NCBI GenBank assembly: GCA_022865455.1
Contig: JALHSY010000090.1
Span: 1-32,896, forward strand
DNA length: 32,896 nt
Reading direction: 5' to 3'
From: Candidatus Bathyarchaeota archaeon
Lineage (GTDB): Archaea; Thermoproteota; Bathyarchaeia; Bathyarchaeales; Bathycorpusculaceae
Part shown: one piece after another, positions 1 to 32,896 of the stretch
How the letters are laid out: every line of letters starts with the position of its first letter
Numbering within the stretch: position 1 is the first letter of the stretch
Notes under the pieces: generated by a model
Seen by the model: the letters and a program-made list of their open reading frames with translations, nothing else
Told to the model about the DNA's origin: nothing
Databases searched by the model: none
Position numbers and translations under genes: made by a program

Positions 1-612
1 CCTGAGAAGCTTTGGGAACAGTCAAAGATGGTTCTCGGAAGCATAACTGAACTGTACGGTGAACCTGAGCCTGTTCCCGAAGACAGGATTCTGGCAGCGG
101 CTGACGGAGCGGTTTTCGACGTTGGAGAAGGGGTAAGCTTGAGGGTTGTGGAGACGCTTGGGCATGCTTCGCATCATCAAAGCTACTACGAGCTGCCGAG
201 TCAAGGAATCTTCTCTGGGGACGCTGCGGGCATCTATCTAAATGGGATAGATGTGATTGTGCCGACGACGCCTGCGCCGTTTCGGCTAGATGTTGCTTTG
301 GCTTCTTTGGATAAGCTGTTGAGCCTCAAGCCTGTGAATCTCTTTTACAGTCATTTCGGCAGAGCGTCTGACGCTGCTGGAAAACTGGAGACGTATGTGC
401 AGCAGCTTAAGCTGTGGGCGGAGATTGCGAAGCAAGGGCTGGACAAAGGCGAAGGTACTGAATCCATAAGTAAGCAGATATTTGAAAGGGATGCGGCGGT
501 TCGAGAAGCCTTAGAGTACGTTAAGGCTCATCCGATTCTGGGTGATACGGTCCTCACACATAGCCTGCGGGGCGTTGTGGATTTCATTCAGAAATATGGT
601 CTGGCTTTATGA
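1..612 (+). CDS. MBL-fold metallo-hydrolase, 3' part
   Basis: Partial gene: the frame is open from base 1 with no start in the window, so the N-terminal half, which would carry the first HxHxDH metal motif, lies outside. Visible are the later metallo-beta-lactamase elements: HASHH (third metal histidine), then SGDAAG (bridging metal aspartate), then YSHFG near the end of the core. The last 70 or so residues form a charged helical tail. These are hallmarks of glyoxalase-II/beta-lactamase-like hydrolases that bind two metal ions. The substrate cannot be told from this fragment. A TATA box for the next gene follows within 40 bases, so rtcB is transcribed separately. Confidence 0.9.
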   Translation, partial: PEKLWEQSKMVLGSITELYGEPEPVPEDRILAAADGAVFDVGEGVSLRVVETLGHASHHQSYYELPSQGIFSGDAAGIYLNGIDVIVPTTPAPFRLDVALASLDKLLSLKPVNLFYSHFGRASDAAGKLETYVQQLKLWAEIAKQGLDKGEGTESISKQIFERDAAVREALEYVKAHPILGDTVLTHSLRGVVDFIQKYGLAL

Positions 613-640
613 TGAGACTGTTTTGGTTTTGACGCCAAAA

Positions 641-650
641 TCGTTTATAT
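641..650 (+). promoter_or_regulatory. TATA box of rtcB
   Basis: The AT-rich stretch TCGTTTATAT ends 28 bases before the GTG start at 678. That spacing predicts transcription starting at or just before the start codon, so the mRNA is probably leaderless or has a very short leader. Confidence 0.55.
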
Positions 651-677
651 TGTCGCTTCATCTTCTCTTGTGATTAG

Positions 678-2168
678 GTGTCAGAAATGGGTGAGGAAGA
701 GGGTCGCCATCCTACCGAGAAGGTTCCGCTTGAAAAAGTCAACGATTACGCATGGCGCATTCCCCAATACAGGCAGGCCATGAGAGTTCCAGGCATGGTC
801 TTCTCGGACAAGGACCTGTTGAGCAAGATGCAGAGTGATCGGACGCTTCAACAATGCGCGAACGTTGCATGTTTGCCAGGTATCTACAAGTACTCGATAA
901 CCTTGCCAGATGGGCATGAGGGTTATGGTTTTCCAATAGGCGGAGTGGCAGCAACAGACTATAATGAGGGCGTGATCAGCCCCGGCGGGGTTGGCTACGA
1001 CATAAACTGTGGGGTTCGTTTGCTTACCACGAATCTTTCCGAGAAGGACATAAGGCCTAAGCTTGTGCAACTGACAAACGTCATCTTTGACAATGTTCCG
1101 TCCGGGCTTGGGAGTCGTCGGAAAGACTTCAAAGTGACTGTTCACGACTTGGACAGGCTGGTCACGGAAGGCGTTCGAAATGTTATCGACCAAGGATTAG
1201 GTTGGCCTGAGGACGCGGAGCACTGTGAAGAGCTGGGTTGCATGAAGAACGCGAATCCCGATAAGGTTTCGGCAACGGCGAAGAATCGGGGGCTGACACA
1301 GATTGGCACCTTGGGTTCTGGAAACCATTTCTTGGAGATTCAGAAAGTGGACAAAATCTGCGATTCAAAGGCGGCCAAGACTTTCGGGATTGACCATGAG
1401 GGGCAGGTTACTGTCATGATTCATTGTGGCAGTCGCGGTTTCGGCCATCAGGTTTGTTCAGACTACCTGCGGGTTATGGAACGTGCTGTTCAGCGGTACA
1501 AGATTGTTCTGCCTGATCGTGAACTTGCATGTGCGCCTGGGAAGAGTCAGGAGGCAGAGGACTATTATCAGGCGATGGCTTGCGCGGTCAATTATGCGTT
1601 TGTGAATCGTCAGACGATTATGCATTGGGTGAGACAGAGTTTTCAGCAGGTTTTCAAGGAAGACGCTGAGAGGTTTGGGTTGAAGCTTGTTTATGACGTT
1701 GCTCACAACATTGCGAAGATTGAGGAGCACAAGGTTGATGGAGGGCAGAGGAAGAAGGTGTGGGTTCACAGGAAAGGTGCGACGCGGGCGTTTCCAGCTG
1801 GAAACCCGGAGCTTCCTCCTGATTACAGCGGTGCTGGTCAGCCTGTGCTTATCCCGGGGAGTATGGGGACGAGTTCTTGGCTTTTGGTGGGCACTGAGAA
1901 GGCGATGGAAGTCAGTTTCGGTTCCACGGCTCATGGCGCAGGGAGGATGATGAGCAGGAGTGCGGCGAAGAGAAACTATCGGGGTGGCGACATTAAGAAG
2001 GCTTTGGAGCAGCGCGGAATCTACGTCAGAGCAGCGAGTGCCATAGTCTTAGCGGAAGAGGCTGACCAGGCGTACAAGAATGTGGATGTTGTTGTAGATG
2101 TCAGTGACAAGGTGGGCATAGCCACGAAGGTGGCAAGGTTTGTTCCTATAGCCGTGGTAAAAGGCTAA
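678..2168 (+). CDS. rtcB: tRNA-splicing ligase RtcB
   Basis: RtcB joins RNA ends bearing 2',3'-cyclic phosphate to 5'-OH ends using GTP and Mn2+. In archaea it ligates tRNA exon halves after the splicing endonuclease has cut. The 496-residue length is normal for an intein-free archaeal RtcB. Diagnostic motifs are GYDINCG (D108 and C111, metal ligands), GSGNHFLE, HCGSRGFGH, DVAHN and the nucleotidyl-transfer motif GSTAHGAGR, where H419 is the expected GMP-accepting histidine. The start is GTG at 678; an in-frame ATG at 687 is an alternative. It matches two other elements in the window: the endonuclease EndA at 21.3 kb and a tRNA-Arg with two introns at 24.5 kb. No archease gene lies next to it. 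Confidence 0.97.
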   Translation: MSEMGEEEGRHPTEKVPLEKVNDYAWRIPQYRQAMRVPGMVFSDKDLLSKMQSDRTLQQCANVACLPGIYKYSITLPDGHEGYGFPIGGVAATDYNEGVISPGGVGYDINCGVRLLTTNLSEKDIRPKLVQLTNVIFDNVPSGLGSRRKDFKVTVHDLDRLVTEGVRNVIDQGLGWPEDAEHCEELGCMKNANPDKVSATAKNRGLTQIGTLGSGNHFLEIQKVDKICDSKAAKTFGIDHEGQVTVMIHCGSRGFGHQVCSDYLRVMERAVQRYKIVLPDRELACAPGKSQEAEDYYQAMACAVNYAFVNRQTIMHWVRQSFQQVFKEDAERFGLKLVYDVAHNIAKIEEHKVDGGQRKKVWVHRKGATRAFPAGNPELPPDYSGAGQPVLIPGSMGTSSWLLVGTEKAMEVSFGSTAHGAGRMMSRSAAKRNYRGGDIKKALEQRGIYVRAASAIVLAEEADQAYKNVDVVVDVSDKVGIATKVARFVPIAVVKG

Positions 2169-2180
2169 TCTTTTTCCCTT
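2168..2180 (+). terminator. T-rich tract after rtcB
   Basis: A pyrimidine-rich run with five consecutive Ts directly follows the rtcB stop codon, as at archaeal intrinsic terminators. It overlaps the tail of the convergent gene. Confidence 0.3.
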
Positions 2181-2573
2181 CTATTTCCGGTGTCGGTTTC
2201 CGATAATGTCTTCTCTTTCTTTTCTGATCAATTCTTTCTCTTCTGTCGAGTGTGCCTTGTGCAGCTGCTTCATGTACCATGTTCTTTCTCTGGCGTAGTA
2301 GATGCTTAAGGCTATTCCGAGACAGAGCAGTACGAAGCCGAAGACAGTCGCGGACAGGCCTAGGAGGTTGTATGGTTGGGGTGCGAGGTTGTATGGGATT
2401 ATTAGGAACCATTCTGGGTTCTCGCCTTTTGTGAGGGTTATGGTCTGGCCTCCGACGAAGAATATTGAGCCTATGGTGGTTATGAAGTAGCCGACGGTTT
2501 CGTTGTGTCTTGATTCTTCTGCTTTTTCGTGGAGGTATTCGCTGAAAAGCATTTCATCAACATGTTTAACCAC
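2181..2573 (-). CDS. Small membrane protein, two predicted helices
   Basis: A 130-residue protein I do not recognise. The N-terminal 25 residues are charged (MLFSEYLHEKAEES). Residues about 28-45 (GYFITTIGSIFFVGG) and 68-92 (LLGLSATVFGFVLLCLGIALSIYYA) look like transmembrane helices joined by a short loop with NPEW. The C-terminal tail is strongly charged and rich in K, R and E, consistent with a cytoplasmic helical segment. It converges on rtcB with 12 bases between the stops and diverges from the zinc-finger gene at 2640, apparently sharing one TATA element. Amino-acid make-up and the promoter support a real gene; the function is unknown. Confidence 0.7.
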   Translation of the reverse strand: MVKHVDEMLFSEYLHEKAEESRHNETVGYFITTIGSIFFVGGQTITLTKGENPEWFLIIPYNLAPQPYNLLGLSATVFGFVLLCLGIALSIYYARERTWYMKQLHKAHSTEEKELIRKEREDIIGNRHRK

Positions 2574-2586
2574 GTGGCAAGTGTTG

Positions 2587-2600
2587 TATAAGTTTTATTA
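2587..2600. promoter_or_regulatory. Shared TATA region of a divergent gene pair
   Basis: TATAAGTTTTATTA reads as a TATA element on both strands. It lies about 45 bases before the ATG at 2640 (+) and 15-27 bases before the ATG at 2573 (-). It is the only plausible promoter in this 66-base gap. Confidence 0.5.
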
Positions 2601-2639
2601 CTGGTTTCGAATAGTGTTTTCCTTGCTAAGTGGTCTGGG

Positions 2640-3314
2640 ATGCCGTTCAAGGACGAGTGCGGGCTGTGCAAGAGGGTGCTTTCTTACAGGCTTCTTAGGC
2701 GATGTTACAGGTGTGGGCGCTTGTACTGCAGGGATTGTATGGTTCCCGACGTTTCCACGGGTGATCCGACAAGGTTGTTGTGTCTTAACTGCGCTCGGAG
2801 GACGGTCTCGCCGAGGATTGTTTCCAAGTATGCTGGGCTGAATGGTTATCTGAAGTTCAGAGGCTCCTTTACGAATAGTGTTAAGCTGAGTTTCGCAAGG
2901 ATGGACGGAATTGTCGGGGACAATCTGCCGATGGAAGCGTACAAGACTGAAGGCTGGTGGAGCAATCTGCCCACGAACGTTCATGCTAAGGCTTGGCTGG
3001 ACGCAGGTTGGAATGTTGAGGAGGTGAACCTGAAAGAGGGGCATGTGGTCTTCAGAAAGGTCAAGGAGCTGCAGCCCACGGGTTCCAGAAGGAGAAGAGC
3101 TTCGCGGAGCGAGATTGAGAAGCCTTTCACTCCTGTTCGTGTTCGTATTCCTAAGCCTAGGACGCCGTCGAAGACGAAGGTGTCGAAGCTCTATGCTCGA
3201 ATCAAGAATCTGGAAAGACAGAGGACTTCCATGCCAGTGTATCGTGGCAGTTTCAGGCCTAAGACGAAGCATGAGAAGCGCTTGTTTAAGCCTGACGAGA
3301 AGCCGTCTCAGTAG
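2640..3314 (+). CDS. Eight-cysteine zinc-finger protein with basic tail
   Basis: A 224-residue protein of unknown function with three visible parts. Residues 7-51 hold four CxxC pairs (C7/C10, C22/C25, C30/C33, C48/C51), the spacing of a FYVE/RING/AN1-like cross-brace finger binding two zinc ions. Residues about 65-140 resemble a short archaeal domain with the signature WWSNLPTNVHAKAWLDAGW; I recall this as DUF7662-like, unverified. Residues 145-224 are very basic (SRRRRASR and many K/R-P-T repeats) and probably disordered, suiting nucleic-acid or ribosome contact. A TATA region lies 40-50 bases upstream. The combination suggests a nucleic-acid-associated or scaffold protein, but this is inference. 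Confidence 0.8.
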   Translation: MPFKDECGLCKRVLSYRLLRRCYRCGRLYCRDCMVPDVSTGDPTRLLCLNCARRTVSPRIVSKYAGLNGYLKFRGSFTNSVKLSFARMDGIVGDNLPMEAYKTEGWWSNLPTNVHAKAWLDAGWNVEEVNLKEGHVVFRKVKELQPTGSRRRRASRSEIEKPFTPVRVRIPKPRTPSKTKVSKLYARIKNLERQRTSMPVYRGSFRPKTKHEKRLFKPDEKPSQ

Positions 3315-3328
3315 AAAAAGTCAGAGAG

Positions 3329-3340
3329 AATTTTTATCTA
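3329..3340 (+). promoter_or_regulatory. TATA-like box before tRNA-Gly
   Basis: An AATTTTTATC stretch lies about 40 bases before the mature tRNA 5' end. Transcription would start near 3362, leaving a leader of about 17 nt for RNase P to remove. Confidence 0.4.
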
Positions 3341-3378
3341 GCCCACCCATGCTATTGTAGTGCGTCTGGGCGTGAGGG

Positions 3379-3457
3379 GCGGTCGTGGTCTAGACTGGTT
3401 TAGGACACAAGCCCTCCAAGCTTGTGATCCCGGGTTCAAATCCCGGCGACCGCACCA
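3379..3457 (+). tRNA. tRNA-Gly (anticodon UCC), CCA encoded
   Basis: Complete cloverleaf without intron: acceptor 3379-3385 pairs with 3447-3453, D stem GTCT/GGAC, anticodon stem CAAGC (3408-3412) with GCTTG (3420-3424), five-base variable loop, T stem CCGGG/CCCGG with loop TTCAAAT, discriminator A3454, and encoded CCA 3455-3457. The seven-base anticodon loop is CCTCCAA, so the anticodon at 3415-3417 is TCC, reading glycine codons GGA/GGG. Base 33 (3414) is C instead of the nearly universal U. A 28-base copy of the 3' end of a very similar tRNA lies at 11175-11202. Confidence 0.93.
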
Positions 3458-3497
3458 CTCTAGAACTGAATGCGTACAACTAGAATCGCTCCACTTT

Positions 3498-3507
3498 CCC
3501 TTTTTTG
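3498..3507 (+). terminator. T-tract downstream of tRNA-Gly
   Basis: A run of six Ts about 45 bases after the CCA end is a typical archaeal termination signal. Confidence 0.4.
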
Positions 3508-3780
3508 ATTCGCTTCCTGAGGTGAGAAGGTTTTGAAAAACGACTCAGGAGACTTAAGCCCGTTATAACCTTATAGAATGATGGTTGTGAGCGTCACACG
3601 CGCAGACGCCAGTCTACTGGATGTAATGGATTCTCCTGTCGCGAGGAAGTGACTGAGTTCATGTGGCTGATTCTAACTGGCAACCTCAAACTCTCCTGCA
3701 AATGAGATACGGCTCCGAACACTTCATACACTAGTTCACGGAAAAAACTCACAATCGCACAATACGGTTTTACAATCATT
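3508..3780. other. Intergenic stretch without recognisable gene
   Basis: No open frame here has protein-like composition on either strand, and I see no tRNA or strong hairpin. It marks the start of a gene-poor accessory zone. Confidence 0.5.
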
Positions 3781-3790
3781 CACTATAAGA
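3781..3790 (+). promoter_or_regulatory. TATA-like box beside the dyad array
   Basis: CACTATAAGA would set a + strand transcription start near 3808-3812, inside the inverted-repeat cluster that follows. No clear reading frame lies downstream. Confidence 0.3.
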
Positions 3791-3801
3791 AAAAACGACT
3801 T

Positions 3802-3836
3802 CACAATATTGTGGTTTATTGTGGTTCAACCACAAT
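3802..3836. repeat. Operator-like cluster of ATTGTGGTT repeats
   Basis: CACAATATTGTG at 3802-3813 is a perfect palindrome. ATTGTGGTT occurs at 3808-3816 and 3818-3826 and in inverted form at 3828-3836, so 3818-3836 is a perfect 9-1-9 inverted repeat. Overlapping direct and inverted half-sites a turn apart look like binding sites for a dimeric DNA-binding protein. The one-base centre makes an RNA hairpin unlikely. Confidence 0.6.
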
Positions 3837-3901
3837 CAAGCCCCTTGTGAAGGCTAATCTAGAGAATTGGTCTAGACTAACAACACAGGCAGGAAGCACA
3901 C

Positions 3902-3918
3902 GCACTAGAATCTAGTGC
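3902..3918. repeat. Perfect 17-bp inverted repeat
   Basis: GCACTAGA-A-TCTAGTGC is a perfect dyad with a single central base, lying 6 bases after the end of the minus-strand gene at 3925-4197. It could be a protein-binding site or part of a terminator. Confidence 0.6.
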
Positions 3919-3924
3919 ATGCAG

Positions 3925-4197
3925 TCAGAAGCGAAGGCCTAAAACACGCTGGGGCGCGTTCACAATCGCCCTATGAATCCAAGTGGTCTTCGCCTTGTCA
4001 GACATGAAGGCCACGAGTGACTCGTTTTTGTAGTATGGACAGCTTAAGGTATGGTATTTCTTGGCTTCTGCGCGTAGGCGCCGGCACAACTGCACGGCTG
4101 AAGGCTTTTCCTTCTCTTGGGTCCAGCTTTCACGTTTGATGTTTGGAAGCAACACCCTGAGCGGACAACTAGGACAGAGCTGTGGCTCGTCTTTCAT
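3925..4197 (-). CDS. Hypothetical 90-aa protein with CPSC motif
   Basis: Not recognised. Cysteines at CPSC near residue 8, then single cysteines around residues 38 and 53, could bind a metal. The rest is basic and mixed (EAKKYHTLSCPYYKNESL). The ATG at 4197 overlaps the stop of an upstream open frame by the ATGA arrangement, which points to translational coupling and makes both frames more credible. It lies in the gene-poor zone and could be a remnant of an accessory module. Confidence 0.5.
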   Translation of the reverse strand: MKDEPQLCPSCPLRVLLPNIKRESWTQEKEKPSAVQLCRRLRAEAKKYHTLSCPYYKNESLVAFMSDKAKTTWIHRAIVNAPQRVLGLRF

Positions 4198-4352
4198 GAT
4201 GTTTCATGCTCATAATATTCTTTGTGCCATTGCAAGCTTCTTTCTCTTGCTTTCTTGCGTTTTCCGAAACGAACGGCCTTAACAAGCTTGATCTTATCTA
4301 TTGTCTCTCGATATTTGACTGTGAAGAAGCCGACCTTGCCTCTGCATTCTAT
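4194..4352 (-). pseudogene. Open frame of about 52 codons without a normal start
   Basis: The frame reads as a protein-like basic sequence (IECRGKVGFFTVKY, then KAVRFGKRKKARERSLQWHKEYY) and ends in TGA overlapping the ATG of the next gene. It has no ATG, GTG or TTG at its beginning: the first plausible codon is ATA at 4350-4352, and an in-frame stop lies about 30 bases further upstream. The TATA-like element at 4378-4385 would place a leaderless start close to this ATA. It is either a gene whose start was mutated from ATG, a truncated remnant, or a rare ATA-initiated gene. Confidence 0.4.
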
Positions 4353-4377
4353 GCGCGCTGCCTTGTCCCGAAATTGG

Positions 4378-4385
4378 TTTTAAAT
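4378..4385. promoter_or_regulatory. Bidirectional TATA-like element
   Basis: TTTTAAAT reads as TATA on both strands. On the + strand it predicts initiation near 4408, exactly where a structured stem begins. On the - strand it predicts initiation near 4355, where the small reading-frame pair begins. Confidence 0.45.
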
Positions 4386-4407
4386 GGTTTTTATTCTTCT
4401 TTTGACT

Positions 4408-4512
4408 GTTCGCGCCCAGTACGGGCTTGTTTGACTGGCGAACCCTGATCGTGTTGACGGATGGCAAGTCACGGGAGCCCCGGGAGATCCCGCAGGGAGC
4501 AGGGTTTCCCCA
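4408..4512 (+). ncRNA. Candidate structured noncoding RNA
   Basis: A GC-rich block stands out in an AT-rich spacer about 25 bases after a TATA box. Pairings visible by eye: GTTCGC (4408-4413) with GCGAAC (4438-4443), enclosing GCCC/GGGC (4414-4417 with 4423-4426, loop AGTAC); ACCCTG (4442-4447) with CAGGGT (4500-4505), enclosing a TGAC/GTCA hairpin and a CGGG-AGAT-CCCG hairpin. No convincing reading frame covers it. It does not match RNase P, SRP or tRNA as I know them. There is no T-run at its end, so the 3' boundary is uncertain. Confidence 0.35.
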
Positions 4513-4693
4513 TACCCAACCCCCTCAAAAAGGAATAAATACCATTTTACACCATTTTAGGGACAAGCCAGCGCGCTTGGCCATGGGTTCGTTAGTGTGC
4601 TAGGCTGCGAATCCGTTTCATCCTGGCATGATAGGCTGGGCGGTCCAAGAGTTAATGAGGAAGGCGTTTCATAAGAGTGTTGAGAGAGTCTGT

Positions 4694-5050
4694 TTATGAG
4701 CAGGCGTAGACGGTTTGACAGGCTCGAATGCCAGGGTTGTATTTACAAGGCGAGCACGTACTGTTGGAGACAGTGTCCGTACAACATTTGGAAGAGAGAA
4801 GAATGCTGAAGCGCACGGTAAACGATTGCAGCGACTTCATACTCTCTTGTACGGTTTTGTGTTGTCTGGAAGGAGTGGCGCGCGCGCTGAAACCCTTAGA
4901 GCTTAGTTCACTGTAAGGTCCCTGAAAAACATACCATGCTACCTTGCCACTAACATGCATCCAATTGGGAAGTTCCCCAGCCTGCACTTTCCCATTAGCA
5001 AACTTGTCAAACTGCTTGTGAACATCACTGCAACAAGTCATGTCAACCAT
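4694..5050 (-). CDS. Hypothetical protein, possibly decayed effector-binding fragment
   Basis: 118 residues. The N-terminal half looks real: after MVDMTCCSDVHKQF comes KVAWYVFQGPYSEL, which weakly resembles the beta-strand/GPY region of GyrI-like effector-binding domains. After about residue 55 the sequence becomes low-complexity, serine- and cysteine-rich, and runs antisense to the microprotein at 4696, suggesting that the true frame was lost. A TATA box (CTATAATGC near 5092-5101) and a purine-rich GGAAAAGGAAG just before the ATG support expression. It is best read as a small gene or a truncated relic. Confidence 0.35.
   Translation of the reverse strand: MVDMTCCSDVHKQFDKFANGKVQAGELPNWMHVSGKVAWYVFQGPYSELSSKGFSARATPSRQHKTVQESMKSLQSFTVRFSILLSSKCCTDTVSNSTCSPCKYNPGIRACQTVYACS
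4696..4809 (+). CDS. 37-aa cysteine-rich microprotein
   Basis: Too short for usual gene calls, but strikingly protein-like. It starts with SRRRRFDRLE, then CQGC, then STYCWRQCPYNIW, ending in cysteine; five cysteines (12, 15, 23, 27, 37) suggest a small metal-binding or disulphide fold. The YCWRQ-PYN-W motif recurs in a second frame at 6625-6834, which argues for selection rather than chance. It lies antisense to the tail of the 4694-5050 frame, so the two cannot both be fully functional in an ordinary way. No good ribosome-binding site or TATA box is seen. Confidence 0.4.
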   Translation: MSRRRRFDRLECQGCIYKASTYCWRQCPYNIWKREEC

Positions 5051-5174
5051 CTTCCTTTTCCTTATTTGACCTTCACTTACTAGGTCTAGTTTGCATTATA
5101 GCATTTTGCCAGAGACATGCCTAATCTCAGAATAGCCCATTTCTATTTCTGAAGTCAAACATTCTGGAGACAGG

Positions 5175-5939
5175 TCATCTCTTTCTGCAGACAAACAGTA
5201 TTTTTCTACCCTCTTCTCTCAGATTGGCTTCAAGGATCTCAAAATGTTCAGAGAGAGCTGACTTCATTTTGGCAACTGGGTAAATAGTTTCTTTGAATCT
5301 GTACTTGTTGAGTTGGTAAAGTCCATTTGGGAGTCTTTCAAAGATTCTAGAATCCCAAGTCAGTGTATTGCCCTTCACCATCTCTTTGTCATAGTAGTAT
5401 CCCTTTGGGAACTCCTTAACTGATGAAGTAGACCTATTGTATTTTTCCAGCCAATGAAGCGTATCTCTCAGCATTTTTGGAGTATAAACATCAAAAATGA
5501 ACAGCCCATCCCTGTTGAGATGCTCATTCACTGCTTTGAACGTTGATTTCCACTGGTCAAAGTCTTTCAGAAAGTTGATTGCATCGTTAGCAGAGAATAT
5601 GACATCGAATTTCTCATCAATCTTGAAGTTGTGCATGCTGGAAACAAAGAACCTGCCCCTTGGGATCCTCCTCCTGCAAACCTCAATGTAGTCCCTTTCA
5701 ATGTCCAAACCATAGACAGCATACCTCTCTGGAAGATTGACCAAGACCATTCCAATTCCACACCCTATCTCTAGTATCTTCTTCGCCTGCTTGCGATATT
5801 CCTTTATGGATTCCAAGACATAGTGTGCCCTCGCTCTTGCTCCTTGCTTGCTTGTAAGCGATTCCCAAAAACTCACAAAAGGTTTTGACGTCTTGCTTCG
5901 GTGCTCATATTTGACCATGCACAACCCCCAAAGTTGCAT
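5175..5939 (-). CDS. Class I SAM-dependent methyltransferase
   Basis: 254 residues with a Rossmann-type methyltransferase core. Motif I ILEIGCGIG at 55-63 binds AdoMet; VYGLDIERDYIE supplies the acidic residue for the ribose; FDVIFSANDAINFL is the motif-IV strand; and a later beta strand GLFIFDVYTPK matches the post-core topology of the UbiE/methyltransf_25 type. The C-terminal third (KYRFKETIYPVAKM) probably makes the substrate lid. The substrate is unknown. An alternative ATG at 5918 is preceded by GGGGGT; the 5939 ATG is only about 30 bases from a TATA-like AATATC. It stands alone among accessory genes and may be horizontally acquired. Confidence 0.88.
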   Translation of the reverse strand: MQLWGLCMVKYEHRSKTSKPFVSFWESLTSKQGARARAHYVLESIKEYRKQAKKILEIGCGIGMVLVNLPERYAVYGLDIERDYIEVCRRRIPRGRFFVSSMHNFKIDEKFDVIFSANDAINFLKDFDQWKSTFKAVNEHLNRDGLFIFDVYTPKMLRDTLHWLEKYNRSTSSVKEFPKGYYYDKEMVKGNTLTWDSRIFERLPNGLYQLNKYRFKETIYPVAKMKSALSEHFEILEANLREEGRKILFVCRKR

Positions 5940-5999
5940 CCAGCAGAACGACTATTTGTCTTTTGAGTCAGATATTGTTTGTCAACTTCTACTCTTCGC

Positions 6000-6154
6000 G
6001 CGCGCTAGGACGTTGCTAAATTCAGATTTTAATAGATTTTATTCGGTCAGAACATCAACCATCTTTCCGTCAAGAACATCTAAATACGTACCGAGAAAAA
6101 GCCGACACCAATTAAAATCCATTTTTGTCCGAATTTAGCAACAGGCTGGCGCGC
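6000..6154. mobile_element. 155-bp MITE-like inverted-repeat element
   Basis: The ends are imperfect inverted repeats of about 47 bp: GCGCGC-YAG followed by the shared core GTTGCTAAATTC, at 6000-6046 and in reverse at 6108-6154. The interior keeps the first 16 or so codons of the winged-helix gene of the larger copy at 7567-8047 (YLDVLDGKMVDVLT), with the initiator ATG changed to ACG, joined directly to that gene's last codons. It is therefore an internally deleted derivative of the larger element, missing roughly 0.3 kb. Confidence 0.65.
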
Positions 6155-6207
6155 TCAAAACTTTTGGCAGAGTTGAAGGAGATACTCCTGAAAAGCATAC
6201 ACAGCTC

Positions 6208-6345
6208 CTAAACCTTCTTTCCATATTCACGGAACTTTTTCCCGCAACACTCGTACTGCTTAACATGTATCTTTTTGTTCCTGCCCATATTCCACTCCTT
6301 TATCGGCGTTTCAACTTCTTTTCCACAGGTCGGACACTTAGCCAT
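6208..6345 (-). CDS. 45-aa zinc-ribbon miniprotein
   Basis: Too short for ordinary gene prediction but well supported. A full Shine-Dalgarno GGAGGTGA sits 7 bases before the ATG at 6345. The protein begins MAKCPTCGKEVE and later has QYECCGKKFREYGKKV, so C4, C7, C33 and C34 can hold one zinc. The rest is strongly basic. Similar short zinc ribbons are, from memory, frequent in uncultured Thermoproteota genomes. Binding to nucleic acid or ribosome is plausible but unproven. It follows a possible 17-codon acidic frame and may be co-transcribed with it. Confidence 0.8.
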   Translation of the reverse strand: MAKCPTCGKEVETPIKEWNMGRNKKIHVKQYECCGKKFREYGKKV

Positions 6346-6397
6346 TTGTCTGTCACCTCCTTCAAAGGTTTTAAGATTAAAAAACAGGGTATTACTA

Positions 6398-6451
6398 TTA
6401 CTCTCCTTCTTCCTCTAGTTCCTCTTCCTCTTCTTCTTCCTCTTCGCTCAT
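6398..6451 (-). CDS. Possible 17-aa poly-glutamate microORF
   Basis: ATG at 6451 opens a frame that is almost entirely glutamate after MS and stops at 6398. GGAG lies about 13 bases before the ATG and a TATA-like TTATTAATAG lies near 6500. It precedes the zinc-ribbon gene by 52 bases on the same strand. It could be an acidic tail peptide, a leader, or a chance purine-rich tract. Confidence 0.2.
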   Translation of the reverse strand: MSEEEEEEEEELEEEGE

Positions 6452-6540
6452 AGCGTTGTGCTCCAAAATTTGCGCTCTTAGGTCAAGTCTATAGCGCTAT
6501 TAATAAGCGTGTTGATAGTCAAACATCCTCCTTAAAAACA

Positions 6541-6548
6541 CTATATAC
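6541..6548 (+). promoter_or_regulatory. TATA box CTATATAC
   Basis: A good archaeal TATA match after an A-rich stretch; the predicted start is near 6570, upstream of the microprotein-like frame at 6625. Confidence 0.4.
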
Positions 6549-6624
6549 AAGGATGCATCCCTTATCAGATCGGAACCTATATTGCGTGAGAAGCTGGATG
6601 AGATCGCCCGGAGATCAAAGGGGG

Positions 6625-6834
6625 CTTATGACACTCTTTGGATATGAGTGGCCCACACGCGTCAAGATGAGAGAGATAATCAAGGGGACTGTTTATTGCT
6701 GGAGGCAGCGTCCTTACAACGTCTGGCGCCTTTATTCTCACTACAGCATACTTAGTCTAGTCCTAACAAGAGAAGCAGCAGAAAACATTGGGAGAACCGA
6801 CAATGCCGTCTCACCAACCTACTTCAACACATAA
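6625..6834 (+). CDS. Second YCWRQ-PYN microprotein-like frame
   Basis: The ATG at 6625 gives about 69 residues; an inner ATG at 6667 begins MREIIKGTVYCWRQRPYNVW. The core matches the 37-aa microprotein at 4696 (YCWRQCPYNIW), but one cysteine is replaced by arginine and no CxxC precedes it. The downstream residues (SHYSILSLVLTREAAENIG) have no counterpart. A TATA box lies at 6541-6548. It is either a diverged paralogue or a decaying copy. Confidence 0.3.
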   Translation, partial: LMTLFGYEWPTRVKMREIIKGTVYCWRQRPYNVWRLYSHYSILSLVLTREAAENIGRTDNAVSPTYFNT

Positions 6835-7069
6835 TTTTGGGACAAGGCAACGCGCGTCCTAACCGTTTACAGTGAGGCATGGTTCCAGCATAGCGTGGTC
6901 TATTGCCGTTTTCAAGCGCGCGCTTTAAATTTTAGTTTTTTTATCATTTACTACACTTGCCTTGTTTGACATTCGTTTCTTGCGGTTCTTTTGTGTGGTT
7001 TTATGGTTGAAAAATGCTTCTTTTTGGAGGGAACAGCCAAAACACGCCCATCAGAATTTGTGCGTGTGC
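6835..7069. other. AT-rich spacer with GCGCGC motifs
   Basis: No supported gene. It holds ACGCGCG at about 6852 and GCGCGCGC at about 6917, part of a cluster of such motifs between 4.57 and 8.05 kb. Confidence 0.4.
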
Positions 7070-7294
7070 TTATCTACGCTCTTCTTTTTCTTCCGGCGCT
7101 TCTGCTTCTTCTTTTAATTTGGGAATTAGCTTCTTTGCCCATTCTATTTTAGTAGAGTAAGCTTCACGCAATTGTGGAGAAGTAATGGGTTTCCATTCTT
7201 GAGCCACTGCAGGCGTTCGACTTTTGAATCTACTAATCTTGCCTCTTCGTTTGGGCTTTTCTTTCCTTATCGGTTTATGATGTTCAGGTTTCAT
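7070..7294 (-). CDS. Small bipartite basic/acidic protein
   Basis: 74 residues with no recognised family. The N-terminal half is very basic (RKEKPKRRGKISRFKSR), followed by a proline/glutamine hinge and a C-terminal helix that turns acidic (EEAEAPEEKEERR). Such a charge-split layout is common in small archaeal nucleic-acid- or ribosome-associated proteins, but that is only analogy. Expression signals are good: a TATA box CTATATAT at 7331-7338 and GTGGAG about 5 bases before the ATG. It stands alone in the accessory zone. Confidence 0.6.
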   Translation of the reverse strand: MKPEHHKPIRKEKPKRRGKISRFKSRTPAVAQEWKPITSPQLREAYSTKIEWAKKLIPKLKEEAEAPEEKEERR

Positions 7295-7330
7295 ATTCGA
7301 TCTCCACTAGTTCAAGCTTAGATACCTAAC

Positions 7331-7338
7331 ATATATAG
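7331..7338 (-). promoter_or_regulatory. TATA box of the 74-aa protein gene
   Basis: CTATATAT on the minus strand, 37-44 bases before the ATG at 7294. Confidence 0.5.
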
Positions 7339-7566
7339 AAGTTTTGTCACCTTTTTAATTTAGCGCGCTACTACCAAAGGGTTGATACAGGCTATTTCCA
7401 TGAACGAAACAAACCCCACACGAACACCTCACAAACACCCAACACAACATTAAAAACAGGTATATTCGAGTAGACCAGATACTACAAGTGTACAGGTAAA
7501 CACATAACCCCACCTAACCACCTACATTAAACAAGACAATGCCATTAGTGTAACCATAAAATACCA
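7339..7566. other. A+C-rich spacer, no gene seen
   Basis: 7400-7458 is almost free of G and T on the + strand. 7465-7496 contains TTCGAGTAGACC and ATACTACAAGTGTACAGG, both of which recur near 10971-11165. No credible protein frame is present. Confidence 0.4.
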
Positions 7567-8047
7567 TTAGCACGCGCTAGCTTATTGCTAAATTCGGACT
7601 TTAGTAGATTTATTCGGTTTCATGATTAGCCTACAGTTTTGGGTTACGCATCTGTCTCTTGCCAGTTTGCAGTAACCGCCTTTCTCATGCCTGCAGGCCT
7701 TCTTGAGCCTCGAAAACTCCAGAACAACGACACTGGACTGAGGAGTCGCTCTGGGTTGAGGAGCTTCTGCGGGGCGGTACTGGAGTTCGGGCCTTCCACG
7801 GCCTTTACTCGGCTTTTTCTCCTTCAGGATGAGCTCCCCAGAGCCAAGCCGCACCAGATGGATGATGACTGTTGAACGTGCAAACCCTGAATCCCTAACC
7901 AACTCAGCAAGCGTAAGAGGCTCGTCTTTCCTCGTCAGAACATCAAGTATCTTCCTGTCAAAAGAATCCAGATACATACCACGAAAAAAGCTAAACCTAT
8001 CAAAATCTATTTTTGTCTGAATTATGCAACAGGCTGGCGCGCGCTAT
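7567..8047. mobile_element. 481-bp inverted-repeat element carrying a winged-helix gene
   Basis: The ends at 7567-7611 and 8003-8047 are imperfect inverted repeats (about 33 of 45 positions match by eye) with the same GCGCGC-YAG and TTGC-AATTC core as the 155-bp element at 6000-6154. The single gene inside (7588-7977) has its stop codon within one repeat and its promoter region in the other. TA dinucleotides flank both ends, which could be a target duplication. No transposase is encoded, so movement would need help in trans. Confidence 0.6.
7588..7977 (-). CDS. Winged-helix DNA-binding protein with Cys-rich tail
   Basis: 129 residues. Residues 1-65 form a winged helix: MYLDSFDRKILDVL helix 1, LTLAELVRDSGFARSTVIIHL helix-turn-helix, and a wing with KGRGRPELQYR, as in ArsR/MarR-like or archaeal transposon-associated regulators. 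After a proline-rich linker, residues 95-115 carry four cysteines (C95, C103, C110, C115) spaced 7, 6 and 4 apart, able to bind zinc or an Fe-S cluster. The gene fills an inverted-repeat element, and a deleted copy of the same gene remains at 6000-6154. It may regulate, or bind the ends of, its own element. Confidence 0.8.
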   Translation of the reverse strand: MYLDSFDRKILDVLTRKDEPLTLAELVRDSGFARSTVIIHLVRLGSGELILKEKKPSKGRGRPELQYRPAEAPQPRATPQSSVVVLEFSRLKKACRHEKGGYCKLARDRCVTQNCRLIMKPNKSTKVRI

Positions 8048-8059
8048 ACACTTGGAAAA

Positions 8060-8209
8060 CTACTTTGGCCTCAAATCGGCTCCACAGTTTGGACAGAACT
8101 TTGAACTCACAGCAATGCGAGCCTGACATTCAGGGCAGATTAGCACAACTTGTTTATGCATTGGTCTATAAATTGGAACTGAAATCACAATAAATCCGTA
8201 GATAATCAT
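8060..8209 (-). CDS. 49-aa zinc-ribbon protein
   Basis: Below usual size cut-offs. The N-terminal half (MIIYGFIVISVPIY) is hydrophobic and might be a weak membrane anchor. The C-terminal half is a clean zinc ribbon: ICPECQARIAVSSKFCPNCGADL, with paired CxxC knuckles. GAAGGT lies just before the ATG at 8209. Its stop is 13 bases outside the inverted-repeat element. Short zinc ribbons of this type are widespread in archaea, and the function cannot be assigned. Confidence 0.7.
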   Translation of the reverse strand: MIIYGFIVISVPIYRPMHKQVVLICPECQARIAVSSKFCPNCGADLRPK

Positions 8210-8305
8210 CTACCTTCAATAGAAATATGAACCGCATTCCATAACAAAAAGCTTGCTTATGCCAAGATAATTATAGGGATCTTAAGCATTGCCCTCGCTG
8301 CTGCT

Positions 8306-8419
8306 GTAAGATTTAAACGTAAGTCTAAACCTATCCGGCCCCACCAAAATCACCTTTTGCAAAGATAAACAACCTTGGTTGAGCATTTGGAGAAATAGAT
8401 TCGGAACAAGCAGTTTTGC
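8306..8419 (+). repeat. Direct repeat, copy A, with tRNA-3'-end-like sequence
   Basis: The first 44 bases (8306-8349) match 11011-11054 at 41 positions, and weaker similarity continues for another 70 bases. The shared block contains CGGCCCCACCA, which looks like a tRNA acceptor strand plus CCA, preceded by a hairpin-capable AAACGTAAGTYTAAA. It lies 19 bases before the end of the AOR gene; copy B lies upstream of its ferredoxin partner. Confidence 0.65.
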
Positions 8420-8437
8420 CCAGCTTCTCTCTATCGG

Positions 8438-10312
8438 CTATTTACGCAGCTTCCTCAGAGCCTTATCAACATCTCCCAATTCTAGCTTCTTAAGAGTCTC
8501 CGACTTCGGCACTCCGTTCTCGTCCCAACCAGCCTCCTGATAATACTTTTGCACGCTCTCCCTCACGCTGGTTCTGTCAGCAGCTTTCCCCTTATACGGG
8601 CCCGAAGGCAACGGCTCATAGAATCTGCTTGGGTTATCGTCATGAACTTTCGGGTTCCACTTCAAATCTGGTCCTCCTAAAAGCAATAATGCCCGTTGTA
8701 TCTGCAACGTCTTTAACCCGCCACCTTTGCCCCACTTTTGACGCGTCAACTCTAGACCCGTGACTGCATTGTAAAAGTCAAACTTCAAATTCCTAGGCAA
8801 ACCAAAACCACCACTGAAATTGCAGCAGATCGCTGAATCATTGAACACTGCCCATACTTCACCCAAAGCCCCGTCCACAGGCAAGTCGGTTATTGATGTG
8901 TGATCGCCACATTGAACTGAACACGCATACCCTATGTCGGTCGAAAAGTCTTTGCCGCTGCGAATGCCATGGGCACCAATCCCGATGCCTTTACTCTGAA
9001 CAGCATACTGCAGCACGTCTTTGCCTTTCATCTTTCCTATCTTCAACGCTGCCCGATACGTGCCTTCAGCCAATAAGTTGCCAACGCCTTCCCTCAAGGC
9101 GATTTTCTTTGCCAACTTGGCGAAAGCTTCAGTGTCTCCCCATTTCAATTCTATGCCGTCCAGATCATTCTTGGACAAGATACCCCTCTGGAACAGTTCA
9201 GCAGCAAAACCCATAACATTGCCTGTCTGAATGCCGCACAGCCCGAGATCATCGATCAAAGAAGCCATAAACACGTTTTCTTCAGGCACAAAAATGCCCA
9301 AGTTGGGACCCAGATACGCTTCCATCTCGTAATCGGGATTATCAGTTATCGCCCCCTTGAACTTGCCAGACTTGACCTGAGCTATCTTCATGCAATTCGT
9401 TCCGCAGCCAAAGTCACTCCAACTCTGTTTCACCCAGAGCCTGCTCTCAAACTGGTCAACACCATAACCCTTCTCATCATGCCACTCTTCCTGCCAATTT
9501 CTGATAGGCTCAGAACTCGACTTTGCAGCAAACGAGTAACCGCCACCGCCCGTTCCCCACCGTCTCCACAACACATTTTCATATGCACTCTTATCTACGG
9601 CGTCAATCATCCGCCTGACTTTTCCAAGGTCGGCAACCTCAGGCAACGGGCCAGTACCCTTAACGGCGACCGCCTTAAGATTCTTCGAACCCATAACCGC
9701 TCCGTAACCGCCGTAGCCTGCTGCATGCGTCCACTTAGCCATAACTACCGCGGTTCGAACCTTATTCTCGCCTGCGGGACCAATGTACAATTTTGCAGGC
9801 TCCTTCCACTCACCATAACGCGGGTAACGCTCACTTAACAGTCGCCTACATTCCTTGTTAAGCAACGTGTTCGTTTCTTTGCCATCCTTACCCCAAATGC
9901 GGCTTGCATCTCTGATCTCAACATCCGAGTCTTTAATGAACACGTAGACGGGCTTCTTAGCCTGTCCCGTAACAATGACGCCGTCATACCCGGCGCAGCG
10001 CAATTCAACTCCGAACTCGCCGCCAACAGTTGAGCCCACAACCCCATTACTCTGGGGAGACTTGCCTGAGACGCAAACTCTGCCCCCTGGGAAAAACCCT
10101 GTAAGCGGTCCAGGCAGAAAAAGCAGAACATTGTCAGGGCCAAGAGGATCCAGTTCCTCCCATTTGCTGATCAATCTGTCGCAAAGGATTTTTGCTGCAA
10201 GTCCCCTGCCCCCTACGTAATCCTTCAACAACTTATCGTCAAACGTAACGTCTTTGAAAGCGCCTTCTGAAAGACCAATCTCCAAGAATTTTCCAGCATA
10301 ACCCAATATCAA
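8438..10312 (-). CDS. AOR-family tungsten/molybdenum oxidoreductase, large subunit
   Basis: 624 residues, the normal length for aldehyde:ferredoxin oxidoreductases, which oxidise aldehydes to acids with a tungsto-bis-pterin cofactor and one [4Fe-4S] cluster. The N-terminal pterin-binding domain shows YVGGRGLA, GPLTGFFPGGR and FGVELRCAGYDG. The usual cluster motif CxxCxxxC appears as DFGCGTNC, with D300, C303 and C307, and the likely fourth ligand at C496/C497. LGPNLGI and GKMKGKDV are also family features. It starts with TTG overlapping the ferredoxin stop (TTGA); a TTG two codons later gives the more typical N-terminus MGYAGK. With its polyferredoxin partner it recalls BamBC or WOR-type heterodimers, so the substrate could be an aldehyde or a CoA-linked compound; this is not decided by sequence. 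Confidence 0.93.
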   Translation of the reverse strand: MILGYAGKFLEIGLSEGAFKDVTFDDKLLKDYVGGRGLAAKILCDRLISKWEELDPLGPDNVLLFLPGPLTGFFPGGRVCVSGKSPQSNGVVGSTVGGEFGVELRCAGYDGVIVTGQAKKPVYVFIKDSDVEIRDASRIWGKDGKETNTLLNKECRRLLSERYPRYGEWKEPAKLYIGPAGENKVRTAVVMAKWTHAAGYGGYGAVMGSKNLKAVAVKGTGPLPEVADLGKVRRMIDAVDKSAYENVLWRRWGTGGGGYSFAAKSSSEPIRNWQEEWHDEKGYGVDQFESRLWVKQSWSDFGCGTNCMKIAQVKSGKFKGAITDNPDYEMEAYLGPNLGIFVPEENVFMASLIDDLGLCGIQTGNVMGFAAELFQRGILSKNDLDGIELKWGDTEAFAKLAKKIALREGVGNLLAEGTYRAALKIGKMKGKDVLQYAVQSKGIGIGAHGIRSGKDFSTDIGYACSVQCGDHTSITDLPVDGALGEVWAVFNDSAICCNFSGGFGLPRNLKFDFYNAVTGLELTRQKWGKGGGLKTLQIQRALLLLGGPDLKWNPKVHDDNPSRFYEPLPSGPYKGKAADRTSVRESVQKYYQEAGWDENGVPKSETLKKLELGDVDKALRKLRK

Positions 10313-10836
10313 ATGAACTCCTCCGCCTTCTCTCCATACAATTTAATCGCAAGACTCCTGGTCTGCTCCTCAGGCTTACGTGCGTAAAGCCTGTACGGAT
10401 GTTCTCCTCTCGTAACGGTTTTCAAGACGTTCCATCCCCCTTCTTGGCAGACCTTCACGCATTGCGGATTGCCATTGCATAGGTCACAGATTACGATTTT
10501 CTTATCAGCTGGGTGCATATGTGGGATTCTTCCAGGACATGCTTCTATGCATTTTCCGCAACCAGTGCACTTCTCATCGTTCACTAAAACAGCGCTAGTT
10601 TTTCTGCTTATAGACAAGGCCTTAAACGGACATGCTTCAACACATGGATAGTCTTCACATTGCGCACACAGATGCGGAAAATCTGCGCCTGGAACCAACA
10701 TGAAAACCCTCACTCTTGATGCTTCCGGCCAGATCCTGTTCTCATGATGAAGCGAACAGGCAATCTCACATTTGCGGCATCCGCTGCACTTCGAAAAATC
10801 TCTCGCTATCCAAATAGGCTCCTTCCTTGTTGCCAA
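10309..10836 (-). CDS. Four-cluster ferredoxin, electron-transfer subunit of the AOR-type enzyme
   Basis: 175 residues with four cysteine groups of the DmsB/HycB kind: CSGCRKCEIAC (17-27), CAQCEDYPCVEAC (57-69), CTGCGKCIEAC, and CDLCNGNPQCVKVC, enough for four [4Fe-4S] clusters. Such proteins carry electrons between an AOR-family large subunit and ferredoxin or another carrier in the cytoplasm; no signal peptide or membrane helix is seen. It starts with TTG at 10836, preceded by GGGAAGG, and is translationally coupled to the AOR gene by a TTGA overlap. A TATA-like TCTAAAAACA near 10868-10878 is the likely operon promoter. Confidence 0.92.
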   Translation of the reverse strand: MATRKEPIWIARDFSKCSGCRKCEIACSLHHENRIWPEASRVRVFMLVPGADFPHLCAQCEDYPCVEACPFKALSISRKTSAVLVNDEKCTGCGKCIEACPGRIPHMHPADKKIVICDLCNGNPQCVKVCQEGGWNVLKTVTRGEHPYRLYARKPEEQTRSLAIKLYGEKAEEFI

Positions 10837-10867
10837 ACCAATTAGCCTTCCCTAAAACTCTTGAGAA

Positions 10868-10878
10868 AATGTTTTTAG
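10868..10878 (-). promoter_or_regulatory. TATA-like box of the ferredoxin-AOR operon
   Basis: TCTAAAAACA on the minus strand, 32-42 bases before the TTG start at 10836. Confidence 0.35.
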
Positions 10879-11010
10879 AGTCTGCCTCAATTTAAACATG
10901 ATGTTTTCACACGAGCAAGGTTCCCGTTGAGCCTGCAATGCTGATTGATCGTAAAAACCTTAAGCCAACCATACTACAAGTACACAGGACTTTTTCCACA
11001 AGGCTGAATT

Positions 11011-11126
11011 GTAAGACTTAAACGTAAGTTTAAACCTATACGGCCCCACCAAAAACCCTTTTTCGCCAAAATAAGCGAGGTTGGATGAGTATTTTGGGAA
11101 ATAAATCCAAAACAACCAGTTCTTGC
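11011..11126 (+). repeat. Direct repeat, copy B, with tRNA-3'-end-like sequence
   Basis: Partner of the copy at 8306-8419 in the same orientation, about 2.7 kb away, so that the ferredoxin-AOR operon lies between the two. It contains CGGCCCCACCA after an imperfect hairpin (TTAAAC-GTAA-GTTTAA). No matching 5' acceptor GGGGCCG is found upstream, so it is not a complete tRNA. Confidence 0.65.
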
Positions 11127-11174
11127 AGATTTGTCGCGCTCATATTGGATAGGTTCGAGTAGACCTGAACCCAT

Positions 11175-11202
11175 TTGGGTTCTAATCCCGGCGACCACAC
11201 CA
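11175..11202 (+). repeat. tRNA-Gly-like 3' fragment
   Basis: These 28 bases match the T arm, acceptor and CCA of tRNA-Gly at 3430-3457 at 24 positions, including CCCGGCGACC-CACCA. The 5' half of a tRNA is absent: upstream is only GGTTC-N10-GAACC. It may be an attachment-site scar or a decayed tRNA. Confidence 0.6.
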
Positions 11203-11387
11203 ACTAATTGATTGCGTGTTTGCGTGTGCGCAACGGTTGTAGGCCCCTCTATTAGAATATAAATATGCAGGGCAACATTGTTAGGCAAGAGGTTTTCTTG
11301 GCTTTCCAGGGCGCCTAGACCCACTTATATAGATTGAACTTCCTGTTCATTGACACTATGATGCTGCACGCGCCTCGTAGCCAAACA
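11203..11387. other. Spacer with TATA-like motifs, no gene seen
   Basis: GAATATAAATATGC (11255-11268) and ACTTATATAG (11321-11330) look like TATA boxes on the + strand, but no credible frame or folded RNA follows. A long minus-strand frame from 11324 only reads across the tRNA fragments and is not coding. Confidence 0.35.
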
Positions 11388-11996
11388 TCATCTCAAGGCT
11401 GCAACTGCAATTATCGTGAATGGTGCGATTATGCTCAGTGTGAAGCCGCTGCTGAACGCCGCTATCAACGAGTCAGAACCACAGTAGCGAACAATCACGG
11501 GCAACGTAGTATCCATAGTCGTCGCTCCGCCCAACGCTATCGGGGCATACTTGTCTATCCTAGCCGTCAGCGAAATAGTGACTATCGTGAACAGTTCTCT
11601 CAGAAAATTCACCACAAACCCCAAAGCACCCCACTGCGCACCGAACAGCTGACCCACCAAAGGACCGGCTAGCGTGTACCATCCGTAACCAGCCGTCACC
11701 GTCATCGTTTTAACAACGTCCAGACCCAGAACCAACGCGCTCACGGTTCCGCCCAGAATACTGCCCAGCGCAACTGCGATTGGGATGACCAGAATCTTCA
11801 ATCCCATCCGCCGCATCTTGCTGACCGACTCCTTATCCAGCCCAAACACCAAGCCCATAACGAACAGCAACACGATCAGCGCACCGTTAAACACGTAATC
11901 AGAAACCCAAAAGCCAGCACCAATGCTTCCCCAGTTACTGTTCAAGTAACCTGCCCCAATCCCCAGCACAAGAGCAGAAACGATGTACTTAATCAT
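11388..11996 (-). CDS. LysO-family lysine exporter, C-terminal half protein
   Basis: 202 residues, almost entirely hydrophobic, with about six membrane helices. It matches the conserved C-terminal part of LysO/YbjE (DUF340), the L-lysine efflux permease: FVMGLVFGLD, TAGYGWYTLAGPL, GALGFVVNFLRELF and GGATTMDTTLPVI are typical of this family. In E. coli LysO is a single chain of about 300 residues; here the N-terminal half is a separate gene just upstream, overlapping by ATGA (11993-11996). The two products presumably assemble in the cytoplasmic membrane. The substrate assignment (lysine or a related cationic compound) follows from the family only. Confidence 0.88.
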   Translation of the reverse strand: MIKYIVSALVLGIGAGYLNSNWGSIGAGFWVSDYVFNGALIVLLFVMGLVFGLDKESVSKMRRMGLKILVIPIAVALGSILGGTVSALVLGLDVVKTMTVTAGYGWYTLAGPLVGQLFGAQWGALGFVVNFLRELFTIVTISLTARIDKYAPIALGGATTMDTTLPVIVRYCGSDSLIAAFSSGFTLSIIAPFTIIAVAALR

Positions 11997-12256
11997 TCCA
12001 ACCGCACCAGCTTTCTAGCCGCCCACACAAGAACCACGCTGAACCCGAGAGCAAAAACCAAAATCACAACCGCGTCCAACCCAACCTCAGGCAGCGACCT
12101 CAGCAACTCGCCGTTCGAGCCAATCCCGAAACCAAGCGAAAAAATCAAAACAACGATAACTCCAAGAGAGACCTTGCCAAGATCAACCTTCCTTCTGTCC
12201 CGAAACAGATAGCCGAGCGATATGCCAACAACCAGCGGAACCACGAGGTAAAGCAT
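11993..12256 (-). CDS. LysO-family exporter, N-terminal half protein
   Basis: About 87 residues from the ATG at 12256 (MLYLVVPLVVGISLGYL), a start that matches the beginning of LysO proteins. A longer frame from the ATG at 12313 adds 19 residues but would begin before the transcription start expected from the TATA-like element at 12321-12330. Three membrane helices are visible: MLYLVVPLVVGISLGYLF, VSLGVIVVLIFSLGFGIG and VVILVFALGFSVVLVWAA. With the overlapping downstream gene it reconstitutes a full LysO transporter of roughly 290 residues. The split looks like a stable gene fission with translational coupling rather than a frameshift, because both genes have intact starts and stops. Confidence 0.8.
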   Translation of the reverse strand: MLYLVVPLVVGISLGYLFRDRRKVDLGKVSLGVIVVLIFSLGFGIGSNGELLRSLPEVGLDAVVILVFALGFSVVLVWAARKLVRLE

Positions 12257-12320
12257 TCGAAGATCAATCACGAATCCTACACCAGCCCAAACCGAACCGT
12301 CAGCTAGTATCATCAGCTTC

Positions 12321-12330
12321 AGATTTAATC
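12321..12330 (-). promoter_or_regulatory. TATA-like box of the split lysO operon
   Basis: GATTAAATCT on the minus strand, predicting transcription from about 12300 and so favouring the ATG at 12256. Confidence 0.4.
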
Positions 12331-12344
12331 TTTCTCGACATGGA

Positions 12345-12378
12345 AGGTCAGGGAAGAAAAGGGAGTAGAAAAAGCAGG
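12345..12378 (-). terminator. T-rich tracts after EF-2
   Basis: On the minus strand, two T-rich runs (CTTTTTCT and CCCTTTTCTTCC) follow the EF-2 stop within 50 bases, consistent with archaeal termination before the lysO promoter. Confidence 0.4.
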
Positions 12379-12393
12379 TTTGTGGCTGCTTTG

Positions 12394-14610
12394 CTAGGCT
12401 TCTTCGAAGAACTCCTGCGCCCTCGGCGGCAGTTCGCTCAAGCCCCTGCGTTCACGTATCTGCTTTATTATTTCAGCCTGCATCTGCTCTGGAACAGGAG
12501 CCCACCTGCTGAACTGCGTCGCCCAGAACGCTCTGCCCTGAGTCGAAGACCGCAACTCGTCGGCAAGCCCGAAAGACTCTGACACGGGCATTTCAGCCTT
12601 AACAATAATCATATCCTCTTCATTAACCATGTCCAAAATCTTGCCACGCCGTTTCTGCACTATGGCAATGACGTTGCTCACAAACTCGTTCGGAACCTTA
12701 CACTCAAAACTGATCAAAGGCTCCAAAAGCTTCGGATCACTGAGCAAGAAAGCACACCAGATCGGACGCCAAGTCATGGGCAAAATCTGCGCTGGGCCGC
12801 GGTGCACTGGGTCTTCGTGAACCGTCACGTCTTCCAAGTTTATCTTCAACCCGTACGCAGGCTCCTTCGCTAGGATCGAAGTGAACACTGCCTCGCGGAA
12901 GCCTGACTTGACGTGATCCATAATCTCTTCAACGTACTGTCTGCCTTTGATCCTGTTGACAAGAATGTTATTGCCTTCAATCGCAACAACGTTCTTTGCA
13001 TCGTCAGTTTCCCAGCCGAAACCCTTCATTGTCTTCGCTCTGTCGTCGCGCGTCTGATTCTCAGAAATCTTTCCAGATCTTAGAGCCTCAATGATGTCTT
13101 CAGGCAACTTCTCCATCGTCACCCACAGCTTATTGTGCTTGTTGGGGCTCTTGCCCATTGTCGCCGGACCCTTATAATCATGGCTGATCGTCTCACGGTA
13201 AATCACAATCGGCTTGCTAATCTTAACCTTCAAGCCTGCCTCCTGCATGCGGTAAGCGGTGATTTCCAAGTGAAGCTCACCCATGCCGCTCAGCAGATAC
13301 TCGCCGCTTTCCTTGTTGATCAGGAAGTGCAAGTTCGGGTCTTCAGTCGTCAACTTGTGCATGACCTTGTCAAACAGCGGCAAATCCTTCACGTCGGCAG
13401 GCTCAACTGCCACCGTAACCACCGGGTCAGAAACATACTTCAATCCTTCAAACGACCGCGTGTCCGAACCCTCTTCAGCCACGGTCTCACCCACATGGAT
13501 CGAAGGCAAACCAGAAAGCGCCGCAATATTCCCGGCTGGAACCCGATCAACTATGACTCTGTCCGCAGCCATACTCATGTAAACCTGCTGAATAGTGCCC
13601 TTCTGCCGACTGGTCATGAGCTGAACAACCTTCCCCTTCTCTACCGTCCCGCTGAAGACTCGCCCGATAGCGACAAGACCGCTGTGAGGATCGACCTCGA
13701 TAGTTGAAACACACATCAAAAGCGGCCCATCAGGCTCAACCTTCGCCATGCCCTTGCCAACTGGGCTGTTCGCGTCGCCTGGCCAAATCTGGCTCTGCCT
13801 GTACGGTTGCGCCTGCAACGGGTTTGGCAAGTGCTCAACGAACATGTCCAGAATCGGCTCTTGGACGGGAGCCTTTTTGCTTAAAGCGTCAACTTTCCGA
13901 TCAATCTCGTCATGCTCACCCGCGTAAGCATCAATAATCTCCTTGAACGTTACACCCTTCGCCTTCATGTGAGGCAAGTTGAAACCCCACTTGTGAAGGG
14001 CTGAACCGAACGCTACAGACCCATCTTCAACCTTGACCTGCCAATCCTTCTTATGCTCAGCCGGCGCATACTTCTCAATGAGGCCGTTCACCCTTGTGAT
14101 GATTTTCGCAAACTTCCGCTGTATCTCCTCCGGCGTCAGCTTGATCTCTTTGATCAGCCTGTCAACCTTGTTAATGAAGAGAATCGGCTGGACCCTTTCA
14201 CGCAGCGCCTGCATCAAAACCGTCTCAGTCTGCGTCATGGGCCCTTCCACAGCGTCAACCACCACAAGCGCGCCGTCAACAGCCCGCAGGCTCCTGGTGA
14301 CTGCGCCGCTGAAGTCTATGTGCCCAGGAGTGTCAATCAGATTTATGAGGTACTCTTTTCCTTGAAAAGTGTGAGTCAAGCTGATGTTTGACGCGAAAAC
14401 GGTCATCTGCCTTTTCTGCTCAAGCTCCCAAGAATCGAGAACAAGCTGCTGTCCAGCTCTCTGTTCACTGATAATGCCTGCCGCAGCCAGAAGACTGTCT
14501 GAAAGCGTGGTTTTTCCATGGTCCACGTGGGCTATAATGCTGGTGTTCCTAATAATCTCTGGGTAATTCATCAGCTTCTGGATTTCTTCGCACTGTCTGT
14601 AGCGAACCAT
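12394..14610 (-). CDS. fusA: Translation elongation factor aEF-2
   Basis: 738 residues. The GTPase moves tRNA and mRNA through the ribosome. P-loop AHVDHGKT at 27-34, DTPGH at 93-97 and NKVD at 147-150 are intact; domains II-V follow, with SGMGELHLEI in domain III and the HRGPAQI segment in domain IV, where the archaeal diphthamide histidine normally sits. Two stretches are unusual. Switch I reads KRQMTVFASN, where other EF-2s have QRGITIKAAN, although the Mg-binding threonine is kept. After HRGPAQI, the segment is LPMTWRPIW rather than the usual P-AVR-xxIF. The N-terminus (VRYRQCEEIQKLM) aligns with crenarchaeal EF-2, supporting the ATG at 14610. It is monocistronic, with T-rich sequence after the stop. 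Confidence 0.96.
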   Translation of the reverse strand: MVRYRQCEEIQKLMNYPEIIRNTSIIAHVDHGKTTLSDSLLAAAGIISEQRAGQQLVLDSWELEQKRQMTVFASNISLTHTFQGKEYLINLIDTPGHIDFSGAVTRSLRAVDGALVVVDAVEGPMTQTETVLMQALRERVQPILFINKVDRLIKEIKLTPEEIQRKFAKIITRVNGLIEKYAPAEHKKDWQVKVEDGSVAFGSALHKWGFNLPHMKAKGVTFKEIIDAYAGEHDEIDRKVDALSKKAPVQEPILDMFVEHLPNPLQAQPYRQSQIWPGDANSPVGKGMAKVEPDGPLLMCVSTIEVDPHSGLVAIGRVFSGTVEKGKVVQLMTSRQKGTIQQVYMSMAADRVIVDRVPAGNIAALSGLPSIHVGETVAEEGSDTRSFEGLKYVSDPVVTVAVEPADVKDLPLFDKVMHKLTTEDPNLHFLINKESGEYLLSGMGELHLEITAYRMQEAGLKVKISKPIVIYRETISHDYKGPATMGKSPNKHNKLWVTMEKLPEDIIEALRSGKISENQTRDDRAKTMKGFGWETDDAKNVVAIEGNNILVNRIKGRQYVEEIMDHVKSGFREAVFTSILAKEPAYGLKINLEDVTVHEDPVHRGPAQILPMTWRPIWCAFLLSDPKLLEPLISFECKVPNEFVSNVIAIVQKRRGKILDMVNEEDMIIVKAEMPVSESFGLADELRSSTQGRAFWATQFSRWAPVPEQMQAEIIKQIRERRGLSELPPRAQEFFEEA

Positions 14611-15042
14611 GAGTTTTCACTGCTTGAAGATAAGCTACATGGAAGTAAAAAATGTCGCCTATTAACTTTTTGCCGTTGTCCTTAGAATGCACGCCGACAG
14701 AACCTGAAGCCGTCACTATTGACTTGTAAGTCTGCGAGCATGTGTCACCTGCAGATTTTTGGGTATTCTTCCGGGCAAAGAATATGAATGCAAGAAACAC
14801 GCCGTATAGGCCATGCTTCAACTGAAACGGCAAAAAGCATAAACATTGGTTTTTGGCTAGTCATACTTCTGAAAACTCTGTGTTTCAGATGATGATTGAG
14901 CAGGGATTGGAACATCACGCTGTGATGACGTAAAAAAGGGTTGCGGATGAAACACATTTCCCTTTTCTCTAATCCTGACAGACTACTCCAGTTCTGCTTG
15001 AGGCTCCCGTCCTTACGGTTCTCTGATGGGTTGGTAAAATTG
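14611..15042. other. Intergenic region without supported gene
   Basis: Open frames here overlap the EF-2 start or lack protein character. ATGATGA (about 14888) and GTGATGA (about 14922) resemble C boxes of C/D guide RNAs on the + strand, but matching CUGA boxes are not properly placed. A small CCGT-AAGG-ACGG hairpin lies near 15013 in the 3' region of the PUA/ASCH-like gene. Confidence 0.4.
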
Positions 15043-15492
15043 TTATTCCATGAATGCCAACAGCGTTTCCGCTGTTTTCCTATTCACGTAGAAGCCTTTT
15101 CTTGACAGCCGTTTAACTCCTAAAAGCATGAGAACATTCTTGAGCGGTATAGGTGTAGCTGCTTCGTGCAGGTTCCTGAACCTAACGAAGGAAGCCTTCG
15201 GCCTGTCTTCGATGAATTGCTTGAACTGCTCTCTAGAGTCCAGAACTGATTCGCGGCCGTACTTCTTCCACAATTCTTCAGAGTCGCCAGTTTTACGCTC
15301 TACAAACTCCGCATAACCAGCTATCTCCCCAACGGGTTTAGCCACGTAAAACAGAATCAGAGACGTGTCTTTCGGCGGCGCCAACCCTTTCTGCACGTAG
15401 GACCGTATCTTCTTTCCTTGAAGGTTCCTGCGATGGAATTCCTGCCACCACTTGTTCTGAATCATCATGACGAACCCATATTTTTCACCCAT
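15043..15492 (-). CDS. PUA/ASCH-like domain protein (possibly DUF365)
   Basis: About 149 residues from the ATG at 15492; a GTG at 15504 would add four. GFVMMIQNKWWQEF at the start, then LILFYVAKPVGEIAGYAEFVER in the middle, resemble the beta-barrel of the ASCH/EVE/PUA superfamily, which binds RNA or modified nucleotides. From memory this is close to archaeal DUF365, unverified. The C-terminal part (LLGVKRLSRKGFYVNRKTAETLLAF) is conserved-looking. A TATA box (CTTAAATGG, 15529-15537) sits close to the start, so the mRNA should be nearly leaderless. Substrate unknown. Confidence 0.75.
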   Translation of the reverse strand: MGEKYGFVMMIQNKWWQEFHRRNLQGKKIRSYVQKGLAPPKDTSLILFYVAKPVGEIAGYAEFVERKTGDSEELWKKYGRESVLDSREQFKQFIEDRPKASFVRFRNLHEAATPIPLKNVLMLLGVKRLSRKGFYVNRKTAETLLAFME

Positions 15493-15576
15493 TGGACCAC
15501 CCACACAGCAACTATCAGTACGCGGTTCGCCATTTAAGACTTTTTTAACCTAGAAGTACATCGTCAGTTCCGATCA

Positions 15577-15588
15577 GTTTAAATGTAA
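15577..15588 (+). promoter_or_regulatory. TATA box upstream of the P-type ATPase
   Basis: CAGTTTAAATGT predicts initiation near 15605-15610, which would leave a leader of about 200 nt before the ATPase start. Confidence 0.45.
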
Positions 15589-15600
15589 GCGCTTGTCAAT

Positions 15601-15777
15601 GTGAACAGCAAAATATCCGTGGCCAACACAAAGCTGTTCAGACAGCTGGAACAGTATTTTGCGAGGACGATTCAGATGAAGGCTCCGAAAGAAGTCTTGG
15701 CACCAAAAAACCTTTCACCGCTTCATGATTTCCTAGGTCACCGCCTAGACCGCGTCACCAGCTCCAAGGGACCGTAG
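15601..15777 (+). CDS. Possible 58-aa small protein before the ATPase
   Basis: A GTG at 15601 opens a 58-codon frame (NSKISVANTKLFRQLEQYF, ending in HRLDRVTSSKGP) that stops 38 bases before the ATPase start; an in-frame ATG at 15676 gives a 33-residue version. The composition is protein-like, but the predicted transcription start lies at or after the GTG, so the shorter form or no translation is possible. It could also be only the untranslated leader. Confidence 0.3.
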   Translation: MNSKISVANTKLFRQLEQYFARTIQMKAPKEVLAPKNLSPLHDFLGHRLDRVTSSKGP

Positions 15778-15815
15778 TTCTAGCAATCTTCTCGAATTTT
15801 TAGGCAGGGGTCTAT

Positions 15816-18548
15816 TTGAAAGATGCCGCTGGTCTGCATGTCAAAGAGCTTTTCGATCTCTTAGCAACATCACCTCAAGGACTGACCTGCGAGGAAGCTG
15901 CTGAACGGCTTGCCAAATACGGTCCTAACACACTGATCGAAAAGAAACGCACTTCGATCGCCTACAAGTTTCTCGCAGACCTCAAAGACCTGTTTGGGAT
16001 TCTGCTGCTTTTCGCCAGCTTGCTCGCTGCCCTAGCTGGTATGTGGGAACTGAGCCTCATCATCCTACTCGTAGTGTTGGTGAACACGGTTTTCGGTCTC
16101 TTCCAGGAGTGGCGAGCTGAAAAAGCCATGGAAACTCTGAAAAGCTGGATGCCCGAATACGCCAAAGTCGTCCGAGACGGGGAGCTCAAGAAGATACTGG
16201 TGAAGGAACTGGTTCCAGGTGACCTCATTGTCTTAGACGAGGGTGACCGCGTTCCCGCTGATGCACGGCTGATTGAAGCCTTCGACTTGTGGACGAATAA
16301 CGTTCCGTTGACAGGTGAATCTGAACCGCAACCGCGAAGTGCCAAACCGATAAAGGTCGTCGATGCGACATTCCTCGATGTGCCAAACCTCGTGTTCATG
16401 AGCACGAGCGTCGCAAAAGGACAAGGCAAAGCGGTCGTAATTAAGACAGGAATGGACACGAAGTTCGGGCAGATAGCCAGTCTGACTCAAGAGATAGCCG
16501 AAGAATCCAGCCCGTTGCAGAAGGAAATCGCTTACACTGCCAAATACGATTTTATTTTGGCCATAACCGTCGGCGTCATCTTTTTCCTGGTCAGTGACAT
16601 TTGGCTTCATGCAAGCGTCTACAGCAGCATACTGTTCATGATAGGCGTCATGGTGGCATGCGTCCCAGAAGGATTGCAAGTCACGGTTTCAAGCGCCTTA
16701 GCTATCAACGTTCTCAAGATGGTAAAAGAAAACGTCCTTGTCAAGCGCCTCTCCTCTGTCCAGACTCTAGGTAGCGTGACAGTGATCTGCACGGACAAGA
16801 CCGGCACAATCACCACTGGAGAAATGACCGTCAAGAAAATGTGGATCAGCGACAAAGTGATAGAAGTCTCAGGCGCCGGATACACTCCCACCGGCAGCTT
16901 CCACTGCGACGGCAAAACGCTGGAAAAAGAGGAATCTCAAACAGTGGAGAAGCTTCTTGAAATCTCAGCATTGTGTAACAGTGCAAAGGTTGAGCCACCT
17001 TCTGACAGAAACAGGTCTTGGAGCATCGTCGGCGACCCAACCGACGGAGCATTACTCGTTGCGACGCTGAAGTACGGACTCAACGTGCAGAGTATGCTGG
17101 CACAAAAACCAATCATCCACATCAAGCCATTTGACTCGAAAAGAAAAAGAATGACCACATTTCACAAGTGCCAAAACAAAACATGCGCTTACTCGAAAGG
17201 CGCTCCTAGGAGTATCCTCTCAGCGTGTAGCAGGATAGCCGTTGAAAGTGGAATAGTGGGCTTGACAAGCGAGCACATGAATTCTGTTGAAGCGAAAATT
17301 CATGAATTCGCAAACGAAGGCCTGCGTGTTATAGCGATAGCCTACAAGGAACTACCTGAAAATGAGTCTTTCAAGAGCAAAGACGTTGAGAAAGACATGA
17401 TTCTCGTCGGCCTTGCCGCCATGAAAGACCCGCCCCGCCCCGAGGTTAGGGAAGCAGTGAGGCTGGCGAAGCACGCGGGCATAAGAACTGTGATAATAAC
17501 AGGAGATTATGGCCCGACAGCGAAAGCCATAGCAGAAGAAGTGGGCATCGTGGTGCCAGAAAAATCCCACATAATACGAGGTGTCGACCTAGAAAGGATG
17601 GAAGACTCGCAGATCGTAGACGAGGTTAAGAAGGAAAACGTCATTTTTGCGAGAGTTTCGCCTGAACAGAAACTCAGGATCGTGACCGTTTTGAAACGGC
17701 ACGGCGAGATTGTTGCCGTCACGGGAGATGGAGCAAACGATGCACCTTCGTTGAAAGAAGCAGACATAGGCATCGCGATGGGTGCTTCGGGGACAGATGT
17801 TGCGAGAGAAGCGGCAGACATTGTTCTGCTCGACGACAGTTTTGCCTCGATTGTTAAGGCTGTTGAGTCCGGACGCACAATTTATGAGAACTTGAGGAGA
17901 TTCATAGTGTACGTTTTTTCACACAACTGGGCTGAGCTTTTCCCCTACGTGCTCTACGCCGTGCTGGCCCTACCACTTCCACTTCTTGCTGTACAAGTTT
18001 TGGCCATAGACCTAGGCATAGACGTCATTCCGTCACTGGCTTTGAGTCGTGAACCGACCGAAACCGGCATAATGGAGGAGCCGCCACGTAGCGCCAAGGA
18101 ACGTCTGTTCAACAAGAAAGTGTTTCTCCGCTCGTTCTACATTGGATTGATAATTGCAGCTGGTGCGATGGTGGGATGCTTGTCTGTTTGGTCGGCTAGC
18201 GGATGGCACTTGGGAATGTCGTTGCGTGCAGATGACGTTGTCTACGTCAAGGGTACGACGATGACGTTTGCTGGCATAGTCGTCGCTCAGGTCGGCAATG
18301 TTCTAGCATGCAGAACAAGCAGAGCGTCAATATTGAAGACAAGCCTCAAAAGCAATAAGTGGATATGGCTCGGCATAGCCTCTCAACTTACCATACTCTC
18401 TGCCATAATATACATCCCGCCGCTGCAGGCGTTGTTCGGCACAACCGCGATAGGATTAACAGAATGGGCGTTTCTGGCACTTCTCGCATGCGTTGTGGTT
18501 TTAGCAGAGGAAATCAGAAAATGGTTTGCAAGAAGACTTGCCAAGTGA
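15816..18548 (+). CDS. P-type cation ATPase, type II (IIC-like)
   Basis: 910 residues, membrane pump. Actuator motif LTGESEP at 165-171, PEGL in helix M4 (284-287), phosphorylation motif DKTGT with D327, nucleotide-domain GAPRSIL and DPPRPEV, hinge GDGANDAPSL, and about ten membrane helices. NNVPLTGESEPQ and IDLGIDVIPSLAL closely resemble Na,K/H,K-ATPase (IIC) segments (LTGESEPQ; IDLGTDMVPA), including both M6 aspartates that bind Na+/K+. A monovalent-cation pump is therefore more likely than a SERCA-type Ca2+ pump. No beta-subunit-like gene is nearby. The start is TTG at 15816, with AGGCAGGGG upstream. No kinase-type regulatory tails are seen. Confidence 0.93.
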   Translation: MKDAAGLHVKELFDLLATSPQGLTCEEAAERLAKYGPNTLIEKKRTSIAYKFLADLKDLFGILLLFASLLAALAGMWELSLIILLVVLVNTVFGLFQEWRAEKAMETLKSWMPEYAKVVRDGELKKILVKELVPGDLIVLDEGDRVPADARLIEAFDLWTNNVPLTGESEPQPRSAKPIKVVDATFLDVPNLVFMSTSVAKGQGKAVVIKTGMDTKFGQIASLTQEIAEESSPLQKEIAYTAKYDFILAITVGVIFFLVSDIWLHASVYSSILFMIGVMVACVPEGLQVTVSSALAINVLKMVKENVLVKRLSSVQTLGSVTVICTDKTGTITTGEMTVKKMWISDKVIEVSGAGYTPTGSFHCDGKTLEKEESQTVEKLLEISALCNSAKVEPPSDRNRSWSIVGDPTDGALLVATLKYGLNVQSMLAQKPIIHIKPFDSKRKRMTTFHKCQNKTCAYSKGAPRSILSACSRIAVESGIVGLTSEHMNSVEAKIHEFANEGLRVIAIAYKELPENESFKSKDVEKDMILVGLAAMKDPPRPEVREAVRLAKHAGIRTVIITGDYGPTAKAIAEEVGIVVPEKSHIIRGVDLERMEDSQIVDEVKKENVIFARVSPEQKLRIVTVLKRHGEIVAVTGDGANDAPSLKEADIGIAMGASGTDVAREAADIVLLDDSFASIVKAVESGRTIYENLRRFIVYVFSHNWAELFPYVLYAVLALPLPLLAVQVLAIDLGIDVIPSLALSREPTETGIMEEPPRSAKERLFNKKVFLRSFYIGLIIAAGAMVGCLSVWSASGWHLGMSLRADDVVYVKGTTMTFAGIVVAQVGNVLACRTSRASILKTSLKSNKWIWLGIASQLTILSAIIYIPPLQALFGTTAIGLTEWAFLALLACVVVLAEEIRKWFARRLAK

Positions 18549-18578
18549 TGATTCATGCCACAATCACGTTTGAACGCG

Positions 18579-18590
18579 AAGTTTTTATGA
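18579..18590 (+). promoter_or_regulatory. TATA box of the RNA methyltransferase operon
   Basis: AGTTTTTATGAA lies 20-31 bases before the ATG at 18610, indicating a leaderless transcript. Confidence 0.5.
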
Positions 18591-18609
18591 ACAGCCTCCT
18601 TATTTACCG

Positions 18610-19497
18610 ATGATGTCTGGCAGAGAATTTTTCATAAGCCGTTATCAAGAGTTGGGCTGGAAATATGAGGATGTTGAGCTTAAGCAGGCAATCAGAATAA
18701 ACTCCATGAACGCGGAAAAAGCAAGTCTCCTGAAGAGATTGGAATCGCGGGGAATAAAGCTTGAAAAAATCCCTTTTCTCGAAGACGGCTATTGGATCTG
18801 CAAATCAGAATTCTCAGTTGGCGCAACCTCCGAGTACCTTCTAGGCTTGTACTCAATCCAAGAGGCAGCCGCTCAAGTCCCAGCCACATTGTTCACAGAA
18901 CTGACGGACAAAACAGTGCTGGATGCCTGTTCCGCTCCGGGAGGAAAAACCGTTCAGCTAGCCGACTTGATGAAGAACACCGGCGTGATAATTGCCTTGG
19001 ACATTGAAAAGCGCAGATTGACTGCACTTTCGAACCAGTTGGAACGGTGCCGCGTAGAAAACACAATAACCTATAATCTAGACGCAAGGCAAGCGTCAAC
19101 GGTGGGTGTCAAGTTCGACAGAATCCTTCTAGATGTCCCATGCTCAGGCAATTTCGCAACCGACAGGGACTGGTTCAAGAGAAGAACAATCCCCGATGTG
19201 GAGAGAAACGCGAAGCTTCAAAGAGAAATATTGACTCAGGCAGCCAAGGTGCTGAAAGACGATGGAGAAATAGTCTATTCAACATGTTCGTTAGAGCCAG
19301 AGGAAAATGAACTTAACATGGATTGGGCAGTCAAAAACCTGAATGTTCAAGTTGAAGAAGTCAGATGCCACGGCGAAAAGGCGCGGGCCAGCATTTTCGG
19401 AAGGCATCTTGACAGCTCGGTGGAAAACTGCCGGAGAATCTGGCCCAGCAGAACTCAAGGATTTTTTGTCTGCAAGCTCAAAAAGGTGTGCGCATGA
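18610..19497 (+). CDS. RNA cytosine-C5 methyltransferase (NSUN/RsmB family)
   Basis: 295 residues. AdoMet-binding motif I DACSAPGGKT (105-114), motif IV DVPCSG with C178, and motif VI YSTCSLEPEENE with catalytic C226 identify the two-cysteine m5C methyltransferases that modify tRNA or rRNA. The N-terminal 90 residues form the usual RRM-like region (AIRINSMNAEKASLLKRLESRG). Archaeal members often make m5C48/49 in tRNA, but rRNA is equally possible. Its stop overlaps the start of the NIP7-like gene (ATGA), so the two are probably co-translated and may act on the same RNA. The start is the first of two adjacent ATGs, downstream of a close TATA box. Confidence 0.93.
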   Translation: MMSGREFFISRYQELGWKYEDVELKQAIRINSMNAEKASLLKRLESRGIKLEKIPFLEDGYWICKSEFSVGATSEYLLGLYSIQEAAAQVPATLFTELTDKTVLDACSAPGGKTVQLADLMKNTGVIIALDIEKRRLTALSNQLERCRVENTITYNLDARQASTVGVKFDRILLDVPCSGNFATDRDWFKRRTIPDVERNAKLQREILTQAAKVLKDDGEIVYSTCSLEPEENELNMDWAVKNLNVQVEEVRCHGEKARASIFGRHLDSSVENCRRIWPSRTQGFFVCKLKKVCA

Positions 19498-19979
19498 TGG
19501 AGCCAATAAAGGATTTCGCGCGTCAGCTCAATTCAAACATCAGCCTCGACGAGAACTTGACAGTGAGAAGACAGAACAGGTTCTTTCTCCTGAACAAGAC
19601 TCTTAAGCCATTAGCTTCAAAGGATTTCTTCCATGCAGGAATATACCTTGGAAAGGAGAAAGATGGAGTTTTCTTCCCCAGCTTCAACCTTTTAGCAATG
19701 ATTGCTGACAAGAAAGCAAATAAGGTCACTGTGGACGAGAAAACCGAGTGGCTGTTCATTTGTGGGAGAGACGTTTTCAAGCGAGGGATAATCAGGGTGA
19801 TTGGTTCAATGAAGAAGGGCAGCTACACACTGATTCTGAACAGCTACAGTGAATGCCTCGGTTTTGGAAAGGTGCTTTCCGATCTGCATGAAGCAAAGGA
19901 AGGTGCTGTGGTCAAGAACATCTTGGACATAGGTGACTTCCTAAGAAGGGAAAAAAGCAGCTCTAAGACGCATTCTTAG
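19494..19979 (+). CDS. NIP7-like pre-PUA/PUA protein
   Basis: About 161 residues from the ATG at 19494, which overlaps the preceding TGA; a GTG at 19488 is also in frame. The first half (DFARQL, KDFFHAGIYLGKEKDGVFFPSFNLL) is the pre-PUA domain. The second half, from WLFICGRDVFKRGIIRV through LGFGKVL to NILDIGDFLRRE, matches the PUA domain of NIP7, a factor in 60S/50S subunit assembly and pre-rRNA processing. Pairing with an m5C methyltransferase suggests that it guides or assists modification of rRNA or tRNA; this is inference from the operon. Its end overlaps the convergent hisS by 4 bases. Confidence 0.85.
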   Translation: MMEPIKDFARQLNSNISLDENLTVRRQNRFFLLNKTLKPLASKDFFHAGIYLGKEKDGVFFPSFNLLAMIADKKANKVTVDEKTEWLFICGRDVFKRGIIRVIGSMKKGSYTLILNSYSECLGFGKVLSDLHEAKEGAVVKNILDIGDFLRREKSSSKTHS

Positions 19980-21265
19980 CTCTTTATCTTGTCTCTTATC
20001 TCTTCAATTTTCACTGTGCTTTGCTCTCTTTTCGCCAAGTTCCTAACAACAACCGCTCCTTCTTTCAATTCCCTTTCGCCAACCATTACTGCAAAGTCCA
20101 TTCTTTTTCTGTCCGCATCCTCTAACGCCTTGCTCATTTTCCGTCCCATCACCTCAACCTCAGCCGTTACACCTGCACTTCTGAGCATCTGCGCGATCTT
20201 CAATGCCTCTCCAACCAACTCTTCCTTGATAGGGATAACCATAACCCTCTTCCTTTCCTCTGTTCCTAGCGAGGTTTCTTGCATCTGGATGCCAAGCATC
20301 ATTCTGTCCAAACCATGAGCAACACCGACTGCTGGCGTCGGTTCCCCGCCGAACAATTCAACAAGCTTGTCATATCTTCCGCCGCCACCGAGGGCTACGT
20401 TCAAGTCCGGAATGTAGACCTCGAAAATCATGCCCGTGTAATACTCAAGCCCTCGCGCGAAGCCAGCGTCGACTATCATGTCAATTTTGCTTCCGCTTTC
20501 TAAGGCAAGTTTCAGAATTTCGCTCAGGTTGTCTGTCGCAGCAACAGCCTCCCCGTAGTCTTTGACGCACTTCTTCATCTTACCTACGATATCGGAAACG
20601 TCGCCGCCTTTCAACTCTACTAATTCCCGAAGAGCTGCTAAACACTTCTCTGACCCTCCGGCTTCTTCAACCACCTTAAACGCGTCATCATACTGCTTTT
20701 TGTCCATCAACTGCATAACCGTGTCCTGAACTTTGTCCTGCAGTTTTTCTTGACTCATTATTCCTCTCAAAACTCCGACATGCCCAACTCTGAAAGCGAG
20801 TTTCTTGAGACAAGCGGCTCCCATCAGGCTGGCTGTCAGCATCAATATCTCAGCGTCCGCTTCTGGTTTGCTTGACCCTACAAGTTCAAAGTCCGACTGC
20901 CAAAACTCTCTGTAACGTCCTCTTTGTGGTTCATCATACCGGTAAAGACTGCCTAAACAGAAAAGCCTGTAGGGTCTCGGCTCGTTTCTCAAGGTTGTTG
21001 CAACAAGTCTAGCAACTGAAGGCGTGAACTCTGGTCGCAAAGCTACCATGCGGCCGCCCAAGTCCTTGAAGGCGAACATGCGCAAGCGGACTTCTTCACC
21101 TGCTTTCGTGGCCAGAAGCTCGTATGACTCCACAACTGGCGTCATTACTTCTTTATACCCGTAAAGCTCAGCTGTCTTTCTGGCTTTGCCTTCTATGTAT
21201 TTCATCATTTCGGCTTCTTCGGGCAGAAAATCCCTCATTCCACGAACAGTTTTGAACTCAGGCAT
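19976..21265 (-). CDS. hisS: Histidyl-tRNA synthetase
   Basis: 429 residues, a class II synthetase that charges tRNA-His. Motif 1 region PVVESYELL, the HisRS-specific RPEFTPSVARLV, motif 2 with YRYDEPQRGRYREFWQSDFE, HisA signature RGLEYYTGMIFEVY, and motif 3 HGLDRMMLGI are all present. The C-terminal 90 residues (RVMVIPIKEELVGEAL to ADRKRMDFAVMVGE) form the anticodon-binding domain. It is the last gene of the minus-strand run mtnA-endA-hisS, 18 bases after endA. The start is ATG at 21265, and it looks complete. Confidence 0.97.
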   Translation of the reverse strand: MPEFKTVRGMRDFLPEEAEMMKYIEGKARKTAELYGYKEVMTPVVESYELLATKAGEEVRLRMFAFKDLGGRMVALRPEFTPSVARLVATTLRNEPRPYRLFCLGSLYRYDEPQRGRYREFWQSDFELVGSSKPEADAEILMLTASLMGAACLKKLAFRVGHVGVLRGIMSQEKLQDKVQDTVMQLMDKKQYDDAFKVVEEAGGSEKCLAALRELVELKGGDVSDIVGKMKKCVKDYGEAVAATDNLSEILKLALESGSKIDMIVDAGFARGLEYYTGMIFEVYIPDLNVALGGGGRYDKLVELFGGEPTPAVGVAHGLDRMMLGIQMQETSLGTEERKRVMVIPIKEELVGEALKIAQMLRSAGVTAEVEVMGRKMSKALEDADRKRMDFAVMVGERELKEGAVVVRNLAKREQSTVKIEEIRDKIKS

Positions 21266-21283
21266 CTTACTATTTCTCCAACG

Positions 21284-21841
21284 TTATTTCAGAGTCAATT
21301 CGGATATGGAATAGTAAACTACTTCTCCTCTCCGACTCATAACCGCCAGAATCAGTTCCTTTTTTAGGCTCAGAGTCTGCTTTGACACGTTGGATAAGTC
21401 CTCAATCGAAATAGGTTTTCCTTCTTGAAGACTTGTGATCAAATACTTGGCAGTGTCTTTGCTGTAGTCTCCGCGGTCGTAAACTCGGAAGTCAACGCCT
21501 GAACCGAAACCTTCTCGCACAACATACCCACGGCTTCTCAAGTCCCGATAAACCAAGTACCCTGCCCAAGCGTTTTCGTTAACAGCTTTGTAATGCTGCA
21601 ACAGTTCTTGAAATCCAACTGCTCTACCTTTCTTACCCTTAACTTCCAGCACCCCTCTGTCCAGAAGGTAAAGTGCCTCGTAGAAGGTGAGCAACAGCTC
21701 TTTGCCTTCAGTGACGCCGTATCCTCTTGAAGAAAGCTCGTCCACTGCTTGTTTTTCGCTGATTCTGACGCCTTTTTCTGCAAGAATCCCTCTTGTTCTG
21801 AGTTCCGAGGGACTGACTGTTTTTTCGTTGTTCTTACTCAT
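21284..21841 (-). CDS. endA: tRNA-splicing endonuclease EndA subunit
   Basis: 185 residues from the ATG at 21841, which overlaps the mtnA stop by 8 bases. A longer frame from 21934 lies within mtnA and is rejected. Fold landmarks of the archaeal splicing endonuclease are visible: N-terminal LTFYEALYLLDRGVL, then the catalytic-domain start YRDLRSRGYVVREGFGSGVDFRVYDRG, and the C-terminal SLKKELILAV with the expected lysine, followed by VVYYSI. In active subunits I expect a histidine near the GxxHFRVY position; here it is aspartate (GVDFRVY), and no histidine follows nearby. This may be a structural subunit of a two-subunit enzyme, or the family alignment may differ here. It sits with rtcB and an intron-bearing tRNA in the same window. 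Confidence 0.9.
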   Translation of the reverse strand: MSKNNEKTVSPSELRTRGILAEKGVRISEKQAVDELSSRGYGVTEGKELLLTFYEALYLLDRGVLEVKGKKGRAVGFQELLQHYKAVNENAWAGYLVYRDLRSRGYVVREGFGSGVDFRVYDRGDYSKDTAKYLITSLQEGKPISIEDLSNVSKQTLSLKKELILAVMSRRGEVVYYSISELTLK

Positions 21842-22886
21842 GCAAGTCCTCAACCGGTCTTCGTTGATGGTGCTTGGCCTTAAACTTAACGAAGTCTCGC
21901 TTATATAAAATGCCGTTTTCGCAGATAATCGCATTCACGTAGTCGAGCGGAGTCACGTCGAAAGCCGGGTTCAGAGCGTCAACTCCTTCAGCAGCGATCC
22001 GTTGCGAGCCCATATGAGTGACTTCTTCAGGTTTTCTCTCTTCAATGATGACTTGAGCTGACGTATGCGCGAAGTCAAAGGTGGATGTTGGAGCGGCAAC
22101 GTAGAAGGGAATCTTGTGTTCTTTGGCGAGAACCGCCACCGTGAACGTTCCAATCTTGTTGATAACAGCATCTCTGACTATCCTGTCAGCGCCCACTATG
22201 GCCTTGTCAACCATTCGTCTGTACATTACGTAGCCGACCATGTTGTCAGTGATTAACGTGACTGGTATGCTGTCCCGTTTGAGCTCATAGGTTGTCAATC
22301 TTGCTCCCTGCAAGAGTGGACGAGTCTCAGTAGCCATGACTCTGACTCGTTTGCCCTGCTCCCACGCAGCCCTCACGACACCTAACGCAGTGCCATACTC
22401 AACAGCAGCCAAAGCCCCAGCATTACAATGAGTCAAAATAACATCTCCCTCAGCAACAAGCTTGGCACCGAATTTGCCGATCAAACGATTTGCCGCTACA
22501 TCCTCGTCAGCAATTTTCTTCGCATCCTCAACAACGAAGGCAGCCAAGCCCTCAGTGTTTCCAGAATAGGCTTTCGCCTTGCCCAAAACCCTGTCCAACG
22601 CCCAGAAAAGATTAACTGCAGTGGGCCTCGTTCGTCTAATCTTTTCCGCTGCCTCTTCCAGTTCATCAACAAGTTGCTCGTTGGTTCTTGCTTTCGAATT
22701 GTGAGCTGTTAAAGCGAGGGCGAAAGCTGCAGCCGCCCCCAAGAGCGGCGCGCCTCTGATTTTCATGGTTCTTATCGCGTCAGCAACATCCTCACAGTTG
22801 CTCATCTTGATGGATACTGTCTCGTTTGGAAGCTTTGTCTGATCTATCGTTTTGACCGTTCCATTGTGCCATTCTATCGTTCGCAA
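21834..22886 (-). CDS. mtnA: Methylthioribose-1-phosphate isomerase (MtnA/eIF2B-like)
   Basis: 350 residues. It catalyses the aldose-ketose isomerisation of methylthioribose-1-phosphate in methionine salvage; archaeal relatives also act on ribose-1,5-bisphosphate in AMP breakdown. Motifs: RGAPLLGAAAAF, RPTAVNLFWALDR, THCNAGALA (catalytic cysteine), ETRPLLQGARL, GADRI (catalytic aspartate), NKIGTF, and NPAFDVTP near the end. These fit MtnA better than the regulatory eIF2B subunits. The start is TTG at 22886 (MRTIEWHNG), about 35 bases after a TATA element shared with the divergent gene at 22952. It is the first gene of an operon with endA and hisS. Confidence 0.94.
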   Translation of the reverse strand: MRTIEWHNGTVKTIDQTKLPNETVSIKMSNCEDVADAIRTMKIRGAPLLGAAAAFALALTAHNSKARTNEQLVDELEEAAEKIRRTRPTAVNLFWALDRVLGKAKAYSGNTEGLAAFVVEDAKKIADEDVAANRLIGKFGAKLVAEGDVILTHCNAGALAAVEYGTALGVVRAAWEQGKRVRVMATETRPLLQGARLTTYELKRDSIPVTLITDNMVGYVMYRRMVDKAIVGADRIVRDAVINKIGTFTVAVLAKEHKIPFYVAAPTSTFDFAHTSAQVIIEERKPEEVTHMGSQRIAAEGVDALNPAFDVTPLDYVNAIICENGILYKRDFVKFKAKHHQRRPVEDLHE

Positions 22887-22918
22887 GGTTGGGCCTCAAA
22901 TAACGGTGTATGCGTTAA

Positions 22919-22930
22919 CCGTATAAGATT
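22919..22930. promoter_or_regulatory. Shared TATA element, mtnA and HhH gene
   Basis: CCGTATAAGATT lies 22-33 bases before the ATG at 22952 (+) and reads AATCTTATAC on the minus strand, about 35-44 bases before the TTG of mtnA. Confidence 0.5.
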
Positions 22931-22951
22931 TGTCAGCAAGAAAGGAAAGCT

Positions 22952-23662
22952 ATGAAAGCAGAAGACGTGAGAGCGCTCGTTGAAAGCCGAGGACAGAAGT
23001 ACTCTGAGATTCTGGGCATAGATATCTCAGAAGGGAAAGAAGACGAGGTTTTCAAATGGTTCTTGGCATCCTTGTTGTTCGGGGCGCCTAAGACGGAATC
23101 ATCGGTTGTCAAGACTTACAGTTGCTTCCAGAAACACGGTGTTTTGACGCCGAAACAAATCCTCAAGACAGGTTGGGATGATTTGGTCAAGATACTAGAT
23201 GAAGGTGGTTACACGCGTTACGACTTCAAGACCGCAGATAAGCTTCTGGAAGTTGCTCGAAACCTCACGGAAAAGTACAGTGGAAGCCTCTGCCTCATTC
23301 ACAGCGAGTCTTCTGGCGCACATGATTTTGAGAACCGGTTAAAAAATTTGGGGAGGGGTGTCGGCAACGTGACGGTGAGCATTTTTCTTAGAGAACTGCG
23401 CGCCGTCTGGGAAAAAGCCGAACCGAACCCGACTGCGCTAGTAGTCCTTGCAGCTCAAGAACTTGGAATAGTGAAGAACGATGCGACGGCTGAAGAAGCT
23501 TTAGAACAGTTGAAAGCTTTCTGGGCTAGAAACAAGATTCGTAGAAAGTCTTTCGTCAATTTCGAAACTGCGCTGGTCAGACTCGGGAAGGGTTCTCGCA
23601 GAAAGAAAAGGCACAGCCTGCCTCTGGTCAATAGTGGGCACTCTGGTCATAGGGTGCCTTAA
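22952..23662 (+). CDS. HhH-GPD-like DNA glycosylase-type protein
   Basis: 236 residues, all-helical. FKWFLASLLFGAPKTESSVVKTYSCF resembles the first helices of endonuclease III-type proteins, and LKNLGRGVGNVTVSIFLRELRAVW is a helix-hairpin-helix with the GVG hairpin that binds the DNA backbone. This suits base-excision repair or another DNA-binding role. The four-cysteine Fe-S loop of endonuclease III is absent, and I cannot place the catalytic Lys/Asp with confidence, so activity is unproven. The last 35 bases overlap the convergent HTH-phosphoribosyltransferase gene, giving a basic tail (KGSRRKKRHSLPL) that may be an extension. AAAGGAAAG precedes the ATG. Confidence 0.78.
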   Translation: MKAEDVRALVESRGQKYSEILGIDISEGKEDEVFKWFLASLLFGAPKTESSVVKTYSCFQKHGVLTPKQILKTGWDDLVKILDEGGYTRYDFKTADKLLEVARNLTEKYSGSLCLIHSESSGAHDFENRLKNLGRGVGNVTVSIFLRELRAVWEKAEPNPTALVVLAAQELGIVKNDATAEEALEQLKAFWARNKIRRKSFVNFETALVRLGKGSRRKKRHSLPLVNSGHSGHRVP

Positions 23663-24383
23663 CGTACGTAATGACTTCTACTGGACAGTCGCTGGAAAGC
23701 TTCAGCGCTTTCTTCCACTCGTCCCCGACAGCAATGAGCGAGAAGAGTCCTGACATCTCAGCCCGCGCCTTCCGCACAAGATTTATCAATGCGGCTTGAG
23801 TTTCTCCCGTCTTGATCATGTCATCAATCACGAGGACGCTGTCCCGCTTCTTAAGCGCGTCTTTCGGAATGTAGAGTGTCACGGTCACTCCTGAACCCCT
23901 GAGCACGTAGGTTTCTTCCAAGAAGGCCTTGACACCGACTTCCTTATTCTTTTTTGCCACCACGAGATTCACCCCGAGAGCATTTGAAACCATTGTTGCC
24001 AATGGAATTCCGTCAACGGCGGCTGTCAAGACTTTCGTCACGCGTTTTCCAGCGAAATTTGCGAGCGCATGATTAGCCGCCTGTTGAAGAATGTTGAAGT
24101 CTCCTACGATCTCGGTATTGTCAAAATACCCGTCCTCATCGAATTTTATTCTGCTTCGCAATTCGGTTTCTAAACCGACAAGCTTCGTCAGTACTTTCCA
24201 CAGCTGCTTCGCGCGTGAGGTGTTCGGCAAGACATGCCCCTTCGCATACCTGCTTAAGACGGTGACGGGCAAACCCGTCTTGGAAGCTAACTCTCGGTAA
24301 GTGATGTTTCTCTTGTACTTCGCCGTTCTGAGCAGTTCAATGGTCATTAGGCGAAGCTTCAAATCGTCTGCGTGTGTGCTCAT
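23628..24383 (-). CDS. HTH-phosphoribosyltransferase regulator (GfcR-like)
   Basis: 251 residues in two domains. Residues 10-65 contain a helix-turn-helix of the Xre/lambda type (ITYRELASKTGLPVTVLSRYAKGHVLP). Residues 95-251 are a type I phosphoribosyltransferase fold with the PRPP loop VLVIDDMIKTGET (183-195). This is the layout of archaeal PRT-fused regulators such as haloarchaeal GfcR, and resembles bacterial PurR. It probably senses PRPP or a phosphorylated sugar and controls nucleotide or sugar genes, perhaps including mtnA nearby; the targets are inference. A TATA-like TTTTAAGAT near 24412-24420 lies about 30 bases before the ATG. It converges on the HhH gene with a 35-base overlap. Confidence 0.9.
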   Translation of the reverse strand: MSTHADDLKLRLMTIELLRTAKYKRNITYRELASKTGLPVTVLSRYAKGHVLPNTSRAKQLWKVLTKLVGLETELRSRIKFDEDGYFDNTEIVGDFNILQQAANHALANFAGKRVTKVLTAAVDGIPLATMVSNALGVNLVVAKKNKEVGVKAFLEETYVLRGSGVTVTLYIPKDALKKRDSVLVIDDMIKTGETQAALINLVRKARAEMSGLFSLIAVGDEWKKALKLSSDCPVEVITYVKAPYDQSAHY

Positions 24384-24547
24384 AACAATCCCTTACACAG
24401 TATTGAGTCAAATCTTAAAACACTTACGATTTATTATTGCAATGCTAATTTAAAATTTCCGTTCGCAACTCGAACAGCATCCTGTTTCTGTTGACTTAGA
24501 GATGGTGTTGGCGGATCCGCTGGGATTTGAACCCAGGACTTTCGGCT

Positions 24548-24565
24548 TTCCTCAGCGTTACAGCT
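24548..24565 (-). other. 18-nt canonical tRNA intron (37/38)
   Basis: Lies between positions 37 and 38 of tRNA-Arg. Exon CTTC (32-35) pairs with intron GAGG to make the four-base central helix; AA-A forms the 3' bulge and TA-A the 5' bulge, with a short AGC/GCT stem inside. Confidence 0.8.
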
Positions 24566-24582
24566 TAGAAGGCCGACACGCT

Positions 24583-24596
24583 TTATGGCAAATCGT
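24583..24596 (-). other. 14-nt tRNA intron in the D loop
   Basis: Inserted just before the last D-loop base. Exon ATGG pairs with intron CCAT (four-base helix), 5' bulge AT-A, 3' bulge AA-A, and an apical loop closed by C-G. Removal restores D loop AGCATGGATA and the GCGC/GCGT stem. Confidence 0.8.
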
Positions 24597-24722
24597 ATCC
24601 ATGCTGCGCTACGGATCCACACGACTTGATTTAAAGACCTCAAATATAGTCTTATCTCTCAGACTGCAGGCTTCTAGGGCCGATTGGGGTAGAATAATCC
24701 TCTGTAAGAGAGTTTACCTTAA

Positions 24723-24733
24723 AGTTTTTAAAT
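24723..24733 (+). promoter_or_regulatory. TATA box of the 125-aa hypothetical gene
   Basis: GTTTTTAAAT lies about 36-46 bases before the ATG at 24769. Confidence 0.5.
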
Positions 24734-24768
24734 GGGCGTCGCTTTAAACATGTTTTGGGGGGAAGGCC

Positions 24769-25146
24769 ATGTCGGAAATAAGGGTAAGCGGGGTTCCGAT
24801 CCCTCTAGTGAACTACGTAGAGTTGATACGCGGTCGCAGGTCACCGTATTACGATATTGTCCAGTTTCTTTTGAAAGACATGGAGATGCATTATCAAAGA
24901 ACTGGGCAGGGTTCTGAAACAGTTTACGCAATTAACCCCAGGATTCTGCAGGGGGAAGTTGAAAAGATAATTAGCGATGACAGGTTAACCACGGTTAATG
25001 TTTGCCGCACTATTCTCGCGTTGTTGTATGGGAGTGACCTCAGTGAAGAGAAGGACTTCTATGTGACTACTACGAGTAGCGGTCGAAGAAACTACCACAT
25101 TAAAGTCAATAGTCGAACTCTGACTTCTATGAGTAGAATGTTGTGA
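24769..25146 (+). CDS. Hypothetical 125-aa protein
   Basis: Not recognised. It reads as a compact soluble protein: an N-terminal strand region (IRVSGVPIPLVNYVELIRGRR), a helix (YYDIVQFLLKDMEMHYQRTG), a mixed middle, and a C-terminal beta-rich end (DFYVTTTSSGRRNYHIKVNSRTL). The ATG is preceded by GGGGGGAAGG, a good ribosome-binding site, and by a TATA box. It ends 7 bases from the convergent leuS stop. Sequence quality and signals indicate a real gene; nothing visible gives a function. Confidence 0.75.
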   Translation: MSEIRVSGVPIPLVNYVELIRGRRSPYYDIVQFLLKDMEMHYQRTGQGSETVYAINPRILQGEVEKIISDDRLTTVNVCRTILALLYGSDLSEEKDFYVTTTSSGRRNYHIKVNSRTLTSMSRML

Positions 25147-25153
25147 CATTTGC

Positions 25154-28072
25154 CTATTCAATGTAGATTGCAGGTTTGAATGGCGTCGACAAAGCAGCCT
25201 TGTATTTCGGATCGTAACGCTGGCTGTCTTCTTCGTCGTATACCTCGACTTGTGCTTTCAACCGCTGTTTCAGCAAGTCCTTCGCGTCTTCGATCGCCGC
25301 TTTCTCGTCTAATGCTTTCATCTTGAGCACCTTTTCCCTTCTGTCTTGAGGGATTCTGTTCACTTCTTTCAGTGCTTTTTGGGCAAAATTGGCGATCTCT
25401 TTCATATTCTTCTTCGAATCCTCCTCTGCGGCTAATTCTTTCATAATCTCGCTCAACTTCGCTTCGCCGTGCCTTGCCTTCTCCAGCATTTCGAGGTAGA
25501 CTTTCCACTTCCATGAGCAAGCAGTGTAATAGTATATTTTCTTCGGGGTCATTCCCGTTGCCTTCATAATGTTCAATGTGTCTTCTAACACGTCCATGAC
25601 GAGGGTTTCGTTTTCCTCGGCTTCGATGTTTATCATGGATTCGTCTGCAGTGGGCCATGATGCTAGGGAGACAAAGCCTTTTTCACCCATCATTTTCCAC
25701 AGTTCTTCGCATAAGTGAGGAGCAACTGGCGTCAGCATTCGGATCTGCGCGTCCAAGACTTGGCTGTGCACGAAATCTGTGGCGCTTTTCTTATGTCCTT
25801 TCTGGGCTGTTATGCGTTTTTGGTACCACTGGAAGTCTTGCTCCAACTCATATAGTACGCTGTGTATGGCCTTGCGAACGGCTAATTTATCCATGGCTTC
25901 AGTTGCCTTTCTTATGTGCTCTTGCAATCGACTCAGCATCCACTTGTCTATTGCTGTCAACGAGTTTTCTGAGGTTTTCGTGTTGCGTGAATTCTTGGCG
26001 ACTTCGGACGCGAACTTGTACAGGCGCTCCAATCTCTCACGCATGGATTTGGCTATTGCTGGACTGAATTCGGCATCTTGCAGCAGCTCCGCTGTTGACA
26101 GGACACTTAGCCTGATAGGGTCGGCTCCGAATTTTGCTAGGCCTTCTCGCAGGGGGATTATGTTTCCGAAGGATTTGCTCATCTTTGCGCCTTCCATCAT
26201 TACGCTGCCGTTCGTTGCGATCTGGCGGGGCCACAGCTTCTCTGGGAATATGGCGGTGTGGTTGAATATCATGAAAGTCAGGTGGTTGGGCACTAGGTCG
26301 CGTCCGGAGTGACGGCTATCAAGGGGGTAGAAGTACATGAACTCGCTGTGCATCTCTTCGATAATCTTTGCGTCTAGCTTGGCTTTTTGGGCTATTTCAG
26401 CGGTTTTTCCGATTCCAAGGAAGACGTAGTCGAAGACTTCGTCTGTCAATTGAGCGGGCTGGAGTTTGTGCTCTTTTATGTGTTTGACTATGGTGTAGTA
26501 GGCCATGTAGATAGTGGAGTCAGACAGTGACTCGATGATCCAGTCTTTGTCCCATGGCAAACGTGTGCCCATGCCCGATTTTCTTGCGCAAGCTTTTTCA
26601 TGAAGCCAGTCGATGACATTGTTGAATTCTGATCGCAGTTCTTCAGGCAGTATTTCCATGTTGTCCAGGTTCTTGTGGGCAAGGGTTTTCCATTCCTGTT
26701 TTCCGTAGTCGATGAACCATTGGTCTTGGACGATCTTGACGATGCATTCTGTTTTGCAGCGGCACAGTACAGGTCTGTTCAAAAGCTCGTACATTGTCGT
26801 GGCCTTGCCTTCTGCGATCAGGTCTTGTTTGACTTTGTCTTTTGCTTCATTAACTGAGAGGCCGGAGTATTTGCCGGTGTTGGGTTTCATTATGCCATTG
26901 TGGAACTCGTGTCTGTAAACCTCTTTCGTAGCTTCTTCCAGTTTTGGATCAGTCTGTTCCTTAATGTTCATTTTTCTGACGGCGTCAGCCGCTGGAATCT
27001 CTGAGTAGCCTGGCACTTCAATGAGTGAGATTGGTTTGACAGACTCTATCGTTTTAGGTGCCAGCCCATACTCTTTCAGCTGTGAAGGTGTCTTTCTGAG
27101 ATTTTCCAGCGCCACGTAGTCATATGGTGCGTGTCCTGGGACGGACATGACAACGCCTGTGGCGTTTTTCGGATCAACGAAATCTGCTGGCAGGATAGGA
27201 ATTTTCGTCTTGGTCGCGGGGTTTTCCACAAGCTTTCCTATGAGGTCTTTTCCTCCGAAAGTTTCTAAGACCTTGACTTTGCGATTCAGGTGGGTAAGCT
27301 TCTCTACGCATTCCTTGCTGACTATCCACTGCTCGGCGTCTACAGCGGCTTTCACGTACTTGGTTTTCGGATTTAGCCAGATGTTGGTTACACCGAAGAC
27401 TGTTTCGGGGCGCAGGGTGGCGGTTGGGAAGACGAGGTTGTTTTGTCGGAATTTTATCAGGGTGAATTCGCCTATTTCTGGTTCTACATCGCCGACCGTG
27501 TCGTGTTGGCCTACGGGGTTTCCGTCTTTGGGGCACCAGCCGACTGGGTGGCTTCCGCGGCTTATGTATCCTGCTTTGCGCAGTTTTTGGAATTGCCATT
27601 CTATGAAACGGTTGTAGTGTGGGTCTATTGTTGTGAATTCACGTCTCCAGTCGATTGAGAAGCCTATTTCTTTCATGCCTGTTTTGATTTCTTGGTGGAA
27701 AAAGCTCGCTAGAGTCATTGGGTCGGTGAATTCTTTCACTTTTTCTTTTGGGATTTTGTAGACGTTGATGAAGTCGTTTATTAAACCTGTGTCGTTGTCT
27801 GCTAGGCGTCTAGCCATTGCCAAAACAGGCGTGCCTGTATAGTGGAACGCCATTGGCAGGAGCACGTTGTAGCCACGCATCCGCATGTACCGTGCGTGCA
27901 CGTCTGCCAAGGTGTAGGTTCTTCCATGGCCGATGTGCTGGGGAGAATTTGGGTATGGGTAGGCTACGGTTATGAAGTATTTGGGCTTTTTCGGATCAGG
28001 ATCGGCCTCGAAAATCTTGGCCTTTTCCCATTTTCCTTGCCATTTTTCTTCGATTGCTCTCAAAAATTCCAC
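25154..28072 (-). CDS. leuS: Leucyl-tRNA synthetase, archaeal type
   Basis: 972 residues, class I synthetase charging tRNA-Leu. HIGH motif HIGHGRTYT at 46-54, CP1 editing domain with TATLRPETVFGVTNIW and the GVVMSVPGHAPYDYVA segment, WCPKDGNPV zinc-knuckle-like region, and KMSKSFGN at about 628. The editing domain lies in the archaeal/eukaryotic position. The C-terminal 200 residues hold the anticodon-recognition helices and a lysine-rich end. The start is GTG at 28072, near a TATA box (TTTAATACG, about 28098), so the message is probably nearly leaderless. It looks complete, with no sign of the split form seen in some lineages. Confidence 0.97.
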   Translation of the reverse strand: MEFLRAIEEKWQGKWEKAKIFEADPDPKKPKYFITVAYPYPNSPQHIGHGRTYTLADVHARYMRMRGYNVLLPMAFHYTGTPVLAMARRLADNDTGLINDFINVYKIPKEKVKEFTDPMTLASFFHQEIKTGMKEIGFSIDWRREFTTIDPHYNRFIEWQFQKLRKAGYISRGSHPVGWCPKDGNPVGQHDTVGDVEPEIGEFTLIKFRQNNLVFPTATLRPETVFGVTNIWLNPKTKYVKAAVDAEQWIVSKECVEKLTHLNRKVKVLETFGGKDLIGKLVENPATKTKIPILPADFVDPKNATGVVMSVPGHAPYDYVALENLRKTPSQLKEYGLAPKTIESVKPISLIEVPGYSEIPAADAVRKMNIKEQTDPKLEEATKEVYRHEFHNGIMKPNTGKYSGLSVNEAKDKVKQDLIAEGKATTMYELLNRPVLCRCKTECIVKIVQDQWFIDYGKQEWKTLAHKNLDNMEILPEELRSEFNNVIDWLHEKACARKSGMGTRLPWDKDWIIESLSDSTIYMAYYTIVKHIKEHKLQPAQLTDEVFDYVFLGIGKTAEIAQKAKLDAKIIEEMHSEFMYFYPLDSRHSGRDLVPNHLTFMIFNHTAIFPEKLWPRQIATNGSVMMEGAKMSKSFGNIIPLREGLAKFGADPIRLSVLSTAELLQDAEFSPAIAKSMRERLERLYKFASEVAKNSRNTKTSENSLTAIDKWMLSRLQEHIRKATEAMDKLAVRKAIHSVLYELEQDFQWYQKRITAQKGHKKSATDFVHSQVLDAQIRMLTPVAPHLCEELWKMMGEKGFVSLASWPTADESMINIEAEENETLVMDVLEDTLNIMKATGMTPKKIYYYTACSWKWKVYLEMLEKARHGEAKLSEIMKELAAEEDSKKNMKEIANFAQKALKEVNRIPQDRREKVLKMKALDEKAAIEDAKDLLKQRLKAQVEVYDEEDSQRYDPKYKAALSTPFKPAIYIE

Positions 28073-28095
28073 AAAGCTTTTTGAGTGGATTCGTG

Positions 28096-28106
28096 GCGTA
28101 TTAAAG
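28096..28106 (-). promoter_or_regulatory. TATA box of leuS
   Basis: CCTTTAATACG on the minus strand, 24-34 bases before the GTG start. Confidence 0.5.
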
Positions 28107-28236
28107 GTTTTGTCATCACGGACAGAGAACGCAATTCCTCACGTTTAACACCACTAGACCAAACAGTGCGAACAAACATTAAATCTTTACTATTTTTTGT
28201 CAATCTTTACGGCTATATCAAGTTTCGAAGACCTTG

Positions 28237-29382
28237 TTAAGTTCCCTGTTCGAAGAGCCAGGTGACTCTGCTCAGGATTTCTCGTATTGGCAACTGCTGT
28301 GGGCAGAGCTCCTCGCATTTTCCACATTTGACGCATCTCTCGGCTCGGCATTCAGGCGAGATCTGCTGCAAGTACTTCTTCCTGACCTCATCGCTTCTGT
28401 TCTTCACAAAGAACTCGTTGAAGAACGAGGCTATTTGAGGTATGCTTACTCCCTCGGGGCATGGCGTGCAGTAGCCGCAGCCAGTGCATCCGATGAAACC
28501 CAGTTCTCGATATTTCTGAGAGACTCGATTGATGAGTTCAAGTTCTTTCTCAGTAAGGAGACCCGGGCCTGAGCTGTCTGCACTTTTCATGTTTTCCTCG
28601 ACTTGTTTCATCGTGCTCATTCCGCTGAGGGCAACTGACACCTCAGGTTGATTCCACACCCATTGGAGAGCCCACTCCGCAGCTGTTCTCTTAATGCCAG
28701 ATTCGTCCCACGTGGTCTGAACTTCTTTCGGAGGCTTGATGGCTAGTCTTCCGCCTGCTATTGGTTCCATGGCAACGACTGCAAGGCCCTTGGAAGCCGC
28801 GTATTTCAGCCCTCTTGTGCCTGCTTGGTATCCAGCATCCGCGTAGTTGTATTGGATTTGGCATAGCGTCCACCGCTCATAGCTGTCTATGATGTTCTTG
28901 AACACTTCGTATTCGTCGTGGAAGCTGAAGCCAAAATGCTCGAATTTTCCCTCATCCATTTTCCTCTCAGCCCACGAGAGTACGTCCAACTCTGTGAGTC
29001 TTTGCCATCGTTCCTTGTTTAGGCCGTGGAGCAGGTAGAAATCGAGGTGATCTAGTTGAAGCTTACTGAGCTGCTCGTTCAGGCACTTGTCCATATCTTG
29101 ATGGGACTTGACGAGCCAAGTCGGCATCTTAGTGGCCACCTTCACTTTCTCACGATATCCTCCCTTCAGGATTTTGCCGAGTAGAGTTTCACTGTTTCCT
29201 TTGTGATAGGTGTAGCCTGAGTCTATGTAATTCACACCGAGGTCAATGGCAAATGTTATCATCGTGGTCGCTTCGGGCTCATCGATCCTCCCAGCTTCGC
29301 CGCAGATGATGGGCAGCCGCATTGCCCCGAATCCCAAGGCTGACACTTTCCAGTCTAGTTTTCCGAATCTTCTATACTTCAT
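28237..29382 (-). CDS. Aldo/keto reductase with C-terminal ferredoxin domain
   Basis: 381 residues. Residues 1-280 are an aldo/keto reductase barrel with the catalytic tetrad D54, Y59, K85 and H119 (YIDSGYTY, KVATKMP, FYLLHG), followed by EPIAGGRL and ALSGMSTMKQVEEN, where NADPH normally binds. Residues about 305-372 add two cysteine groups, CTGCGYCTPCPEG and CVKCGKCEELCPQ, a ferredoxin-like module for one or two [4Fe-4S] clusters. This fusion is frequent in anaerobic archaea and bacteria and may couple NAD(P)H and ferredoxin redox chemistry; the substrate is unknown. It begins 14 bases after alaS ends on the same strand, so it may be co-transcribed. Confidence 0.95.
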   Translation of the reverse strand: MKYRRFGKLDWKVSALGFGAMRLPIICGEAGRIDEPEATTMITFAIDLGVNYIDSGYTYHKGNSETLLGKILKGGYREKVKVATKMPTWLVKSHQDMDKCLNEQLSKLQLDHLDFYLLHGLNKERWQRLTELDVLSWAERKMDEGKFEHFGFSFHDEYEVFKNIIDSYERWTLCQIQYNYADAGYQAGTRGLKYAASKGLAVVAMEPIAGGRLAIKPPKEVQTTWDESGIKRTAAEWALQWVWNQPEVSVALSGMSTMKQVEENMKSADSSGPGLLTEKELELINRVSQKYRELGFIGCTGCGYCTPCPEGVSIPQIASFFNEFFVKNRSDEVRKKYLQQISPECRAERCVKCGKCEELCPQQLPIREILSRVTWLFEQGT

Positions 29383-29396
29383 GGGAAATTCCTACA

Positions 29397-32192
29397 TTAG
29401 GGCTTTAGCTGCTTTCTCAGGATCTCCTCCGCCTTCACAACGGCTTCAGGCAGCTTATCGGTCTGTGTCCCGCCGCCCTGAGCGAAATTTGGTCTTCCGC
29501 CTCCTCCGCCACCAATCGTCTTTGAAGCTTCCCTGACCATTTCGCCAGCGTCCACGCCTTTCTCCAGTGCTGTCTTCCCAGCCATGACCATTATCCTCAC
29601 ATTTTCCCCATCCGATCCGTAGAATAGTGCAACTGTTGCGTCGTCTCTTTTGATCATTTCGTTTGCGGTCTGAACCATGCGCTCGACATCAATGGACTCC
29701 TGAAAATCCCGAATCACAACCTTAACTCCGTTCACTTCATCCGCCTTTTCCATAGTCTTGCCGCTCACGCCAGCGCTTTCTTTTTCGGCCAGTTCCTTGA
29801 TGAGCTTCCGTCGCTCAGCACTCGCCTCCTTAAATTCTCTGGCAAGCTTCTCTACCGTCTTGTCCAGCTTCTCGAGCGGCGCATTCAAAGTCTCTGAAAG
29901 CTTCACAAGCAACCTCTCGTTTTCCTGCACAGCTTTCACTGCTGGAATCCCAATTGAATAGGTCAGCCTTTCCACCCCGTCTTGAACCCTTTCCGAATGG
30001 ATGATCTTGATAAACCCGATCTCACCTGTGTTCTTCAAATGCGTTCCTGCGCAAGCTTCAACGTCCCAGTCTCCTGCTCTCACAACACGAATCTCCTTGC
30101 CAGGCACTGCCCCACCCTGATAAAGCCTAAACCCATAGCGGCTTTCTGCCTCATTCCTCGGCATCCACGTAGTTTCGACTGGGATGTTTCGCAGAACTGC
30201 TTGATTCGCCAGTATCTCAATCTTCTGCACCTCTTCCAGCGTCAGCCTGCGATAGTGCGAGATGTCGAGCCTGGAGCTTTCAGTGCCTTTCTGTGTTCCA
30301 TACTGCCAAACGTGTTGTCCAAGCACGCGTCTTGCTGCTCCGCCGACCACGTGAGTCGCCGTGTGATTTTTCATGAGACTGTACCGTTTATCCCAGTCAA
30401 GCTCGCCCTTAACAACACTACCCATCTTCGGCGGAGGGCCCTTCACCTTGTGAACGATTACCTTGCCCACTTTCTGAACGTCGACAACCTCCGTCTTCCT
30501 TTCGTCAAACTTAAGATGGCCTTCGTCTGCTGGTTGCCCTCCGCCCTCGGGATAGAAGCATGTCCCGTCGAGAACTACGTACTCCTTACCTACCACTTTC
30601 AGAACCTTAGCTTCGAACTCGTGCGTGTACTGGTCCTCGTAGTACAGCTGTTCGGTTGCTGGAAGTTTCTCCACCGCGGTCTCAAGCCATTCCTCGTGCT
30701 TCACTTCCTCCTCTTCCACTGGCTTGGAAACCTGCATGTGCCTCTGAGCAATCAAAGCGTAAAAGTTGTCTGGAATCTCGACATCCAACCGCTCTTTTTC
30801 TGCTGCCTGTTTGACGATTTCAGGCGGTAGCCCATGCGAATCATACAGCTGTACCAGAGTTTCCATTGGAATTGCCTTCTTCTTTCCAGCTTTCAACTCG
30901 TTGGAGATGCGTTTCACCATTCCCTCTCCGCGTACAATAGTCTCTTCAAACTTGACTTCTTCGCTTTTGAGCATCTCCGTTATCTCGTTCCGCATTTCCC
31001 TCAACTGCGGGAAGTCTTTAGACCATAAGTCAACTTGCATGTCAACGATGTCGTACAGCTTGTCTGGAATCTGCAGCATTCTCAGAAGCCTGTAGATCCT
31101 GCGGAAAAGAAGCCTCGCCAGATACCCTTCCTGAATGTTCGAAGGCACAACCCCTTCGGACAGGATGAAACTCAAGCTTTTCGTGTGGTCCGCAACTGCA
31201 AAAGCATTTTCTATTGGGACCAGAAACCTGTCCAGCTCATCAACTCTCATCCCGACGAGCTCCGCCTCTTTTTTCCGAGTCTTCAGCCGACTCGCAGTCT
31301 TGTCCAGATTCACTAATCCAGAAACCCTAGCTATCCTGTTCAGCAGTTCACTGTCAATTCTGGTCAACCCGGCCATCTTGAAAATCTTGCCGAGCAAGTT
31401 GCCGTAGATGGCGTGGAAGCCGCTGGGCGCTCCTTGACTGAGCCACGCGTAGCGGTCTATTCCGTAGCCTGTGTCAACCGTTCGAATAGGCAGTTTGATG
31501 AACTTGTCATTTACCACCTTGTACTGCATGAAAACCAGTGTGGCAACTTCCAAACCTCGAACGATAGACTCTACACATGGACCTGCGTTTCCGCCGCCAG
31601 ACCAAACCTCCTCCTTGTACACAATCTCCTCGGACTTCACGCCCAAATCCTTGGTCACCCAGTCGTGATGATACCGCACGGTTTGATCTTTCCAATAGAG
31701 TTCCTTGTCAGGATAGTTGAACGCGTGCGCTCCGCCCATCTCAAAAATGGTCATGTGCCTGCCGAAAGTCGGGCCTGTGTTCGCTATGTCCACCATGCGG
31801 ATGCACGGCTGGGAAATCACAAGCGGGTTGGCAGGAGGCGGCGCAATTCCTTCAGTCACGTACGGCTGGAAATCGATTATGCTCGCATGCGTAAGGTAGA
31901 TGTCGTCCCGCCACCGGGCCACAACAGGGTAGGGCTCTATGCGTGCATGTCCGTGTTTCTCGAAGAATGATAGGAAAGCCTCTCGCATCTGGGGCAGGGT
32001 GAAGCTCTTTTTTGTCGGCGGGTTACCTATGAAAGTGTAAGATGCACAGTCTTCTGAAGTTGCTTCACCGCAAGTTTCCTGTTTCGGGTTCTGCGTCCAA
32101 TAATACTTCTTGCATTTAGGACACAGTTTCCTAACGTAGCCAGATTCCTTAAAGAATGGAAGCCTGTACTCTTGTGCTGGAAACCTCTCCAA
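29397..32192 (-). CDS. alaS: Alanyl-tRNA synthetase, archaeal type
   Basis: 931 residues, class II synthetase charging tRNA-Ala. The archaeal N-terminal extension has a cysteine pair (CPKCKKYYWT) and a second group (CGEATSEDC). The catalytic core includes SFTLPQMREAFLSFF, RHMTIFEMGGAHAF and TVDTGYGIDRY. The editing domain carries HTATH and CAGTH for clearing mischarged Ser/Gly, and the C-terminal domain contains GGGGGGRPNFAQGG. The start is TTG at 32192, preceded by TTGGAG and a TATA box near 32230-32240; no in-frame ATG is available upstream. The adjacent aldo/keto reductase gene follows on the same strand. Confidence 0.97.
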   Translation of the reverse strand: MERFPAQEYRLPFFKESGYVRKLCPKCKKYYWTQNPKQETCGEATSEDCASYTFIGNPPTKKSFTLPQMREAFLSFFEKHGHARIEPYPVVARWRDDIYLTHASIIDFQPYVTEGIAPPPANPLVISQPCIRMVDIANTGPTFGRHMTIFEMGGAHAFNYPDKELYWKDQTVRYHHDWVTKDLGVKSEEIVYKEEVWSGGGNAGPCVESIVRGLEVATLVFMQYKVVNDKFIKLPIRTVDTGYGIDRYAWLSQGAPSGFHAIYGNLLGKIFKMAGLTRIDSELLNRIARVSGLVNLDKTASRLKTRKKEAELVGMRVDELDRFLVPIENAFAVADHTKSLSFILSEGVVPSNIQEGYLARLLFRRIYRLLRMLQIPDKLYDIVDMQVDLWSKDFPQLREMRNEITEMLKSEEVKFEETIVRGEGMVKRISNELKAGKKKAIPMETLVQLYDSHGLPPEIVKQAAEKERLDVEIPDNFYALIAQRHMQVSKPVEEEEVKHEEWLETAVEKLPATEQLYYEDQYTHEFEAKVLKVVGKEYVVLDGTCFYPEGGGQPADEGHLKFDERKTEVVDVQKVGKVIVHKVKGPPPKMGSVVKGELDWDKRYSLMKNHTATHVVGGAARRVLGQHVWQYGTQKGTESSRLDISHYRRLTLEEVQKIEILANQAVLRNIPVETTWMPRNEAESRYGFRLYQGGAVPGKEIRVVRAGDWDVEACAGTHLKNTGEIGFIKIIHSERVQDGVERLTYSIGIPAVKAVQENERLLVKLSETLNAPLEKLDKTVEKLAREFKEASAERRKLIKELAEKESAGVSGKTMEKADEVNGVKVVIRDFQESIDVERMVQTANEMIKRDDATVALFYGSDGENVRIMVMAGKTALEKGVDAGEMVREASKTIGGGGGGRPNFAQGGGTQTDKLPEAVVKAEEILRKQLKP

Positions 32193-32229
32193 ACTTTGGA
32201 CGCTCCAATAACACTACGATGCATAGGTT

Positions 32230-32241
32230 TTTAAAGGATAA
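32230..32241 (-). promoter_or_regulatory. TATA box of alaS
   Basis: CCTTTAAAAACC on the minus strand, about 40 bases before the TTG start. Confidence 0.5.
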
Positions 32242-32269
32242 AGAATCCGCAGGAATTTAAACTATTTCG

Positions 32270-32578
32270 CTATCCTAACTTGAAACCAAGCAGAAAGCCA
32301 GCAACGAAGCTTCCTGCGAATGGCAGAAGAGATATCACCCCGACGATCCACGAAAACGCTGAGGTAGCCAGCCCGAGCGAGTCAGCTAACGATTTCCAGA
32401 GTGCGTCGTAGTTTATGCTTATGACTCCCCTTATGCTCAAGTAAATGAGCGCAGCTATGAACAAGCCTACAACAATGGCCACCAGCTTGCTTATCTTCTT
32501 CACAGCGTATCCAGCTATGAATCCGCCCACCGCGCCTATTCCAACCTGGAAACCTAGGTGTGGCAAAACTTCGCTCAT
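32270..32578 (-). CDS. FUN14-like small membrane protein
   Basis: About 102 residues from the ATG at 32578; an upstream ATG at 32614 overlaps the TATA element and is unlikely. HLGFQVGIGAVGGFIAGYAVKKISKLVAIVVGLFIAALIYL, a glycine-rich helix with GYAVKK followed by a second helix, matches the FUN14 family. A third helix near the end contains GSFVAGFLLGFKLG. In eukaryotes FUNDC1 acts at the mitochondrial outer membrane; archaeal members have no known role. It is divergent from the gene at 32672, with a shared palindromic TATA. Confidence 0.75.
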   Translation of the reverse strand: MSEVLPHLGFQVGIGAVGGFIAGYAVKKISKLVAIVVGLFIAALIYLSIRGVISINYDALWKSLADSLGLATSAFSWIVGVISLLPFAGSFVAGFLLGFKLG

Positions 32579-32612
32579 GGAAACACTCGCTAGACATGCT
32601 ATAGCACGTTTC

Positions 32613-32620
32613 ATTTAAAT
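32613..32620. promoter_or_regulatory. Palindromic TATA shared by a divergent pair
   Basis: ATTTAAAT is self-complementary, 35-42 bases from the FUN14-like ATG (-) and about 52 bases from the ATG at 32672 (+). Confidence 0.45.
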
Positions 32621-32671
32621 GCGTTTTGCCCAATAGAATACAAAAAGGCCGGACCAAGGAGGTGAAACAGA

Positions 32672-32896
32672 ATGGACCTGCTGGACATTTACATATTGAA
32701 CCTTTTGCTTACCTTAGGCATGTTCGCCGTTCTCACTTTCAGAGCGTGGATAGAACTGAAAAACTATCGAATGCTATGGCGTGAGCTGGAATGGAAACAA
32801 ACATATCAAACCATGGGGCGCATACTCAAAGCCGAAAGAGACCTTTTCTCGAAAGTTGAGGGCGGCGACGAGCTTTACAACATGCTGTGCGAAATC
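32672..32896 (+). CDS. Membrane-anchored hypothetical protein, 5' part
   Basis: Open to the window end (75 codons seen). The ATG is preceded by a full GGAGGTGA 6 bases away. The product begins with one hydrophobic helix (LDIYILNLLLTLGMFAVLTF), then a charged helical region rich in R, E and K (RAWIELKNYRMLWRELEWKQTY), as in single-pass proteins with a cytoplasmic coiled coil. The family is not recognised and the C-terminus is missing. Confidence 0.75.
   Translation, partial: MDLLDIYILNLLLTLGMFAVLTFRAWIELKNYRMLWRELEWKQTYQTMGRILKAERDLFSKVEGGDELYNMLCEI

Follow-up and report, generated by a model that had tools for sequence, protein, structure and literature searches.

A stretch of 32,896 nucleotides from a Candidatus Bathyarchaeota archaeon (assembly GCA_022865455.1, contig JALHSY010000090.1; hereafter the window) carries what is very probably a mobile insertion cassette (MIC) of Bathyarchaeia. 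MICs have inverted ends and a passenger gene, lack a transposase, and are mobilised in trans by an insertion sequence (IS) with matching ends (for the definition and MIC231 of Bacillus cereus, PMC3913671; for MICs and MITEs, PMC3129680). The element described here is a non-autonomous transposable element of ~480 bp, with a single gene for a wHTH-Cys4 protein. Because its outer ends match those of ISs and no transposase lies inside, we read it as a MIC that is presumably moved in trans by resident ISs. The part played by its protein is one that we infer.

The window element extends from 7568 to 8046 (~479 bp), with imperfect inverted ends of ~45-50 bp around one 129-aa winged-helix/Cys4 gene. 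Its parts, and the other elements in the window, are as follows.

7568-7595, plus strand: left outer end, type C (TAGCACGCGCTAGCTTATTGCTAAATTC); matches the IS end at G001:C94 (L205) and G105:C81 (L204).
7596-7620, plus strand: left inner repeat, clade II type, degenerate; holds the surroundings of the 3' end of the gene.
7588-7977, minus strand: wHTH-Cys4 gene, 129 aa, whose stop codon (7588-7590) falls within the left repeat.
7993-8018, minus strand: right inner repeat, with an AT-rich, TATA-like stretch at 8003-8010 (by eye), ~26-33 nt upstream of the ATG.
8019-8046, minus strand: right outer end, type C (TAGCGCGCGCCAGCCTGTTGCATAATTC); matched to IS ends.
5998-6155, plus strand: second family copy, an internally deleted derivative that keeps both ends and a 5' gene stub; 78-81% identical to the two ends of the window element.
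4353-4576, plus strand: third element, 224 bp long and with type B ends, derived from a clade I cassette; over its full length it shares 94-96% identity with copies at G000:C57, G000:C125 and G105:C197.
6741-6855, plus strand: relic (solo end) of a type B IS, of which the final 115 bp remain, including one end and the C-terminus of the transposase; it shares 85% identity with the G105:C234 IS.

Arms 7567-7611 and 8003-8047 form an inverted repeat in which, by eye, 33 of 45 positions agree. Their best local alignment pairs 7568-7620 with 7993-8046 and scores 45. Among 20,000 pairs of the same geometry drawn from the window, a score of 25 marked the 99.9% level, and the highest score was 45, the same as for the element itself. 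A chance inverted repeat is thereby ruled out as the source of these ends. A generic repeat finder at default settings did not list the 7567-7611/8003-8047 pair. The first-pass annotation had described imperfect 45-bp terminal inverted repeats around a single winged-helix/Cys4 gene, with the stop codon inside one repeat and no transposase; this description holds in each respect, the wHTH gene being the only ORF of note within the element. The promoter, which the same annotation had placed in the other repeat, is indeed predicted there, in the right repeat, from the TATA-like stretch.

The element belongs to a dispersed family. The window's own genome (G000) is represented by an incomplete assembly of 2.01 Mb in 257 contigs, and G001 is a relative from the same genus. 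A DNA search detected copies at window 5998-6155 and on contig C30, both of which retain two ends and a stub of the gene's 5' part. A protein profile search recovered ~20 strong wHTH homologues in the order, and an independent test found inverted ends around most of the homologous genes, with scores above those of shuffled controls; this test failed at L007, L009, L039 and L072, and for copies at contig ends. Full-length inverted-repeat units in Bathyarchaeia cluster at 476-494 bp. With a sequence model of the ends, 54 family ends can be recognised in G000, 24 in G001, 32 in G105, and 38 in G077.

Most family ends in G000 belong to shorter deletion derivatives, which outnumber the full copies and fall into size classes near 150, 183, 224, and 300-309 bp. 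Members of the 224-bp class, including window 4353-4576, share 94-96% identity from end to end at four unrelated loci, while those of the 309-bp class share 94-97% at three loci. The flanks of these end-to-end copies differ between loci, and a BLAST match between the window and G105 stops at the element boundaries. End-to-end copies with differing flanks, and a match that stops at the element ends, are the mark of transposition, and of transposition of the derivatives themselves. Internal deletions yield shorter, MITE-like derivatives that spread in turn. The gene is not needed in cis, as derivatives without it show.

The suggestion of a non-autonomous mobile element, made in the first-pass annotation, is accordingly strengthened. 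The multiple precise-ended copies that it proposed to look for in related genomes were found, at different loci in G000 as well as in the three relatives whose ends are counted above. Single-copy, syntenic occurrence without inverted ends, which it had set against mobility, does not match the data, since the copies are dispersed and inverted-ended. The dispersed copies also rule out a conserved, syntenic host regulator.

Ends found singly led to full ISs, the first of which lies at G000:C139:491-1572 and encodes a 328-aa transposase. Two further contigs end inside this IS, as is expected of a multicopy IS, and additional ISs occur on C64, C125, and C108, and in G001 and G105. These IS5/IS1182-like ISs of ~1.1-1.3 kb carry the same outer ~22 bp as the cassettes, past which the IS and cassette sequences diverge. 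Four end types are common to ISs and cassettes and match four IS lineages: GCGCGCATGCGTGTTCCTAAATT (type A), GCGCGCTGGCTTGTCCCTAAATT (type B), GCGCGCCAGCTTGTTGCTAAATT (type C, that of the window element), and GCGCGCGGGCGGATTAAATAATT (type D). An intact type C IS is present in the sister genome G001 (C94, L205) and in G105 (C81, L204), and was not found in the incomplete, 257-contig assembly of G000. A fifth IS end type, GCGCGCTAGGCTGTTTAGAAATTA, occurs at G001:C79 (L209) and G016:C9 (L224, L227); no wHTH cassette with this end type was seen.

The two transposases that were scanned both match DDE_Tnp_1 (PF01609, E-values of 5.8e-23 and 1.1e-12) and DUF772. The ISs can be assigned to a family only tentatively: they are nearest to IS1182 and IS5, but their transposases score below the NCBIfam equivalog cut-offs (146 bits against 270 for IS1182, and 102 against 140 for IS5_4). 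The order was represented by 163 genomes, of which 12 have the transposase (E<=1e-40), 13 a strong wHTH homologue (about 1e-10 or better), and 8 both (Fisher p ~5e-8, a value that is too small because the genomes are related). In genomes that yielded no IS, the cassette copies inspected were frameshifted (L002), internally deleted (L005), or had other ends (L004). Shared ends and co-occurrence suggest that the cassettes are presumably moved in trans by IS transposases: the DDE enzymes of resident IS5/IS1182-like ISs would act on the matching outer ~22 bp.

Cassettes of this family have also been recovered from contigs with other labels. A contig labelled Deltaproteobacteria (L061, PEUO01000239.1) contains a type D cassette; its gene and that of G001:C200 are identical over 95 codons, for which mis-binning is the simplest reading. 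A contig from a viral collection (L229, IMGVR_UViG_3300050336_000135) bears a wHTH cassette whose outer ends are of a further kind and lack GCGCGC.

The terminal repeats of the cassettes have two parts. Inward of the outer 22 bp, an inner repeat differs between protein clades. In clade I cassettes, TGGTNNAAAATGGT lies inside each end, and the poorest ends depart from it by up to 3 mismatches, whereas clade II (the window gene, L076, L038, and L002) has a AATAGATTTTAAT-like motif instead, which is not recognisable at every end. The inner motif is poorly matched at one end of L229 and of L073, and at the left end of the window element. Neither clade's inner motif was found in 12 ISs at this match quality. 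At the 5' end of the gene, the inner repeat overlaps the predicted promoter. Its occurrence at the 3' end as well suggests a role beyond transcription, although inheritance within the inverted repeat could explain it too. The gene and the inner repeat at the ends together form the constant core of the element.

The outer ends vary independently of this core. Mapped onto the protein tree, end type requires at least nine changes by parsimony over six labels (the least possible being five), on a tree that has weak support at several branches. A well-supported pair with different end types is formed by the close relatives L068 (type D) and L069 (type B). Hybrid-ended elements are as expected from recombination between elements, and include L174 621-771 (D and A), L144 (B and A), L036 (A and B), and L108 (B and C), as well as L159. 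Outer ends have been swapped repeatedly between IS types, probably in this way. The unusual part of the system is its modularity: the outer 22 bp are swapped between IS types while the inner repeat stays with the protein clade.

The passenger protein has a winged helix, for which Pfam HTH_IclR scores above its cut-off. AlphaFold pLDDT is ~87-95 over residues 1-50; the winged helix is well predicted to roughly residues 1-70, and the Cys4 part poorly. Foldseek matches include wHTH regulators; of the solved folds, archaeal AbfR2 and metal-responsive repressors are among the nearest. Four cysteines (C95, C103, C110, and C115) are conserved in 17-18 of 18 homologues. PHROGs returned nothing strong, and the Lrs14 family profile (NCBIfam NF040939) gave 30.5 bits, below its 90-bit cut-off. 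A link to Z-DNA, raised by the (GC)n ends and a weak similarity of the wHTH to Zalpha domains, seems doubtful: the Asn and Tyr of the Zalpha recognition helix are not conserved (by eye).

Pairwise dN/dS values are mostly 0.08-0.35, rising to 0.5 in pairs that include broken copies; for the window gene and L076 the value is 0.20. These low values indicate that the gene is under purifying selection and is maintained. Together with an inner repeat that tracks the protein clade and not the ISs, this selection is circumstantial evidence that the protein binds the repeats or regulates its element. Its most likely role, with chances that seem to us about even, is to bind the inner repeats, regulate its own promoter, and possibly mark or modulate the ends.

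Two other roles for the protein would also fit selection on its gene. The same cassette could encode, in the wHTH protein, a helper that binds both inner repeats and thereby promotes transposition, or licenses it, for several transposases; outer ends would then be exchangeable while the gene and the inner repeat remain linked. The inner repeat is indeed present at both ends though a promoter is needed at one only, it follows the protein clade across end types, and numerous derivatives retain both copies of it. However, a repeat at both ends may merely reflect an inherited inverted repeat, and small IS-derived elements without an inner repeat exist (L027, L029, L182, L183, and L186), and we consider such a helper unlikely. 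It is similarly doubtful that the identity of the element resides in its DNA-binding protein and inner terminal repeats rather than in a transposase, with several resident transposases recruited by exchange of the outer 22 bp only. The gene could also be an ordinary passenger that regulates host genes, in which case the cassette would gain via its host and the inner repeats would be the promoter and its relics. This role would fit the resemblance of the protein to Lrs14/AbfR-type regulators of archaeal hosts, but it seems improbable, given that the inner repeat is conserved at both ends and is specific to the protein clade, and that the gene has been lost from most copies in G000.

Insertion sites were examined for traces of the transposition process. 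TA is present on both sides of 13 of 62 elements (Fisher p 0.013), so that a 2-bp TA target duplication is weakly supported; junction direct repeats of 3-8 bp were absent among the elements examined. Target-site duplication is usual, though not obligatory, in MICs. Empty sites, which the first-pass annotation had named as a further sign of mobility, did not materialise: the flanks of 15 G000 elements, compared with G001 and G105, and those of 13 G001/G105 elements, compared with seven genomes, gave mainly one-sided matches, and none of them revealed an empty site that was clean on both sides. The C257 element is missing from G001, yet the site also differs by an insertion of ~3 kb with a repeated tRNA 3' part. 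This insertion in G000 (L091, about 2120-5245) is flanked by the repeated tRNA part and has a cassette at one boundary. At the C81 site both flanks match, but ~850 bp of other DNA is present there in G001.

Homology between G000 and G001 also breaks at GCGCGC. A 1,128-bp methyltransferase-gene block (window 4879-6006) recurs with 99% identity, in a different context, at G001:C127 (L104). Both of its edges are GCGCGCGC in both genomes, and no longer inverted repeat was seen at them. Homology between G105:C112 and C200 likewise breaks at GCGCGC. G000 contains 112 occurrences of GCGCGCGC and 59 of the reversed pattern. Several of the GCGCGCGC sites adjoin no recognised element end. The breaks and the uneven counts would fit an account in which GCGCGC is a recombination or target hot spot, and segments bounded by it are shuffled by another mechanism, rather than being transposon ends. 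This is very unlikely for the cassettes, as their conserved ends reach ~22 bp and more past GCGCGC and match transposase-encoding ISs, and fixed-length copies recur at unrelated loci.

Interpreted as a MIC, the element represents a multicopy family, maintained by selection, from an archaeal class without cultured members, and its passenger may act on its own element. Naturally occurring end exchanges set the part of the terminal repeat that matches the transposase apart from a second, protein-linked part. The question of how non-autonomous elements survive the loss or change of their helper thus becomes testable with short DNAs and two proteins.

Several known systems resemble the cassettes in part. 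An identity with integron-like attC cassettes seems doubtful, no matching core having been seen by eye. The IS5/IS1182 family shares DDE_Tnp_1 and DUF772 domains with the ISs described here, whose outer ends match the cassettes, whereas the cassettes have no transposase. Archaeal regulators of the Lrs14/AbfR type resemble the passenger protein in wHTH fold, size, and weak profile similarity, but the passenger scores far below the family cut-offs, has a C-terminal Cys4 motif, and is itself the product of a mobile cassette. The MITEs known from archaea and bacteria are short, multicopy, internally deleted elements with inverted ends that are moved by ISs (reviewed in PMC10969869). The 145-310-bp derivatives fit this description directly; the full cassette, in contrast, keeps a conserved gene, and the parent of most derivatives is the cassette and not an IS.

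The closest likeness is to MICs such as MIC231 of Bacillus cereus and mic-qnrD, with which the cassette shares inverted ends, a passenger gene, and the lack of a transposase; mobilisation in trans, as in those MICs, is a property that we infer for it from sequence. The family combines inverted ends around a passenger, no transposase, ISs with matching ends in the same or related genomes, and precise-ended copies at several loci. The MICs of the literature consulted here come from bacteria, with an enzyme or resistance gene as passenger (PMC3913671). No archaeal MIC was seen described in the open-access literature to which the search was confined, so that an earlier account could have been overlooked. 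The archaeal host, the DNA-binding passenger, the interchangeable end types (at least four), and the protein-linked inner repeat set the cassette apart from other MICs and seem to be new, and its many deletion derivatives distinguish it further.
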